From the NCBI GenBank assembly GCA_028284445.1, contig JANQRS010000012.1, positions 1-64,000 of the forward strand: a stretch of DNA of 64,000 nucleotides, written 5' to 3'. Source of the stretch: Calditrichia bacterium. GTDB taxonomy: Bacteria; Calditrichota; Calditrichia; RBG-13-44-9; J075. The number at the start of each line of letters is the position of its first letter. Positions within the stretch are counted from its first letter, which is position 1. The translations under genes and the position numbers were made by a program. Shown in pieces: positions 1-64,000 of this stretch. The notes below the pieces were generated by a model. That model was not told the origin of the DNA. It did not search any database and worked only from the letters and a program-made list of their open reading frames with translations.

Positions 1-1
1 G

Positions 2-133
2 GATTACCCCTCTGCCAGGTCATTACCTTGGTCAACGCTTGGCTTCGGCATTGGGCATTCGACATTCTCAAAACGTCGGATTACCCCTCTGCCAAGTCAT
101 TACCTTGGTCAACGCTGTGCTTCGGCTAATCCG
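2..133. repeat. Two diverged copies of a palindromic intergenic repeat
   Basis: A unit starting GGATTACCCCTCTGCCA occurs at about 1-40 and again at about 78-116, with near-identical sequence through GGTCAACGCT. The second copy is bounded by CGGATTA (77-83) and its reverse complement TAATCCG (127-133), and has an inner CCAAG/CTTGG stem, so it can fold as one long hairpin. The first copy is cut by the window edge and its 3' end has diverged. It lies downstream of the minus-strand trmJ gene. The stretch 134-180 holds only short TCAATG-type repetitions. Confidence 0.6.
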
Positions 134-181
134 ACCTACAACTGCTATTATCAATGCTTCAATGTTTCAATCTTCAATGCT

Positions 182-916
182 TCAATGTTCTTTCCCCGGC
201 GGATCAATATATTCATCGAAGGCCTGCAAAATTTTATGCAGCAGCTGCACATCTCGTATTTCCGGCTGCGCGCGACCTAACAGACGCCTGAACCGCATAA
301 TGAACTTTTCCCAATTGTCGCGCGGTTGAAAATCAACCCGTCGCAGGCTCTTTTCAAGATGCTCGTAGACGGAGCTAATCTGACGATGATCAGCCGGCTT
401 CCAGGTAAATTTTTTCTCGTCTTCAAATGAACCTTTATGCAGCTCGTAAGCATAGACCAAAACAGCTTGCGCAAGATTAAGAGAAGGATGACTGACAGCT
501 GCCGGGGCCGTTGAAATCACATCGCAAAGCCGGATTTCTTCATTTGTCAATCCGCTACGTTCACGTCCAAAGACAATGGCGATTCGGCCTTCAATCGTCA
601 ACGGAATAGCCTTTTGCGCCAATTCTTCAGGCGTGTAATAAGGGAAGCGATACTCACGATGCCTCTGGGTTGTAGCCACAATAAAATGACAGTCTTCAAT
701 CGCTTCCTGCAGCGTGGGAACGATTCTGGCGGCGTTCAGCACATCTTCAGAAGCATGCGCTAGCCGTTGCGCTTCCGAGTCTTGAAAATCACAGGGATTA
801 ACCAAAATCAACTCACTGAAACCCATGGATTTTAAGGCGCGAGCCGACGATCCGATATTACCCGGATACTGCGGCTCAACCAGGATAAAGCATACATTTG
901 CGGGATTTATTTTCAT
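182..916 (-). CDS. trmJ: TrmJ-like tRNA 2'-O-methyltransferase (SpoU/TrmH superfamily)
   Basis: A 244-residue SPOUT methyltransferase that would use S-adenosylmethionine to methylate the ribose 2'-OH of a tRNA nucleotide; TrmJ acts at position 32 in the cytosol. The N-terminus VEPQYPGNIGSSARALKSMG is the SpoU motif 1 with the conserved N and R. FGRERSGLTNEE (about 116-127) and SLNLAQAV (about 144-151) are motifs 2 and 3 that form the SAM-binding trefoil knot. The C-terminal ~80 residues (RRLLGRA region) match the helical extension typical of TrmJ. It is transcribed away from the HicB/HicA-like pair. Family assignment is secure; the exact target nucleotide is inferred. Confidence 0.9.
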   Translation of the reverse strand: MKINPANVCFILVEPQYPGNIGSSARALKSMGFSELILVNPCDFQDSEAQRLAHASEDVLNAARIVPTLQEAIEDCHFIVATTQRHREYRFPYYTPEELAQKAIPLTIEGRIAIVFGRERSGLTNEEIRLCDVISTAPAAVSHPSLNLAQAVLVYAYELHKGSFEDEKKFTWKPADHRQISSVYEHLEKSLRRVDFQPRDNWEKFIMRFRRLLGRAQPEIRDVQLLHKILQAFDEYIDPPGKEH

Positions 917-1008
917 TCGAGATTCTATCTTTGTGACATTTAATATTGTAACTGTATATTGGCACGGCTATATTCCAACGTGAAATTAACCGTTTCAGAA
1001 GCACCGAT

Positions 1009-1200
1009 ATGAAACTTAAAATCATTGTTCGCAAAGTTGAAGAGAATTTATATGTTGCGAGTTGCCGCGGATTGAAGGGATGTCACATCCAGGCGGAATC
1101 GGAACAACAAGCGCATACCATGATAAAAGCCGCCATCAACGCATATCTAACGAGTCACAAGCAGCGACATGAAAAAATCCCTTACAACCCGGAAGACTGA
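1009..1200 (+). CDS. HicB-like small protein (putative antitoxin)
   Basis: A 63-residue protein with the single-domain HicB N-terminal pattern: a beta strand (KLKIIVRKVEENLYVASC), then a GLKGCHIQAES turn that matches the HicB PelpGchtqGdT region, then a helix ending NAYLTSHK. It lacks the C-terminal DNA-binding region found in longer HicB proteins. The next gene starts inside it (ATG at 1169, 32-nt overlap), which suggests translational coupling. HicB proteins neutralise HicA mRNA interferases. The order here, HicB-like then HicA-like, is the reverse of the common hicA-hicB order. Assignment rests on pattern only. Confidence 0.55.
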   Translation: MKLKIIVRKVEENLYVASCRGLKGCHIQAESEQQAHTMIKAAINAYLTSHKQRHEKIPYNPED

Positions 1201-1447
1201 CGATCAGGTGAGCCGTTCCCCTGCCTTTTCCCGCCAATCTGTCATCAAAGCTTTTCAGCGACTCGGCTACCTGGATGATTTTAATTCCGTACATATCACT
1301 GTTTTGCGAAACACGACTTTTCCGTTTCAACGCATCACTGTTCCGAACACGCCGAATATCTCAATCGAATTACTTCGTTGCTATGCGGAAGACTTGCGAC
1401 TCGACCTTTCTACCTTCGTTCGACGTATCGAATCATTATCCAAGTAA
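1169..1447 (+). CDS. HicA/YcfA-like small protein (putative mRNA interferase)
   Basis: A 92-residue protein whose middle resembles the HicA double-stranded RNA-binding fold: SRQSVIKAFQRLGY matches the N-terminal helix, VHITVLRN the strand with the catalytic His (usually GSHHI, here NSVHI), QRITVPNTP the next strand with the VP motif, and ELLRCYAEDLRLDLSTFVRRI the C-terminal helices. HicA toxins cleave mRNA. The GS preceding the His is not conserved, so activity is uncertain. It overlaps the HicB-like gene by 32 nt, and its stop lies 4 nt before the convergent kinase gene. It could also be a degenerate, domesticated pair. Confidence 0.5.
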   Translation: MKKSLTTRKTDDQVSRSPAFSRQSVIKAFQRLGYLDDFNSVHITVLRNTTFPFQRITVPNTPNISIELLRCYAEDLRLDLSTFVRRIESLSK

Positions 1448-1450
1448 TGA

Positions 1451-3661
1451 TCAAGCCCCGATAAACTTTTCGACTTTCAGCAAAATATCATTCACCTGAA
1501 ACGGCTTATGCATGTAAGACATTTGATTCTTTTTGAGAATCTGATCCAGATCTTCACGCTTTGAATACCCGCTAATAATAATGATTTTCTGATCAGGCTT
1601 CAAGGCTTTGATTTTCAGGCAGGCCTCTTTGCCGTCCATCTCCGGCATCACCATATCCATAATGACCAAATCGATGTCGGCGCTATTAGCTTTAAAGGTA
1701 TCAACGCCTTCACGGCCATTGGCCGCGGATAGTACCTGATATCCTTTTAGCTCGAAGACTTCCTGAAGCATGGTCCTTATGCTGAATTCATCGTCGACAA
1801 CCAGGATTTTGCCACGCCTGGTCTTATCCTGTTTCTTTGCTGGAACGGTCGGTTGTTGGCTAGCAGCAACTTGCGGCTGCAAGGGCAGGTAAATATAAAA
1901 GGTTGTGGATTCATTGGGAATGCTCTTGACAAAAATCTCCCCTTTAAGATCCTTGACGATCCGATAAGCCAGGAAGAGCCCCAGACCGCCTCCCTGGTTC
2001 TTGATTTTCGTAGAGAAAAAGGGCTTAAAAATATGGTCAAGATGCTTGGCATCGATACCTGGCCCTCGATCCTGAAAGCTTAATTCAACATATTTGCCAG
2101 CTGGTAAATAAAAAAGATGTGGCAGCACAACCCCATTTCGCTTCATCTCTACCATGCGGGTGCCGACCCGTATGATGCCTTTGGTCTTCAAGGCTTCCAG
2201 ACTGTTCTGCACGAAAATTTTGAATAGTTGCCCCAGACGTTTCGGGAAAAGCTGCATTGAAGGGAGATTGTGATCGAGCGAAAATCGGAAACCAACCTTC
2301 CCTGGCAGTCTGGCACCGATTTTCTCGGCAATCTTGACCAGCAGCTTGTTCAAATCGGCCTTTTGGGGCTTTTCGATGTCTTTCAGGCGATAATTAAGGA
2401 ATGTCTTGACCAGTTTATCCGTCTGGGCAAGCGACTTCTCCATTGTGTTCAGATACTTGCGCAGTTCGTGATCCTTACCGAGACGCGACTTCATCAGGCT
2501 CACGTTGGGCACCAGTACAGTCAGCAGGTTATTGAGATACTTATTCATTACCCGGCTAAACTGAGAAATTTGATCCAGCATTTCATTGCGTTGACGAACC
2601 TGGTCCCGGCACCATCGCCGGGTAATATCATTTGCCAGAACGGATAAGACTCGAGTGCCGTCAGCCAATTCAAATTTGCTTAGGTGGGCTTGCCAAACCC
2701 GACCGCTGGATTTCCCCTTGTGAACCATCAGTTCCCGGCTAATTACCGAGCCATTTTTCAGCTTGCGCAGATCGCTGCGAAAACCATCAACCTGTCCGAC
2801 TGCCAGGCGCTCGGTGAAGGAGCTGCCTATCAAATCTGACTCGGCCAGACCGGTTTCATCAATCGCAGCTTGATTCGCATGCCGAATGCGTCCGTCCCGG
2901 CCAAGGGTGTAAACGAGGAAAGGACTGGTAGCCAGCCATGAATCGGCAGCTGTTTGATCAGCGGCTGCGCTAATAGCTGCATATGCGCCATCCCGATAGC
3001 GATGGTGCAGCATCAGTGACAGCACACCAAGTATGAGATTAATAAACGAGAGATCGCTCAGAAGCAAAGGTTGGTCTTTTCGCGCAAGGATTCCGCCACC
3101 CCACAATTCCCCCTGAAAACGGAGCGGAAAAACAATGGCGGATTTTACATCAAGCACATTCCAGGGATGCTGCCCGGATTCAAACTGATGGGTTTCGCTG
3201 AGCAACACAGCCAGATCTTTCTGCGCAAGAATTTTGGCAATTTCTTCGGCACCGCGATGCTCGGCGAAAAAAGGCTGGAATTGATCATTGTCTTCACGGG
3301 CAGCCAAAAGCAGCTGCTGTTGATTGCCATCCAGTTCCAGGAAAATGCAGCCGGCATCGAAAGCGAGCTGTTCCCGAATAAAATCAAAGATAAGTGTGCT
3401 CACATCCGCATCATCTGTTGAATGAAGCACCTGTCGCTGAAACTCAATAAGGGCGGATAGCAGATTAATTTGCTCTATATAGGTCTGATAGTGTCCATCA
3501 ATCGACTCAAGGGAGGTGTGAATATACCCTTCCAGCTGCTCAACTTCGTTGCTGATCGTTTGGAGCTGTTCACTGATCTGACTATTTTTCTCAGCGTCCT
3601 GTATAGACCCTAGTATATTTTCAAAATATTTGGCAATATCTGATCGTTTGATCATTTTCAT
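1451..3661 (-). CDS. Hybrid histidine-kinase-like protein, GAF-PAS-HATPase-REC, lacking the phospho-acceptor His
   Basis: A 736-residue soluble protein. In order: an N-terminal coiled coil (about 15-75), a GAF domain (75-220), a PAS domain (240-345), a dimerisation helix pair (365-425), an HATPase_c domain (N box QNSLEAL near 485, G1 DRGPGID near 531, F box FKPFFSTK, G2 GGGLGLFLA near 558) and a C-terminal receiver (616-736) with phospho-acceptor D669 in VIMDMVMP and the conserved Lys in MHKPF. In related kinases the dimerisation helix reads AHDFNNLL; here the aligned segment is NKYLNNLL (373-380), so Lys374 replaces the His. The ATP site looks intact. It is probably co-transcribed with the HDOD gene 14 nt upstream. 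Confidence 0.85.
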   Translation of the reverse strand: MKMIKRSDIAKYFENILGSIQDAEKNSQISEQLQTISNEVEQLEGYIHTSLESIDGHYQTYIEQINLLSALIEFQRQVLHSTDDADVSTLIFDFIREQLAFDAGCIFLELDGNQQQLLLAAREDNDQFQPFFAEHRGAEEIAKILAQKDLAVLLSETHQFESGQHPWNVLDVKSAIVFPLRFQGELWGGGILARKDQPLLLSDLSFINLILGVLSLMLHHRYRDGAYAAISAAADQTAADSWLATSPFLVYTLGRDGRIRHANQAAIDETGLAESDLIGSSFTERLAVGQVDGFRSDLRKLKNGSVISRELMVHKGKSSGRVWQAHLSKFELADGTRVLSVLANDITRRWCRDQVRQRNEMLDQISQFSRVMNKYLNNLLTVLVPNVSLMKSRLGKDHELRKYLNTMEKSLAQTDKLVKTFLNYRLKDIEKPQKADLNKLLVKIAEKIGARLPGKVGFRFSLDHNLPSMQLFPKRLGQLFKIFVQNSLEALKTKGIIRVGTRMVEMKRNGVVLPHLFYLPAGKYVELSFQDRGPGIDAKHLDHIFKPFFSTKIKNQGGGLGLFLAYRIVKDLKGEIFVKSIPNESTTFYIYLPLQPQVAASQQPTVPAKKQDKTRRGKILVVDDEFSIRTMLQEVFELKGYQVLSAANGREGVDTFKANSADIDLVIMDMVMPEMDGKEACLKIKALKPDQKIIIISGYSKREDLDQILKKNQMSYMHKPFQVNDILLKVEKFIGA

Positions 3662-3675
3662 GGTAATTCCTGCGC

Positions 3676-4536
3676 TTAATAGATCTCAAAATACTCGCGA
3701 TTCCTGCGGATTTGACGGCGAAGGTGGTTCACGAGTTCATCAAATTCCGTATTGGAAAACCTGAAGAAACGGTCGAATTCCGGATCGAGCTTGCGAATGC
3801 CTTTTAACCCCTGCAGATCGTCCTGCAAATAGTGGGCGATTAAATTGCTGAGATACAATCGCTTGATCCGCTTTAAATTTGTCCGTCCACCATCGTAGCG
3901 CGCCGGACTTTGGTGAAACCGGATCATTACTTCCATTGCTTCCGGCAAGCCCCACCTGGAAATTAATTCTGCGCCAATATCGGCATGTTCATATCCAAGG
4001 AAATCCCGTTCTACCAGATGTAATGAGCAATTTAACTGTCGACTCTGTTCAATCAGAAAGAAATAGTCAGCAGAAATCTCATTCACGGCAATTAGTTTGC
4101 CGACGTCGTGCATTAGCCCGGCAGCGAAATAGATGCTTTCTCGCCCGGGTTCCTGACGCTCCGCAATTGCCCGGGCAATAATTGCCGTAAGCAGTGCATG
4201 CTGCCAGTAATTCTCGAAGTGAAACACCGCATCTTTCCGCAGCGGTTTCAGCATTCGGAACAACCAGATGCACAGTGCTAACTCGCGTAAGCGGCCGAAA
4301 CCAAGGATGACAACGGCCCGGTCCAGTGCAAAAACCGGCTGATTAAATTCAAAGAAGTTGGAATTGGTGATACGCAAGAGCTGCTGCGTCAAATCGACAT
4401 CAGTCTCTATTGCTTTTATCACCCGTGAAACAGGGCTGTTTGATCGGGAGCATGCTGCAGCAATCGAAAGGGCATTGTCCGGCACTCCTGCCAGCACCTC
4501 GTTGCTGTCGACAACTGTACTGATGTCATATTGCAT
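3676..4536 (-). CDS. HDOD-domain signalling protein
   Basis: A 286-residue protein of the HDOD family, a metal-binding-like helical fold related to HD phosphohydrolases. The conserved series is visible: DVDLTQQLLRITNSNFF, ALDRAVVILGFGRLREL, YWQHALLTA, AGLMHDVGKL (with the HD pair) and EHADIGAELISRWGLPE. HDOD proteins are often partnered with histidine kinases and act as regulatory scaffolds; the substrate, if any, is unknown. I chose the ATG at 4536 because AGGGGT lies just upstream; a TTG at 4584 in the same frame would add 16 residues but has poor spacing. The kinase-like gene follows 14 nt downstream, so the two probably form an operon. Confidence 0.8.
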   Translation of the reverse strand: MQYDISTVVDSNEVLAGVPDNALSIAAACSRSNSPVSRVIKAIETDVDLTQQLLRITNSNFFEFNQPVFALDRAVVILGFGRLRELALCIWLFRMLKPLRKDAVFHFENYWQHALLTAIIARAIAERQEPGRESIYFAAGLMHDVGKLIAVNEISADYFFLIEQSRQLNCSLHLVERDFLGYEHADIGAELISRWGLPEAMEVMIRFHQSPARYDGGRTNLKRIKRLYLSNLIAHYLQDDLQGLKGIRKLDPEFDRFFRFSNTEFDELVNHLRRQIRRNREYFEIY

Positions 4537-4672
4537 TGTCGCACCCCTGCGACCAAGGCATGAGTAAGTCGCATGATCCTGCAACCCTGTCTCACTTTAG
4601 GTAAGTGTCGGATGAGTTGCCTGAAAACTTTATAGCGGCGTCACCCCCTGATGACGCCGAATTGCGCAAATT

Positions 4673-5329
4673 CTAGTAGCCAAATGCATGGATGAAGCCA
4701 AAGAAGAAGGAAACGCCGTCAAAATTGCTATTGGAACCTACCGGCGCATCAAAGCGGATCACATTATAACGCACATCAGCTGAAATGGCCCATTCTTCGG
4801 CCCACAAATAATCAACACCCAATCCCACAAATGCACCACCGCCAATGTAGGCATTCGCATTGCTTAAGGAGTTGAAAAAATCATCTCCGCGATCAAAAGC
4901 AAAACCAAAGGTCGGTCCTGCACCACCAATTGCATATGGGGTAATTTCCTGGTTATACACGCTGCCGAAGCGATATTTGAAGGACAGCCAAGCCGGCACC
5001 AGCAGGGCAGTCTGATCAAATGTCTGATAAAAAACGCCGTTGTCCAGCCGATTCACGCCGCTGTTGCTCCAAACCATATCCACATTGAGGCCGTACATGA
5101 ATTTACCGCTACCGGTCATCATATAAGCAAGTGACGTCCCCATGTAAGAGTTGCCTGCCTGAACACGCATCATGCCATTCTGATTATAGAAGTCGCTGAC
5201 GCGATTGGAGATATCGTATGTACCCTGGAGCGCGCTGTTTCCCTGCACGTCGGTAGTCGGCAGTGGGTATTGGGCCATCAGACCAAAACTAAACATCATT
5301 ATCAGTGCTGCGATTCCAAATACTTTCAT
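4673..5329 (-). CDS. Outer-membrane beta-barrel protein (small, secreted)
   Basis: A 218-residue protein with a signal peptide (MKVFGIAALIMMFSFGLMAQ) followed by alternating hydrophobic and polar strands rich in Gly, Tyr, Phe and Asn, ending in an aromatic residue (HAFGY), as expected of an OmpA/OmpW-like 8-strand barrel. The start at 5329 has GAGGTG six bases upstream; the longer frame from 5341 would begin inside that ribosome-binding site. It lies 8 nt after the stop of the NtrC-type regulator gene and is therefore probably the last gene of the 10249-4673 operon. No ligand can be assigned. Confidence 0.7.
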   Translation of the reverse strand: MKVFGIAALIMMFSFGLMAQYPLPTTDVQGNSALQGTYDISNRVSDFYNQNGMMRVQAGNSYMGTSLAYMMTGSGKFMYGLNVDMVWSNSGVNRLDNGVFYQTFDQTALLVPAWLSFKYRFGSVYNQEITPYAIGGAGPTFGFAFDRGDDFFNSLSNANAYIGGGAFVGLGVDYLWAEEWAISADVRYNVIRFDAPVGSNSNFDGVSFFFGFIHAFGY

Positions 5330-5337
5330 ATTACACC

Positions 5338-6708
5338 TCACAGGCTATATTTTTTGGCTTTATTGCGAAGGGTTCTAAGCGTAAAACCCAGTTTTTTAGC
5401 GGCTTTGGTTTTATTATTGGAAGCTTCGACCAGGGCTTGCTTAATGATTTCCCGCTCACAGGCTTCCAGCTTGTCGCGGTAGGACAAGGAGTTATCTTCC
5501 AACACATGATCAACCAGCGTAGAGCGCTGGCTCTTTCCGGCATTCAAGTATGCCGGTAAATCGTCCGGCAAAATTTGCTGACCATCGCACATTACCACGG
5601 CATTCTCAATGGCGTTTTCCAATTCTCGCACGTTGCCAGGCCATTCATAGGCCATCAGTATTTTACGTGCTTCTTCTTCAATGCCGGTGATATTACGCTG
5701 GTCTTTGGAAGCGTATTTTTCGATAAAGTGATCGGTTAAGGGCCCAATATCCTCCAACCGCTCTCTCAGGGGCGGCATGAGAATGGGAATCACGTTTAAA
5801 CGGAAATAAAGATCTTCCCGGAATTGTCCTTCCTGCATCTTCTTCTCAAGCGCCGCATTGGTTGCAGCAATCAGGCGCACATCCACGGCAATATTCTCGA
5901 CCCCGCCAACTCGATTAAAACGCCGCTCCTGCAGCACTCGCAACAGCTTCGCTTGTAATGACATCGGCAATTCACCGATTTCATCGAGGAAAATCGTACC
6001 GCCGTCGGCGATCTCAAATTTCCCCTTCTTCATTTTGTGGGCACCGGTGAAAGCCCCTTTTTCGTGCCCGAACAATTCGCTTTCCAGCAAGTTTTCCGGG
6101 ATGGACGCACAATTGATTTCAACCAGGGTCTTATCCTTGCGGCGGCTCTGATAATGAATGGCCCGGGCAATCAACTCCTTGCCGGTTCCGCTTTCACCGC
6201 GGATAAGCACTGTTGCATCGCTATTGGCGACTTTCAGCACTTTCTGAAAGATCTCCTGCATCCGGCCACTGACGCCAATAATGTTGTCGAAACGATAGGT
6301 CTGATTCAGCTGTGATTTCAGCTGCTTGTTTTCGGAGATCAACTTGCGTTCTTTTAAGGCACGCCGCAGGATGATCAGTAGCTCGTCGAGGTTAATGGGC
6401 TTGGTGAGATAATCATAAATGCCCATTTTCATAGCGTTGACGGCATTCTTGACGGTGCCAAACGCAGTCATCATGATGATTTTAATATCCGGCTGTTCTT
6501 CCAGAATAATTTTCGAAAGCGACAATCCGTCTTCGTCCGGGAGGAGATAATCCATTAACACCACGTCAAAGGCGCCTTTGCGGATGGCCGTTTTTGCCTG
6601 GCGGGCATTTTTTGACTTGGTGATATCCAGGCCTTCTTCTTCCAGAATTTCGGCCAGACCGTTCAGGGTATTAATATCATCTTCTACAAGTAATACTTGT
6701 TCTTTCAT
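5338..6708 (-). CDS. NtrC/AtoC-type sigma-54-dependent response regulator
   Basis: A 456-residue regulator with three domains: a receiver (1-120; D53 in VLMDYLLP, conserved Lys in LTKP), a sigma-54-interacting AAA+ domain (Walker A GESGTGKE at 171-178, the GAFTGA sigma-54 contact loop at 218-223, Walker B in GTIFLDEIGELP near 240) and a C-terminal Fis-type helix-turn-helix (about 415-456). Phosphorylation by a partner kinase would allow ATP-driven open-complex formation at sigma-54 promoters. Its partner is almost certainly the Cache-type kinase encoded directly upstream. No convincing -24/-12 promoter was found within this operon, so its targets may be elsewhere. Confidence 0.93.
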   Translation of the reverse strand: MKEQVLLVEDDINTLNGLAEILEEEGLDITKSKNARQAKTAIRKGAFDVVLMDYLLPDEDGLSLSKIILEEQPDIKIIMMTAFGTVKNAVNAMKMGIYDYLTKPINLDELLIILRRALKERKLISENKQLKSQLNQTYRFDNIIGVSGRMQEIFQKVLKVANSDATVLIRGESGTGKELIARAIHYQSRRKDKTLVEINCASIPENLLESELFGHEKGAFTGAHKMKKGKFEIADGGTIFLDEIGELPMSLQAKLLRVLQERRFNRVGGVENIAVDVRLIAATNAALEKKMQEGQFREDLYFRLNVIPILMPPLRERLEDIGPLTDHFIEKYASKDQRNITGIEEEARKILMAYEWPGNVRELENAIENAVVMCDGQQILPDDLPAYLNAGKSQRSTLVDHVLEDNSLSYRDKLEACEREIIKQALVEASNNKTKAAKKLGFTLRTLRNKAKKYSL

Positions 6709-6769
6709 TACACCCTATGCAGATTTGTTGTAAACGCTTAGATATCTTACATTAACGCCCGCCGAAAGC

Positions 6770-8599
6770 TCATTGTTCCGCCCCATTATTGCGCCCGACC
6801 GGCAAGTTAATGAACACTGATGTCCCCACGTCACTGCTACTCTTAATATACACGATTCCACTATGCGCTTCAACTATTTGTTTAGCCAATGCCAGCCCCA
6901 AACCGGTACCGGCACGTTTAGTGGTATAATAATACTCAAACACCTCATCAAGAATCTCCCGGGGAATCCCCTCACCGGTATCACGAAACTCCAGGAGTAC
7001 CCGCAAATCTTCTTCCCCATCGGCTCGTTTTTCTTCGCTGTTGCTAACGTCTATATGGAGTGTGCCACCCTCCGGCATCGCTTCAAAAGCATTGATAATC
7101 AAGTTGAGAAATACCTGCTTCAGGCGATCGTAGTCGAACCGGCCGCGGGTAAAGGCAGCGCCGTAATTTTTGTCGATCTCAATTTTATTTCGGCGGGCCT
7201 GGGGCGCTTGAAGAAGTAACACTTCATCGAGAATCTCAACGATATTGGAAAGATGCATGTCTAGTTCCGGCGGACGGGCAATCGAGAGAAAGTCTGTTAC
7301 CAGGTCATTAATCCGCGCCATTTCCGACGAAAGCACCTTAAAATACTTTTCCTTGCGTTCGCGGGTCACATCGCTGCGATATATGATGCGCTTCAGGATT
7401 TGCATGTTGATGCTCATGGCGTTCAACGGATTGCGAATCTCATGACTCACAAGACTGGCGAAGCGACTTAAGGCCGCGAGATGCTCGATGCGCTTCAGGC
7501 GCTTCTGATTTTTGCTTAGTGAGCTGGCCATCGAATTAAATTCCTGGGCCAATTCTCCCAACTCATCGCGGGAATCGGTTTCGATCTTGTGCTCGAGATT
7601 GCCGGCGCCGATTTCACGAGCCCCGGCAACCAGGCGATCAAGCGGCCGGGTCAAGGTTTCCACATAGAGGATACCGGAGACCAAAGCCACTATGGCCATC
7701 AACAGCACAAAAAACACCACCTGGAACTGCAGCTGCCGGGCCAGGCGAAACGCCTCAGAACGCGATTGCTGAACAAATACGCCCCAATTCAGCGACTGAA
7801 TGGGTGTGAAAGCAAGGACGATCTCTTCGTCATCCAGAATGGTATCAACCAGTCCTGACTCCCCTGCCCTCACCCGCTGAAACCAGTCGAAGCCGGAATA
7901 ATCGACCTTATTGTAGACCTTTTCCTTATTCTTATGCGCAATAACCTTGCCGTCTGCGCTCACCAGGAAGGCAATGCCGGTTTCTTCAATGCTAATTTGA
8001 TCCACCAGCGTCCAAATGCGATTCAGGTCGATTTCCGCAGCCAGCACCCCAACAACCCGGTTATATTTGCGAATCGGCTCAGCAATGGTCATCACCGGGA
8101 AGCGTGACTCCGTCGGATACACTTCAGAGAAATACTCCTCCCCTGCAAAGGCATTAACGAAAAAGGCCTGCTGACTGAGATCCTGATTTTCTTCCCCAAA
8201 TTTAGTGGTCTCGCGAACGATGCCGCTATCGTTCAGCACAAAAATCTTGCGAAAGATCGGATGTTCCTCGATGATGCGGTTAATCAGTTCCCCTTGTGGA
8301 AAAGAACCAGGGTTACGCATTTCACCGGCAAGAGCAGCGCTTTGAAGCACCGTTAAAGGACCACGCACGAAGAGGTTTATCTCATTGCTCGCGCGTAGCG
8401 CCGTTTCCATGTTGCGCTGCTCGATGTATTCCTGCACGGTTTCCTGCGCCAGCATGATCAGGTATAGGCTGATCAGCACAGTGGGTATTACCGCTAACGC
8501 CACATAGCTCAGGATCAGCCTGTTCGAGATCTTGCGCGAGAGGAATCGCCTGATCTTATGCCTGAAAATGCGGTAGCGTTTTTTGAGACGCAGGTTCAT
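6770..8599 (-). CDS. Membrane sensor histidine kinase with periplasmic Cache domain
   Basis: A 609-residue kinase: TM1 (about 28-50), a large periplasmic dCache-like domain (51-290), TM2 (292-314), HAMP (315-365), HisKA with phospho-acceptor His386 in SLVSHEIRNPL, and an HATPase_c domain (N box NLIINAFEAM near 510, DTGEGIP, YYYTTKRAGTGLGLALAKQI). It would autophosphorylate on ligand binding and pass phosphate to the NtrC-type regulator encoded 61 nt downstream. The solute-binding protein encoded 12 nt upstream is the obvious candidate for supplying or presenting the signal. All key catalytic residues are present. Confidence 0.93.
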   Translation of the reverse strand: MNLRLKKRYRIFRHKIRRFLSRKISNRLILSYVALAVIPTVLISLYLIMLAQETVQEYIEQRNMETALRASNEINLFVRGPLTVLQSAALAGEMRNPGSFPQGELINRIIEEHPIFRKIFVLNDSGIVRETTKFGEENQDLSQQAFFVNAFAGEEYFSEVYPTESRFPVMTIAEPIRKYNRVVGVLAAEIDLNRIWTLVDQISIEETGIAFLVSADGKVIAHKNKEKVYNKVDYSGFDWFQRVRAGESGLVDTILDDEEIVLAFTPIQSLNWGVFVQQSRSEAFRLARQLQFQVVFFVLLMAIVALVSGILYVETLTRPLDRLVAGAREIGAGNLEHKIETDSRDELGELAQEFNSMASSLSKNQKRLKRIEHLAALSRFASLVSHEIRNPLNAMSINMQILKRIIYRSDVTRERKEKYFKVLSSEMARINDLVTDFLSIARPPELDMHLSNIVEILDEVLLLQAPQARRNKIEIDKNYGAAFTRGRFDYDRLKQVFLNLIINAFEAMPEGGTLHIDVSNSEEKRADGEEDLRVLLEFRDTGEGIPREILDEVFEYYYTTKRAGTGLGLALAKQIVEAHSGIVYIKSSSDVGTSVFINLPVGRNNGAEQ

Positions 8600-8611
8600 A
8601 CCGGATCCGAT

Positions 8612-10249
8612 TTATCTCTGAAGTCCCTTAGGAACATACCAGAATTCGATGGGGGTTAATCGATAATAGTCAAGTTTATCCTGCTTGAACGTTTCCCGAT
8701 TGCCATAGAAACGCCGGCTTACACCAACCAGGATTTGTTCGTCGAAAAAGAGAAATAAGGCCGGCACATCCGGCTGGGTAAACACCTGAAAGCGCTCCGG
8801 GATTTTTTCGCGCCGTGCCCGATCATCACGTGCCCACTCAAAGAGCGGCGATAAATAGGTATGCTGATAATTCGGCGGATTGCGATCAGCGCCAAGGATA
8901 TCGGAATAGAAATTGGCATATGCCTGGAAGGGATAGTTGATATCATATTCGTAGGCATAGAGCATGGCGCTGTAGTCACCTCTTTCCAGCACCCGCTGCT
9001 GCTGATTAATCGGCAATGGCGTAGGGCGCGCGTCAACGCCGATTTCAGCAAGATTGGTCTTAATCGAACGGACAATCTTTTCTTCAAATTTGGAAAAACG
9101 GTTAAAGAACACCTGAAAGGATAGCTGCTGCCCAAGCTTGCTGAGGATGCGCACATCGCTTGCAGAACGCCAGCCATTTTGCTCCAGGATATCCAGGGAA
9201 GCCAGTGGATTATATGTCGACTCGTACAGTTCCTTCTGATACTGGTCGTCTGAGGGTCCGACAAGCGTGTTGGCCACCTGACCAATTTCCGTGGCATGCT
9301 TTCTCACCAATCCGGTTCTGTCAACCGCCATCGACAAGGCACGGCGGACCGCCACACTACTCAACGGCTTCTTCCGGAGATTGAACAGCAAAACATAGAC
9401 TTTCTGGAAGCGACGCGGCATTTTGAAGAAAGCAAGCTTATCGTCCATCAAATTGTGCAGACTCTCAGCGGTCTCCCGGTCGTCCAGCTGCACAAAATCA
9501 ACTTCCTCATTCGCAAGGGCGTTGATCATCGATTGTTCATTTTGGAAGAAGCGGACGACGACGTCATCCAGGTAGGGGCGTCCCGCAAAGTAGCTGCTGT
9601 TGTAGCGAAATTCCCAGGTAAATTCAGACTTTCGTTCCAGCTCGTATGGCCCCATACCCATGGCACGCTTTTCAAAAAACACTTCGTGGCCATCGGACAA
9701 TGCTTCGGCATAGTAGGATTCGCTCAGCACCGGCAGGTCAATCAGGCGTTTGTCGAAGGCATTGTCAGGCGCCGTCAGCTCGATAATCACCTCCGAATCG
9801 CCTCGCAGGGTGATATCGCCGATATCACTGAAATCGAGTGGACGATTAAGGATCGCGCCGCCAAATTTTTTCAGAAGGAGCAGGGTAAATCCGACATCGC
9901 CATTGGTTAGTTTTGTGCCGTTTTGGAAGGTAATTCCCTGACGAATACGGATGCGCCAGAAGCGGTCCTGGCGGGTTTCATCCCGCTCACGCACGCGCTC
10001 GATACGAAGGGCGACTCCGGTAGCCTCTTTGTAGCTGCTAATGAGTCCGCGTCCGTAAATCAGGTGCAGAATTTGTTGCTCAAACGGTGAATTGATTCGG
10101 AAAGGGTTCATATTGAAGCTTTGACCGGTGTATACACCAATCGTCAGCTTCCCGCCGAAAGCAGGCTCGACGGGCGCCTGAACTTGCCCCCAACCCCCAA
10201 CAGTCAGTGTCAAAACAAGCGCAATAGATGTTAGCACCCAGCGAATCAA
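8612..10249 (-). CDS. Periplasmic solute-binding protein, family 5 (OppA/DppA-like)
   Basis: A 545-residue extracytoplasmic protein with a signal peptide (MIRWVLTSIALVLTLTVGG) and the SBP_bac_5 fold: GKLTIGVYTG at the start of the mature protein, FWRIRIRQGITFQNGTKLTNGD (the hallmark region, near 110-130), VAVRRALSMAVDR, and a C-terminal YRLTPIEFWYVPKG. Family members bind peptides, nickel or sugars for ABC importers. No permease or ATPase gene is nearby; instead a kinase, regulator and outer-membrane protein follow, suggesting a role in sensing. Translation starts at TTG (10247-10249), with GGGGAT about 10 bases upstream; no closer ATG leaves a signal peptide intact. Confidence 0.85.
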   Translation of the reverse strand: MIRWVLTSIALVLTLTVGGWGQVQAPVEPAFGGKLTIGVYTGQSFNMNPFRINSPFEQQILHLIYGRGLISSYKEATGVALRIERVRERDETRQDRFWRIRIRQGITFQNGTKLTNGDVGFTLLLLKKFGGAILNRPLDFSDIGDITLRGDSEVIIELTAPDNAFDKRLIDLPVLSESYYAEALSDGHEVFFEKRAMGMGPYELERKSEFTWEFRYNSSYFAGRPYLDDVVVRFFQNEQSMINALANEEVDFVQLDDRETAESLHNLMDDKLAFFKMPRRFQKVYVLLFNLRKKPLSSVAVRRALSMAVDRTGLVRKHATEIGQVANTLVGPSDDQYQKELYESTYNPLASLDILEQNGWRSASDVRILSKLGQQLSFQVFFNRFSKFEEKIVRSIKTNLAEIGVDARPTPLPINQQQRVLERGDYSAMLYAYEYDINYPFQAYANFYSDILGADRNPPNYQHTYLSPLFEWARDDRARREKIPERFQVFTQPDVPALFLFFDEQILVGVSRRFYGNRETFKQDKLDYYRLTPIEFWYVPKGLQR

Positions 10250-10274
10250 ATAATATCCCCGTAGATAGGCTGAA

Positions 10275-10303
10275 ATATTAATACACGCTCAAAAGAAAAT
10301 CAA
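10275..10303 (-). promoter_or_regulatory. Sigma-70-type promoter for the solute-binding protein/kinase operon
   Basis: Read on the minus strand, TTGATT (10303-10298) and TAATAT (10280-10275) are separated by 17 bases. Transcription would start near 10268, about 20 bases upstream of the TTG start at 10249. Seen by inspection only. Confidence 0.5.
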
Positions 10304-10316
10304 TTATTATCCTGCC

Positions 10317-10345
10317 GGCAATCTGAGAGGCCCCCGGAGATTGCC
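10317..10345. repeat. Inverted repeat between divergent genes
   Basis: GGCAATCT (10317-10324) and AGATTGCC (10338-10345) form a perfect 8-bp stem with a 13-base loop, just upstream of the minus-strand promoter. It could be an operator for the divergent genes. The rest of the 10250-10542 gap holds no recognisable gene. Confidence 0.4.
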
Positions 10346-10542
10346 CCAAACCGCCGCGGAATAGGGGCAAATTATCCTACTTAACGGATCTTTTCGCAAA
10401 TTGATTCATACACATTTTTCGAAAAAAATTCATGCCTTGGCGCCATTTGGGGGGTCAGGCACTTGATTTAGGTTGAAAAATCTACTAACTTATAAGGCTG
10501 TAGATGAGAAATCTAATCGATCATTAAACGAAGAGATCTGTA

Positions 10543-12153
10543 ATGGATAATGATGTCAAGCGAATCGATCTCAAACTCCTGAATAATCAACCTGTATTCC
10601 GGATCGGTCTCTTTAACGGCCAGGAACATATCGACTTCAGGATCATGGGTAAGTTCCATGTTGAAGACGGAGATGGAAACGAGTTGGTGCCGGTAACTGA
10701 GTCCAATCTTAAATGGCGAGTGAAAATCAAAGACAGTAAACCTGGTAAAGAATCGTATTTCCTCGTTCTGTTTGAGGCCTTTGATCGGGAAACCGTTGAA
10801 GCCAAGCTTGACATTGCCCGCAAGATTGATCCGTCTGCCGAAATGGTCGTTCTAGGTGGCGACATATTTTTCGGCGATCGCAAGATAAACAACAATGCGA
10901 AATACAGTATTGTGTGCGGTGATTATCCCAGTGAATTGGCAGCGAGAAAGTCATTCAAGCTGTTTCAACCGCAATTCATTCCATATGTCGAGAAAAAGTC
11001 TGTCAAGGAACCACAAGGGCAGCTGGAAATTTTCGATGCGGAATACGACAAGTCAGCGGAAGCCACCAATGTCGTGCGCATCGTACCGGTCAAGACCGAA
11101 ACGAAAATCAAAATATACGGCGTAAAGAGCTTCAATGATATTCTTCAAAAAGAAAATTTCAACGACCTGATTTTTGATGGCACCATGGAATTTCGTTTTG
11201 ATCACCAAAGCAACCTGATGGCCATCAGCGAAGTCCCTTTGGAATCATATATGAAGCGGGTGATTTATTCCGAAATCGGTACCGATCTGCCGCTGGAATT
11301 CTCGAAGAGCCTGGCAATTGTTTGCCGCAGTGAGGCAATGGCCCGTATTAACCACAGGCGACTGGGAGATCCTTTCGACTATGGTAATACCGGAGAGACC
11401 TTGCGCTATTACGGCGAAGAATACGACGATGTCAATATTGACAAGGCAGTTGAAGAAACCGCTGGACAAGTCATTTTTGCCGATGAGTATATCCGCGACA
11501 CCCCTTTCCATTTGATTTGCGGCGGCCATACGGAAGATTCCTCTGCTACCCAACCCGGCAACGGACAAATCTTCTTCACCGGTAAATATGATGCCAAAGT
11601 GGTTCCGAAGAAATTCAAAGGGCTTCGCAACGAAGATGAAGCTGTAAAATGGATCAATTCGCGTCCGGAAACCTGGTGCAATCTCAAAGGCCGCAAACTG
11701 CCGCCGGCTCTGGAAAAAGTCAAAAAGTATTTCCGTTGGGAAGTAAATTATTCGCGCCGGGAGCTGGAAGAAATTATTCGCAAGAAAACCAGCGAGGATA
11801 TCGGCATCCTCTTCGAGATCATCCCGATTACGCGCGGCGCTTCCGGCCGTCTTATGGAAATTGAACTCATCGGAAGCCTGAAAAATTATCGCATTCGCGG
11901 ACAGATAAATATCCGCGAAGCGCTGGCGTATGATTACCTGCCAAGCTCCTGCTTCCTCGTAGAGCGGGAACTGGATGAAACCGGAACACCGATTTCGTTT
12001 ACCTTTGTAGGTGCGGGACATGGGCATGGCGTTGGTATGTGTAAGACCGGGGCGGCAATCATGGCCCTCGAAGGACACACCTCAGATCAGATTCTCGAGC
12101 ATTACTTCGAGTCCTGCCAGCTTGGCTCGATTTACGAGAAAAACCTGAAATAG
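10543..12153 (+). CDS. SpoIID/LytB-domain protein
   Basis: A 536-residue protein whose C-terminal two-thirds is a SpoIID/LytB domain: MEFRFDHQSNLMAISEVPLE, ESYMKRVIYSEIGTDLPLEF, SLAIVCRSEAMARINH, FHLICGGHTEDSSAT and the terminal GAGHGHGVGMCKTGAAIMA, all typical landmarks of the family, whose SpoIID member is a lytic transglycosylase acting on peptidoglycan. Unlike most members there is no signal peptide or membrane segment at the N-terminus (MDNDVKRIDLKLLNNQPVFR), so the route to the cell wall is unclear. An upstream ATG giving a signal peptide was not found. The stop codon is 13 nt from the prfB start, implying co-transcription. Confidence 0.8.
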   Translation: MDNDVKRIDLKLLNNQPVFRIGLFNGQEHIDFRIMGKFHVEDGDGNELVPVTESNLKWRVKIKDSKPGKESYFLVLFEAFDRETVEAKLDIARKIDPSAEMVVLGGDIFFGDRKINNNAKYSIVCGDYPSELAARKSFKLFQPQFIPYVEKKSVKEPQGQLEIFDAEYDKSAEATNVVRIVPVKTETKIKIYGVKSFNDILQKENFNDLIFDGTMEFRFDHQSNLMAISEVPLESYMKRVIYSEIGTDLPLEFSKSLAIVCRSEAMARINHRRLGDPFDYGNTGETLRYYGEEYDDVNIDKAVEETAGQVIFADEYIRDTPFHLICGGHTEDSSATQPGNGQIFFTGKYDAKVVPKKFKGLRNEDEAVKWINSRPETWCNLKGRKLPPALEKVKKYFRWEVNYSRRELEEIIRKKTSEDIGILFEIIPITRGASGRLMEIELIGSLKNYRIRGQINIREALAYDYLPSSCFLVERELDETGTPISFTFVGAGHGHGVGMCKTGAAIMALEGHTSDQILEHYFESCQLGSIYEKNLK

Positions 12154-12166
12154 GAAGTAGTATATC

Positions 12167-13268
12167 ATGATAGATGAAATAAAGAGCCGCATTGGCAAGA
12201 GCAAAGAAATCCTCGCTAATCTCCGGGGGTATCTTTGATATAGACCTTCTTGAAAAAGAAGTCTCTGAGCTGGAACAGCAAACGGCAGCGCCCGGCTTCT
12301 GGGACAGTCAGGAAACCGCCCAAAAAATCCTCCGGCAACTCAACAACAAAAAAGAGCGCCTCGACGATTGGAAGAGCCACAACCAGCAGACGGAAGACAT
12401 GGAGCTTATGCTGGAGATGGCGCTGGAAGCCGACGACAACTCCGTAATCGATGAATTGGAAGGTGAGAGCGCTGCCCTGGCGAAATCCATTCAGGACCTG
12501 GAATTGCGCGGCCTGCTATCTGAGCCGGAAGACAAGAAAAATGCCATCTTGACTATCCATCCCGGCGCAGGTGGCACTGAAAGTCAGGATTGGGCGCAGA
12601 TGCTGATGCGCATGTTTACGCGCTGGGCAGAGCGCAAGGGCTTTAAGCACAACGTCATGGAGCTGCTACCAGGTGAAGAAGCCGGTATCAAGAGCGCAAC
12701 CATAGAAATCAAGGGTAGCTTTGCCTATGGCTACCTGAAATCCGAGGTCGGCGTTCATCGACTGGTGCGAATCAGCCCCTTCGACTCCAGCGGCAGGCGG
12801 CACACTTCCTTTGCCTCGATTTTTGTATTACCGGAAATAGATGAAGATATCGAAATAGAGATCAATACCTCTGATCTGCGAATCGATACCTATCGCGCCA
12901 GCGGCGCCGGTGGACAGCATGTAAACCGCACAGACTCCGCGGTGCGTATCACGCACGAACCAACCGGCATTGTTGTCACCTGCCAAAGTGAACGGTCTCA
13001 GCATAAAAACAAAGCCAACGCCATGAAAATCCTTAAGGCGCGGCTCTATCAAAAAAAGCTGGAAGAAGAACGCGCGAAGAGACAGGAGCTGGAAAGCACC
13101 AAAACGGAAATCGGCTGGGGTAATCAGATTCGCTCGTACGTTTTTCATCCGTACAATATGGTGAAGGATCATCGCACCACGCATGAGACCGGTGATTTGC
13201 AGCGAGTTATGGATGGTGAAATCGACGATTTTATCTACGCCTTTCTATTGAAGCGGCCCGATTTGTAG
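12167..13268 (+). CDS. prfB: Peptide chain release factor 2 (programmed +1 frameshift)
   Basis: RF2 recognises UGA and UAA stop codons and hydrolyses peptidyl-tRNA on the ribosome. The gene starts at ATG 12167 (AGGAAG ribosome-binding site) and encodes 23 codons to CTT 12233-12235, then an in-frame TGA (12236-12238). A +1 slip at CTT-T continues in the frame starting GAT at 12237, giving 366 residues, close to the usual 365. The peptidyl-hydrolysis motif GAGGQHVNRTDSAVR and the stop-recognition SPF motif in ISPFDSSGRRH are present. This is the classic autoregulatory frameshift: low RF2 lets the ribosome pause at TGA and shift. Gene callers usually start it wrongly after the shift. Confidence 0.97.
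12224..12239 (+). promoter_or_regulatory. prfB programmed frameshift site
   Basis: CGGGGGTATCTTTGAT contains an internal Shine-Dalgarno-like GGGGG (12225-12229) three bases before the slippery CTT-TGA. It is nearly the same as the E. coli site AGGGGGTATCTTTGAC. Confidence 0.95.
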
Positions 13269-13356
13269 CCGACAATTTTCGAAGAGCGCATGCCTTCAAG
13301 ATACCGGACCGCTCTAATGATTTGTAAAGCGAAAACACTGTATGTCCGAGGTCTGT

Positions 13357-14091
13357 ATGTCACACCATGTTCACTTGATGGTCCCCTGTTTCGTCAACCA
13401 ATTATTCCCCGATACCGGCATATCTACAGTCAAAATTCTCCGCGAGTTCGGATGCAAGGTCAGCTATCCGGAAGAGCAGACCTGCTGTGGCCAACCGGCC
13501 TTCAACAGTGGCTATTGGGATCAGGCTGCGGAACTGGCCGACCGGCTAATTGGCATTTTCAAGGATGCGGAATACGTTGTTGCCCCTTCCGGCAGTTGCG
13601 TCAGCCTCATGAAAAAGCTTTACAAAGACCTGCCGCTATCTTCAGAAGCAAAAGCAACCTGGGATACCTGGCATTCGCGGGTGTTCGAGCTATCAGAGTT
13701 CCTTGATCAGGTCCTGAAGATAGACACCTGGCCGGGACGTTTCCCCGGGAAGGTGACAATGCACGACGCCTGCCACGGCTTACGGGAACTTGGTATCGGC
13801 CCGGCGCCTCGTCGCTGGCTGGACTCAATAGATGAACTTGAATTGGTAGAAATGATGCGCCCGGATACCTGTTGTGGCTTTGGCGGAACCTTCGCGGTCA
13901 AGTTCGCCGGCATCTCCACAGCAATGGTTGAGAATAAATCCCAATGGATTAAGGACAGCGGCGCGGATTATGTAGTAGCAGCAGATTCCAGCTGCCTGAT
14001 GCATATTGACGGCTATCTGAAACGTAACAACAGTACCGTGCAAACCATTCATCTGGCAGATTTGCTCTGGCAGGCGATGGAGAACAGGTAA
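13357..14091 (+). CDS. LutA/YkgE-like (Fe-S)-binding oxidoreductase subunit (CCG domains)
   Basis: A 244-residue cytosolic protein with two cysteine-rich CCG domains: YPEEQTCCGQPAFNSGYW near residue 40 and RPDTCCGFGGTFAV near 170, with APSGSC and HDACHG as further cluster ligands. LutA and YkgE are subunits of L-lactate utilisation complexes with LutB and LutC; the same fold occurs in heterodisulfide reductase HdrB and GlpC. No lutB or lutC is adjacent, so the partner is not known. The ATG at 13357 has GAGG at good spacing; an upstream in-frame ATG at 13342 is less likely. It follows prfB by 88 nt. Confidence 0.85.
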   Translation: MSHHVHLMVPCFVNQLFPDTGISTVKILREFGCKVSYPEEQTCCGQPAFNSGYWDQAAELADRLIGIFKDAEYVVAPSGSCVSLMKKLYKDLPLSSEAKATWDTWHSRVFELSEFLDQVLKIDTWPGRFPGKVTMHDACHGLRELGIGPAPRRWLDSIDELELVEMMRPDTCCGFGGTFAVKFAGISTAMVENKSQWIKDSGADYVVAADSSCLMHIDGYLKRNNSTVQTIHLADLLWQAMENR

Positions 14092-14402
14092 GATCGAACC
14101 GCGAACCTTCGCGAATTAGCACGAATGAAAGAAACTTTAAGCAGTCATTCTTATTCATGAAAATTCGTGAGTATTCGTGGTACTCTTTTTTGAACCAAGA
14201 CTAAAATCAAGTCCACCCGCGAAACCGCTGTGCCTGCTTCCAGAAGTATCCCCACCCAACCATAAAATTGTAAAAATCCACGATCCATTTTGCCCCGGCA
14301 CCGTATAACAAAATGGAGGCACTACCAAATTCTGCGAAAAATTCAGGAAAAGTATCTCTCTGGGTAAGATAAGAGGGAGGGAAAAGTCATTACGGAGTCC
14401 TT
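14092..14402. other. Gene-free stretch with an imperfect inverted repeat
   Basis: No coding sequence is evident. TCGCGAATTAGCACGAAT (14109-14126) and ATTCGTGAGTATTCGTGG (14163-14180) are imperfect inverted copies (13 of 18 positions match), probably a remnant of a dispersed palindromic repeat or a weak terminator after the LutA-like gene. The remainder to 14402 shows no structure apart from the ribosome-binding site of the next small gene. Confidence 0.4.
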
Positions 14403-14579
14403 ATGAGGTTTGTAATTCGTATCATCGCATTCATTACTTTTGCCGCCTATGCAGATCAGAGAGTTCCGCATTGGCATAAGAGCCGCGCACGGACACAGGT
14501 CCTCGGCGCAATGCTTGCCGGGATCTTGATCTTCGGATTAAGTATCTGTGGATTGGGTATCTGGTTTTTTTGGGGCTAG
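14403..14579 (+). CDS. Small membrane protein (58 residues), unknown function
   Basis: ATG at 14403 preceded by CGGAG, and an open frame to TAG at 14577-14579. The N-terminal part (MRFVIRIIAFITFAAYADQR) is amphipathic or signal-like, a basic stretch HKSRARTQ follows, and residues about 34-57 (LGAMLAGILIFGLSICGLGI then WFFWG) form one transmembrane helix ending in aromatic residues. This is a typical small single-pass protein layout. It is convergent with the rfaE1-like gene 19 nt away. No homologue is recognised; a chance frame cannot be excluded, though the ribosome-binding site and helix argue for a gene. Confidence 0.5.
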   Translation: MRFVIRIIAFITFAAYADQRVPHWHKSRARTQVLGAMLAGILIFGLSICGLGIWFFWG

Positions 14580-14598
14580 CAGGATATCGCTGCTCTTA

Positions 14599-15579
14599 TC
14601 ACACCATTCTCATCAAGCGATCGGTATCGATCGGCACAACACCAACTTCCTGACAAACAATACCGGCAGCGATATTCGCCAGAGTCACGGCCTCTTTCAT
14701 AGATGCACCGGCAGCAAGTGCAAAAGTAACTGAGGCAATAACGGTATCACCGGCGCCGGAAACATCCGCAACATCACGGGCTTTGGTTGGCGCCACGCTT
14801 ACTTCGCCATTGCTTTCCCGCAAGGCCATCCCTTTCTCACTCAGAGTAATCAAGACATTTTCAGCCTGAAGGCGTTCCTGAAGCCGCTGGGTGGCTTCTT
14901 CTATCGCAGCTTCGTCATCGAGGCGCATCATCAAGGCCTCTTCAGTTTCTTTGCGATTCGGTTTGAAAAGCGTCGCTTTTTGAAATTGGAAAAAGTTTTC
15001 AAATTTTGGATCAACGGTGACAATCTTGCCGGCGGCAACGGCGATATCCGTGACACCTTTGATCACGTCGGGTGTCAGCACGCCTTTGTTATAGTCCTGC
15101 AGGATAATCGCATCTACCTCATCGACAACCTCTTCAACAACCGAGAGAATCTCCTTACACACCTCGTTACTGATCGCAATCACGCGCTCGCGGTCAATCC
15201 GCGCAATATGTTGATTATTGCCAATGATGCGCGTCTTAACGGTTGTTGGCCGTCTCTCGTCAGCAATCAGTCCTTTGGTAGACAGCCCTTTTTCTGCAAG
15301 CATATTGCGAAATATATTTGCCCACTTATCGTCACCTACAGCCCCAACGAGCAAGGGTTTGGACTTCAAGCCAATCAAATTGTTCGCCACGTTGGCAGCG
15401 CCACCAAGACGATTTTCATCATCTTCAATATTGATAATCGGCACCGGTGCCTCCGGGGAAATGCGAGTCACGCCGCCCCAGAGATAACGATCGATCATTA
15501 GATCACCAACGACCATAATTGTCCTGTTCTTGCCAGTTTCAAGAATATTGGCAAGTCTCACGCTGTCAAGTTGAATCAT
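14599..15579 (-). CDS. rfaE1: D-glycero-beta-D-manno-heptose-7-phosphate kinase (RfaE1 domain)
   Basis: A 326-residue PfkB/ribokinase-family kinase that phosphorylates C1 of heptose 7-phosphate in ADP-heptose synthesis for the lipopolysaccharide inner core. The motifs are VVGDLMIDRYLWG (substrate lid, near 20), RLGGAANVANNL (near 57), QDYNKGVL, and the anion-hole/catalytic base DVSGAGDTVIASV near 268. The nucleotidyltransferase domain that is fused to it in E. coli HldE is absent, so a separate RfaE2/HldC should exist elsewhere. It is the last gene of a close-packed minus-strand run, 2 nt after the small membrane protein gene. Confidence 0.88.
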   Translation of the reverse strand: MIQLDSVRLANILETGKNRTIMVVGDLMIDRYLWGGVTRISPEAPVPIINIEDDENRLGGAANVANNLIGLKSKPLLVGAVGDDKWANIFRNMLAEKGLSTKGLIADERRPTTVKTRIIGNNQHIARIDRERVIAISNEVCKEILSVVEEVVDEVDAIILQDYNKGVLTPDVIKGVTDIAVAAGKIVTVDPKFENFFQFQKATLFKPNRKETEEALMMRLDDEAAIEEATQRLQERLQAENVLITLSEKGMALRESNGEVSVAPTKARDVADVSGAGDTVIASVTFALAAGASMKEAVTLANIAAGIVCQEVGVVPIDTDRLMRMV

Positions 15580-15581
15580 GG

Positions 15582-15890
15582 TTATTTCCGGCGGCTAGAT
15601 TGCACTTCAGAAGCAGGTGGGTCAAGTTTAAGGCCAAGCAATTTGATAATGGATTCTCGGACCAAACTTGCGAGCAGCAAAATAATAAGCAATGGGAATC
15701 CGGTAAAATAAATAAATTTCGTGGCGCCAGGTACCCAATCGTATTCAAGCAGCGGCACGAAGGCGATCAAAACGAAGCAGAGGAAAATATACAGTTCGCT
15801 TATGCGCGTTACTCGGGTGTAAATGGCCTCGGCGCGTGACGGCGGGGTGGTTTCAGAATTCTTCTTATCCATCGAATCGTCTCGTTTCAT
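15582..15890 (-). CDS. Two-helix membrane protein, unknown function
   Basis: A 102-residue protein with a charged N-terminus, two predicted transmembrane helices (about 33-51, LYIFLCFVLIAFVPLLEY, and 61-80, YFTGFPLLIILLLASLV) and a short basic tail. It is not recognised. It sits 3 nt after the thioredoxin-like gene and 2 nt before rfaE1 and so is surely co-transcribed, but this gives no clear function. Confidence 0.6.
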   Translation of the reverse strand: MKRDDSMDKKNSETTPPSRAEAIYTRVTRISELYIFLCFVLIAFVPLLEYDWVPGATKFIYFTGFPLLIILLLASLVRESIIKLLGLKLDPPASEVQSSRRK

Positions 15891-15893
15891 TTT

Positions 15894-16418
15894 CTATTCT
15901 GCTTCTGTAACCATTTTCAGGAAGTCTTCAACGAAGTCTTCACCTTCAGGGAACTCGATCAGACGGCCAATTTCGACGCCGTTTTCATTAATCAGGAAGG
16001 TTGGTACTCGTTCTATCCCTTTTTCCGGCGCGGTAAACTCGGGATCAAACTTGTCCCGGTTCACACCGATTAGCCTGACAGTCAGCTTGGGATTTCCAGC
16101 GGCTTCCAACGCTTTCATAAACGGCGGCACACCTCGGCGGGAATCGCCACACCAGGTTCCCAGGTAGCAATCAATCTCCAGCTTCCGTTCTATTCTCTTG
16201 AGAGCGGTGACCTGTTCGGGATTCAGGGAAGACTTATCGGCTTCATCCTTCCAATCATCGAAATAATGCAGAATATCCGGTAAAACTGTTTTGCCAAGGA
16301 TCATGTTTTCATCTTCGACCTTTTCAGGCGGCGAAGCTATTGGCGTATATGCTTTTTTGCTACACATTGAAGCTCCGAGCACGATTATTCCCAGCAGTAA
16401 AACTTGTATCCATTTCAT
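15894..16418 (-). CDS. Thioredoxin-fold lipoprotein with a WCGDS active site
   Basis: A 174-residue protein starting at 16418 (GGAGGG ribosome-binding site); a signal peptide ends in a lipobox-like GASMC, so it is probably a lipoprotein. The thioredoxin fold shows YLGTWCGDSRRGVPPF (active site), LIGVNRD and the cis-Pro loop ERVPTFLINENG. The active site reads C-G-D-S instead of C-x-x-C, leaving one cysteine; this WCGDS variant is known in a thioredoxin subfamily, and a disulfide isomerase role would need a mixed disulfide or another partner. It lies between rodZ-like and a small membrane protein gene. Confidence 0.75.
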   Translation of the reverse strand: MKWIQVLLLGIIVLGASMCSKKAYTPIASPPEKVEDENMILGKTVLPDILHYFDDWKDEADKSSLNPEQVTALKRIERKLEIDCYLGTWCGDSRRGVPPFMKALEAAGNPKLTVRLIGVNRDKFDPEFTAPEKGIERVPTFLINENGVEIGRLIEFPEGEDFVEDFLKMVTEAE

Positions 16419-16457
16419 AAAGTCCCTCCACAATCGCATTAAGCGGTGGCTAGCACC

Positions 16458-17384
16458 CTAGTTTCTCGGCATTTGTCGAATTGGCAATGTTCGGGGCGTC
16501 GCTTCAAGCACAGCGCTGGGATCCGGTTCGTCTCGCTTGACAACCCGCCGCAGACGCTTTTCCGCAATCCCTTCATTGGTGATAACCAAATTAAGGACCA
16601 CTTCATTTTCTTGCCCCATGGTTCCCAGATTTTTTCCATTTAGCCAAACTTCAATGCCGTCCGCGCGGCCGAGGCGCAGCTTCACTTTATCGCGCGCCTC
16701 AATGGAGCGGCGAATACCGGTTGGCAGAATGTATTCCGTGGTGTCCTGTTCATCGCGAATCTCACGTACCCAGGTTCGCTCCACTGCAATCAATACTACC
16801 GTTAATTTGGGGCTTTGTTCCGTTCTAAGAATACTATTCGTAGGCATCTGAGGGGTCAATACGCTGTCTTTTTCCTGCAAATCATCGATAAGCTCTGAAA
16901 TTGAGATTTCCCGGATGGTTATTTCCTGGTTGTTCTTCTCGAAGATGTATTTCTGCCAGGTAAAATAACCGCTAATCAGGATCACCAGGGCTGCAAGTCC
17001 GATCCAGAAAGCACTATGAATGCGATCGAGATTCATATTCTGCACAAAACTTCGAATCTGAGGAGGAATCAGCGGCCCGGGAGAACCAGCGCTGCGCGTT
17101 TTCTGCTTGCTTGCGGCAGCAGCAGAACTCGCATTTACTTCTGCAGGGGTGAGCTTTCCGGTGAGTAGATCAAAATCGCGAATGACCTCGTTGTCATCTA
17201 GGCCGAGCTCCTTGGCATAGCGACGCAAGTAGATTCGCTGATACCCATCCGGCAATTTATCAATATCTCCTGCTTCGATAGCTGCCAGATAGTCCAGAGA
17301 CAGACGTGTTCGATTATGAAGGTCCTGCAAACTCAGACCCTTTTCTTCACGCCGCTCCTTGAGATTTTCATAGAACTCTTTCAC
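16458..17384 (-). CDS. RodZ-like cytoskeletal/shape protein (HTH-TM-periplasmic)
   Basis: A 308-residue bitopic membrane protein: a cytoplasmic helix-turn-helix of the RodZ type (about 1-70; LKERREEKGLSLQDLHNRT and YLAAIEAGDIDKLPDGYQRI), a Pro/Ser/Ala linker, one transmembrane segment (about 120-140, WIGLAALVILISGYFTW) and a periplasmic beta domain of the DUF4115 type (WVREIRDEQDTTEYILPTG, VEVWLNGKNLG-like region). RodZ links MreB to the cell-wall elongation machinery. It lies between recJ and a thioredoxin-like gene in an apparent operon; mreB is not in the window. Confidence 0.8.
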   Translation of the reverse strand: MKEFYENLKERREEKGLSLQDLHNRTRLSLDYLAAIEAGDIDKLPDGYQRIYLRRYAKELGLDDNEVIRDFDLLTGKLTPAEVNASSAAAASKQKTRSAGSPGPLIPPQIRSFVQNMNLDRIHSAFWIGLAALVILISGYFTWQKYIFEKNNQEITIREISISELIDDLQEKDSVLTPQMPTNSILRTEQSPKLTVVLIAVERTWVREIRDEQDTTEYILPTGIRRSIEARDKVKLRLGRADGIEVWLNGKNLGTMGQENEVVLNLVITNEGIAEKRLRRVVKRDEPDPSAVLEATPRTLPIRQMPRN

Positions 17385-17417
17385 CGAAGCTCCTGTCTCT
17401 CTTCGCGATCAAGATCG

Positions 17418-19118
17418 TTACTTGATATCTTTAAGCCGCAATTGCAACTCCTTGCGGCCATTCCAGAAATTTTCTTCAACAACGTAGGCACAATCAACAA
17501 CACGACCGTTATCGATCACCCTGTCAATATGATGCCCCATATTAAATCCAATAGAGCTCATGCGGACGCCGCCTTGCTCTAGGCTCATCTTCAGATGATT
17601 CGTACCAACAATGGCCGGTTCACCAATGACCTTCAGGCCGCGGCTAACAAAAACAGGACGCGTATTCTGCGGACCAAAAGGTCCCATCAGTTTCAGCAAG
17701 CGAATTAGACGCTCGTCAAAGGCTTTTAACTCAACTTCACAATCAATCTTTACCAGCGGAATGAGATCCTCGTCCTCGATCCGTTCACCGGCAATCTTTT
17801 TGAACTTCTCAACAAAAGGCGGAATGTTTTCCGCATCGATTGTTAAACCGGCAGCATATTTATGACCGCCAAAGGCCGACAAGAACTCGGAACAGTCACG
17901 GATCGCTTCATACACATTAAAGTTAGCAATACTGCGTGCAGATCCTTTGCCAACCCCGTCAGAAACGGAGATCATAATGGTAGGCCGGTAATGCCGCTCA
18001 ACCAATCGCGAAGCAACGATACCGATAACCCCGGGATGCCATCCATCTTTGTGAAGGACAATTGCCCGATCGTTTTCGGCGTCATATTTCTCTTCCGCCA
18101 TTTCCAGCGCTTCGTTGAAGGTATTCTCATCAACGCTGCGGCGAACCTTATTTTCTTTTTCCAATTCCCGGGCAAATCCACGCGCTTCCTGCAGCGAGCG
18201 CGACGAGACAAGCTGCACCCCGCGCATAGCGTCTCCCATTCGGCCAACCGCATTGATGCGCGGCGCCAGGACAAAAACCACCAGGCCAACGTTGACTTCC
18301 TTTTTGTCCAGACCGGTGGATTCGAGCAAGGCCTTGAGGCCGTTACGCGGGTTGAAATTGATTTTATCCAGTCCATGCCTGACCAGGATGCGATTCTCAT
18401 CGACCAGCGGCACTATATCCGCACAGCTGCCAATGGCAACAATGTCGAGAAAATCATCCAGTTCAGATGAAGGCAAACCCAAACGATGATACAGGCCCTG
18501 GAGAAACTTGAATCCAACGCCGACACCAGCAAGTTCTTTGAAGGGATAAGGACAATCTGCCCGCTTTGGATCAAGGACGGCGATTGCCGCAGGCAGTTCC
18601 TCACCAGGCTCGTGATGATCGCTGATGATCACATCAACACCTTGCTCATTTGCAAAGGCGACTTCTTCGACTGCGGTCACCCCGCAGTCCACTGTCACAA
18701 TCAGCGAAATGTCTTTTTCGACACATTTCGAAATGGCTGACTTTGATAAGCCGTAGCCTTCCGAAACGCGATCCGGAATGTAATAACTTACTTTGGAACC
18801 GACCATTTTGGCCAGCACCATATAAAGTAGAGAGCAACCGCTAACTCCATCCACATCATAGTCACCGAACACGAGAATCTTCTCTCCGTTCGTTAATGCT
18901 GTGTGGAGTCGTTCCACTGCCAGATCCATATCTTTCATCAGAAAGGGATCGTGCAACTGTTCAAGATCCGGTCTAAAATATGGCCGCGCCTTGTCAAAGT
19001 CATCAATACCGCGCTTTAACAAAATCCGCGACAGAACCTCGGGAATTCCCAGCTCTTGCGCCAGGCGATTGACCTCTTCTTCATCTGTTACATGGTCAAT
19101 CTCCCACTTCTGTTCCAT
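17418..19118 (-). CDS. recJ: Single-stranded-DNA-specific exonuclease RecJ
   Basis: A 566-residue DHH-family 5'-3' exonuclease acting in recombination and mismatch repair. Visible motifs are FGDYDVDGVSG (motif I, near 85), VTVDCGVTAVEE (II), ISDHHEPGEELP (III, the DHH signature), GVGVGFKFLQ and a DHHA1 domain with SFSARSIANFNV-like SARSIANFNVYEAI and AFGGHKYAAGL; an OB-fold region follows. Length matches the family (about 570). It is the first gene of the recJ-rodZ-thioredoxin-membrane protein-rfaE1 run. Confidence 0.95.
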   Translation of the reverse strand: MEQKWEIDHVTDEEEVNRLAQELGIPEVLSRILLKRGIDDFDKARPYFRPDLEQLHDPFLMKDMDLAVERLHTALTNGEKILVFGDYDVDGVSGCSLLYMVLAKMVGSKVSYYIPDRVSEGYGLSKSAISKCVEKDISLIVTVDCGVTAVEEVAFANEQGVDVIISDHHEPGEELPAAIAVLDPKRADCPYPFKELAGVGVGFKFLQGLYHRLGLPSSELDDFLDIVAIGSCADIVPLVDENRILVRHGLDKINFNPRNGLKALLESTGLDKKEVNVGLVVFVLAPRINAVGRMGDAMRGVQLVSSRSLQEARGFARELEKENKVRRSVDENTFNEALEMAEEKYDAENDRAIVLHKDGWHPGVIGIVASRLVERHYRPTIMISVSDGVGKGSARSIANFNVYEAIRDCSEFLSAFGGHKYAAGLTIDAENIPPFVEKFKKIAGERIEDEDLIPLVKIDCEVELKAFDERLIRLLKLMGPFGPQNTRPVFVSRGLKVIGEPAIVGTNHLKMSLEQGGVRMSSIGFNMGHHIDRVIDNGRVVDCAYVVEENFWNGRKELQLRLKDIK

Positions 19119-19319
19119 GCATATACCACCTTGCTGTTTTTCATATATATCATATTATTATCCAATATCTTATCTATTCTTCAATTGCTATCATGATAAC
19201 TGTTTATGGAAAAGATCGCAAGTGTTTTTTGGGTGCTCAGAGCATTCGACAGAGAGTCAAAACTGTCGATTTGCAGCAGGGGGCACACCCATAAAACCAA
19301 CAATAACAGCGCCTTAAAA

Positions 19320-19368
19320 CGGATGGCATCCTTTAGAGGGATGCAATACCTCTAAAGGATGCCATCCG
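19320..19368. repeat. Perfect 20-bp inverted repeat
   Basis: Arms at 19320-19339 and 19349-19368 are perfectly complementary, with a 9-base loop. There is no T-tract on either side, so it is not a standard terminator; it may act as a bidirectional Rho-dependent stop or be a dispersed palindromic repeat. It lies in the 279-bp gap between recJ and trmB, which are both on the minus strand. Confidence 0.65.
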
Positions 19369-19397
19369 GCACCGGTCCGGGCAGTCTCCCGGCCCGT

Positions 19398-20351
19398 TCA
19401 CCCTTCCGGCGATAGCAATTGGGCCACTTTTGTAACCATCATTTTGACGGCTGGCGTACGGTACGGTTTGATGGTCGGATCGAGCCGTACAATCCAGCGC
19501 CCTTTTTCGTGCCGCTTGATCTGCACAAAGAAGTCTTGCTTATAATCGACATCTTTGGTAACCATCCGTAGCAAAAACATGTCGCGGCCCAGTTGCTTAT
19601 AGCCGGACTTTACGACAAAACGGCGTTCACCTTCGTGATATTCATGACCGTACAGTGCTTCTACGTCAGCAGTTTGAATCTCTTTCTCGACGAATGCATG
19701 TGGCATATCATTATCCTTTATCCAGCGATCAAGTGGCCGAAATGACTTGCGAACCGCCAGCACCCGATAGCTGGACCGGCCCATTTCCCGCCATTTTCTC
19801 TCGTATTTGGTAGTCACCGGACGCTGCGGATTCAATTCAATCCCCCCGACTTCAAACCAGGGCGATCGCGAAAATACATCATGGGCATCCGCAGCATACC
19901 AATCCTGGTCAGTGACCAATTCATAGCAACCATCTGCCATAAGCACACCGGCTAAAATTTCCGCAAAATTATCGTCGATCAATCGGCGGCTCTTATGACG
20001 ATCCTTCGGCCAGGGATCAGGAAAATTCATCATTACATGCCTAACACTCTCTTCGACCCAGCATTCACGGAGCGCGAAACGGGCATTATGATGAACAGCC
20101 AGCACGTTGTTAATGTCTTCCCGATGCAAAAGCTTTTGCAAGCGGATCATCGATTCACTTGAAATTTCAATACCGACGAAATTCCAGTCAGGCTGTCTGC
20201 GCGCCCAATCGGCAAGAAACTCGCCGTTCCCGAAGCCAATTTCCACTGCTAAAGGTACTTCACGGGCAAATATTTCGGACCATTGAACAGGCAATACATC
20301 TAGCTGCGCCGGATAAACTTCTCTTTCAAGATAGAATTTTTTCTCGTTCAT
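19398..20351 (-). CDS. trmB: tRNA (guanine-N7)-methyltransferase TrmB with C-terminal extension
   Basis: A 317-residue SAM-dependent methyltransferase that makes m7G46 in the tRNA variable loop. Class I motifs are LAVEIGFGNGEFL (SAM site, near 35-47), NFVGIEISSESM, and the TrmB signature MNFPDPWPKDRHKSRRLI near 125. TTKYERKW closes the catalytic domain near 200. About 115 further residues, containing HAFVEKEIQ and GRWIVRLDPTIKPYR, extend beyond the usual ~230-residue length; Aquifex-type TrmB also has a long tail. I chose the ATG at 20351 (MNEKKFYLEREVYP); an upstream TTG at 20390 is possible but lacks a ribosome-binding site. Confidence 0.9.
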   Translation of the reverse strand: MNEKKFYLEREVYPAQLDVLPVQWSEIFAREVPLAVEIGFGNGEFLADWARRQPDWNFVGIEISSESMIRLQKLLHREDINNVLAVHHNARFALRECWVEESVRHVMMNFPDPWPKDRHKSRRLIDDNFAEILAGVLMADGCYELVTDQDWYAADAHDVFSRSPWFEVGGIELNPQRPVTTKYERKWREMGRSSYRVLAVRKSFRPLDRWIKDNDMPHAFVEKEIQTADVEALYGHEYHEGERRFVVKSGYKQLGRDMFLLRMVTKDVDYKQDFFVQIKRHEKGRWIVRLDPTIKPYRTPAVKMMVTKVAQLLSPEG

Positions 20352-20478
20352 AAGTGGGCACAAGATAGTAAATTGGGAGGGCGAATTCAAGGAGCGGGAA
20401 CGCTAAAGAAATAGCTAGTCCTGATATAGCGGCCGGCCGGTAGACTTTTCTCAAATAACTTTTTTCACAAAAAAGTTC

Positions 20479-20507
20479 TTGACAATCCCCGCATCGAGGT
20501 ATATATT
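20479..20507 (+). promoter_or_regulatory. Near-consensus sigma-70 promoter of the candidate small RNA
   Basis: TTGACA (20479-20484), a 17-base spacer and TATATT (20502-20507): consensus -35, optimal spacing and near-consensus -10. A perfect AT-rich inverted repeat, AACTTTTTT/AAAAAAGTT (20457-20465 and 20469-20477), abuts the -35 element and could be an operator or an upstream terminator. Transcription should begin near 20514. Confidence 0.75.
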
Positions 20508-20513
20508 AGAAGC

Positions 20514-20578
20514 GACCTTCCAAGGTCAAAACCTCCCTCCCAACTCCGCAGGGGAAGCTTGCTTCCCCTGTTTTTTTT
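20514..20578 (+). ncRNA. Candidate 65-nt small RNA with C-rich linker
   Basis: A strong promoter is followed about 35 bases later by a strong intrinsic terminator with no room for a gene. The predicted RNA has a 5' hairpin (GACCT/AGGTC, loop TCCA, 20514-20527), an unpaired C-rich linker containing CCTCCCTCCC (20532-20541) and the terminator hairpin (20549-20570) with eight T. The linker is complementary to GGAGG-type Shine-Dalgarno sequences, including the GGAGGGA before the genes starting at 16418 and 56138. This layout is that of trans-acting small RNAs; a leader left by the nearby insertion sequence is the main alternative. Confidence 0.6.
20549..20578 (+). terminator. Rho-independent terminator of the candidate small RNA
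   Basis: CAGGGGAAG (20549-20557) and CTTCCCCTG (20562-20570) form a perfect 9-bp stem with a four-base loop, followed by eight T (20571-20578). No upstream coding gene on this strand needs it. Confidence 0.9.
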
Positions 20579-20783
20579 GCCCAAAATTTCGCCTGGAAAA
20601 TTTGCAAATGTAGAATTCTGCAAATCAGCAATCGAGCAATTCTGCAAATGGGAAAAACCGCAACACAGCAAGTGGGGAATCAGTGATTTTTTTAGCTATT
20701 TGTGAAACGAAAAACATTTCAACGCTTTAACATCCTGACCTGGAAACGCTGTAGCACATCTCTCCCCAGTATCAAGTATCAAG

Positions 20784-22194
20784 TCAATGTCATTTAGTTA
20801 AGGATTGTAATTAAATAAGAATACTCAATTTGGGTATCTTTTTAAGTACTCTAAACCAGGAGCACTGAATTGGATACTCGAACAAGACAATTTTGTTGTC
20901 ACCAATTTAGCGGTCTTCGTAGTGTTCTTTTATCGGATGGCTTTAAAGATCGTCATCGAAGATCAAAGAAGCATTTTGTTCGGACCCGCAGTCTACCATT
21001 CACAGTTGTTATACTCTTGATATTAAATATGTTAAAACGTTCTCTGCAAGACGAATTAGATGAATTTTTCCGTATGCTTGAAGGCGGTGATGTTGCCGAC
21101 CGGCTGGTGAGCAAAGGTGCATTTAGCCAGGCCCGGAAGAAACTGAAGCATACGGCTTTCATCGAGTTAAACGATTATCAGCTCACCTCCTTTTATGAGC
21201 ATGGCGATGTGCTGAATTGGCAAGGTAAACGCTTGCTGGCCATAGATGCTTCGATGGCTGATCTTCCCGATACAGCAGAGATTCGTTCTCATTTTGGTGT
21301 TTGGGGATCTCGTCATGGGAAGTCCTGTCCGAAAGCCCGCCTGTCCCAGTTGTTTGATGTCTTGAACAAAGTAACAGTTGATGCCCGTATTGCCCCGAAA
21401 TCATTTGATGAACGCAGCCTTGCCAATTATCATCTGGATCATGTGGGAGCAAATGATTTATTGCTGATGGATCGCGGCTATCCGGCATTCTGGCTATTTA
21501 AGGCGATCCTTGCCGAGGGCGCCCATTTTTGTGCGCGTTTGACTGCGAGCAAATGGCATGCCGCTCAAAGCCTTCTTGATTCGGGCGAAGACGATCGGAT
21601 TGTTACACTTTCCCTGGCAGATACTTCCCGTAAATTGTGCCGGGAGCATGGGTTAGATGACTCCCCAATTACGTTGAGACTTATCCGTATCAAACTGCCT
21701 GATCAAGAAGAAATGGTGCTGGCAACCTCATTGCTGGATCGTGCGACGTTTAAACTTGCCGATTTGCAGCATCTTTACCGGAAGCGCTGGCCGGTAGAAA
21801 CAGATTACGGATTTATGAAAAACCGCCTGCAGGTTGAAAACTGGAGCGGTAGAACCGTAGAGGCTATTAAACAGGATTTCTATGCCACTGTCTTTGCAAA
21901 AAATACGGCTGCTATTCTGGCAATACCGGCACAAAAAGTTGTCAACGAACAAACACAGCATCGGAAACATCGATACCAAATCAATATGACCAATCTCTTT
22001 TCAAAAATGAAGAACACGATTGTTCTGCTATTCAAACGCAGCAGGATTGGTCACTTAATTAATCGGATCTGGAAACAAATGATCAATACCATCGAACCTG
22101 TAAGGCCTAATCGCAATTTCAAAAGAAACAAAAAGTTCAGACATAAAAACTACAAATATTCGTATAAACCTATTCGTTAACTAAACGACATTGA
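20784..22194 (+). mobile_element. Complete IS4-type insertion sequence (about 1.41 kb)
   Basis: Terminal inverted repeats are TCAATGTCATTTAGTTAAGG (20784-20803) and, read inward from the right, TCAATGTCGTTTAGTTAACG (22175-22194), 18 of 20 identical. The element is flanked on both sides by the 15-base direct repeat GTATCAAGTATCAAG (20769-20783 and 22195-22209). That flank is itself a tandem heptamer GTATCAA, so the target duplication may be shorter than 15. The single transposase gene is intact. The 20579-20783 stretch to its left holds nothing recognisable. Confidence 0.88.
20870..22180 (+). CDS. IS4-family DDE transposase
   Basis: A 436-residue transposase with an apparently complete catalytic triad: D126 (LLAIDAS), D201 (LLLMDRGYP) and E310 within the IS4 signature YRKRWPVETDYGFMKNRLQ, the Y-(2)-R-(3)-E-(6)-K pattern. 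It starts at TTG (20870) with AGGAG eight bases upstream; later ATG codons would remove part of the N-terminal domain. The C-terminal tail is very basic (RNFKRNKKFRHKNYKYS), as expected for DNA binding. Its stop lies within the right inverted repeat region. No frameshift or stop is seen, so it may be active. Confidence 0.93.
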   Translation: MDTRTRQFCCHQFSGLRSVLLSDGFKDRHRRSKKHFVRTRSLPFTVVILLILNMLKRSLQDELDEFFRMLEGGDVADRLVSKGAFSQARKKLKHTAFIELNDYQLTSFYEHGDVLNWQGKRLLAIDASMADLPDTAEIRSHFGVWGSRHGKSCPKARLSQLFDVLNKVTVDARIAPKSFDERSLANYHLDHVGANDLLLMDRGYPAFWLFKAILAEGAHFCARLTASKWHAAQSLLDSGEDDRIVTLSLADTSRKLCREHGLDDSPITLRLIRIKLPDQEEMVLATSLLDRATFKLADLQHLYRKRWPVETDYGFMKNRLQVENWSGRTVEAIKQDFYATVFAKNTAAILAIPAQKVVNEQTQHRKHRYQINMTNLFSKMKNTIVLLFKRSRIGHLINRIWKQMINTIEPVRPNRNFKRNKKFRHKNYKYSYKPIR

Positions 22195-22218
22195 GTATCA
22201 AGTATCAAGTATCAAAAA

Positions 22219-23253
22219 TTACTTAAATCCGGTCAGCTTATCGATCCCGAGTATATGGCGTCGAATCCAGTTGCGAATGAAACCGATGCCATAGCCAATA
22301 ATTTGAATCGGCATGGCAACAGGTACCCAGAATGCAACGCGGGGATCCTTATACTGAAGGAAGGCATGCACTGCGGAGAGAAAAAGTACTGTAATGCCGG
22401 CAAAAAGAAGGGGTCTGAAGATTGCCCAGATGGCCGGGCTGAAGAGACTACCAAGAACAAAAAACGCCAGGATAAGGGTAGCAACTGCCGGCATTGCATA
22501 TACCGGCTCCATCATCTTGGGGTCCATTTTGCCAAGATCGACTCGCGCGGAGCCCCACATATACACCTGACGCCAAAAGCGCTTAACCGAAGTGCGGCGC
22601 TTGTGAAAAACAACTGCATCCAATACGTTAATCACCTTCGCCCCGCTCTCAACAATCCGGTGGGCAAATTCGATATCTTCACCATAGAGCAGATGGGAAA
22701 AACCACCAATTTCATCCAGTGTTTTGCGTGAGAGCCCCATATTAAAGGTGCGGGGATAAAACTTGGCCAGCTTCTGCTTTTTATGGCCGCGAATACCGCC
22801 GGTGGTAATAAAGGAAGTGAGTGAATAGTTTATTGCTTTCAAGAGGGGCGGAAAATCGTCAAGATAGGAGTCCGGTCCACCGTAGACATCTGCCTGTTCG
22901 CGTGTCAAGGCTTTGTCGATCTCACTCAACCAATTGGGTGGAACCGTACAATCTGAATCGGTAAAAATAAAGAAATCGCCGGTAGCGGTTTCCATGCCGA
23001 GATTGCGAGCGGCGCTTGGTCCCTGGTTTTTCTGTGTCGCGAATAAAACGTTAAATGTCGCGTTTTCCTTGTACTGCCGCATATACTCCGCCGTATCATC
23101 CTGCGAGCCATCATCTGCGATCACTAATTCAAAGCGCTCGCGTGGAAAATCGAGAGCGGCAATAGACGGTAGTAGCTCCTTTAATTCTTCCAAACGATTA
23201 TAGGAAGGAACAATGACTGAAAATTTCTGATACAAGGGAGTTGCAGCCATCAA
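22219..23253 (-). CDS. Membrane-associated family 2 glycosyltransferase
   Basis: A 344-residue protein with an N-terminal GT-A domain (FSVIVPSYNRLEEL, ELVIADDGSQDDT, GPSAARNLGMETATGDFFIFTDSDC with the DxD-type metal motif, YGEDIEFAHRI) and two or three C-terminal hydrophobic segments (about 250-320). It would transfer a sugar from a nucleotide donor to a lipid or polysaccharide acceptor at the inner membrane; the sugar is unknown. Its start overlaps the end of the upstream glycosyltransferase gene by 4 nt (23250-23253), so the two are translationally coupled. The IS element inserted 25 nt beyond its stop. Confidence 0.85.
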   Translation of the reverse strand: MMAATPLYQKFSVIVPSYNRLEELKELLPSIAALDFPRERFELVIADDGSQDDTAEYMRQYKENATFNVLFATQKNQGPSAARNLGMETATGDFFIFTDSDCTVPPNWLSEIDKALTREQADVYGGPDSYLDDFPPLLKAINYSLTSFITTGGIRGHKKQKLAKFYPRTFNMGLSRKTLDEIGGFSHLLYGEDIEFAHRIVESGAKVINVLDAVVFHKRRTSVKRFWRQVYMWGSARVDLGKMDPKMMEPVYAMPAVATLILAFFVLGSLFSPAIWAIFRPLLFAGITVLFLSAVHAFLQYKDPRVAFWVPVAMPIQIIGYGIGFIRNWIRRHILGIDKLTGFK

Positions 23254-24173
23254 TCGATCCTTTTTCGAATTCCGTATTCAACGTCCTTGGCTTGATTTGC
23301 CGATACCATCTCTGCCAGCAGGCCAAACCCAAAAAACTGGATACCAACGAGAATCAGAAGAATGCCCAGGAAGAACAACGGACGCCCACCAATGCCGCTG
23401 CCGGCAAACCAGCGAGCTGTCAGGTATAGTTCAATCAGAAAACCGGCAACAAATGCAAGTATCCCCGGCATCCCGAAAATATGCAGCGGCGTACTGCGAA
23501 AGCGGGTCAAAAAGAGCACCGTGAATAAATCGAAAAAGCCCGGAAAAATACGCATAAAGCCGAATTTGCTGTATCCATGCTTGCGAGCGTGGTGTTTCAC
23601 CACCATCTCTCCGACTTTGAAGCCATTGTAATGCGCCAGCACCGGCAAATATCGATGCAGTTCCCCATAGACTTCCATGGATTTCACAACTTCATTGCGG
23701 TAAATCTTCAGACCGCAGTTAAAATCATGTATCGGTATCCCGCTCAGAGCAGCTGTTACCTTGTTGAAGAACTTGGAGGGAATAGTTTTGGAAAGCGGAT
23801 CATGACGCTTTTTCTTCCATCCCGATACCATATCGTATCCGGAATCGATCATCTCCATCAGCGCCGGGATTTCAGCGGGATCATCCTGCAGATCCGCATC
23901 CATCGTCACAACCTTTTCGCCACGAGCGATCTTAAATCCTTCGGATAAAGCCGGACTCTTGCCATAATTTCGGCGAAAGAAAATAGCGCGTATTTGGGGA
24001 TATTCTTCTTTTAGGGATTCGATGACCTGCGGCGTTTTGTCGCTGCTTCCGTCATCAATAAAAATCACTTCAAATTCAGTTTTCAGCGGCGTGAGGACGT
24101 CGCTAATCCGCTTCATCAGTTCCGGGAGGGACTCTTCTTCATTGAAGGCCGGAATAACTATCGATAGATCCAT
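23250..24173 (-). CDS. Dolichol-phosphate-mannose-synthase-like glycosyltransferase
   Basis: A 307-residue GT2 enzyme of the DPM1/ArnC/GtrB group: LSIVIPAFNEEESLPEL, EVIFIDDGSSDKT, NYGKSPALSEGFKIARGEKV and the metal motif MDADLQDDPAEIP, followed by the group-typical FNCGLKIYR. Two C-terminal transmembrane helices (about 230-285) match the bacterial polyprenyl-phosphate glycosyltransferases, which load a sugar onto undecaprenyl phosphate. Overlap with the next glycosyltransferase suggests a shared surface-glycan or glycolipid pathway. Confidence 0.87.
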   Translation of the reverse strand: MDLSIVIPAFNEEESLPELMKRISDVLTPLKTEFEVIFIDDGSSDKTPQVIESLKEEYPQIRAIFFRRNYGKSPALSEGFKIARGEKVVTMDADLQDDPAEIPALMEMIDSGYDMVSGWKKKRHDPLSKTIPSKFFNKVTAALSGIPIHDFNCGLKIYRNEVVKSMEVYGELHRYLPVLAHYNGFKVGEMVVKHHARKHGYSKFGFMRIFPGFFDLFTVLFLTRFRSTPLHIFGMPGILAFVAGFLIELYLTARWFAGSGIGGRPLFFLGILLILVGIQFFGFGLLAEMVSANQAKDVEYGIRKRID

Positions 24174-24182
24174 TAAACCCGA

Positions 24183-24962
24183 TCAATTCAAATTCAGTTG
24201 TTCAACTTTACTGGCGACCTCAATCGTATACACCTTCGGGTCGATTGGCTGATTCAGTTCCAATTCATTATAGAAAATCGAAATTCGCTGCTTCTGCGCC
24301 GGCATGGTCATCTGCACAATGCCCGGTACGTAAATGCCGCCGACAACGCGGTAATTCTTAAATTGTTGACGTAAGAAGACCCGTGAATTGCGGCTAACTT
24401 CGCAAGTCTCTAAAAGGCCACTGCGGGGATTAACGACATAGCGATAACTCAAACCGCCATCTCTTGCTTCAAAAACGCCATGTTGGGCATCTACCAGGCG
24501 AATCGGCACCTCCGGCTGCAAAGCATGGCCAAGCACAGAGAACTTTATCTCGCTGAGAGTAAAGTCGGTTTGTAAAAAGCGATTTAGATAGGGATCGGCC
24601 ACACTGCCAGAACTAAAGTGATTGGTATACTGATTGTAGATGAGGAATCTATTGGAACCGATGTAAATTTTACCCACATCCAGCCCAAAAGGACCTTCCG
24701 CCTGTAAAAACAATACGTTCGGATTCACCCAATAAGACGAAATTGAGACATTGCCGGAGAAATCAGGTGATTCGATCGTCAGACGGGCTTTGCCAGCCAG
24801 CGATTGAATCTGCTCAAAATTGGTTTTGTAGGCCACCGGCCATTCATCGACCGTCGTGACAAAAGGCTGTACGTTACTACCGGCAAACCGAGCCTTGTTA
24901 CCACAGGCAGTTACGACAACAACCAGCAATACCATCAACATCGATCTTAAGCACTTCATCAT
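24183..24962 (-). CDS. DUF4292-type outer-membrane lipoprotein
   Basis: A 259-residue lipoprotein (if started at 24962): signal MMKCLRSMLMVLLVVVV followed by the lipobox TAC. The mature part has the LolA/LolB-like beta pattern of DUF4292: FEQIQSLAGKARLTIESP, GNVSISSYWVNPNVLFLQAE, GPFGLDVGKIYIGSNRFLIYNQYTNHF in segments, and a C-terminal LNQPIDPKVYTIE. DUF4292 proteins are common in FCB bacteria and may handle lipids or lipoproteins. The start is uncertain; ATG codons at 24989 and 25013 in frame would lengthen the n-region. It sits between the TPR lipoprotein and glycosyltransferase genes. Confidence 0.75.
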   Translation of the reverse strand: MMKCLRSMLMVLLVVVVTACGNKARFAGSNVQPFVTTVDEWPVAYKTNFEQIQSLAGKARLTIESPDFSGNVSISSYWVNPNVLFLQAEGPFGLDVGKIYIGSNRFLIYNQYTNHFSSGSVADPYLNRFLQTDFTLSEIKFSVLGHALQPEVPIRLVDAQHGVFEARDGGLSYRYVVNPRSGLLETCEVSRNSRVFLRQQFKNYRVVGGIYVPGIVQMTMPAQKQRISIFYNELELNQPIDPKVYTIEVASKVEQLNLN

Positions 24963-25106
24963 AGCCGCATCTCTTGAAAGTCGCTTCATCTTTAAGACAC
25001 CCGAATTTGCCATTGGTTTAATAATTCTACAGATTTTATCCCGGCGATCCGGAAGGAGAATATATGCAATGAAATATTTGTAAAGTCAAGTACTTACTCG
25101 CTTATA

Positions 25107-25257
25107 GGCGCTACGCGCCGTCAGCCGACTGCGTCGGCGTCAACTCGCTACGCTCGTGTCAGCTCACTTCGTTCGCGTTTTGTTCTTTAACAGCCCGGAG
25201 GGCTTGACGAGCCGAAGGCTCTGATGTTGGCGAAGCCAGCTGAGAGGCCTTTGGCCC
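25107..25257. repeat. Tandem array of mini-hairpins with three-base loops
   Basis: A 150-bp run of different short palindromes, each about 5+3+5 bases: GGCGC-TAC-GCGCC (25107-25119), GCCGAC-TGC-GTCGGC (25124-25138), two imperfect units (CTCGCTACGCTCG and GCTCACTTCGTTCGC, about 25144-25176), AGCCC-GGA-GGGCT (25192-25204), GAGCC-GAA-GGCTC (25209-25221), TGGC-GAA-GCCA (25228-25238) and GGCC-TTT-GGCC (25246-25256). The array touches the stop codon of the TPR gene and lies upstream of the DUF4292 gene on the minus strand. Stem sequences differ while the geometry is kept. Confidence 0.75.
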
Positions 25258-26943
25258 TCACTTCGTTTGCAGTTTTCTCTGTATTGCCTCGTTCTCCGGA
25301 TCTGCTTCGAGTGCCTTCTGCCAATTGCGACGCGCCGCTTCAACATCTCCCAGCTGAAAGTAGACATCACCGAGGTGATCACTAATCACCGGATCGTCAT
25401 CGCTTTTTGAAGCAGCCTTCCCTATGTATTCCTGCGCTTTGTCATATTCCCCCAATTTAAAATAGACCCAACCCTTCGTATCCAGGAATGCCGCTGATTT
25501 CGGATCGAACTTCAGGGCTTCAGCGGCCATTTGCAGGGCTTTCTGCAAGTCTTTACCGCGTTGGGCCAAAGAATAGCTATAATTGTTCAGCAGGAGTGGA
25601 TTTCCCGGATAAACAATCAGGGCAGTTTCATAAAGTGAATCGAGATCCTGGTAACGGCCAAGATCTTCATAAATAGTGCTAAGCGCCATGATTGTATTGA
25701 TATCTTTCGGCTCGAAACTATATGCTTTTCGGAGCACAACCAGCGCTTCTTCCTTGCGCTCAACTCTAGCCAGCGACGTGCCGTATAAAGACAGCAGCCG
25801 CGGAGATTCAAGTTTTTCAACCAGTGCTTCTTCCAGCACAAGGATAGCATTTTGATAATCTTCATCCTGCAAGTACGTCAAGGCGAGCCCTTCCCAGGCT
25901 TCGGTATTCCAGGGTTCCAGGCCTGTAAATCTGCGCAGGTGGTTTAAGGCCTTCTCCTGCTGTCCTTGCCCGAGAGATATCATCCCCATCAAATGATGCG
26001 CCTTGGCTTTAAAACCGGCCCGATTTAAGAGGGGGCTAACAACTTCTTCCGCCTCGTCAAAGCGCCCCAGCTCCATTAAGCTTTCAGTAAGGAAGTGACG
26101 CGCCTTGTCCTTTACCTGTGGCTGATCGATCAGGGGTGTCAGTACCTCAACCGCGGTTTCCCATTCTTTGCCATCAGCTAACAGATGATACATTCTCACG
26201 ATGGTGTTATCTGTAGGGGGATGAAGCCGCATCACCTTGCGATAGGCCGCCATGGCGCCGCTGGTATCTTTTAAGGCTTGCCTGGCACTCCCCAAGAGCG
26301 CCCAATTGCGGGCAAAGCCATTGTCCAGGGCCAGCAGAGTGTCAGCCAGGTTCTCTGCTTTCTGATAAGCTTTCATCTGCATGTAAAGTGAAAACAGCTG
26401 GTATACAGAATCATCCCGGTATCCAAACCGTTGGACTATGTCTTCACGCAACCGCACCAAACGATCCAGTTGACCACCACGGGAGTAGAGATAGATCAGG
26501 TTTGCGTGAACAGCGGTGTTGTATGGGTCTACTTTATTCAGTTTTTCGAAACTGGCGATGGTTTTTTCGGAGTCATCCAGGCTGTAGTATGCATCGGCAA
26601 GATAAAAGAGTGTCTCACGATCTTCCGGATTGTTTGCATAAGACCGCTTCAAATACCGAACTGCAGCCTTGTATTGATCTAATCTCAAATGATCACGGCC
26701 AATTGCTTTCAGAATTTGCGCAGAGCTTGAATCATATGTAAGGGCGCGGTGATATTCGTGGATAGCGGCCTTGTATTGCTCGCGAAAATCGAGCAACGCA
26801 CCGCTCAGGTAGTGGTCTGTGGCGCGGGCGATTCGCAGCGAGTCCGCTGCCAGTTGGTCGACATCCACTGTAGACCGCATCCCGCCGCATCCCAGGATCA
26901 GGAGAAAAGAGAGTAAAACACAACCTTTCAGGTATTCTTTCAT
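25258..26943 (-). CDS. TPR-repeat lipoprotein
   Basis: A 561-residue protein with a lipoprotein signal peptide (MKEYLKGCVLLSFLLILGC, cleavage before Cys19) and about thirteen tetratricopeptide repeats across the rest, for example YKAAIHEYHRALTYDSSSAQ, YKAAVRYLKRSYANNPED and, near the C-terminus, YDKAQEYIGKAASKSDDDP and VEAARRNWQKALEADPENEA. TPR solenoids bind protein partners; the outer-membrane location suggests envelope assembly or secretion, but nothing here identifies the partner. Its stop codon abuts the mini-hairpin array. It is divergent from the first PBP gene. Confidence 0.85.
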   Translation of the reverse strand: MKEYLKGCVLLSFLLILGCGGMRSTVDVDQLAADSLRIARATDHYLSGALLDFREQYKAAIHEYHRALTYDSSSAQILKAIGRDHLRLDQYKAAVRYLKRSYANNPEDRETLFYLADAYYSLDDSEKTIASFEKLNKVDPYNTAVHANLIYLYSRGGQLDRLVRLREDIVQRFGYRDDSVYQLFSLYMQMKAYQKAENLADTLLALDNGFARNWALLGSARQALKDTSGAMAAYRKVMRLHPPTDNTIVRMYHLLADGKEWETAVEVLTPLIDQPQVKDKARHFLTESLMELGRFDEAEEVVSPLLNRAGFKAKAHHLMGMISLGQGQQEKALNHLRRFTGLEPWNTEAWEGLALTYLQDEDYQNAILVLEEALVEKLESPRLLSLYGTSLARVERKEEALVVLRKAYSFEPKDINTIMALSTIYEDLGRYQDLDSLYETALIVYPGNPLLLNNYSYSLAQRGKDLQKALQMAAEALKFDPKSAAFLDTKGWVYFKLGEYDKAQEYIGKAASKSDDDPVISDHLGDVYFQLGDVEAARRNWQKALEADPENEAIQRKLQTK

Positions 26944-27141
26944 CCGCTTCTCGGTTTTTCAACAAACGGAGCACGCCTGCTCTTCAATATCCATCTCACC
27001 AGTTTCGAATCCAAATGAAAAATAAGGACTTATAAAGGAACAAATTACAAAATTCATAGTTTGATTTGAATCCTGCTTGCTGCCTACTTACATTAATAAC
27101 CCCCGTTATTTTAAATATATTCTAAAAAATCAGTAGCAGAT

Positions 27142-27153
27142 TGATAATTATCA
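27142..27153. promoter_or_regulatory. AT-rich perfect palindrome in a divergent promoter region
   Basis: TGATAATTATCA (27142-27153) is a perfect 12-bp palindrome 28 bp upstream of the first PBP1A start and between divergent genes, so it is a possible operator. Its GATAAT/ATTATC core is reminiscent of a partial Fur box, but that is only a resemblance. Confidence 0.3.
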
Positions 27154-27181
27154 TATAAAACCGTGTTAAAAGAGTGTCTAG

Positions 27182-29308
27182 ATGTCAGAATACATGTTAG
27201 GAAAACCCGATCGTGAGCGCCGCCCTGCTCCCCCTGTAAAATCAGAGAACGGCATCTCCAAGCGCCTGATTGCCCTGGCAGTCCTGCTGCTAATCGGCGG
27301 CATTAGTTTTCTCATCTACCTGGCCACTGGCATGCCCGACCTTCGCGAGATTGAAGATGTGAATCCGGCTCAGGTGACTCGCCTGTATTCCAGTGACGGA
27401 AAAGTGATCCACGAGCTCTTCCGCTTTAATCGCATATGGACACCCTATGAAAAGATTCCGGAGCACGTCATACAGGCGGCCATTGCCACGGAGGACCGGC
27501 GTTTCTTTGATCACTGGGGTGTGAATATCTATGCGATCCCTCGCGCAGTTTTTGTCAATTTGAAAAACCTCAGCAAAGTGCAAGGCTTTAGCACCATTAC
27601 CATGCAGGTAGCTCGTAACCTCTATGAAAAGATCGGTTTCGAAAAAAGCTTCATTCGTAAGCTCCGCGAAACCCTGACCGCCATTCAGATCGAGCGAACC
27701 TATTCAAAAAAAGAAATTATCGAGATGTATTTGAATGTCGTCTGGTTTGGTAATGGGGCATACGGCATCCAAAGTGCCGCGGCGACGTATTTTGGCAAAG
27801 ATGTCAGCGAATTGACCGTAAAAGAGGGCGCCTTACTCGTCGGTATTCTGAAAGGGCCGAGTTGGAATTCCCCGACACGCTGGCCGGAGCGTGCCACGCT
27901 TCGCCGCAATGTAGCATTGCACAATATGGTTGTTTGCGGATTCCTGCCCCGCGCAGAATACGACCAGCTCAAAACCGAGCCTTTATTTGATAATGAAGTG
28001 GGTAAAGGCAGTTCTACTGCACCCTATTTCACTGAACACATCCGTCAGCAGCTGAATGCCCTGCAGGATTCGCTCGACGTTGACGTTTATGAAGACGGCT
28101 TGAATGTATACACCAGCCTGAACTTTGCCCATCAAGCTGCCATGGACAGCGCCATTAAGCGACAAATGCCGGAGCTGCAAAAGCGCGTTCGTGCCCATCT
28201 GCGCGGTTGGCAAAAACGCAACAGCGTTCCCGATTCGGTTTTCGAGCGCAAATCTGAGGTGCAAATTGCCTTTATCGCCCTTGATCATCGCAGCGGGCAC
28301 ATTACCGCGATGACCGGCGGACGTGATTTTGATGAAAGCAAATTTAATCGCGCTATTCAAGCGCGGCGTCAGCCTGGCTCGACGTTCAAAGCATTCCTTT
28401 ATACGGCAGCGCTTGATAATGGCTACAGTCCCTCATACAAGATGCTGAATCAACCGATCGTCATCAACAATCCGGACGGCACACGCTGGACACCGGAAAA
28501 TTTTGACAAGAAATTTGGCGGCCCAACAACGCTTCGCGAAGGAATCAAGAACTCGATCAATCTGATTGCTGCCCGGCTCATTCTTGAGCTCGGCCCACAG
28601 GTTTTGGTAGACTATGCCAGCCGTATGGGTATTCGCAGTCCGCTCAAGCCCTATCCAAGCCTGGCGATGGGAAGCACTGGCGTCAAACCGATGGAAATGG
28701 TCCAGGCCTTTGCAGTGTTAGCAAATGAAGGGATTGCCGTAGAGCCGGTCACCATCACACGCATCGAAGACCGGCTGGGTAAGGTTATTTATGAGCGGCG
28801 TCCACGTCGGCAAGAAGCATTGAGCAAAACCACAGCCGGAATGATGACTCACATGCTGTCTACGGCCATTAACAACGGCACTGGCGCCAGTTCACGCTGG
28901 AAATACAAATTTACGGCACCGGCAGCCGGCAAAACCGGCACCACCAACGACTATACCGATGCATGGTTCATCGGCTATACCCCGGAAATAACCGCCGGCG
29001 TATGGGTGGGACTGGATGATCCCTCATTGAAGATGGGGCGTGGCGGCACCGGCAGCGCGTCTGCACTGCCGTTTTGGGCCGATTTCATGAAGACCATTTA
29101 TGATGATCTTGATTTGCCTCATACCCAATTCAAATTACCGTCAGCCATCATCACACATGACATCTGCAACGAAACCGGCGATATCGCCACGACATTCTGT
29201 CCGGACGTGCTACGCGGAGAGATCTTCAACGCCAAGTTTGAGCCATCCCAGCGCTGTCGGCAACACACCGGCGGTGGCACCTCGCGCAGGGGCAGCCGGG
29301 TATTTTAA
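27182..29308 (+). CDS. Bifunctional penicillin-binding protein 1A (paralogue 1)
   Basis: A 708-residue class A PBP with one N-terminal transmembrane anchor (about 28-48). The glycosyltransferase domain has AAIATEDRRFFDHWGVN (catalytic E104), GFSTITMQVARNLYEK and KLRETLTAIQIERTYSKKEIIEMYLN. The transpeptidase domain has S400 in RQPGSTFKAF, SIN-type KNSINL, and KTG at 584-586 in AAGKTGTTNDYTDAW. It polymerises and cross-links peptidoglycan in the periplasm. A second PBP of the same architecture lies 1 kb downstream; the two are closely similar along their length, indicating tandem duplication. Confidence 0.95.
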   Translation: MSEYMLGKPDRERRPAPPVKSENGISKRLIALAVLLLIGGISFLIYLATGMPDLREIEDVNPAQVTRLYSSDGKVIHELFRFNRIWTPYEKIPEHVIQAAIATEDRRFFDHWGVNIYAIPRAVFVNLKNLSKVQGFSTITMQVARNLYEKIGFEKSFIRKLRETLTAIQIERTYSKKEIIEMYLNVVWFGNGAYGIQSAAATYFGKDVSELTVKEGALLVGILKGPSWNSPTRWPERATLRRNVALHNMVVCGFLPRAEYDQLKTEPLFDNEVGKGSSTAPYFTEHIRQQLNALQDSLDVDVYEDGLNVYTSLNFAHQAAMDSAIKRQMPELQKRVRAHLRGWQKRNSVPDSVFERKSEVQIAFIALDHRSGHITAMTGGRDFDESKFNRAIQARRQPGSTFKAFLYTAALDNGYSPSYKMLNQPIVINNPDGTRWTPENFDKKFGGPTTLREGIKNSINLIAARLILELGPQVLVDYASRMGIRSPLKPYPSLAMGSTGVKPMEMVQAFAVLANEGIAVEPVTITRIEDRLGKVIYERRPRRQEALSKTTAGMMTHMLSTAINNGTGASSRWKYKFTAPAAGKTGTTNDYTDAWFIGYTPEITAGVWVGLDDPSLKMGRGGTGSASALPFWADFMKTIYDDLDLPHTQFKLPSAIITHDICNETGDIATTFCPDVLRGEIFNAKFEPSQRCRQHTGGGTSRRGSRVF

Positions 29309-29415
29309 GCAATTCCTCTTTTTGACCTCAAATTAAGTTTTCTCCTCCTCCATTCCGCTTTAAGTGAGGATTGACAGGAGGATGTGTTAATGCCATAAAT
29401 ATCTCCCGAATTTTC

Positions 29416-29477
29416 TTGACAAAAGCGCACACCAATCATAATTTACACGAAAACAGTGTGCACTATTACACGAGAAC
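29416..29477 (+). promoter_or_regulatory. Promoter and likely autoregulatory operator of the VapBC-type module
   Basis: TTGACA (29416-29421), 17-base spacer and TAATTT (29439-29444) form a good sigma-70 promoter. Two direct repeats, TTACACGAAAAC (29443-29454) and TTACACGAGAAC (29466-29477), start 23 bases apart, about two helical turns, just downstream of the -10 and end 3 bases before the antitoxin ATG. Such a layout fits repression by the antitoxin/toxin complex. Confidence 0.6.
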
Positions 29478-29480
29478 GAC

Positions 29481-29699
29481 ATGAAAAATATAACACTCAG
29501 TGCCGATGAGCAGCTTATCCGAAAAGCCAGACAGAGAGCGTCTCGCCAAGGCACCACGCTCAATGCAGAATTTCGTAAGTGGCTGAAATGGTATACTAAT
29601 GAAAACAAGCGAACACTTGATTTCATGGAGCTAATGTCAGAATTAAGCTACGTGGAGCCTGGCCGGCGATATAGGAGAGATGAATTGAATGAAAGATAG
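29481..29699 (+). CDS. VapB-type antitoxin (ribbon-helix-helix-like)
   Basis: A 72-residue protein: KNITLSADEQLIRKARQRAS looks like the strand and first helix of a ribbon-helix-helix DNA-binding domain, and TTLNAEFRKWLKWY its second helix; the C-terminal charged tail would bind and block the toxin. It overlaps the PIN-domain toxin gene by 11 nt (29689-29699), the usual translational coupling of toxin-antitoxin pairs, and has a promoter with paired direct repeats directly upstream. Family assignment rests on size, position and pattern. Confidence 0.75.
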   Translation: MKNITLSADEQLIRKARQRASRQGTTLNAEFRKWLKWYTNENKRTLDFMELMSELSYVEPGRRYRRDELNER

Positions 29700-30132
29700 G
29701 TTCTTCATTGATACAAACGTCATTGTTTATGCATTTGACAATTCTGCGCGCCCAAAACAGGAAACTGCGAAAAAATTGATCAAGAGCGCTTTGGATACAC
29801 ATAATGGAATGATCAGCAACCAGGTTGTCCAGGAATTTCTCAATGTCGCAACACGCAAGTTTGCAACTCCAATGTCTCATAGAGATGCAAGATACTTTAC
29901 GATAACGGTATTGGATCCACTTTGTCAGGTTTTCACAAATATCGAGATCAATATTCATGCGCTTGAAATCGCTGAAAGATGGGGGTATTCCTTTTACGAC
30001 TCCCTAATAGTTGCCGGAGCTATCCAGTCCGGCGCCAACATTTTATATTCTGAAGACCTTCAACACGGGCAGGAAATCTACGACGTTACGATTGTAAACC
30101 CCTTCTCAAACAATGCTCCACTCCCGTTCTAA
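29689..30132 (+). CDS. PIN-domain ribonuclease toxin (VapC-type)
   Basis: A 147-residue PIN-domain protein. The acidic metal-binding residues are visible: RFFIDTNVIVYAFD (first Asp near residue 8), VVQEFLNVATRK (Glu), and the C-terminal RWGYSFYDSLIVAGAIQSGA with ILYSEDLQHGQ (Asp residues). VapC toxins cleave tRNA or rRNA with Mg2+. It is coupled to the antitoxin gene upstream and inserted between two PBP1A paralogues. Length and motifs are normal and the toxin looks functional. Confidence 0.9.
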   Translation: MKDRFFIDTNVIVYAFDNSARPKQETAKKLIKSALDTHNGMISNQVVQEFLNVATRKFATPMSHRDARYFTITVLDPLCQVFTNIEINIHALEIAERWGYSFYDSLIVAGAIQSGANILYSEDLQHGQEIYDVTIVNPFSNNAPLPF

Positions 30133-30260
30133 TCCACCTGAAAATCCCTTGATTATAAAAGCGAAGTACTCTAGTTTCTTATGATGTTCTCAAAGGCTTG
30201 AGGCATTGCACAGTCTTCATGCATCATCAAATGTGCCATTTATAGTGAGAAGTTTGGAAT

Positions 30261-32405
30261 ATGTCTGAGTATTTATTGAGTAAGCAGGAAAACGAAACAT
30301 CAATTCCTGCTTCCCCTCCCCCGCGCAACCGGCGGAAGCGGCTCCGCGCAATCCTGATAGGCTCTGCTATTTTGTGTGTCTTCCTGCTTGGCCTTGGCTA
30401 CTTCGTTTTTCTGCTTAACGGAATGCCCCCAATTCGCCTCGTCGAGAATGTAAATCCAGCCCAGGTAACCCGCCTTTATTCAAGCGACGGTAAAGTCATT
30501 CACGAATTGTTTCGCTACAATCGCATCTGGATTCCTTATGAAAAGATTCCCCAACATACAATAGATGCAGCGATCGCCACTGAAGACCGCGCCTTTTTCG
30601 AACATTGGGGTGTTAATATTTGGGGCATTCCCCGCGCCATGCTCGCCAATTTGCGCAACATGCGCATTGTCCAGGGCAGCAGTACCATCACCATGCAGGT
30701 CGCACGGAATCTGTATGAGAAAATTGGATTCGAACGAACCGTGACCAGGAAACTCCGTGAAACCCTGACCGCCATTCAGATCGAACGCACCTACTCCAAG
30801 CGCGAGATTATCGAAATGTATCTCAACGTCGCTTACTTTGGCGGCGGCTCATACGGTTTGCAAAGCGCAGCAAAAACCTATTTTGACAAGGACGCCAGTC
30901 AGCTCACCATTAAAGAAAGTGCGATGCTTATTGGCTTGCTAAAGGGCCCAAATTGGTACTCGCCGATTCGCCATCCGGAACGGGCACTTGCACAGCGCAA
31001 TCAAGTCATGCACAACATGACGGTATGTAATTTCCTGGAAACCAGTATTTATGATACGCTTAAAGCCCAGCCAATTTTTGACAATGCCGAAGGCGGAAAG
31101 CGGGAAAATGTTGCCCCCTACTTCACGGAATATGTTCGCCAGGCCCTCAACAAACTGCAAGATTCGCTAAATGTCGATGTTTACGAAGACGGACTGCAGG
31201 TCTACACGACCATCAACAGCGGACATCAACTGGCAATGGATAGCGCCATTGCCCGACAAATGCCCTTACTTGAAGAACGCGTTAAGGATCACCTGAAAAC
31301 CTGGCAGCGGGAAAACGAAATTCCAGATTCCGTGTATGAAGAGAAATCCGAAGTTCAGATCGCCTTTGTGGCGATGGATCATCGCACCGGGCATATCACA
31401 GCAATGGTCGGCGGCCGGGACTTCGAAGAGTCGAAATTCAACCGTGCAATACAGGCGAGGCGGCAACCCGGATCGACCTTTAAACCATTCCTCTATTCGG
31501 CCGCGGTTGACAATGGCTATAAGACCACAGACAAGCTTCTGAACCAGCCCATCGTTATCAACAATCCGGACGGTACGCGCTGGACACCGGAAAACTTTTC
31601 GCAAACCTTCAGTGGACCGACATCTATTAGAGACGGCTTGCGCATGTCAATCAATTTGATCGCAGCGCGACTGATTCTGGAAATTGGCCCAAAAGTAGTT
31701 GTGGACTATGCCCGGCGAATGGGTATCACCACACCGCTGCAGCCATATCCAAGCCTGGCGATGGGCAGCACCGGGGTTATCCCTATGGAAATGGTCAGCG
31801 CCTTTGGGGTACTTGCAAATGAAGGCGTGAGAGTCGCGCCGGTTTCAATAACCAGAATTGAAGATCGTCTTGGCAACGTGATATATGAAAGTCATCCGGA
31901 ACGGACCGAGGTGCTGAGTCGTGCTTCAGCGTATATCATGACAGACCTCTTACAAACGGCTATCAATCGTGGGACCGGTGGGCGTGCCCGCTATGAATTC
32001 AAGTTTTATGCCCCTGCAGCCGGTAAAACCGGAACGACAAACGATTACACCGACGCCTGGTTTATCGGGTTTACACCGGAAATTACGGCGGGTGTGTGGG
32101 TTGGCCTTGATGATCCGTCTCTTAAAATGGGCCGCGCCGGAACCGGTAGTGAATCGGCTCTCCCCTTCTGGGCGGACTTTATGAAAACGGTGCACGACTC
32201 ACTGGATTTGCCAAACACGCAATTCAAGCAGCCTTCGGACGTTGTTAGCTATGATATCTGTGATGATACCGGCGACCTGGCAAACACCTTTTGCCCGACA
32301 GTGATTAAGGGCGAAATATTCAACGTCAAGAATTTCCCAACCCAGTCCTGTGAAAAACATACCGGTGCCGGCGGACGCGCCAAGGGCCGGACCCAGGTAT
32401 TCTAA
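30261..32405 (+). CDS. Bifunctional penicillin-binding protein 1A (paralogue 2)
   Basis: A 714-residue class A PBP built like the one at 27182: cytoplasmic basic N-terminus (RNRRKRLR), one transmembrane anchor (about 32-52), glycosyltransferase motifs AAIATEDRAFFEHWGVN, GSSTITMQVARNLYEK and QIERTYSKREIIEMYLN, and transpeptidase motifs with S405 in RQPGSTFKPF, SMSINL-type RMSINL and KTG at 589-591. Long stretches are identical to the first copy while the N-terminal tail, linker and C-terminus differ. It is followed by rsgA after 18 nt. Differing tails suggest the copies may serve different complexes or conditions. Confidence 0.95.
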   Translation: MSEYLLSKQENETSIPASPPPRNRRKRLRAILIGSAILCVFLLGLGYFVFLLNGMPPIRLVENVNPAQVTRLYSSDGKVIHELFRYNRIWIPYEKIPQHTIDAAIATEDRAFFEHWGVNIWGIPRAMLANLRNMRIVQGSSTITMQVARNLYEKIGFERTVTRKLRETLTAIQIERTYSKREIIEMYLNVAYFGGGSYGLQSAAKTYFDKDASQLTIKESAMLIGLLKGPNWYSPIRHPERALAQRNQVMHNMTVCNFLETSIYDTLKAQPIFDNAEGGKRENVAPYFTEYVRQALNKLQDSLNVDVYEDGLQVYTTINSGHQLAMDSAIARQMPLLEERVKDHLKTWQRENEIPDSVYEEKSEVQIAFVAMDHRTGHITAMVGGRDFEESKFNRAIQARRQPGSTFKPFLYSAAVDNGYKTTDKLLNQPIVINNPDGTRWTPENFSQTFSGPTSIRDGLRMSINLIAARLILEIGPKVVVDYARRMGITTPLQPYPSLAMGSTGVIPMEMVSAFGVLANEGVRVAPVSITRIEDRLGNVIYESHPERTEVLSRASAYIMTDLLQTAINRGTGGRARYEFKFYAPAAGKTGTTNDYTDAWFIGFTPEITAGVWVGLDDPSLKMGRAGTGSESALPFWADFMKTVHDSLDLPNTQFKQPSDVVSYDICDDTGDLANTFCPTVIKGEIFNVKNFPTQSCEKHTGAGGRAKGRTQVF

Positions 32406-32423
32406 GATGTTGGCGGGAATAGA

Positions 32424-33353
32424 ATGAATGCCGAAAAGCCAACAGTTGGCAAAGTGTTGACGGCAACCCGTAAGACGTATAATGTGTCCATTAAAGACCG
32501 AATCGTTAGCTGCACACTGCGCGGCAAGCTGGCGCTGAAAAAGAATGAAAAAAACACCGTTAAAGTTGGCGATGATGTACGGATAGAATTTGTCACCGAA
32601 ACAGAAGGGGTCATTGCGGAGATTCTTCCCCGGCGCTCCTTCCTGTCTCGATCCATCCAAAGCCGGCAATACAAGGAACAGATTATTGCCACGAACATCG
32701 ACCAGCTTCTGGTTATTCTATCGACCAAAAAACCGCAATTCAAATCCGGACTCCTCGACCGCTACCTGGTAATTGCTGAAAAGAACAAACTCCGTCCGGT
32801 CATCTGCATCAATAAAATTGATTTGGCGTCACGCGCCGACTTTGAAATCTATCGCCGATATTACAGCGAGACTCTGGATTTCCCGGTCGTTTTCACATCT
32901 GCCATTACCGGAGAGGGCATCCAGGAGCTTCAGAAAGTGCTGCAAAATGCCGTTACGGCACTGGTCGGCTACTCCGGTGTTGGCAAGAGCTCTATTATCA
33001 AGGCGATTAATCCGGAGCTTGACATCCGCGTTGGTGCGGTCAGCGAACGGACGCAAAAAGGGCAACATACAACAACGGTCGTGCAGCTATTCCCGCTTGC
33101 CGATAATTGTTATGTTATAGATACACCCGGTATTCGCGAGCTCGGATTTTGGGGGATTTACAAAAAGGATTTAGCCACGTATTTTCGCGATATTCAACGC
33201 TACACAGCAGATTGCAAGTTTTCGGATTGCCAGCATTTGCATGAGCCTGGCTGCGCCGTGATTGAGGCGGTGACAGATGGAGACATTATCGAAGAACGCT
33301 ACCGGAACTATGTCTCGATCTATCAGAGTCTGAAATCAACTCATTACGAATGA
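32424..33353 (+). CDS. rsgA: Ribosome small-subunit-dependent GTPase A
   Basis: A 309-residue circularly permuted GTPase that checks and releases assembly factors during late 30S maturation. An N-terminal OB fold (GKVLTATRKTYNVSIKDRIV) is followed by the G4 motif INKIDL (near 133), G1 GYSGVGKSSI (near 182), G3 DTPGIREL (near 233) and a C-terminal zinc knuckle C-x5-C-x-H type in DCKFSDCQHLHEPGCAV. Motif order G4-G1-G3 is diagnostic. It sits between the second PBP gene and the DapA-family gene with short gaps. Confidence 0.95.
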   Translation: MNAEKPTVGKVLTATRKTYNVSIKDRIVSCTLRGKLALKKNEKNTVKVGDDVRIEFVTETEGVIAEILPRRSFLSRSIQSRQYKEQIIATNIDQLLVILSTKKPQFKSGLLDRYLVIAEKNKLRPVICINKIDLASRADFEIYRRYYSETLDFPVVFTSAITGEGIQELQKVLQNAVTALVGYSGVGKSSIIKAINPELDIRVGAVSERTQKGQHTTTVVQLFPLADNCYVIDTPGIRELGFWGIYKKDLATYFRDIQRYTADCKFSDCQHLHEPGCAVIEAVTDGDIIEERYRNYVSIYQSLKSTHYE

Positions 33354-33417
33354 GCGCCGGAAACCTTTGACCGGCATCCACTATTACGCGGCCCGGCATG
33401 ATGCCGGGGAGGAACCT

Positions 33418-34338
33418 ATGCACGCCACCAAAGCGAAACGCTGGCCCTTTGGCGTTTTTGCAGCCAGCCTGACCCCTCTAACCAAAGATCTTTCCGTGGA
33501 TTTTGCAACCATGGCGAATCACTGTCACCACCTCCTGGCAAATGGCTGCGACGGAATATTAATTTGCGGTACAACCGGAGAAGCAGCGTCCCTTAGCATT
33601 GATGAGCGCCGTAAAATTCTCGACATCCTGCTGGAAGACGGTATTCCGCCGGACCGCCTCCTGGTCGGCACCGGCACGTCGGCCTTGCCGGAGACAATAT
33701 CCTTAACCCGCCATGCATTTGAGAACGAAGTGGCCGGCGTGGTCATCTTGCCGCCGTTTTACTATAAGAGTGTTAAGGACGACGGTATCTTTGATAGTTT
33801 TCGTTACCTGATAGAAGACATCGGCAGCGATGCGCTGCAAATTTTTCTCTACCATATTCCGCAATTTACGCGAATCCCTTTTTCCCTCAACCTGATCGAA
33901 CGCCTGATTGAATACTTTCCGGGAAATATTGCCGGCATTAAGGACTCCAGCGGAGACTGGGAACACATGAAATACCTGTGCGAGAAGTTTCCCTCCCTAA
34001 AGATCTTCTCCGGAAGCGATAAATTTTTGCTGGATATCCTCAAGGCAGGTGGCAGCGGAACAATTAGCGCCACGGCAAATTTAACCAGCCGCCTCTCCGC
34101 GAAGGTCCTTGAGGAATGGCAGGAAAGCGGCGACTCACAATCTCAGGAACATGTGATTGCCATTCGCAACTTTTTTGAACATTTCGAAATGATTCCGGCA
34201 TTGAAGGCGTATCTGGCACATCAGCAGAGTCAGGCAACCTGGCTTAACCTGCGCCCACCGCTGATTCCTTTATCTGAAGAGCATCATGATGCCCTCATCA
34301 AGTCCTTAGATAACACCCCCATTGCAATTACCCGCTAG
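33418..34338 (+). CDS. Dihydrodipicolinate synthase/N-acetylneuraminate lyase family aldolase
   Basis: A 306-residue class I aldolase of the DapA/NAL superfamily. Seen: FGVFAASLTPLTKDLSVD, the GTTGEAASLSIDERRKI signature near 45, the Tyr of FLYHIPQFTRIP and the Schiff-base Lys in IAGIKDSSGDWEH, then IFSGSDKFLLDILKAGGSG. True DapA binds pyruvate and makes the lysine/diaminopimelate precursor; this protein diverges from classical DapA and could act on another 2-oxo acid. The ATG at 33418 follows GGAGG at good spacing; a TTG at 33367 would extend it without support. Confidence 0.85.
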   Translation: MHATKAKRWPFGVFAASLTPLTKDLSVDFATMANHCHHLLANGCDGILICGTTGEAASLSIDERRKILDILLEDGIPPDRLLVGTGTSALPETISLTRHAFENEVAGVVILPPFYYKSVKDDGIFDSFRYLIEDIGSDALQIFLYHIPQFTRIPFSLNLIERLIEYFPGNIAGIKDSSGDWEHMKYLCEKFPSLKIFSGSDKFLLDILKAGGSGTISATANLTSRLSAKVLEEWQESGDSQSQEHVIAIRNFFEHFEMIPALKAYLAHQQSQATWLNLRPPLIPLSEEHHDALIKSLDNTPIAITR

Positions 34339-34400
34339 ACAACTGTCAATGTGTGGACGAGCAAACATTGACACTGATATCACAACCTGAACCGAAAATG

Positions 34401-34444
34401 AGTCCCCCCTCTATCTACCCTCGGGGGGAGATAGAGGGGGGACT
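34401..34444. terminator. Perfect 16-bp inverted repeat between convergent genes
   Basis: AGTCCCCCCTCTATCT (34401-34416) pairs perfectly with 34429-34444, with a 12-base loop. It lies between the DapA-family gene and the convergent permease gene, the expected place for a bidirectional terminator, although no T-tract follows. Confidence 0.55.
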
Positions 34445-34486
34445 AGTACACAAATAAACGCGTCACACTATGTGCACATTATCCGC

Positions 34487-37132
34487 CTATTCGTGCCGCA
34501 GCGAATGAATCGGATTTAGCAAAGCCGTCTTGATTGCCTGATAACCGATCGTTAACCAGGCAACGAGCAAAGCGGCAAAACCGGCCAATAGAAAGGCACT
34601 GATCCCAATGTCAATTCGGTAAGCAAAGTTCTCTAACCAGCGTTCCAAAGCAAACCAGGAAACCGGAATGGAAATCAGGGCAGCAATAACGATCAGCTTG
34701 GTAAAGTCATGCGTCAGGAGAAAAATGATGCTCGGTGTAGAAGCGCCCAACACCTTCCGCACCCCAACTTCACGGGTTCGTTGTTCAGCGATATAAGCTG
34801 TTAATCCCAGCAGCCCGAGGCAAGCCACAACAATCGTCAAGATGGCGGCAACGCCAACCAACTGTCCGGTGCGCACATCGTTTTCATAAAAACGCCGCAG
34901 TTGTTCATCCAAGAAGTTGATTTCTATCGGCGTTCCTTGATCGATGCGATCATGAACAGCTTCCAGGTGCGCCAGCGTTTCAGTCATATCTTTCCCGGCA
35001 ACCCGCAAGGTAAAATAGTCGATGACTCGGACAGGATTTTGCCGAAACCCGAGGATCATTGGTCCAACATCTTCGTGAAGCGAGCGAAAATTGAAGTCAT
35101 TCACCACACCGATAATTTCACCGCTGTAAGAAACATCGGGAATCTCGATGTATTGCCCAAGCGGGTTTTCGAGTCCCAGTTGGCGAACAGCAGCTTCATT
35201 GATCAAGACACCAAGCGAATCCTGCGCAGTCAATCCGCTGAAATTCCTCCCGGCCAGCAAGGTCATTTGATATGTCGACAGGAAGTCCTCATCGATACTG
35301 ATATAATTCATGGTTTGCAGGCCGGAAGCATCACCGGATCTATGGGCTTCAACTTCCGTAATCGGCTTCCAGTCTCCCGGGATTCGCGAAGAAACCGACA
35401 CCTCTTTCACGCTGGAATGACTTGCAAATTCGTTTTTCATCAACGCAAAATTATCGCGGGCATTCCGGCTGTTGATATCGACAATAACCAGCTGATCTTG
35501 CTGAAATCCAAGATTCTGATTGCGGAACATCGTTAGTTGTTGATAGACCACCACCGTCGCCACTATCATGGAAATGGAAAGTACAAACTGCAGGATCACC
35601 AGCGATTTGCGCAATTGCCCCGCGCCCTTATTTGCAGATAAGCGCCCTTTGAGAGTTGCAATTGGTTTCATACCGGACAGAAAAGCAGCCGGATAGCTGC
35701 CTGATAAGAACCCGATAAACAGCGTAATTCCCAGGATCGAAACAATGCCGATCCAATTTTCACGCACGTTCAGGGAAATTTGCTTGTCATAGAGCTCGTT
35801 AAAGAAGGGCAGCGCCAAGTTGATCAGCAACAGGGCAACAACGAATGCCAAAAGAACAATCAGGATCGCCTCGCTGAGGAACTGACCGGCAAGCTGCGAC
35901 CGCTTCGCCCCAACGACCTTACGCATCCCGACCTCACGTGATCGCTTGACCGATCTTGCTGTCGACAAATTCATATAGTTGATGCAGGCAACCAGGGCAA
36001 TCAAAAATGCAATTGTCGAAAACACAAAGATGTATACCACATTGCCCTTGTGCTGATTTTCATCGAATTCCACGTGCTCTGAATAAAAATGAATATCCGG
36101 CAACGGTTGTAACTGTATTTCGCGGCGAACTTCGGCATCTTCTCCAAGCTGTTTGCTGAGATAGCCTGCCAGCAGTGGCTCCATGGCCGCAACTTCGGCA
36201 CCTTCACGCAATTGGATATAGGTCAGGAACTGATCCGATTTCCAACTGGATGTATAATTGCGCCAGTTTTCATTCGACATTTGCGTGGCCAGGGACATCA
36301 GCATATTGAAATAGAGATGGGAATTATGTGGCGGGTCAGCAACAATGCCGGTTACTTTGAATTCACCAAAGCGATCCATGTTAAGTACTTCCCCGATCGC
36401 GGTATTCGAACCAAAATATTTTCGTGCACAGCTTTCTGTTAGCACAACGCTAAAAGGTTCCTTCAGCGCGGTTTCACGGTTGCCCTCTTTTAGCTCAAAA
36501 TCAAATATTTCCAGGAATGAGGCGTCTGTAAGAAAATAATCGCCTTCATAGAAACGTGGCCCGTCTTTATATCGAGCAGCAAAACGGCCCGGACGGATCA
36601 GCCTCACGCCATTCTCAACTTCCGGAAAATCTGCGGCCAATTGAATTGTAAGTGGACCGGCGGTCGCGGGAATATGCCGCTCTCCCAAGTCCGGAGATTC
36701 ACGGCTTTCGACGACGCGATAGATCCGGTCTGCCTTGCTATGAAAGCGATCAAAAGCCAGCTCATCCTGCACGTAAAGCAAGATCATTCCACAAGCAGCA
36801 ATCCCCAATGCCAACCCAAGAATATTGATCAGCGAGAAGCCCAAATGCCTGACGATGTTGCGATATGCAACCTTCACGTAATTTTCCAGCATAGCAAAAT
36901 TACTCCTTTCATAATCCGCTGACCGGCGGAGAGATGGCCGCAAGAGAATGCTCAATACATCTTTCCAATATTGGTAGCGCGCTTGCCTGGGCCCGAGCGT
37001 CTCAGTCCGCATATAAAACAGATCCTCGAGGTCCATCATTCGCTCGTACGAACGATGCAGGTCTGTGCGGCGCTCCAAAAGCCACCTTGCGATAGCCGGC
37101 GGATCCCCATGTTTTTGCTTTTCTTTGTTCAT
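34487..37132 (-). CDS. ADOP/MacB-type ABC permease with N-terminal prefix domain
   Basis: An 881-residue permease with two FtsX-like halves. The N-terminal ~80 residues (ARWLLERRTDLHRSYERMMD and PRQARYQYWKDVLSILL) are the cytosolic prefix domain found in PadR-linked orphan permeases. Then come TM1 (FSLINILGLALGIAACGMI), a large periplasmic MacB_PCD-like domain, three TMs near 380-480, a second periplasmic domain and three C-terminal TMs (about 750-870). No ATPase is adjacent, so one encoded elsewhere must power it. Proteins of this kind are proposed exporters; the substrate is unknown. Its ATG overlaps the PadR stop codon. Confidence 0.85.
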   Translation of the reverse strand: MNKEKQKHGDPPAIARWLLERRTDLHRSYERMMDLEDLFYMRTETLGPRQARYQYWKDVLSILLRPSLRRSADYERSNFAMLENYVKVAYRNIVRHLGFSLINILGLALGIAACGMILLYVQDELAFDRFHSKADRIYRVVESRESPDLGERHIPATAGPLTIQLAADFPEVENGVRLIRPGRFAARYKDGPRFYEGDYFLTDASFLEIFDFELKEGNRETALKEPFSVVLTESCARKYFGSNTAIGEVLNMDRFGEFKVTGIVADPPHNSHLYFNMLMSLATQMSNENWRNYTSSWKSDQFLTYIQLREGAEVAAMEPLLAGYLSKQLGEDAEVRREIQLQPLPDIHFYSEHVEFDENQHKGNVVYIFVFSTIAFLIALVACINYMNLSTARSVKRSREVGMRKVVGAKRSQLAGQFLSEAILIVLLAFVVALLLINLALPFFNELYDKQISLNVRENWIGIVSILGITLFIGFLSGSYPAAFLSGMKPIATLKGRLSANKGAGQLRKSLVILQFVLSISMIVATVVVYQQLTMFRNQNLGFQQDQLVIVDINSRNARDNFALMKNEFASHSSVKEVSVSSRIPGDWKPITEVEAHRSGDASGLQTMNYISIDEDFLSTYQMTLLAGRNFSGLTAQDSLGVLINEAAVRQLGLENPLGQYIEIPDVSYSGEIIGVVNDFNFRSLHEDVGPMILGFRQNPVRVIDYFTLRVAGKDMTETLAHLEAVHDRIDQGTPIEINFLDEQLRRFYENDVRTGQLVGVAAILTIVVACLGLLGLTAYIAEQRTREVGVRKVLGASTPSIIFLLTHDFTKLIVIAALISIPVSWFALERWLENFAYRIDIGISAFLLAGFAALLVAWLTIGYQAIKTALLNPIHSLRHE

Positions 37133-37470
37133 TATGCCTTACCTGGATCTATAAGTGGTTCCCATTCGATATCTGCCCAAAGATTATTTCGCCATTCCCG
37201 CAGTTCGAGCAGCACCTTGATACCATTTTGTGTCACCTGATAGTAGCGTTTTCGCCGCCCGCCGCGCTTCGGCGTTACGGCACCCAGCTGTGAGGCCACA
37301 AATCCCTTATCTTCCAAACGATCAAGTGCTGTATACAGGGCTCCCATCGTTACCGAACGACCGGTATTTGTGGCGATCTTCTCCTGAATTTTAATGGCAT
37401 ATGCATCGGTTTTCAGGCCGGCAACGGACAGCAACACCAGCTCTTCAAACTCGCCGATTTTCTTCTTCAT
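37132..37470 (-). CDS. PadR-family transcriptional regulator
   Basis: A 112-residue winged-helix regulator: EFEELVLLSVAGLKTDAYAI, GRSVTMGALYTALDRLEDKGFV (recognition helix and wing start) and PKRGGRRKRYYQVTQNG (wing) are the PadR landmarks, and the short C-terminus is that of PadR-s2 proteins. It probably binds the promoter of its own operon and responds to a small ligand. It overlaps the permease gene by 1 nt (TAATG), so the two are coupled; such PadR-permease pairs are a recurrent arrangement. Confidence 0.92.
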   Translation of the reverse strand: MKKKIGEFEELVLLSVAGLKTDAYAIKIQEKIATNTGRSVTMGALYTALDRLEDKGFVASQLGAVTPKRGGRRKRYYQVTQNGIKVLLELREWRNNLWADIEWEPLIDPGKA

Positions 37471-37580
37471 CTTTTTATTTTCCGTTTCTGATTTTTATTT
37501 ATTCGTAAATGTAGGAAAAATGTTGCAAACTAAACGCAGCTTTCTTGATTCAGCTAAGGAACGGGAATGTTTGGGATCGC

Positions 37581-37613
37581 TTGACATCCAGGCAATTAAC
37601 CATTATTGTTAAT
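37581..37613 (+). promoter_or_regulatory. Promoter and inverted repeat upstream of the DUF3857 pair
   Basis: TTGACA (37581-37586), 17-base spacer and TATTGT (37604-37609). The inverted repeat ATTAAC/GTTAAT (37595-37600 and 37608-37613) overlaps the -10 element and could be a repressor site. The leader would be about 100 nt before ATG 37717. Confidence 0.45.
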
Positions 37614-37716
37614 GATCAGGAGCGTTCTTTACATCCTTCCCGAAAAAATTAAAAACCTGCAAAAAATTCCTTGGATTTGGGGAATTAGTATAGAAATGGA
37701 ATTGGGGGACTATACC

Positions 37717-39642
37717 ATGCGAATTGCAGCAGCAACGCTACTACTTCTAGCATTTGGTTCATTCGGATTACAGGCTCAACCGGATTGGGTTAAGTTGGCA
37801 GCAAAGAATGCCAACGCTGCCAAAATCCACGACGACGCTGTGGCGGTAGCACTCTATGATGTCACGGAATTGGAAATCACTAAAAAAGGTGAAGCTAAAG
37901 GTGCCGTCAAACTTGCCCATAAGATTTTGAAGTCGGATGGTGAGCATTTTGCGATTCAGCGGGTTCCGGTTTTTTCCTTTGTGGAAATGAAGGATCTCAA
38001 AGGCTGGATTATCCGCTTAGACGGCAAAGTAGATAAATTAAAGAAGGAACATACTGTCCAGGTTGGCACAGCGGAAAGCAAGGGATACTACGACGATGTG
38101 CAGTGGATCGTTTCTGCCTTACCAAACCCGGAAGTCGGCGACATTGTTGCCTTCGAATTCACTTTGAAGGAAACCGGCTGGACGAGCCTCTATCACCAAT
38201 TTGTTTTTCAACGGCAGGTTCCGGTGCAATATTCGGCATTTCGGGTTAAATTGCCCGATGGCTGGCAATTACGCGCCAAAGAACATAACATGGACGGAAT
38301 TGAAAAAAATGAGATCGAAAATACTCATAGTTGGATAGCTAAAGACCTGCCTTATCAGCCGAAAGAACTCCTTGCTCCTTCCTGGGGATACTTATCCCGT
38401 CGCCTTGAAATCACTTGCTTTCAGCCCGGACGCAGCGCCGAAAACAATTTCCCGGATTGGCAGTCGGTTGCCAGCTGGGCACATGGCATTCATAATGAAC
38501 CCTCTTACGCCGGAACCGGTGTTATTGCGAAGACAGCCGAGCTGATCGGTGGCGCAAAAACTTTTGAGGACAAGCTTCGGGCAGTGGCCAGATTTAGCCA
38601 GAAAGATATTCGCTATGTGGCGGTTGAAATTGGCAAGGGCGGCTGGGTGCCGCGCCCGGCAGATGTCACTATTCGCAATCGCTTTGGTGATTGCAAGGAT
38701 AAGACCACCCTCATGCGGGCAATGTTAAAATCGATCGGTATTGCCTCGGCATCGGTTTTGGCAAATCCCACCAATCCGGTGTACGGAAATTTGCCAACAC
38801 CCTTCCAGTTTAATCATTGCATCATCGGCATTCCCGTTAAGGATGAAGATGTCACGCCTACCCTGGCAAACGCGGTTGTCGACAATTGGCTATTTTTCGA
38901 TCCGACAGAGGACCGCATTCGCTTGGGTGAACTGCCATGGTCACTCCAGGGAAGCCGGGTACTTGTCGCAAACCCGGATCAGGAGAAGCTGATTTACCTT
39001 CCTTATCCCAAGCCCCAGGCGTTTCATCGCATCCTGAAGCTCGACGGAGAATTGAAGCCGGACGGCTCCATCGAGGCCAGCGTTTCAATCGATGATGTAG
39101 GCGCCCGCGCCTTCAATTCACGCGCCTACAACGAAACAACATCAACCAAAGACCAGCTGGAAGGGATTAAATCCTGGCTGGACGATAATATTCCCGGTAT
39201 CTCGATATCGGAGTACAAAATCATAGACGTAGGAGACACTTCGTCGACCCGCTTCATAGTGAGCAGCAAAAATTACCTGCAAAAAGCCGGTAATCTGACC
39301 ATTTTCAAACCGGATATTTTTCGCACCGTCCATGTGCCGGAGCTAAAAAAGAAAACCAGGCATCATCCCATCTGGTTCGGTGGACCAAATTCCGTCGTAA
39401 CCGATCTACGCTGGAAAATTCCGGGAGACTGGAACGCAGATGTGGACACCAGTATGGTATTTCGTGAATGCGATGCTGCTTCGATTACTGCTCGCACCAG
39501 CCTTGACAACGACCTTCTGCACTTTAAGAGCACCTACCTGCAGGAAGGATATCTGATGGAACAGGAAGACTACAAAACCGCGAAGCGATTTAGCAAAATG
39601 CTCAGCCGAATCCGCGAAACGAGTATTATTTTCAACAAATAG
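37717..39642 (+). CDS. DUF3857/transglutaminase-like secreted protein (catalytic triad present)
   Basis: A 641-residue exported protein: signal peptide MRIAAATLLLLAFGSFGLQA, a DUF3857 beta domain (about 40-260; KLAHKILKSDGEHFAI, YHQFVFQRQVPVQYS) and a transglutaminase-like cysteine-peptidase fold with C326 in RFGDCKDKTTLMRAML, His in FQFNHCIIG and Asp in WLFFDPTEDRI. The family's substrates are unknown; it is common in FCB bacteria. ATG 37717 follows GGGGGAC at suitable spacing; earlier in-frame starts lack a signal peptide. It is followed 14 nt later by a paralogue with a degenerate active site. Confidence 0.85.
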   Translation: MRIAAATLLLLAFGSFGLQAQPDWVKLAAKNANAAKIHDDAVAVALYDVTELEITKKGEAKGAVKLAHKILKSDGEHFAIQRVPVFSFVEMKDLKGWIIRLDGKVDKLKKEHTVQVGTAESKGYYDDVQWIVSALPNPEVGDIVAFEFTLKETGWTSLYHQFVFQRQVPVQYSAFRVKLPDGWQLRAKEHNMDGIEKNEIENTHSWIAKDLPYQPKELLAPSWGYLSRRLEITCFQPGRSAENNFPDWQSVASWAHGIHNEPSYAGTGVIAKTAELIGGAKTFEDKLRAVARFSQKDIRYVAVEIGKGGWVPRPADVTIRNRFGDCKDKTTLMRAMLKSIGIASASVLANPTNPVYGNLPTPFQFNHCIIGIPVKDEDVTPTLANAVVDNWLFFDPTEDRIRLGELPWSLQGSRVLVANPDQEKLIYLPYPKPQAFHRILKLDGELKPDGSIEASVSIDDVGARAFNSRAYNETTSTKDQLEGIKSWLDDNIPGISISEYKIIDVGDTSSTRFIVSSKNYLQKAGNLTIFKPDIFRTVHVPELKKKTRHHPIWFGGPNSVVTDLRWKIPGDWNADVDTSMVFRECDAASITARTSLDNDLLHFKSTYLQEGYLMEQEDYKTAKRFSKMLSRIRETSIIFNK

Positions 39643-39656
39643 TCGGGGGAGATCCA

Positions 39657-41642
39657 ATGAAACAACTGAACTTAGTCTTATTCTTAACTTTTAGCGTGCT
39701 CCTTTTGGGGCACAGCGCCCTTCTTGCTGACTACGAATGGGAACCGGTCAACGGCTGGGAATGGGAAGTCCGTGAAGCCGAAGGTCAGGCAAAAGGCGCC
39801 ATCATGATTTTCGAAAAAGTGATCGCTGACGATGAAGACCTCGTTGACGGTCGCATTTACCATCACCTCTATCGCCGCATCCGCATCCTTAGTCCGGAAG
39901 GCCACGATTGGGCAGATGTAGACGTACCTTATCTCAATCGCAAGCAGAAGGTCGAAAAAATCTATGCCCGTGCAATCCAGCGGGATGGCACGATTACCGA
40001 ATTGCATAAAGACGAGATCATCGAAAAAGAGGTTTTTAAGAGCAAAAAGTACAAAATCAAACAGAAGTCATTTTCCATTCCCGGCGTCTCCGATGACTGT
40101 ATCATCGAATACTATATCAAATTTCGCTCTCCCACCCCACGCTCCAGCTGGGTATATCAAAAAAGCATCGCTGTAATGAAAGCTGAACTCGTCTGGAAGT
40201 TTTTTGCCGGACAAGGCATCTCCGGCGTCGCCTATAGCTCGGTTGCGGATGAAATTACCCCCAACTACACCTGGGTAAACGCCGACAACAATGGTCAAAT
40301 CAATGTGGAGCAGCGCCCGTCGGTAAAGAATCCGAAAGAAGTTGTTTTTACGGTCGGTGAGATTGCTCCCTTCGAGGAAGAGCCCTATTCCCAACCGGAA
40401 ATTGCACTCAAGGCGCAGCTTCGTATTTATTATGGTAAATCTGCCGGCGTCGCTTCTTATTGGGGCGACGAGAGTAAAAATCGTAGCGAACGCCTTCGCG
40501 AGTATACCAAAAAGAACAAGCGCTTACGTAAAGTGGTTGAACGATGGATTAATCTGCCAAGCGATGAAGAAAAAATTAAAGCGGCATATACCTGGATCAA
40601 AGCCAACCTCGAAAACACTGCCTATGCAGATGATGACAAGAAATACAAAAAGAACAATCACGTCGACGACGTACTAAAGCGAGGCTACGGTACTTCCTGG
40701 TCGATCAATGTTGTTTTTTATGATATGCTGCGCGAAATGAATATCGACGCGAAACTCACCTATGCCATTGATCGCGATGACAACTTTCTTGCCTACCAGG
40801 CCAAATATTGGCAGTTTGATCGCTCGATGGTCGGTGTTCCGGTTGCCGCCAGCAAAGATTACGACTTTTTGTATCCGGCCATCCGCTATTTGCCTTACAA
40901 ACATATTCCCTGGTACAATGAGGGCAGTCCGGCGTTTATTGTCGGCGATCAATTAGACCAGTTTGCCGTGATTCCATATTCGATGCCACAAACCAATCAG
41001 TTGAAGCGCTTTCAATGGCTAACGATGGACGAAGACTTGATGTTCAGCGGCAAAATGGCCGAACAGCATAACGGACATTTTGCCAGATCGCTTCGCCTTG
41101 AACTGGATGGAGAAAGCGAAGCTGAACGCGTCAACTATTTGACTGAAGAGTTTAAGGAACGCTTTCCGCAGGGTGAAATTGATTCAATTGTTATCAAGAA
41201 CATGGAAGACTACAACAAGAAGCTGACTGTTCAGTGTCAAATTAGCATTGAACCCTCCAGTCAACTCGCCGGCAATCGCCTGCTTATAAAGCCATCTGAA
41301 CTTTTCAGTCAGCGCGACAATCCATTTACTGCTGATGAACGCAACCATTTGGTCATGTTCAACTTCGCTAAAGAAGAACTTGATGTTTTGGATCTCAGGT
41401 TAGGTGGCGACTGGAAAATAGAAGCGGTTCCCAATGATACCTCATTTGCCAATCAAGTCGGCCGCTGCGAAATTCGCTTTATGCCGCAGCAAGGCGGCAA
41501 GGCACTCTCTGTGCAGCGTTTGTTCACGCTAAATACGCCTCTGTTTCGCGCCTCTGACTACGCGGATATTCGCAAGCTGTTCGAAACGCAGCTGGAATTC
41601 CAGGAAATGACGGTCGTTTTGACGGAAGATTTGACTGAGTAA
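39657..41642 (+). CDS. DUF3857/transglutaminase-like secreted protein with degenerate active site
   Basis: A 661-residue paralogue of the preceding protein: signal peptide MKQLNLVLFLTFSVLLLGHS, DUF3857 domain (HHLYRRIRILSPEGHDW, DVPYLNRKQKVEKIYARAI) and a transglutaminase-like region. Where the active partner has GDCKDK this one has GYGTSWSIN (343-351), so the nucleophilic Cys is lost; the Asp loop DPTEDR is likewise replaced around YPAIRYLPYKHIP. The fold may act as a binding or regulatory subunit of the active neighbour. Ribosome-binding site GGGGGA is well placed, and a single promoter upstream of 37717 would serve both. Confidence 0.8.
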   Translation: MKQLNLVLFLTFSVLLLGHSALLADYEWEPVNGWEWEVREAEGQAKGAIMIFEKVIADDEDLVDGRIYHHLYRRIRILSPEGHDWADVDVPYLNRKQKVEKIYARAIQRDGTITELHKDEIIEKEVFKSKKYKIKQKSFSIPGVSDDCIIEYYIKFRSPTPRSSWVYQKSIAVMKAELVWKFFAGQGISGVAYSSVADEITPNYTWVNADNNGQINVEQRPSVKNPKEVVFTVGEIAPFEEEPYSQPEIALKAQLRIYYGKSAGVASYWGDESKNRSERLREYTKKNKRLRKVVERWINLPSDEEKIKAAYTWIKANLENTAYADDDKKYKKNNHVDDVLKRGYGTSWSINVVFYDMLREMNIDAKLTYAIDRDDNFLAYQAKYWQFDRSMVGVPVAASKDYDFLYPAIRYLPYKHIPWYNEGSPAFIVGDQLDQFAVIPYSMPQTNQLKRFQWLTMDEDLMFSGKMAEQHNGHFARSLRLELDGESEAERVNYLTEEFKERFPQGEIDSIVIKNMEDYNKKLTVQCQISIEPSSQLAGNRLLIKPSELFSQRDNPFTADERNHLVMFNFAKEELDVLDLRLGGDWKIEAVPNDTSFANQVGRCEIRFMPQQGGKALSVQRLFTLNTPLFRASDYADIRKLFETQLEFQEMTVVLTEDLTE

Positions 41643-41687
41643 GGCAGTGGCTTAAATCCCCCTGTATACAACGAGCAGGGGGATGTC

Positions 41688-43487
41688 TTATTCCGCCCTT
41701 GCCGCAAGCTCATCCCACCGCTGGTATAACTCATCTACCTTTGCTTTGGCAAGCTCAAGTTCCGACATCAGCTCTTGCAGACGCGATGCATCGCTCATGA
41801 TGGCCGGATCCTGCAGTTGGGACTCGATATCAACCACCTGGCTTTCGGCCTTCTCGATGCGCCCTTCCATCTTGTTATATTCCTTGCGCTCTTCATAGCT
41901 AAGGACGCTTGTTGACTTTTTTGGCTTCGCAGGTGCTACGGGCTGCTGCTCCTGCTCTTCAGCGAGCACGTCTTTGCCGATGAGCTCATACCACTGATCG
42001 TATCCCGCATAAAACCCGGCATTGCCCTCACCATCAAGATATAGGAGCATGTCGCTGAGGCGATCAAGCAGGTAGCGATCGTGCGTAATCAATACCACTG
42101 CGCCGGGGAAATCCCGTAAGTTCTCCTCCAGGACCTCCAGCGTGGGAATATCGAGATCATTTGTCGGTTCATCCAGCAGGAGAATGTCAGCCGGTTTCAA
42201 CATCAAATTGGCAATCAGTACACGCGCCTGTTCGCCCCCACTCAGGTAAGATAGCGGCTGCACCAGCTGATCCCTGGTAAAAAGAAAGCTTTCCGCCCAG
42301 GCAGCAACATGTACCTGTCGGCCGCGGAATATGACCGTATCACCAGCGGGGCCAAGCGCATCCTTAAGCGACAAATTCAAATCGAGCTGTTCACGATTCT
42401 GATCAAAAGTAACAATGCTCAGGCCGTCCGCAAATTGCAATCTTCCGGCATCCGCTTGACGGCCTCGGTTGAGCAAACTAATCAGCGTGCTCTTACCGCT
42501 GCCGTTTGCACCGAGAAGCCCCAAACACATCCCCGGAGTTAGTATCAGATCCAACTCAGAGAAAAGGGTTCTACCTCCGCGAATAGCGCTGATTTGTTTG
42601 GCTTCAATGAGCTTTTTGCTTTTGCGATAGGTGGCATCGAAATCGATTTGCGGACGCTTATTACTGCGATTCCGCGCTTTGACGTCGCTGAGCTCCGCCT
42701 TCAACTGATGCGCACCGTCCACACGGGATTTTGCCTTTGTCGTACGCGCCTTCGGTCCACGCGACAGCCACTCCAGCTCTCGTTTCACACGGGTGCTGAG
42801 GCTTTGCTCGCGTTTTTCCTGCTCATTGATGAATTCTTCACGCCGCCGTAGGAATTCGCTGTAATTTCCCTGAATTTTGAGGTAGCCATCAGGATAGCGA
42901 CGGTGCAACTCCACGATTCGGTTGGTACAGTTTTCCAGGAAGGAACGATCGTGGCTAACAAGGACAAAAGCAAATCGCGCGGCCTGTAATTCCTTCTCCA
43001 GCCACATAATGCCGCTGATATCGAGGTGGTTTGTCGGTTCATCCAGGAAAAGCAAATCCGGTTCACGTATAAACTCGGCGGCGATCGCCAGGCGCTTGCG
43101 CCAGCCACCGGATAGCGAACCGGCAGGTTGTTTACCATCGGGAAATCCAATTCGCCGAATCATTCGTGCAACTTGCTGTCGCCGCTCATTTTCCGGAATG
43201 GACTCCGGCAATGCATCAAACAGAATCTCTTCAACCGGCTGCTCATCCGCTAACGTATCATTCTGGGCGAGGAAGCCCATATGAATGTTGCGTTTAAAGG
43301 ACACACTGCCGGAATCCGCGCTTATTTGATCGGCTAGTATTTTCAGGAGTGTCGACTTCCCGGCTCCATTTGGCCCGATCAGACCTACGCGTTCATCTTC
43401 AGCTATCCCGATCGAGATATTTTCGAACAGTGGCCGGGCGCCAAACGATATTGTTATTTCCTGCGTACTTACCAGAATACTACTCAT
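41688..43487 (-). CDS. uup: Uup-type ABC-F ATPase
   Basis: A 599-residue soluble protein with two ABC domains and no membrane segment. Walker A GLIGPNGAGKSTLL (about 38-50) and GLLGANGSGKSTLI; signatures LSGGWRKRLAIAAE and LSGGEQARVLIANL; Walker B LLFLDEPTNHLDI and ILLLDEPTNDLDI; the interdomain P-site-tRNA-interaction linker (RREEFINEQEKREQSL to SRGPKARTTKAKSRV). The C-terminal coiled coil (MEGRIEKAESQVVDIESQLQ) is the Uup hallmark. ABC-F proteins act on the ribosome. The ATG at 43487 begins the conserved domain; a longer upstream frame is not supported. It lies 13 nt after the PQQ-propeller gene. Confidence 0.9.
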   Translation of the reverse strand: MSSILVSTQEITISFGARPLFENISIGIAEDERVGLIGPNGAGKSTLLKILADQISADSGSVSFKRNIHMGFLAQNDTLADEQPVEEILFDALPESIPENERRQQVARMIRRIGFPDGKQPAGSLSGGWRKRLAIAAEFIREPDLLFLDEPTNHLDISGIMWLEKELQAARFAFVLVSHDRSFLENCTNRIVELHRRYPDGYLKIQGNYSEFLRRREEFINEQEKREQSLSTRVKRELEWLSRGPKARTTKAKSRVDGAHQLKAELSDVKARNRSNKRPQIDFDATYRKSKKLIEAKQISAIRGGRTLFSELDLILTPGMCLGLLGANGSGKSTLISLLNRGRQADAGRLQFADGLSIVTFDQNREQLDLNLSLKDALGPAGDTVIFRGRQVHVAAWAESFLFTRDQLVQPLSYLSGGEQARVLIANLMLKPADILLLDEPTNDLDIPTLEVLEENLRDFPGAVVLITHDRYLLDRLSDMLLYLDGEGNAGFYAGYDQWYELIGKDVLAEEQEQQPVAPAKPKKSTSVLSYEERKEYNKMEGRIEKAESQVVDIESQLQDPAIMSDASRLQELMSELELAKAKVDELYQRWDELAARAE

Positions 43488-43500
43488 AACCTGATACTTC

Positions 43501-44985
43501 TCACTGTTTCTCTTGATTGCCAAAGCAATATAGCGCTTCAACGGTACGAATATAGAATCGACCGTCAGCAATAGCCGGTGTGGCATAACATTGCTCGCCC
43601 AGATCGTTGACTTGCAAAACCTCCAGTTGGCCGTCCAGAGACAGCACACTGACCTTGCCCCTGCGGCTGGTCATATAAATTTTGTTGTCTGCAGCAACTG
43701 GCGAGGCATAATATTGATCCACCGCCCCCTTTAGACGTCCTTGTTTGATAACCTCCCCACTCTCTGGTTGAAAAGAGGTGGTAATGCCACCGTCGTTTAT
43801 CATATACAAAACATCTTTATAAAGAAGCGGGGACGGCAGTTGCGGCACTGATTTCCGGTACTGCCAAAGCATATTGCTGTCGGTCATATTTCCTTCGCCG
43901 CCAAGGCGAATAGCCAGCATCCCATTGAGATTACTCAGCACGGCTTCCAGGAAGGCCCAATCAGATGCGGCAAGCAAGCTGTCGCCATCCAGATCAACAA
44001 AAGGAAAGAGCCAGGAAACCACCTGTTTGGGCATTTCGCCTTTATCGATGCTGCCGTTCCTATTGGTGTCCTGTTTCGCCAGTGTCGTCTCAAAATCATC
44101 GATATAGACCCGATTCTCGGGCTGATTCATTGGTGAGCCATAGCCATTAATAAAAAGCACACCATTTGCCATCACCGGTGTTGACTTCATTTCAAATGAA
44201 AGTCCATTCACCCACCAGCGTTTTTTACCACTCTCCAAAGCATAAGCAACCAGCTGAAATGATCCCGGAACGAGAATCTGCGTTTCATCTGAGCTTGCTT
44301 GATACACAATTGGTGTGGAATGACCGCTTTTGGCTTCCGGTCGCGACGTTTTCCAGGCAATTTCACCGGTTTTCTTGCTTACCGCAATAATATAGGAGCC
44401 GACACTCTGGTCACAAACGAGAATTACCTTATCTTCAACAATTATCGGAGAGGCACCCATCCCATAAATATTATTGAAAGGGCCAAGCGGCAGTTGCCAT
44501 TGTTCCTCACCGTTCATATTAAAAGCAATAAGGCCAATCTCCGGGAAAAAGACAACCAGGTGTTCACCATCAGTAGCTGGCGAAGGTGATGCGGGATTAT
44601 TGCGATGATCCCAATTCTCTTCGTGGCGGCGCTGCGCTTGCCACTGCCAAATGATGTCTCCTGAACGCTGATCGAGGCAAAAGACCAACAGCCTGTCACT
44701 CTCGAATGCGGTCAGGAAGACCCGTTCACCGCTTAAAATTGGCGACGAATGCCCCGCCGGCATCATGCGCTTCCACATCAAGTTACTGGCTTTGTCGAGC
44801 TTCACCGGCAAATTCCCGGCGACAACAAGACCACTGCCATTCGGCCCTCGAAAGCGATTCCACTCATCTCCTGCCTGTGCCATGCATGGAATAGACATGC
44901 CTATCAAGATGGCCAACATGTTCATTGCAACGCAATTCCGTAACCAATTCAAGCAATTGTCAGGCATGCGCAATGGATGTTTCAT
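43501..44985 (-). CDS. PQQ-like beta-propeller protein with inserted EF-hand pair
   Basis: A 494-residue exported protein with a hydrophobic signal region (about 17-37, MNMLAILIGMSIPCMAQA). The propeller blades carry PQQ-type W motifs: WNRFRGPNGSGL, CLDQRSGDIIWQWQ, AVSKKTGEIAWKTS, ALESGKKRWWVNG and SFQPESGEVIKQG. Near residue 303 a calcium-binding EF-hand loop DTNRNGSIDKGE is inserted, with a second partial loop DLDGDSLLAASDW about 25 residues later. Related proteins are common in planctomycete-like and FCB genomes with unknown role. ATG 44985 has AAGGTGA upstream. The ABC-F gene follows after 13 nt. Confidence 0.8.
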   Translation of the reverse strand: MKHPLRMPDNCLNWLRNCVAMNMLAILIGMSIPCMAQAGDEWNRFRGPNGSGLVVAGNLPVKLDKASNLMWKRMMPAGHSSPILSGERVFLTAFESDRLLVFCLDQRSGDIIWQWQAQRRHEENWDHRNNPASPSPATDGEHLVVFFPEIGLIAFNMNGEEQWQLPLGPFNNIYGMGASPIIVEDKVILVCDQSVGSYIIAVSKKTGEIAWKTSRPEAKSGHSTPIVYQASSDETQILVPGSFQLVAYALESGKKRWWVNGLSFEMKSTPVMANGVLFINGYGSPMNQPENRVYIDDFETTLAKQDTNRNGSIDKGEMPKQVVSWLFPFVDLDGDSLLAASDWAFLEAVLSNLNGMLAIRLGGEGNMTDSNMLWQYRKSVPQLPSPLLYKDVLYMINDGGITTSFQPESGEVIKQGRLKGAVDQYYASPVAADNKIYMTSRRGKVSVLSLDGQLEVLQVNDLGEQCYATPAIADGRFYIRTVEALYCFGNQEKQ

Positions 44986-45131
44986 AGAGTCACCTTTAAT
45001 GATTTTATGTAGGAACATTGACCCTAAATTAGCAATACTGTCGAAAACAGCCTAAAAATATCCCCATTTTGGGTTATTTGCCAATTCACTTCTGACATTT
45101 ATTTTAATTCAGGACGCATGAGTATTTAGCT

Positions 45132-45226
45132 GGTTGTCCCCGCTTGGGGACAACCGGCAGTTAAATTGTTCCCCCAACATTCGGGGCCGGCAAATTGTTC
45201 CCCCATGGCAATTTCCGGCCCCGAAT
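45132..45226. repeat. Two adjacent strong hairpins in the gap before the selenoprotein gene
   Basis: GGTTGTCCCC/GGGGACAACC (45132-45141 and 45146-45155) form a perfect 10-bp hairpin with a four-base loop. Next, ATTCGGGGCCGG (45179-45190) pairs with CCGGCCCCGAAT (45215-45226) and an inner AAATTG/CAATTT stem extends it. The sequence AAATTGTTCCCCCA also occurs twice (from 45163 and 45192). The 44986-45346 gap holds no gene; these look like terminator-like or dispersed palindromic elements. Confidence 0.6.
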
Positions 45227-45304
45227 ACCATTTGCCCGCTTCCCCCGGTTGTGTGAATTGTGAGATACATTACGACAATTGACTGTCGCGAAGTTTATTT
45301 TTCG

Positions 45305-45313
45305 TGCTATATT
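45305..45313 (+). promoter_or_regulatory. Possible extended -10 promoter of the selenoprotein gene
   Basis: TG (45305-45306), one base, then TATATT (45308-45313) is an extended -10 element; no good -35 lies 17 bases upstream. The start would be near 45320, 27 bases before the ATG. Confidence 0.35.
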
Positions 45314-45346
45314 GTCGATCATAGCACACAATCAACGGGAACAAAT

Positions 45347-46141
45347 ATGCGCAGAATCATACACACAGTACTGCTACTGATAGGCTTTTCCGGCATGTTG
45401 CTGGCACAAAATGTCGGCGATCCGGCACCGGATTTCACGCTAACTTCGCTTGACGGAAACGCCGTATCACTATCCGATTACCAGGGCAAGGTCGTTTTCC
45501 TGTTCTTCCTCGGCTATGGCTGACCCACCTGCCGGTCGGTTGGTCCAACCGTCGAGTCAGGTATTAACCAAACGTATATGGGTGACAATTTCCAGGTCCT
45601 CGGTCTTGATGACTGGAATGGTAACATCACGCAACTTCAAGGATTTCAAACAGCTACGGGCGTAACGTTTCCGCTTCTGCGCCAGGCAAGTGCAGTCACT
45701 GCTTCATATGGCACGAGATATGACCGCGGCGTGATTGTCGATTCTGACCACAACATCGCTTACAAAGGCGCTGGACTGGTGACAACAGAAATTGGAACGA
45801 TTATCAACACCATCGACAACCTGTTAAATCCGACAGCGATTGATCTTGATGAGCCGGACCTCAATGAATTTGAATTGGCTCAAAATTTCCCTAATCCCTT
45901 CAATCCGAATACTACGATTGCCTTTACCTTACCAACAGCGCAGTCGGTTTCGGTAAAGATTTATGATATCAATGGCAAGTTCATTCGCCAGGTGCTCAAC
46001 GGCGAAATGGCAGCCGGACTTCATGAATTGAACTGGAACGGCACCGACCAAAATGGTGAGGCGGTTGCTTCCGGAACGTATATTTACGTTCTGGAAAGTG
46101 CGGATTTCAAAGATGTTAAGAAGATGGTTTTGATGAAATAA
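45347..46141 (+). CDS. Exported thioredoxin-fold selenoprotein (UxxC) with T9SS sorting domain
   Basis: A 264-residue protein read through an in-frame TGA at 45521-45523 as selenocysteine (U59). Signal peptide MRRIIHTVLLLIGFSGMLLA, then an AhpC/TlpA-type thioredoxin fold: GDPAPDFTLTSLDGNAVSL, KVVFLFFLGYG-U-P-T-C-R (redox motif U59-P-T-C62), VGPTVESGI, GFQTATGVTFPLLRQA and YDRGVIVDSDHNIAYKG. The C-terminus (about 175-264; FELAQNFPNPFNPNTTIAF and SGTYIYVLES) is a T9SS-type sorting domain. The reading frame, codon style and homology run unbroken across the TGA. The SECIS-like hairpin follows directly. Start 45347 has CGGGA upstream. Without selenium insertion only a 58-residue fragment would be made. 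Calling it two genes or a pseudogene is less likely. Confidence 0.85.
45521..45562 (+). promoter_or_regulatory. Bacterial SECIS-like element next to UGA
   Basis: Directly after the TGA, ACCTG (45527-45531) pairs with CAGGT (45558-45562) and CGGTT (45537-45541) pairs with AACCG (45547-45551), capped by the loop GGTCC (45542-45546). The apical loop starts with GG and holds the GU needed for SelB in known elements (E. coli fdhF loop: AGGUCU). The GU lies about 20 bases after the TGA, within the known range. Confidence 0.75.
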
Positions 46142-46146
46142 ACCGC

Positions 46147-46171
46147 CAGGCGGCCGTGAAACGGCCGCCTG
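46147..46171 (+). terminator. Hairpin terminator after the selenoprotein gene
   Basis: CAGGCGGCCG (46147-46156) and CGGCCGCCTG (46162-46171) form a perfect 10-bp GC-rich stem with loop TGAAA, 6 bases after the stop codon. There is no T-tract, so termination may be Rho-dependent or partial. Confidence 0.6.
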
Positions 46172-46229
46172 AAAAATCACCCGTTCGGGTCATATCGCCG
46201 GCCTTATCTTTTTCTTACCTTTTAAGGTC

Positions 46230-49200
46230 ATGCTGCCGTATTCCGTTACAGAGGTAAAATCAAATCCCCGGCATGGTCTCGGGCTGCTTCAGTACGCCCT
46301 TTTTTTCACACTCCTCTTGGTCTTACCATCCACCGCCCAGGATCAACCACTTAAATTTGAACGCTTCTCCATCGAAGACGGACTATCCTATACGTCAGTC
46401 CGGGAGATTACCCAGGACAAACAAGGCTTTCTTTGGATGATAACGCCGGACGGGGTCAACCGCTATGACGGTTACAAGTTTCATAATTACCGGCACGATC
46501 CATACGACGCCACATCCCTCACCGCCAATTCCCAAAACACGATTCACGTCGGGCATTCCGGCACGGTTTGGATCGGCAACTTCGACGGGCTTTGCCGCTA
46601 TAATCCGCTGCATGACAACTTTGTCCGCTATCAGCACGTGGATGGTGACTCTACAACACTCTGGCAAAATTACACCACGGCCATTTATGAAGATCGCGAC
46701 AGCGTTCTGTGGGTCGGCACTTCAGCGGTACTGAATCGCCTTGATAGACGAAGCGGCAAATTCAAACACTACGTGTACGACGGCGAAAACCCCTTCAGCT
46801 ATATCAATTTTGTTATAACCTCGATTATTGAGGATCCCCGGCCTGGCAGCAACCGTCTCCTGATCGGAACACGAGGCGCCGGCATGGTCATCTTTGACAA
46901 GGACAGCGAAAAATTCACCTACCTGCTTGGCCGGCACCCGAAAAAACCGCACTACCTCAGACAATATTCTGCTGACCTTATTGCCATGACAAAAAAGCTA
47001 CATGGAAGTGATCGCTACATAATCGGCCTGAGATCGTATCATGACTTCATGCAGTGGGAAGGGCATTTTACTCTCAGCGAGAAACAGACGCTGCTGATAA
47101 GCAGTTCAGCCGAAGAATTCAGCGGCCAGGCGTACGACTTCGGCTATATCACCCGTAAAGGGAGCGAGGAAATTCTGTGGCAATATCAGCCGAAGCAGGG
47201 AAGACACATGGGTGGAGTGCCAAAAAACCGTCTGCAAATCTCAACAATCACCCTGCCTGCCGGACAGTATTCCCTGCACTATAAAAGCGACGACAGCCAT
47301 TCAACTATCAAATGGAATTCCCTCCCTCCAAAGTATCCGGAATTATACGGCGTTCATATTTCGCGCTTGTCCGTGAAGGACAGCAAAGCGATAGCAAGCT
47401 TACAGCAAAGCGACTTCATGCCCGAATTGCTATCAAGCGGCGATGTATCTGTTTTGTATCATGACAACTTGTCGGGCCGTGCAAATCCCCACGAAATTTG
47501 GGTAGGGACTCGCGATAAAGGACTCAATAAATTGCGTCTGCCGCCCCTTGAGGCGTCCAAGCTATCCGGATCGCCATATTTCGATATGGAAAATTGCCAG
47601 ATAACAACCCTGCCCTATAAGACAGGCGAGCCAGGCGGTTTGCCCGGGAAGCACATTAACAGCGTGTTTGTCGATCACCGCAGCGACGTGTGGATTGGCA
47701 CACCGGCCGGCCTGACAAAGTACAGCCAGGACGACGGCCGGATAAATCACTATTCGCATGACCCGACCAATAGCGCCAGCCTGAATGCAAACAGTATTCA
47801 CCACATCATAGAAGATCATTCTCACAATCTGTGGATCGCAACACCGGCAGGCGTCAACAAATTAAACCGTCACAAACATCAGTTCTTGCATTTTGCAGCC
47901 AGTCAACAACCGGATCGACACCAGCGCCAGCTGCAAAAAAGTTCGATTCGCACGCTCTATGAAGATTTTAATGGAAATTTGTGGGTGGCTTCTGATGGGG
48001 GTGGGCTGAGCAAGCGCGACGCTGCAACCGGTCTTTTTCACCACTATCGGGGTCAATACCAGACGCCGCCTTTTTACTCGAGCGCTACGATTAAATCCAT
48101 CATTCAGTTGCCGGATGATCCCAATGGCCACCTCTGGATTGGCACCGCCGGCGACGGCCTTTGGCGCTTCGATCCCGGGAATGAGACGATTGAAAAATTT
48201 CGTTACAACCGGTACGACTCTACCACCATTGCACATAATATCATCTCGGTATTGCATGTGGATGATCAACAGCGTCTTTGGATAGGAACGGAAGGCAATG
48301 GCATAAGCTTGCTGAATGAAGACCGAAAGACATTCACTCGCTTCCCATCAAAAACTGTAAATACCGAAGAAGGCGTAGTGCCAAATCGACGGCTACGGAC
48401 CAATGAGGTTTGGGCAATCGAAAATGGCTCAAAACAAGACAGTCAATATCTTTGGTTTGGCCTGGTCGGCGGCGGCCTGAGCCGCTTTAATACCCATGAC
48501 AGCACCTTTAAGCATATCCCAATGGACCGCAACAGCAACGACGGCACCAATTCAAAAACAATTACAGACCTCTACCTGGACCGTGACGACATCCTTTGGA
48601 TTGGCACCTATAGCGGCGGACTGAATCGCTACGATAGCAAAAGTGGTACGCTTCAACACTTTACTGTGCGGGATGGTCTCAGCAATAATATGGTTACGGC
48701 CATTGAAGAGGATGATAAGGGCGCCCTCTGGATAAGTACCAGCAGCGGTCTTTCAGTTTTTGACAAATCGACACATGCGTTCAAGACCTACGATGTCAAC
48801 GACGGCCTGCAAAGTAGCCAGTTTAACATAAGCGCCTCCTTCAAACTCGCCGACGGGCGTTTGCTATTTGGCGGCATTAACGGTTTTAACTGCTTTGATC
48901 CGGACAGTATTAAAATTAATCGGGAAAAGCCCCCGGTATTATTGACGGACTTCAAAGTGCTCGACAAATCCGTTTTCACACCGGATTCGAAATTCTCCGT
49001 TGCACACAAGGCTGCATTTGAAACGAAAAACATCGACCTTCATCACAGCGACAATTTCTTTTCGTTCGAGTTTGTGGCCCTGGATTATACCAATCCTGCA
49101 CGAAATCAATATGCCTATCAACTGGAAGGCTTTGATCCCGATTGGATTTATAGTGGAGAGCGGCGCTATGCCGGCTATACCAATCTCGATCCCGGTGATT

Positions 49201-50036
49201 ACGTCTTCCGCGTAAAGGCCTGCAACAGCGACGGCGTCTGGAATGATGAGGGCATCGCTATCAACGTTCGCATCACACCCCCATTCTGGCGTACCTGGTG
49301 GTTTTATAGCATCAGCGCGCTGCTCATACTCCTGTTCATTTGGCTAATCCATAGTTATCGGGTGAAGGTAAAAATTCGCGAAATGCGTCAGATTGAGCGG
49401 GTGCGCAAGAAGGCCGCTGCCGATTTCCATGATGAGCTGGGACATAAATTGACCAAGATTTCCCTATTTAGTGAAATCGTCATGCAGCGCCTGAACGGCA
49501 GTTCACCGGAAACTGCCGAATATGTTGATCGCATCAATGATATTTCCGGCAGCCTCTATCACGGCATGCGCGACTTCCTCTGGACGTTGGATCCGTCCAA
49601 AGATTCTCTCTTCGAGGTAGCAATCAAACTGAAGGATTTTGGTGATGAATTCTTTGACCGCACCGGCGTGCAGTTTCGGGCTACCGGTATAAACGAGTCA
49701 ATGAAGAACTTTCAGCTCAGCATGGACTGGAAGCGCCATCTACTGCTCATTTTCAAAGAGGGAATGAACAATATCCTTCGCCATGCAGAATGTCATAATG
49801 CCACACTTAGTTTTGCAGTAAAAGATGATATTCTACATGTTGAATTGATCGACGATGGCCGGGGATACGGTGAAGACGGCAGTGACGGCAACGGTATTCG
49901 CAATATGAAGGGGCGGGCCGCAAAATTAGAGAGTGAACTCGACATTTTCCAAACCAATGGTCACGGAACCACCATCACTTTTCGAGGCAACATCAACAAT
50001 AAAGTTACAAACGGCACGCTCACAGGAGAGAACTAG
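46230..50036 (+). CDS. Two-component propeller sensor kinase (Reg_prop, Y_Y_Y, HisKA_3)
   Basis: A 1268-residue membrane kinase. After a signal segment (about 16-36) come about 14 propeller blades with the LWIGT-x-GLxRYD motif (for example VWIGNFDGLCRYN, LWVGTSAVLNRLD, LWIGTAGDGLWRFD, LWIGTYSGGLNRYD), enough for two seven-blade propellers. Between about 215 and 420 an insertion without blade motifs interrupts the first propeller. A Y_Y_Y domain (YQLEGFDPDWIYSGE) precedes one TM (about 1020-1045), HisKA_3 with H1067 in DFHDELGHKLTKI and an HATPase (HAECHNATLSF, DDGRGYGEDGSDGNGI). It should phosphorylate the NarL-type regulator encoded 3 nt downstream. The ligand is unknown; HTCS-type relatives sense glycans. 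Confidence 0.92.
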   Translation: MLPYSVTEVKSNPRHGLGLLQYALFFTLLLVLPSTAQDQPLKFERFSIEDGLSYTSVREITQDKQGFLWMITPDGVNRYDGYKFHNYRHDPYDATSLTANSQNTIHVGHSGTVWIGNFDGLCRYNPLHDNFVRYQHVDGDSTTLWQNYTTAIYEDRDSVLWVGTSAVLNRLDRRSGKFKHYVYDGENPFSYINFVITSIIEDPRPGSNRLLIGTRGAGMVIFDKDSEKFTYLLGRHPKKPHYLRQYSADLIAMTKKLHGSDRYIIGLRSYHDFMQWEGHFTLSEKQTLLISSSAEEFSGQAYDFGYITRKGSEEILWQYQPKQGRHMGGVPKNRLQISTITLPAGQYSLHYKSDDSHSTIKWNSLPPKYPELYGVHISRLSVKDSKAIASLQQSDFMPELLSSGDVSVLYHDNLSGRANPHEIWVGTRDKGLNKLRLPPLEASKLSGSPYFDMENCQITTLPYKTGEPGGLPGKHINSVFVDHRSDVWIGTPAGLTKYSQDDGRINHYSHDPTNSASLNANSIHHIIEDHSHNLWIATPAGVNKLNRHKHQFLHFAASQQPDRHQRQLQKSSIRTLYEDFNGNLWVASDGGGLSKRDAATGLFHHYRGQYQTPPFYSSATIKSIIQLPDDPNGHLWIGTAGDGLWRFDPGNETIEKFRYNRYDSTTIAHNIISVLHVDDQQRLWIGTEGNGISLLNEDRKTFTRFPSKTVNTEEGVVPNRRLRTNEVWAIENGSKQDSQYLWFGLVGGGLSRFNTHDSTFKHIPMDRNSNDGTNSKTITDLYLDRDDILWIGTYSGGLNRYDSKSGTLQHFTVRDGLSNNMVTAIEEDDKGALWISTSSGLSVFDKSTHAFKTYDVNDGLQSSQFNISASFKLADGRLLFGGINGFNCFDPDSIKINREKPPVLLTDFKVLDKSVFTPDSKFSVAHKAAFETKNIDLHHSDNFFSFEFVALDYTNPARNQYAYQLEGFDPDWIYSGERRYAGYTNLDPGDYVFRVKACNSDGVWNDEGIAINVRITPPFWRTWWFYSISALLILLFIWLIHSYRVKVKIREMRQIERVRKKAAADFHDELGHKLTKISLFSEIVMQRLNGSSPETAEYVDRINDISGSLYHGMRDFLWTLDPSKDSLFEVAIKLKDFGDEFFDRTGVQFRATGINESMKNFQLSMDWKRHLLLIFKEGMNNILRHAECHNATLSFAVKDDILHVELIDDGRGYGEDGSDGNGIRNMKGRAAKLESELDIFQTNGHGTTITFRGNINNKVTNGTLTGEN

Positions 50037-50039
50037 ACA

Positions 50040-50708
50040 ATGGGTGATTACAATATCGCAACTTACGCCAGACGGCGACGTCCACTTGACCCGATCAGCG
50101 TTAGCATTATTGAAGATGACCATGATATCCGTGCCAGCTTAAGCCTGATTATTGACGGCGCAGAAGGCTTCGAATGTATCAGCAATTATGGCGACGCCGA
50201 AACAGCACTGCAGGATATTAGTCAGGATATGCCCGATGTCATCTTGATGGATATCGAACTTCCCGGCATGTCCGGTATCGACTGCGTCCGTCAGATGAAG
50301 AAGCAAATGCCGGAATGCGATATATTGATGCTCACCGTCCATGACCATGATAAGATTGTCTTTGAATCACTCTGTGCCGGCGCCTGTGGCTACCTGACAA
50401 AGAATACCCGGCCGCGACATATCCTGAATGCCATAAGAGAAGTGCGCAGTGGTGGCGCACCGATGAGCACCAACATTGCCCGGATGGTGGTCAATTCTTT
50501 CAAAACCCGTCATTCCGTCGGCTTAAGTGACCGGGAGCGCGAAGTCCTGTCCCAACTATGCACCGGCAAGAGCTACAAGATGATTGCGGATACATTGTTC
50601 ATCAGCTCGGATACAGTTCGTTCTCACATCAAGAACATTTACAAGAAGCTGGAAGTATCATCCAATGCAGAAGCAGTCGCGCGCGCGCTGAAAGAGAAAC
50701 TGGTGTAG
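50040..50708 (+). CDS. NarL/LuxR-type response regulator
   Basis: A 222-residue regulator: receiver domain with SIIEDDHDIRAS acidic pair, phospho-acceptor D71 in VILMDIELPG, LTVHD and the conserved Lys in GYLTKNT; then a LuxR helix-turn-helix (LSDREREVLSQLCTGKSYKMIADTLFISSDTVRSHIKNIYKKL in segments, about 155-210). Its gene starts 3 nt after the propeller kinase stop, so they are a cognate pair. The T9SS-cargo genes that flank the pair are plausible targets, but no binding site is recognised. Confidence 0.95.
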   Translation: MGDYNIATYARRRRPLDPISVSIIEDDHDIRASLSLIIDGAEGFECISNYGDAETALQDISQDMPDVILMDIELPGMSGIDCVRQMKKQMPECDILMLTVHDHDKIVFESLCAGACGYLTKNTRPRHILNAIREVRSGGAPMSTNIARMVVNSFKTRHSVGLSDREREVLSQLCTGKSYKMIADTLFISSDTVRSHIKNIYKKLEVSSNAEAVARALKEKLV

Positions 50709-50813
50709 CCGAAAACCACATATTAATGGCATTGTCTATTCGCCATGATTTCGGTAGGTTTCCCCTAACACATGCATTTTCGGGATTGCCGCAACCATTA
50801 CCTGGAGTATCGA

Positions 50814-53426
50814 ATGACATTGAGCAAAAACACGATTATTATTGGGTTTCTGACATGTATCATAGCGCTGGCAGGGTGGTATTACCTCAATCAATTTGGC
50901 GCGGCTGAGGATTATCCGGTTTCCGGCGCCTATCGCGGATTGGAGTACTGGGGTGAGTCCCGAACTTACCCGAACGGGTCACTGCCGAAAAATGCTCACT
51001 ATCAAGCCTACGACTATTCTCTCCATCATTTTACCGAAGATGCAGGCAAGCAGCTGAACCAGGATGAATGGGAAGCCATTGGTCCAAAGAATATTGGCGG
51101 GCGTACATTAACTATCGCACTAAATCCTCAGAACCCCAATACGATCTATGCTGGTTCCGCCAGTGGTGGCCTTTGGCGCAGCTATACCGCCGGAAAGGGC
51201 GCAGCCGCCTGGGAACGCGTTCCTACCGGATTCCCGGTTTTGGGCATCGGTACTATTGCATTTGCTCCGAATGATTCAAACACAATTTATATCGGCACCG
51301 GAGAGGTATACAACTACCAGACCGCCGGTACAGGCTATGCATATCGCTCTACCCGCGGCAGCTATGGTATTGGTATTCTTAAATCGACGGATGGCGGTAT
51401 AACCTGGGAAAAGAGTCTGGACTGGTCGTATAATCAGCAGCATGGCGTTTGGGCAGTAAAGATCAACCCGCGAAATACCAATAGTGTATGGGCAACAACA
51501 ACCGAAGGCACCTATCATTCCACCGATGCCGGGGCTACGTGGGTGCAAAAGCATAACGTAATTATGGGCAATGATCTGGTGATTCATCCAAGCGATACCA
51601 ACATCGTCGTAGTAAGCTACGGCAACTTCGCTTCAGCCGGCCATGGCCTGTACCGAACGACAGACGCCGGCGCTACCTGGACAAAGATTAGCAGCGGTGT
51701 GCCGACAACCTTCGCCGGTAAGGCAATGCTCAGCATGTCTGTCAGCAATCCGGATATCATCTACGCCAGTTTTGGTAATGGTTTTTCGGTAGGCAGTCCC
51801 AACAACGCCAGCTGGCTCTGCCGCTCGAATGACGCCGGCGCTACCTGGGAGATAAAGAACACGACTGACTACTCACTATGGCAGGGATGGTTTGCCCATG
51901 ATTGTGCGGTGAATCCAATTGATCCGGAGGAAGTCACTGCGATTGGTATTCGAATCTGGCAGTCAACAGATGGCGGCGTCACCCTTGATGACAGATCAAC
52001 ATCCGGCGCCTTTAGCGGCGCGATTCCCCCGGGTGATCCAGAGGGACCACCAACCTATACCCACGCCGATCATCATGACGTGGTCTACCACCCAACGCGC
52101 CCAAATACCATTTATTTTGCGAATGACGGGGGCATATTTTGCAGTGAGGATGGCGGTCTTACTTTTGAAGGCCGTAATGGTGGCTATCAAACGACCCAAT
52201 TTTACAGTGGTTTTACCAGTTCCCAACAGGACTCTTCCTTATCGATTGGCGGTTTACAGGACAATTCCACAACCATTTATCGCGGCTCAACATCAACCTG
52301 GGATAAATTTGTGATTGGCGGAGACGGTGGCTGGACTGCAATCAACCCGGTCGATGACAACAAAATTTATGGCTCCTTTCAATTCCTGGGCATGCGCCGC
52401 TCAACCAATCGCGGTGTATTCTTCACAGCTGACGTCAGTCCGCCCGGTTCTTCCGGCCCCACTAGCTTTATTGCCCCGTTTGTGGTTGTAGACAGCAAGC
52501 AGGAGGTACTGTATGCCGGACGAGACAAGGTATATCGCTCTACGGATTCCGGTAATACCTGGACTACTACGAATGGCGGCAACGCCCTGGACGGCAATCC
52601 GGTGCTGACCATGGCAGTCCCGAAGGTTGCCTTAAATACTGTTTATGTCGCAACAGCTCCGTTTAACGGCCGGCGCAGCAGCGTCTTCCGCACATTCGAC
52701 GGCGGCACAACCTGGACAAACATTACCGGCAATCTGCCAGACCGCTATCCGGGAGATCTGACCGTTGACCCGGTCACGCCGGCAAACGTCTATATTACCT
52801 TTAATGGCTTTGGCAGCTCTCATGTTTTTAAATCTGAAGACTCCGGAAACACCTGGCAGGACATCGACAATGACCTCCCGGATGTGCCAACCCTGGCCCT
52901 TGCCGTGGATCCGGACTTACGTGATCATCTTTATCTGGGAAATGACCTGGGCGTATACGTATCCACAGATCGCGGCTTGAGCTGGAGTAATTTTAGCGAG
53001 GGCCTGCCGGAAGCAGTGCTGGTCTACGATCTATCTGTCTCACCAGTTAACAGGAAACTACGCGTCGCTACTCATGGCAATGGCGTTTATCAGCGCTCAT
53101 TGCTGAATGGGCCTGTCGCAATTCACACTGAAGAAGCCCCTTTTCATACCTTTCTCTTGAAGGGAAATTATCCCAATCCATTCAACCCCATCACCACGAT
53201 TGCTTTTTCCCTGGACAGGGCCGAGCCGATCACCTTGACGGTTTACAATATGCTTGGCCAGGAAGTCATTCGCCTGCTCGACAGCGACTTCCGTCAACCC
53301 GGCAGCTATGAGGTACAGTGGAATGGCAAAAACCACCACGGACAAGCTGTTGCCTCCGGCACCTATATCTATCGTTTGGACGCCGGCAAGCGCTCACAGA
53401 ATAAGCTGATGGTCCTGAGCCGCTAG
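50814..53426 (+). CDS. Sortilin/BNR-repeat (VPS10-like) surface protein with T9SS sorting domain
   Basis: An 870-residue exported protein with an N-terminal hydrophobic segment (NTIIIGFLTCIIALAGWYYL), acting as a signal peptide or anchor. About eleven Asp-box repeats S-x-D-x-G-x-T-W follow, such as STDGGITWEKS, STDAGATWVQ, TTDAGATWTK, SEDGGLTFEG, STDSGNTWT, TFDGGTTWTN and STDRGLSWSN, marking a ten-blade VPS10/sialidase-like propeller. The last ~85 residues (LLKGNYPNPFNPITTIAF, SGTYIYRLDAGKR) are a T9SS type A/FlgD-like sorting domain. Substrate or partner is unknown. ATG 50814 has GGAG seven bases upstream; an earlier ATG at 50772 is less likely. It follows the response-regulator gene. Confidence 0.85.
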   Translation: MTLSKNTIIIGFLTCIIALAGWYYLNQFGAAEDYPVSGAYRGLEYWGESRTYPNGSLPKNAHYQAYDYSLHHFTEDAGKQLNQDEWEAIGPKNIGGRTLTIALNPQNPNTIYAGSASGGLWRSYTAGKGAAAWERVPTGFPVLGIGTIAFAPNDSNTIYIGTGEVYNYQTAGTGYAYRSTRGSYGIGILKSTDGGITWEKSLDWSYNQQHGVWAVKINPRNTNSVWATTTEGTYHSTDAGATWVQKHNVIMGNDLVIHPSDTNIVVVSYGNFASAGHGLYRTTDAGATWTKISSGVPTTFAGKAMLSMSVSNPDIIYASFGNGFSVGSPNNASWLCRSNDAGATWEIKNTTDYSLWQGWFAHDCAVNPIDPEEVTAIGIRIWQSTDGGVTLDDRSTSGAFSGAIPPGDPEGPPTYTHADHHDVVYHPTRPNTIYFANDGGIFCSEDGGLTFEGRNGGYQTTQFYSGFTSSQQDSSLSIGGLQDNSTTIYRGSTSTWDKFVIGGDGGWTAINPVDDNKIYGSFQFLGMRRSTNRGVFFTADVSPPGSSGPTSFIAPFVVVDSKQEVLYAGRDKVYRSTDSGNTWTTTNGGNALDGNPVLTMAVPKVALNTVYVATAPFNGRRSSVFRTFDGGTTWTNITGNLPDRYPGDLTVDPVTPANVYITFNGFGSSHVFKSEDSGNTWQDIDNDLPDVPTLALAVDPDLRDHLYLGNDLGVYVSTDRGLSWSNFSEGLPEAVLVYDLSVSPVNRKLRVATHGNGVYQRSLLNGPVAIHTEEAPFHTFLLKGNYPNPFNPITTIAFSLDRAEPITLTVYNMLGQEVIRLLDSDFRQPGSYEVQWNGKNHHGQAVASGTYIYRLDAGKRSQNKLMVLSR

Positions 53427-53545
53427 CCACAAGCGGCTTTCAAAACTTCCGATGAATGTTCTTGTCAGGACTGGCAAACTATTTGCTCAACCTTTTAGGG
53501 ATTAAACGGGTATATCCCTCATTTTATTAGGGTTAGTGTAGGAAT

Positions 53546-53582
53546 CCTTGTATTAGCTTATCGATACATTGTTAATACAAGG
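53546..53582. promoter_or_regulatory. Perfect 10-bp inverted repeat upstream of a secreted-protein gene
   Basis: CCTTGTATTA (53546-53555) and TAATACAAGG (53573-53582) form a perfect inverted repeat with a 17-base spacer, 43 bp before ATG 53626. The size and position suit an operator or a 5' leader hairpin. Confidence 0.4.
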
Positions 53583-53625
53583 GATTGTTGTGCCGAATGT
53601 TTACACAAAAAATCAGGAGTATTAA

Positions 53626-55044
53626 ATGCAGCAAGAATTTCGCAGGACAGCAACTGTCATTTGGGCATTGCTTGTTCTTTTCCTTACAAGTTCTCTGTGG
53701 GCCCAAAATGAAAACATCACCTTGCTGGGCACGCTTGACGAATATACCACATATTCGAATATATGGGGCTATGTTGACAATCAGGGTAACGAGTATGCGC
53801 TTCTTGGTCATGACCAGGGCATGTCGATAATCGATATCACCAACCCGGCCGCGCCGACGGAAATTGATATGATCCCCGGACCAACAGGGCTTGGCATCAT
53901 CTGGCGCGAAATCAAGGTGTGGCAAGACTATGCCTATGTGGTCAGCGAGCATACCTCTCCAACCACAAATACCGGTATTCAGATCATTGATCTCTCCGGA
54001 CTTCCAAGCTCGGCCAGCCTGGTCACGAATTATCGCTGGCCAAACGTCACGGAATCAACAGCACGGTCACATACGATTTCAATTGATGATCAGGGCTTCC
54101 TTTACATCAGTGGCGGTACGTCAACAGCCAGCACCGGCGGAGTACAGAGCGGAGTTCGCGTATTTAGTCTTGCCGACCCGGAAAATCCCAGCCCGGTCAG
54201 CTTCTGGAATCCCTGGTATGTACACGATACCCAAATTCGCAACAACATCGCTTTTGCGCATAACATCTTCGAAGGCGGCCAGATAGATATCTATGATGTT
54301 ACGGATCGCTCAAATCCACAGCAGATTCATACCCTGACCTATCCGAATGGATTTTCACATCAGTCCTGGTTCACCGAAGACAATAACTACATGTTTACCT
54401 GTAATGAAATCAACGGTCAACCGATTAATGTATGGGATATTAGCGTACTTTGGGACAGTGACCCAAATAACGATGACATGATCAGTCAGGTCACTACCAT
54501 CCCGGTTGCATCAACCAGCATCGCTCATGAAATCTACATTAAAGGCAATTTCGGATATATCTCCCATTACGAAGAAGGTGTGAAGGTAGCAGATGTCAGC
54601 GATCCTGCCAATCCGGTGATTGTCGGCACCTATGATACCAGCGATGCCTGGGGCGTGCACGCCTTCTTCCCGTCCGACAACTTTGTGGTATCTGATATCA
54701 ATGACGGACTTTATGTATTCCGCTTTGATTTACTGACTAACGTCAGCGATGAGCCGCAGACAATTGCAAACTTCCAGCTTGAGCAGAACTTTCCAAATCC
54801 GTTTAATCCCAGCACCACCATTCGCTATCAGCTCGAAAAGAACGTGCCGGTGAAATTAAGCGTGTTTGATGTGCTTGGCAGGACGATTAAGACCTTGGTG
54901 AATGAAGCACAAGGTGCAGGATCATATGAGGTAAACTGGGATGCAACTGATAATAACGGTCAGGCGGTGAGTTCCGGTGTCTATCTGTACAAACTGGAAG
55001 CAGGCGACTTTTCTGATAGCAAAACCATGAATCTGATTCGCTAA
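53626..55044 (+). CDS. Choice-of-anchor B family secreted protein with T9SS sorting domain
   Basis: A 472-residue exported protein: signal peptide ending SSLWAQ near residue 26, then LVIVD-type propeller repeats (EYALLGHDQGMSIIDITNPAAP, AYVVSEHTSPTTNTGIQIID, GQIDIYDVTDRSNPQQIHT, GYISHYEEGVKVADVSDPANP) matching the choice-of-anchor B layout. The C-terminal ~80 residues (FQLEQNFPNPFNPSTTIRY to SSGVYLYKLEAGDFSDS) are a T9SS sorting domain, so this anchor type is clear. Function is unknown; such proteins are found at cell surfaces. It is separated from the previous gene by 199 bp holding an inverted repeat. Confidence 0.87.
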   Translation: MQQEFRRTATVIWALLVLFLTSSLWAQNENITLLGTLDEYTTYSNIWGYVDNQGNEYALLGHDQGMSIIDITNPAAPTEIDMIPGPTGLGIIWREIKVWQDYAYVVSEHTSPTTNTGIQIIDLSGLPSSASLVTNYRWPNVTESTARSHTISIDDQGFLYISGGTSTASTGGVQSGVRVFSLADPENPSPVSFWNPWYVHDTQIRNNIAFAHNIFEGGQIDIYDVTDRSNPQQIHTLTYPNGFSHQSWFTEDNNYMFTCNEINGQPINVWDISVLWDSDPNNDDMISQVTTIPVASTSIAHEIYIKGNFGYISHYEEGVKVADVSDPANPVIVGTYDTSDAWGVHAFFPSDNFVVSDINDGLYVFRFDLLTNVSDEPQTIANFQLEQNFPNPFNPSTTIRYQLEKNVPVKLSVFDVLGRTIKTLVNEAQGAGSYEVNWDATDNNGQAVSSGVYLYKLEAGDFSDSKTMNLIR

Positions 55045-55060
55045 TTTTATTTGCCGCACT

Positions 55061-55082
55061 CGGTCCCGGCAATTCGGGACCG
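55061..55082 (+). terminator. Hairpin after the choice-of-anchor B gene
   Basis: CGGTCCCG (55061-55068) and CGGGACCG (55075-55082) form a perfect 8-bp stem with a 6-base loop, 17 bases after the stop codon at 55044. No T-tract follows. Confidence 0.5.
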
Positions 55083-55133
55083 GGATGCTAGAATAGCTCT
55101 CCGATACGAGTGTGTTTGAAAAGTCTCATCGAT

Positions 55134-55208
55134 GTCATTCCCGAATGCTCTTATCGGGAAGCCAGGATTCAAATAGATGCATTTCCGCTAAGAACATGCG
55201 GAAATGAC
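55134..55208. repeat. Palindromic intergenic element with two internal hairpins
   Basis: The outer arms GTCATTCCCG (55134-55143) and CGGAAATGAC (55199-55208) match at 9 of 10 positions. Inside are TCCCGA/TCGGGA (55139-55144 and 55154-55159) and CATTTCCGC/GCGGAAATG (55180-55188 and 55198-55206). The GTCATTCCCG...GGAATGAC style is that of common dispersed palindromic repeats. Confidence 0.6.
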
Positions 55209-55259
55209 AAGCAGAAAGATCAAGTTTTGTTCACAAGAAGCACTTTTCAAAACGCCCTC

Positions 55260-55817
55260 TCAGAAACTAAGTGCCAGCTGAAATCTGAAGGCATCGCCCT
55301 CCGGCACAATTCCAAATTGCCAGCCCGGCTCCATTAATCGCTCATTATATTCTTCCACAGAATGCCGGCTTGAAAAAATACTGTGAACCATACTACCAAC
55401 GGTCGTCAGCGCCCCGATGAAGAACATGGTCTGCACGTTTGTACCGAGAAACTCGGAACTGCCGCCTCCCAGCCCGGATGCCGCTGCCGTGGTTGCCAAT
55501 ATGATTCCCCCGGTGCGAATCAATATTCCCCGATAAGCACGTCGTGTATCTTCTGCATAGAGATTACCAGCCCCCGGTCCAATCACCACGCCATACATAA
55601 AGGGCACGAATCGCACAAGGTCGGCATTGCGCCCTTCGCTATTGCGAGCCAACACTGCACTCATGCTCATCCCACCAATAGTATGCAGCAAAGATAACAT
55701 GACCGCTTTGTCTACGCTTTTCGGCCCCAATTCCGCCGTTCCATTTCTGCTTTCAGGTTGTGCAAAAACTGTTACCTGAAAAATCACCAGACATATCACT
55801 GTCCCCCTTCGAAGCAT
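55260..55817 (-). CDS. Exported hydrophobic protein, unknown function
   Basis: A 185-residue protein beginning at 55817 behind a strong GGGGAGAAAG ribosome-binding site, with a signal peptide (MLRRGTVICLVIFQVTVFAQ). The mature part has hydrophobic stretches (VMLSLLHTIGGMSMSAVLA, ILIRTGGIILATTAAASGLG, VQTMFFIGALTTVGSMVHSI) and ends in aromatic residues (FRFQLALSF), so it could be a small outer-membrane or inner-membrane protein. It is not recognised. It stands alone, divergent from the C25 protease gene. Confidence 0.6.
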   Translation of the reverse strand: MLRRGTVICLVIFQVTVFAQPESRNGTAELGPKSVDKAVMLSLLHTIGGMSMSAVLARNSEGRNADLVRFVPFMYGVVIGPGAGNLYAEDTRRAYRGILIRTGGIILATTAAASGLGGGSSEFLGTNVQTMFFIGALTTVGSMVHSIFSSRHSVEEYNERLMEPGWQFGIVPEGDAFRFQLALSF

Positions 55818-55936
55818 CGCCTTTCTCCCCTTGACTTTGGTTTCAGTATTATTCTTAAAAAAACAAGATGTATGCCAGCGATTCCGGCACACACATCCAC
55901 TCGAGATAAGCATATGTATTACAATGATTTAAAGGA

Positions 55937-56012
55937 AGGCTGTTTCAGCCTAAAACAAGCAATTCGTCGACAAGCTTGTCGAAACGCCACCTGTTTTCTG
56001 CAACAAGTGGCG
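55937..56012. repeat. Cluster of short palindromes upstream of the sortase gene
   Basis: AGGCTG-TTT-CAGCCT (55937-55951) has the same 3-base-loop geometry as the array at 25107. It is followed by the perfect 16-bp palindrome TCGACAAGCTTGTCGA (55967-55982) and by CGCCAC/GTGGCG (55985-55990 and 56007-56012). The cluster lies in the 320-bp divergent gap 55818-56137, which otherwise holds no gene. Confidence 0.55.
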
Positions 56013-56137
56013 AGCCGACACAGCACGATGGACATCACATCAATTGGGAATTGGTTTCTATACCAGATTTCTCACTTGAAAGCGCCCTATCGAAAATCCG
56101 ACTTTAGGTAAGACGATCACACACGTTCGGAGGGAAT

Positions 56138-59100
56138 ATGAAATCCATTGCATCACTTTGCGTTGTGCTGCTGGCAGCATTCTGCGCGCCATTGGCGGCA
56201 CAATCGTATTTGAAGATTTATACTGAATCCGAAGGGATATATCGCGTTAGCGGGGAAGACCTGGAAGAGATCGGTATTAGTATTACCACAATCGATCCGG
56301 CCACATTACAACTCTTTTCCGATGGCCAGCGCCCTTTGCCAATAATAACCACCGAGCCGCAGCCGATGCTGCATGAGGTTGCCATTTACGTCGAAGCAGA
56401 TGAAGACGGCTTGGAATATTTCGAATTCTACGCCGAATCCCTGAATCGCTTCGAATGGTCTAACGCAAGCCAGTCCTTCGAATACAAATCTAATCCATAC
56501 GACACCCAAGCCTGTTATTGGTTGCGCTGGAATATTGAAGTAGGAAAACGCATCACAATGCGAGACGGCTCGCCGGAAGCGGGCGCACCGATACGGGAGA
56601 GCTTCACCGATAGGCTGAGACTGGAAAGGGATAAACACAACCGGTTCAAGGCCGGATTAACCTGGACCTGGAACCTGTTTACCGATCAGGAGATTTTCCG
56701 CCATGAATTTTCCTTAAGCGGGGCAACGGAGAGGACCGCGAGCGTATCGGCCCAATTTGTTTATTTCGACTTCTTCAGTCACGCCCGCGTTCGCGGTGAG
56801 GCCCGGCTGAGTATAAACAACACCGCCCAGGAAAGCACATTCAGGAACCGGGCCTTAATCAACGGAGTATTCCCGATTTACAACGGCCGCAACGCCCTGG
56901 AAGCTGAATACCTGCCCAGCAGTGATGACACAACAGGCAGCTATCGCGGCCTTGATTGGGTGGAATTGACCTATCAGCGCTCGACCCAATTGCAGACTCG
57001 AGAACTAAAGATCTATTCAGAGCCTGAAAGCGGCACGTTGGCAACTGTTTATCGACCGGAAGGCAATCTCGGGCAAACAGACATTTACGATGTCAGTGAT
57101 CCACTTAACCCCATTCGCATCACCACAACAGATCCTGATCTATTCCAGGACTATATCGGAGCAGTGCCTAAGATCCATTATCTCAAACGTGCCGATTTTG
57201 TCCATAGTCCGGCACGAATTAAAACAGCGCAGCGTGGCCGGCTTGGCATCAGTGGAGGCGGCAGCTACCTGATTATCGTTCCATCTGCCTGGAAAACCTC
57301 GGTAGCACCTTTGGTCAATCATCGACGGGCATTCAATGGATTTAGCGTTCAGGTTGTCACGACTGAAGACATTCGTAATGAGTATGGCTTTGGTCGCAAC
57401 GACCCAATCGCAGTACGCAATTTTCTGCGAACAGCAGCATCAAGCTGGCATCCGGCGCCGGAGTATGTTCTCTTCGCCGGCAGCGGTTATTTTGATTACC
57501 GCAATATCACCGGCGAATACCAGGACAATTGGGTACCAACGTTCGAAATCGACGGCCTCAATAATATCTCTACACGCAATATTGATGACTTGCTTTTGGA
57601 CTTGGAGAGAGATTCGCAGTTAAGTCTGCGAACAATTAAAGCGGATATTGCCTTTGGCCGATTTCCGGCCGATAGCGAACAGCAACTAACTAACATGATT
57701 GTCAAAACAATCCGTAACGATACAGAATTTGAGCCGGGTCTATGGCGTCTGCATGCACTGATGATCGCTGATGACGAGTTTGTTGGAGATGTTGGTTCGG
57801 ACTTTTTTTTCCTCAATGAGGTAGACAAAGAATATTCTCCAATTATGGACGCCGCAGGCTTTCAACGTATTACTGCCTACAGCAGCGCCTATCCCATAGA
57901 AGATGGTGAGAAACCAGATCTGAATCGCAGACTCATTAATACGATTAATCATGGCAATCGCGTAACTATTTTCAAAGGACATGGCAGTCCGAATCAACTT
58001 ACCCACGAAAACATATTGAATTTTGACCGCGACGAAGAGAAGTTTCGCAACAATAACCTGATGTTTTATCTCGGAGTCTGCTCGTTTAAGTGGAACGAAC
58101 GCCGTAGTGGACTTTTTCATGATTTATTGAGACGGGAAGATAGTGGTCTATTTGCGGCTGTTGTCCCCGGCTATCCAATATTCTCTTTCCAGAGTGAATT
58201 GTTCTTCATCCAATTCCTGGACCAATTAACAGGCGACAGTCGAGGTGTGTTGGGTAAAGCACTTATCAACGCCAAAGGAGCCGATCTAAATGACCAGAAA
58301 TACGCACTTCTCGGCGATCCTGCAGCAGTCGTTTGCCTGCCGGAAGAAAATATTTTCATCAACACAATCAAGCCGGACACCATCAGGGCCAACAGCCTGG
58401 TAGAGATCAGCGGGACGGTCAACGGCGGCACATCCGAGGATCTTTTGCTGGTCGAGTTGCGCGATCCGGGAAAGGCCTTCACCACAACTGGCAGCACGAC
58501 TCATGAACTGAACGGAACTGCCTTGTATCGTGGTCAAGTGAGCATCAAGAATGGGCAGTTCAACCTCCAGTTTATCGCATCTGCAGATATCGCGGACGAC
58601 GTTGCCCTGCGCGGGCGAATCAATGCCTATACCTGGAATGGTGAACGGGAAGGCCGTGGCCTCGTGCACAACATACCAATTGGCGGACGGGCTACCGGAA
58701 CTGATGATACTACCGGCCCGGAAATTGATCTACGGGTTGAGGAAGCGGAAGACGGTCCGTACCTGATCGCCGAGCTATTCGACAAGAGCGGTATCAATTT
58801 ATCCGGCCTGCAGGGACGCGAGCCAACCTTATATATCGACGGGGATTTCGACGCGCCATTCTATCTGTCCGAATTCTTCACCTATCACATCGACAGCTAT
58901 CAGCGCGGCACCTTGCGCTATCCCTTGCCAGGCTTGGTTAGTGGGTTTCATACGCTGAACCTGGTTGTGCACGACAACCAAAACAATCCATCCAGCGATT
59001 CAGTGAGCGTCGTAACCACTATTGAGCAAGAAGCGCAAACAGTGGCGGATCAGATAAACCTGGCCAGCAACTATCCCAATCCCTTTAATCCGACAACTTC

Positions 59101-59371
59101 GATACCTTTCAGCCTCACCGGTAGTGCGATTTACCAGGTTCGCCTGGAGATCTACAACACCTTGGGTCAGCGGGTTGCTACACTATTAAATCAGACGCTG
59201 CCAGCCGGAGAGCATACAGCGGAATGGAATGGCCTGGATCAGAACGGCAGGCAGGTAGCCAGCGGGATTTATATTTATCGGCTGTGGGTTTCCAGTCATG
59301 CACCTTCCGGAGCGCCAAAACAGCGCGGAGGCATCTACCAACAAAGCCGCAAATTATTGCTACTGAAATAA
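56138..59371 (+). CDS. Peptidase C25 protein, PorU-like T9SS sortase candidate
   Basis: A 1077-residue exported protein: signal peptide MKSIASLCVVLLAAFCAPLA, an N-terminal beta region (about 22-390) that includes the PorU-type IYDVSDPLNPIRI, and a gingipain-fold C25 domain (about 390-740) with catalytic His615 in IFKGHGSPNQ and Cys648 in FYLGVCSFKW. Beta domains follow, and a T9SS C-terminal signal (SNYPNPFNPTTSIPF, SGIYIYRLWV). PorU removes cargo C-terminal domains and attaches cargo to the surface, and itself keeps such a domain; a secreted gingipain-like protease is the alternative. Ribosome-binding site GGAGGGA precedes ATG 56138. A strong terminator follows at 59499. Confidence 0.82.
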   Translation: MKSIASLCVVLLAAFCAPLAAQSYLKIYTESEGIYRVSGEDLEEIGISITTIDPATLQLFSDGQRPLPIITTEPQPMLHEVAIYVEADEDGLEYFEFYAESLNRFEWSNASQSFEYKSNPYDTQACYWLRWNIEVGKRITMRDGSPEAGAPIRESFTDRLRLERDKHNRFKAGLTWTWNLFTDQEIFRHEFSLSGATERTASVSAQFVYFDFFSHARVRGEARLSINNTAQESTFRNRALINGVFPIYNGRNALEAEYLPSSDDTTGSYRGLDWVELTYQRSTQLQTRELKIYSEPESGTLATVYRPEGNLGQTDIYDVSDPLNPIRITTTDPDLFQDYIGAVPKIHYLKRADFVHSPARIKTAQRGRLGISGGGSYLIIVPSAWKTSVAPLVNHRRAFNGFSVQVVTTEDIRNEYGFGRNDPIAVRNFLRTAASSWHPAPEYVLFAGSGYFDYRNITGEYQDNWVPTFEIDGLNNISTRNIDDLLLDLERDSQLSLRTIKADIAFGRFPADSEQQLTNMIVKTIRNDTEFEPGLWRLHALMIADDEFVGDVGSDFFFLNEVDKEYSPIMDAAGFQRITAYSSAYPIEDGEKPDLNRRLINTINHGNRVTIFKGHGSPNQLTHENILNFDRDEEKFRNNNLMFYLGVCSFKWNERRSGLFHDLLRREDSGLFAAVVPGYPIFSFQSELFFIQFLDQLTGDSRGVLGKALINAKGADLNDQKYALLGDPAAVVCLPEENIFINTIKPDTIRANSLVEISGTVNGGTSEDLLLVELRDPGKAFTTTGSTTHELNGTALYRGQVSIKNGQFNLQFIASADIADDVALRGRINAYTWNGEREGRGLVHNIPIGGRATGTDDTTGPEIDLRVEEAEDGPYLIAELFDKSGINLSGLQGREPTLYIDGDFDAPFYLSEFFTYHIDSYQRGTLRYPLPGLVSGFHTLNLVVHDNQNNPSSDSVSVVTTIEQEAQTVADQINLASNYPNPFNPTTSIPFSLTGSAIYQVRLEIYNTLGQRVATLLNQTLPAGEHTAEWNGLDQNGRQVASGIYIYRLWVSSHAPSGAPKQRGGIYQQSRKLLLLK

Positions 59372-59498
59372 GTATCACCCAAAAGGGGCAGAAACAGGTC
59401 ATTTTGGGAGCGAAATTTCCTCAAAAAGGCCACCAATGGGGGATTTATTTATGGGGGGTGTTCTATTATATTTAACTCAACCTCTGTAGCCATGCACT

Positions 59499-59540
59499 TG
59501 TAGCGCATTCTTTCCCCTGAGAATGCGCTACATTTTTTTT
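59499..59540 (+). terminator. Strong Rho-independent terminator, embedded in the opposing gene
   Basis: TGTAGCGCATTCT (59499-59511) and AGAATGCGCTACA (59520-59532) form a perfect 13-bp stem with an 8-base loop, followed by eight T (59533-59540). It ends the C25 transcript. The right arm and T-tract lie inside the stop and last codons of the minus-strand 5-oxoprolinase gene, where the T-tract encodes Lys-Lys. Confidence 0.92.
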
Positions 59541-62500
59541 AGACCATATCCCCCGCCACCCGGCGTACAAATCCGCAGCACATCCCCGGCTCTTAAACGA
59601 TCCTGGACCAGGGATTCAAGCTTGAAGAATTCCGTTTCTCCTTTTCGCTTTAACCAGTTTTCGCCAGACTCTCCCGGCTCGCCGCCTTTCATGCCATAAG
59701 CTGCTGTGCGTCGACGCTGCGTTAATAAAGACAGATCAACATCCTTCAGGAATTCAATCTCACGAATAATGCCGTTGCCCCCTCTAAATTCGCCAGCGCC
59801 ACCAGAACCAGTGCGAATCGCAAAGCGCCGAATTCGCACCGGATAGTTGCGTTCAATGATTTCCACATCCGTAATGCGGGTATTGGTCATGTGGGTATGA
59901 ACCGCATCGGCGCCACGAAATCCGGCACCGGCGCCGCTACCACCGCAAATTGTCTCGTAATAACCAAACTGTTTATCGCCAAATATCAAATTATTCATGG
60001 TGCCCTGGCTCGCCGCGACCTGACCAAAAGCGCCCAGGACTACGTCAACTATTCGCTGCGAAATCTCAACATTTCCGGCAAATACCGCCGCTCGCTTTGA
60101 AGGGTCCACATCATAGGGTGGTTTCAGCATTCCCTCCGGAATGATCACAGATATGGGCGCAAGCAAGCCGGCATTGAGAGGGACATCTTCGCCGATAAGG
60201 CAGCGAAGGCAATACATGATGGCGCTTTTCACAACCGCCGGATTCGCGTTGAGACTATTCGCATTCACCGGCCCAGAGCCGCCAAAATCGAAGGCAAATT
60301 CTGCTCCCCGGCGCTCGATGGTCAGGCAAATTAGAGACCCGTCATCCAGTTGATCTGTGAACTGTAGCGGCCGATCACTCAAGCCGTTAAGAAAACGAAC
60401 AGTCTTTTCAGCAACCGCCTCATTCAAATACCGCATGAAAGCAGACAAAACCGGCCAGCCAAACTGCTCAATCATTTCCTCGATCGTCAGCCGGCCAACG
60501 CGATTTGCAGCTATGGCAGCTTGAATGTCAGCCATGTTTTCATCCGGCAAGCGCGAAGGATAGCGCGCTGTCGTCAAGGCCTGCCATAGCTCATCATGCA
60601 GAAATTCTCCCTGCCTCACAATTTGGAAATTGCTAAAGATAACCCCTTCTTCAACAAGCGATGTTGCGAAGGGGTAGGCAGATCCCGGACGAATGCCGCC
60701 GATTTCAGCATGATGTGCCCGGGAGGCTGCAAAGAAGCGCAACGTTGTGCCGCCCTTGTCGAATACCGGCGTTATCACCGTCAAATCCGGCAAGTGCGAA
60801 CCGCCAAGCGCCGGGTCATTAGTCAGGTAGACATCACCAGGCTGCAAATCATAAACGCCATGAAGTAAGCCTTTAACCGATTCACTCATGGCACCAAGAT
60901 GCACCGGGATGTGAGGCGCATTCACCACCAAATTACCTGCCGCATCAAGAATGGCACAGCTAAAATCAAGTCGTTCCTTTACATTGACAGACATTGAGGT
61001 CTTCTGCAAGGTCGTCCCCATGCGCGTAGCGATTTGTTGGAAATGGTTATTAAACAGCTCCAGACGTACCGGATCACGCTCGATATTGACTGGCACTTTT
61101 GCTGATGTCTTCATTGCCCGGTTCAACAAAAGATCACCGCTTTCGCCAACGACGGCGGTCCAGCCTGGGTCGATGATAATAGTAGAGAAAGCATCGTTGA
61201 TCATCGCCGGGCCGACAATTTGCTGAGCGCTGCGCAATGCGGCCCGATCATAGCACATTGCTTCATGAATAACACCAAATCGAATCTGCACTGTTCCGCC
61301 GTTTTCCTGGCTCAGGTCACTTGACGAAGCGAAGTCAAGCACCGGTTTGGCGCCACCGGCAGCCAGCTCAACCCGAATCGCAACAACCTCTATTTCCCGC
61401 CCGTCATGCGTGTAGCCATAAAGCTGTTGATGGAGCGCCTCGAAACGCTCAACGGTCGCATCCATTGTGCTAAGCTCAACCTCAATTGGCGCTTCTTCCC
61501 CGCGATAACGCAAATCAACCCGGCAAATTGCTTCGCGAATATCTTTGCCTTCTATACCTTCCACCAAGATTTCTTCTCGCAGCGCACTCGTCAACGACTC
61601 CCGATAGCCTTGCAGCACATCTGCAATATCTGCGGAAAATTCCTGAAGCAGGGTTTGCTCGCGAAAACGACGTACGTCAGACATGCCAATACCATATGCG
61701 CTCAAAATGCCGGCCAGCGGATGAATCAAGACGTTGGAGATATTCAAGAGCTCAGCGATGGCGCAGGCATGCTGCGGGGCCGCGCCCCCAAACGCAACCA
61801 GCAGATGATCAGATGGATCATAGCCCTTGGCAGTGCTGATTTGACGAATGGCATTGGCCATTTTCAGATTGGCAATGCGATGGAAACCGTCAGCGATTTC
61901 CTGTATGGACATCTGCCGGCTTTCCCGCTCTTCAATCTCTTTGATAATTTGCTGCAAACCGTTAATAACGGCGTCTCGATCCAGTCGGAAAGGGAATCGC
62001 TGCGCATCTATTTTGCCGTTGAAGAAATTGATATCTGTAATCGTGAGTGGACCGCCGTTGCCATAACATGCCGGTCCAGGATCCGCGCCGGCGCTTTCCG
62101 GTCCAACCAACAAACGCTGACCGTCGTAGCGGCAAATAGACCCGCCACCGGCAGCAACTGTTTCAATGGCAAACATCGCCGTGCGCAAGCGAATACCGTC
62201 TTTCACAGCAGCGTATTGATATTCATACTGACCGTCATACCGCGACACATCTGTGGACGTACCGCCCATATCGAATCCGATGGCCGTTTGAAAACCGGCT
62301 GCTTCGGCAGCGCTGGCAAAGCCCACCACACCACCTGCCGGACCGCTTAAGATACTGTCCTTGCCGCTAAACTTTTCTGGTGGCACCAGTCCGCCGGCGG
62401 AGGTCATCAAGCGTAGCTGGCTGTCCGGCATCTGACCGGCAAGCGTTTCGAGGTATGATTGTATGACCGGCGTGAGGTAGGCATCAACGATGGTTGTATC

Positions 62501-63340
62501 GGCACGATCCAGCACTTTGATCACCGGAGCCAATTGGTGTGAAATGGAAATTTGCTCAAAGCCAATCTCTTCCGCTAATTTAGCGACTGCCTGCTCATGA
62601 GTGCTATTCCATATGGCGTTGACCAGACATATGGCAAGCACGCTGATTCCGGATGCATAAAGCGTTTCAAGCTGCGTTCTCAAAGATTCGAGGTCCAGTG
62701 GATAAATGACCTTGCCAAAGGCATCAATCCTCTCACGAACCTCTACCGTCTCATGATAGAGCATTTCCTGTTTACGAATATTGAGGGCAAAAAGGTCGGG
62801 CCGCTGCTGATCGCCAATTTGCGGCAAATCGCTAAATCCGGCAGTTGTTACAAAGGCCAATTTGGCACCGGAGCGTTCCAGAAGGGCATTTGTTCCGCGA
62901 GTAGTGCCAAGATGAACCCGCATTCTCGGAAGCGGCGTCGATAAACCTAGCTGCAAGATGCGACGGATGGCAATCAACGGTGCCGGCTCCGCACAGCGCA
63001 ACTCGAAGCGCTCCCCGGCTTGCACCAAAATCGCCTCTTCATATTCGAAACCGCCACTTGAAGCATCATATGTGGAAACAACAACAGGTGTCTCAGCATG
63101 CTTCATATGCAGGCGATAGCCGACAAAAAAGTCGACCGGCCAGCCAGCCAATTGCTTGTCCTCAATATATTGGTTTCCGGATTGAGCGGTGACAATTCCT
63201 TTGATGGCACCGGAGCTCAATACCTTCAGTGTTTTAACTTCGCCCGCCGGCGAAAGAGCCACACAGTCCGTAAAGGTGCCGCCAACATCTATCCAAAACT
63301 GCCACTGCTTTTGGTCCAATTTCACCAGTCTCCTAACCAT
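59528..63340 (-). CDS. Fused hydantoinase A/B, 5-oxoprolinase-type ATPase
   Basis: A 1270-residue protein, close to the ~1290 of eukaryotic-type 5-oxoprolinase. The HyuA half has the ASKHA nucleotide-binding loop [16 protein letters not shown] (15-30), [43 protein letters not shown] and [17 protein letters not shown]. The HyuB half starts near 750 ([60 protein letters not shown] at the end). It would hydrolyse 5-oxo-L-proline or a hydantoin using ATP. Fusion of A and B as one chain points to 5-oxoprolinase. It stands alone, divergent from waaA by 48 bp. Confidence 0.9.
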
Positions 63341-63388
63341 TCAATGTAAGCTTGCGTCTATCCATTCGGCGGTCGTAACTTTCCAGCT

Positions 63389-64000
63389 ATGATATACATT
63401 ACAACGATAATATTCGCGCTGCTCTATAATTTCCTGATCTTTCCAATTCTCTTTCTCCTTGCGCACCTGCTTGCTTTGTTCAACAAGAAGATACGCAGCG
63501 GAATTGTCGGTCGTTATCAAACCAATCGCTCAATCCGGGAGTTTCGCAGCCAACTGCCGGAAAACACCTCGATATTTCTCTTCCATTGCGCCTCAATGGG
63601 TGAATTTGAACATATTCGTCCGGTATTGCGGGCGCTCAAAAAGAAATATCCGGGATGCGCAAATGTAGTCAGCTTCTTTTCTCCGTCGGGGTATAACAAT
63701 GTAAAAACCAACGAGAGCATCGATCTTACTGTATATTCACCTTTCGACTGGTGGTGGCCCACCTGGCGCTTTTACCAGAATCTGGACCCGGATCTTCTCC
63801 TGATCGCGAAATATGACGTGTGGCCAAATCAAATTTGGCTGGCAACGATGAGCAATATACCAACAATGCTCATCAATGCGACACTGCAAGATAATTCCGG
63901 GCGAATCAACAGCTTCAGTACCACCTTTCAAAAACAGCTGTATCACTATTTCACGCTAATTCTGGCAGTTGATCCCTCCGATGCGGTTAACTACGAAAAG
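63389..64000 (+). CDS. waaA: 3-deoxy-D-manno-octulosonic acid transferase WaaA (cut by the window end)
   Basis: The first 204 codons of a gene that runs off the window. An N-terminal membrane anchor (ITTIIFALLYNFLIFPILFL) is followed by the GT-B N-domain of Kdo transferase: NTSIFLFHCASMGEFEHIRP, with the base-like Glu of ASMGE, FFSPSGYNNVK, TVYSPFDWWWPTWRF and LIAKYDVWPNQIW. The enzyme adds Kdo from CMP-Kdo to lipid A on the cytoplasmic face of the inner membrane, supporting an LPS-type outer membrane. The start ATG 63389 opens with the hydrophobic anchor, though its ribosome-binding site is weak. Confidence 0.9.
   Translation, partial: MIYITTIIFALLYNFLIFPILFLLAHLLALFNKKIRSGIVGRYQTNRSIREFRSQLPENTSIFLFHCASMGEFEHIRPVLRALKKKYPGCANVVSFFSPSGYNNVKTNESIDLTVYSPFDWWWPTWRFYQNLDPDLLLIAKYDVWPNQIWLATMSNIPTMLINATLQDNSGRINSFSTTFQKQLYHYFTLILAVDPSDAVNYEK

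Follow-up and report, generated by a model that had tools for sequence, protein, structure and literature searches.

A predicted UxxC selenoprotein of the redoxin family with a type IX secretion tail, conserved among the Calditrichota

The window, a stretch of 64,000 nucleotides of DNA from a Calditrichia bacterium, contains a conserved gene whose product is very likely a redoxin selenoprotein of the UxxC type, with the type IX secretion system (T9SS) as its predicted destination. The frame, its domains, the selenocysteine machinery genes and an exchange of TGA for Cys at one place in the homologues can all be read directly from the DNA and its translation. From these features both the placing of selenocysteine in the redoxin and the export of the protein from the cytoplasm are predicted with high confidence.

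The coding sequence (45347..46141, forward strand) runs from the ATG at 45347 to the TAA at 46139-46141 as one frame of 264 residues when TGA is translated as selenocysteine (U), and the homologues G005, G025a and others align with it over the domain and have similar tails. Its sole internal stop is the TGA at 45521..45523 on the forward strand, the predicted selenocysteine codon for U59 of a UPTC motif. The second residue of UxxC, Cys62, is encoded by the TGC at 45530..45532 on the same strand and is present in all 26 rows listed for family A, as the family of this 264-residue redoxin gene is called here. The gene stands alone: the nearest gene upstream is on the minus strand, with its start at 45018, and an ORF of 1268 residues lies downstream at 46230. 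A GC-rich inverted repeat at 46148-46172, directly 3' of the stop codon, is possibly a terminator; when the gene region including this repeat was searched against Rfam, only matches below the gathering scores were returned.

The protein database entry for the gene (P0004) consists of only the 187 residues that begin at the ATG at 45578, and a plain ORF list gives the same product. The 18 codons that lead from the TGA to this ATG align with the homologues, though they lie outside the 187-residue downstream ORF. Two other database proteins, P0005 (88% identity) and P0006 (69%), likewise begin at the corresponding internal Met, which is what would be expected if their genes also carry the TGA.

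A search of 40 genomes of the phylum gave 23 matches of at least 84 bits, spread over 16 genomes, with the next match at 68.6 bits. An in-frame TGA is found in 12 of the 23 homologues (10 genomes) and is absent from the other 11 (six genomes). When all 23 were translated, the TGA proved to be the first residue of [U/C]xxC in 12 out of 12, and a Cys occupies that place in each of the 11 others. The comparison thus indicates that the TGA at the motif is not there by chance, and it places the window gene in a family that is conserved across the phylum. The preliminary description had claimed a single open frame across the TGA at these coordinates, with the TGA in place of the first Cys of UPTC and the second Cys kept, and had joined both halves into one protein. 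The sequence and its translation agree with this, the TGA/Cys distribution supports the replacement, and the two halves are united by a Redoxin/AhpC-TSA match extending across the TGA, together with a T9SS sorting domain that scores over its cut-offs. The alignment that it proposed, which looked for Cys at residue 59 in homologues, finds one in those 11 close relatives.

The TGA could also be an ordinary stop, arising from a recent nonsense mutation or a sequencing error, in which case the gene would be a pseudogene or its product would end at residue 58. The truncated database entry, holding only the 187-residue downstream ORF, is what such a stop would give, and a relative does have further stops: the copy in genome G029 (L118:3550-4480) encodes UPYC together with two in-frame TAA codons and a later TGA, and looks decayed. 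The window frame, however, is free of other stops. Another 11 homologues, 39-51% identical to the window gene, retain the TGA at this position, and elsewhere a Cys takes it. The starts of P0005 and P0006 at the matching internal Met, known from the protein alone, also count against an ordinary stop. A pseudogene or sequencing error was rejected on the conservation of the TGA and on these two starts, and is considered very improbable.

A wider scan of contigs gave 13 loci. One of these (L102), from an assembly named as Calditrichaeota, has the TGA and, as judged by eye, a T9SS-like tail; two from assemblies named as Cytophagales and Bacteroidota (L100 and L101) have Cys and T9SS-like tails, again by eye. 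Loci L103-L111 were left out of the homologue rows, and those that were viewed, L106 and L108 among them, are ResA-like Cys proteins. A masked gene of G012 (L112), with a TGA and the motif USIC, was left out as well, as was a TGA row from G045 with WUPPC in a ResA-like frame. The rows G026a and CLD3 were kept despite weakening the pattern. Genome G045 belongs to another phylum; at its locus L093 (G045:C47) the ResA-like frame carries WUPPC with a TGA at the U, and no T9SS tail was noticed.

In a maximum-likelihood tree, from which P0009 was left out, the redoxin domains of 42 rows fall into two clades, each with both Sec and Cys members. The tree requires at least six changes between Sec and Cys, of which at least four are forced by well supported branches.

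The genome from which the window comes (G000; 83 contigs totalling 8.19 Mb, with a completeness of 94.5% and a contamination of 0.58%) contains selA (538 bits), directly followed by selB (370 bits, over the cut-off), and a tRNA-Sec that scores 67.9 bits against a gathering score of 47 and has the anticodon TCA according to ARAGORN. A selD gene (372 bits) lies on contig C63 (L042), and its frame holds a TGA of its own in the motif GUAAK, which fits UxxK, the SelD motif according to Table 1 of PMC13188914. With this in-frame TGA, the SelD of the genome is itself likely to be a selenoprotein. All four genes implied by the preliminary description, selA, selB, selC (tRNA-Sec) and selD, are therefore present, including the tRNA-Sec and SelB whose absence it had named as grounds for refutation. 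The SelA, SelB, tRNA-Sec and SelD encoded in this genome would together decode UGA59 as selenocysteine.

Across the phylum, SelB scores over the cut-off in all 10 genomes with TGA homologues versus one of the six Cys-only genomes (Fisher p 0.0014, ignoring kinship), although five of these six belong to one family, so that the correlation contains few independent events. For selA the figures are eight of 10 and one of six. The exception among the Cys-only genomes is in both cases G011, which retains selA and selB. The two TGA genomes that fall short for selA are G019, with selA fragments only and SelB over the cut-off, and G025, an apparent counter-example with TGA copies, a SelB of 377 bits and no selA over the cut-off; the stretch upstream of its SelB was viewed by eye and no selA was seen. 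Two full-length selA genes (G003:C2 and G003:C278) occur in one assembly with 6% contamination.

An in-frame TGA followed by a conserved frame might also be produced by a genome-wide reassignment of the codon in this lineage, for instance to Trp or Gly. Of 29 ORFs in the window that largely do not overlap and have at least 250 residues, 10 end in TGA, which implies that the code is not reassigned, and the idea was rejected on this count. Moreover, Cys is found at the position in all 13 family A rows without a TGA, among the rows listed, and the genome has the full Sec machinery. Reassignment is thus regarded as extremely improbable.

The incorporation of selenocysteine would be directed by a predicted hairpin located just downstream of the UGA, which would act as the SECIS element. 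This predicted bacterial SECIS hairpin (45527..45562, forward strand) has an inner stem, CGGUU/AACCG, at 45537-45551, a bulged U at 45536 and an apical GGUCC at 45542-45546 that starts 18 nt after the UGA. In the SECIS of Escherichia coli fdhF, too, a GGU loop lies 18 nt after the UGA and the 5' arm contains a bulged U, but this element belongs to another gene family and has another stem sequence. The bulged U in the 5' arm of the fdhF element is important. Limits for bacterial SECIS elements given in section 5 of PMC13188914 comprise a loop of 3-9 nt with a G in the first two places, a distance of 16-37 nt from the UGA, a stem of 4-16 bp and an energy of at most -7.5 kcal/mol. The window hairpin falls within them, with the loop GUC, a spacing of 19 and -16.4 kcal/mol (opening one pair gives GGUCC at 18), as does that of fdhF.

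With the energy limit applied to the hairpin alone, these strict limits are passed by five of 12 family A TGA rows, five of seven TGA rows of the second clade and none of nine Cys rows. A looser score of our own, which looks for an unbroken stem and a loop G[GU] at 16-20 nt from the UGA, reaches its threshold of 12 in 11 of 13 family A TGA rows and in all 10 TGA rows of the second clade (21 of 23 in total), compared with none of 16 Cys rows (13 of family A and three of the second clade). The proteins P0003, P0007 and P0008, for which there is no DNA, were left out of the hairpin test. Among 9344 in-frame gene windows taken as background, 1.5% score 12 or more and 3.7% score 10 or more; fdhF itself scores only 10. 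The two TGA rows under the threshold are G019 (9) and CLD3 (0), the latter with a hairpin 23 nt from the UGA, within the published limits. Among relatives the stem bases vary on both sides while the pairing is mostly kept. Taken as a whole, the 60-nt stretch of the window gene folds no more than slightly better than shuffled sequences do (z -1.10; 21 of 200 as good).

The part of the protein that contains U59 is a Redoxin/AhpC-TSA domain (residues 23-146; 45413..45784, forward strand). Both Pfam models score above their curated cut-offs, Redoxin (PF08534) with 59.7 bits over residues 23-146 and AhpC-TSA (PF00578) with 57.4 bits over residues 23-139. An AlphaFold2 model built with 13 rows has a mean pLDDT of 80.3 and a pTM of 0.60; within residues 21-150 the blocks average 85-97, whereas residues 1-17 and 162-188 stay under 50. 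In the model, residue 59 is found between a strand (49-55) and a helix (60-77), which is the active-site place. The best Foldseek matches are a putative disulfide isomerase of Bacteroides, ResA and TlpA-like proteins, with AhpE appearing from rank 20, and the sequence matches are in line with this ResA/TlpA-like fold. The curated cut-off of the ResA model itself (NF002854) is not reached by the window protein (45.7 bits versus 170), nor is that of the redoxin_TUGYCR model NF053656 (20.6 bits versus 100). The family has YD where TlpA-like rows carry a Pro ahead of the next strand, at what we take to be the cis-Pro site of TlpA-like proteins. Once outside the cytoplasm, the U59 selenolate would attack a disulfide or a similarly oxidised group and Cys62 would then resolve the mixed bond, making the protein a selenol-based thiol-disulfide oxidoreductase.

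The same domain could instead belong to a selenium-dependent peroxidase, that is, a peroxiredoxin at the cell surface. The Redoxin/AhpC-TSA assignment, the presence of Prx-2 and AhpE among the sequence and fold matches and the YD in place of Pro are all consistent with peroxidase activity. The motif of peroxiredoxin selenoproteins is given as PxxxTxxU in PMC13188914, whereas residues 56-59 of the window protein are GYGU; the Gly three residues before U59 means that the TxxU of those selenoperoxiredoxins, and the TxxC/U of peroxiredoxin proper, is lacking. Moreover, the second Cys makes the motif UxxC, and the best fold matches are ResA/TlpA-like. A peroxidase is therefore possible but doubtful, and an oxidoreductase remains the favoured function.

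The N-terminus has the appearance of a signal peptide, MRRIIHTVLLLIGFSGMLLA/Q (45347..45406, forward strand), recognised by eye from its RR, its hydrophobic core and LLA/Q, and the homologues also have hydrophobic N-termini. The peptide would take the protein through the Sec translocon. At the other end, residues 181-261 (45887..46129, forward strand) form a T9SS type A sorting domain or FlgD_ig-like tail (PF18962, TIGR04183, PF13860), which is beta-rich in the model. The tail scores 33.9 bits with Por_Secre_tail (PF18962; cut-off 27), and the protein scores 42.6 bits with TIGR04183 (cut-off 23), which models the type A sorting domain of the T9SS. The database protein P0008 is also over the TIGR04183 cut-off. 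The genome encodes SprA on one frame of 2147 residues (586.7 and 211.9 bits), and it is likely that the tail would be handled by the T9SS, bringing the protein to the cell surface.

The higher score of FlgD_ig on the same tail (51.3 bits versus 33.9 for Por_Secre_tail) leaves some weight for a selenoprotein that stays in the periplasm, with the tail serving as a general beta-domain and not as a working T9SS signal. Some family members are indeed short, tailless and start in a lipoprotein-like manner, for example G021a, G031a and one TGA case, G026a. On the other hand, TIGR04183 is over its cut-off not only in the window protein but in all six tailed relatives tested (G017, G025a, G026b, G034 and G039 with TGA; G021b with Cys). 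SprA, besides being present in the window's genome, is over the cut-off in 15 of the 16 genomes that contain a family member; it falls short in G039, which is 72% complete and has a fragment only. Furthermore, when the window protein was compared with its own genome, all 150 matches listed, of 339 candidates, reach the tail, and among these 150 the tail behaves as a widespread, signal-like module. A periplasmic location is thus judged unlikely, and passage to the surface by way of the T9SS is preferred.

The same genome has a second gene of this kind (G000:C51; L040:1028-3040). Its product, about 670 residues long, combines LVIVD repeats and an Ig-like domain with a redoxin domain, whose motif is WUPVC, and a Por_Secre_tail; the U of WUPVC is again an in-frame TGA. 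No NCBIfam model scores over its cut-off for the redoxin part. TGA relatives of this gene are found in G001, G003, G005, G018 and G034. Together with the window gene, it brings the T9SS-tailed UGA genes in this genome to at least two besides selD.

In three genomes, G021, G026 and G025 (L080, L113 and L119), the family gene is located in a block with genes for DUF6029 and TlpA-like proteins. DUF6029 was assigned by Pfam in all three and the TlpA-like protein by Pfam in G026 and by eye in G021 and G025; the blocks of G021 and G026 additionally hold a lipoprotein-like redoxin. The DUF6029 protein, viewed by eye, is possibly a beta-barrel. The arrangement suggests a redox relay, in which the TlpA-like and DUF6029 neighbours of these relatives could pass electrons to the family protein. 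A small protein follows the family gene in G017 and G034, the one in G017 having no Pfam match.

It is probable that the phylum runs selenium redox chemistry outside the cell, with at least two families of T9SS cargo (the 264-residue UPTC protein and the WUPVC propeller-redoxin, about 670 residues long) acting beyond the outer membrane, and with Sec and Cys exchanged repeatedly as the Sec trait is gained or lost among genomes. Bacterial selenoproteins are known mostly from the cell interior or the periplasm, and the cell surface would be an unusual place for a selenium-containing redox enzyme. If the prediction holds, the cell invests selenocysteine in a protein that it exports, which raises the questions of what substrate is worth this cost and where the electrons come from, and the T9SS would have to carry a cargo bearing a selenol. 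Since the protein database cuts the gene at the UGA, a family of surface-directed selenoproteins would be easily missed.

Secretion as such is not new for selenoproteins, as putative secreted serine proteases are among those listed in PMC2398784. A literature search by titles and the openings of abstracts gave no paper on a T9SS-tailed or surface selenoprotein, or on one from the Calditrichota, and in the text of the Caldithrix abyssi paper PMC5317091 that was covered by a term search neither selenium or selenoproteins nor type IX secretion is mentioned.

As for known systems, TlpA and ResA are extracytoplasmic oxidoreductases that are membrane-anchored or periplasmic. Their structures (PDB 2ls5, 3kcm, 4nmu and 1su9) share the fold and the place of the redox motif with the window protein, but they have Cys where it has Sec. 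The (seleno)protein of NF053656, redoxin_TUGYCR, has the thioredoxin fold in common with it, and the model name gives a U in UxxCR. Closer counterparts are found in Table 1 of PMC13188914. The Prx-like thiol:disulfide oxidoreductase selenoproteins (PF00578, UxxC/UxxU) share an AhpC-TSA/redoxin domain with UxxC, and the PF00578/PF08534 domain and UxxC of the window protein put it in this Prx-like/redoxin class; the table row for them, whose representative is WP_010940744.1, mentions no T9SS tail. The selenoprotein described there as a 'Redoxin family protein', HEU0032618.1, likewise combines PF08534 with UxxC in a row that mentions no T9SS tail, and on that description it could be a relative of the window family, from the same or another subfamily. 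The best reading of the window protein is hence as a predicted surface-directed UxxC variant of the Prx-like/redoxin selenoproteins.
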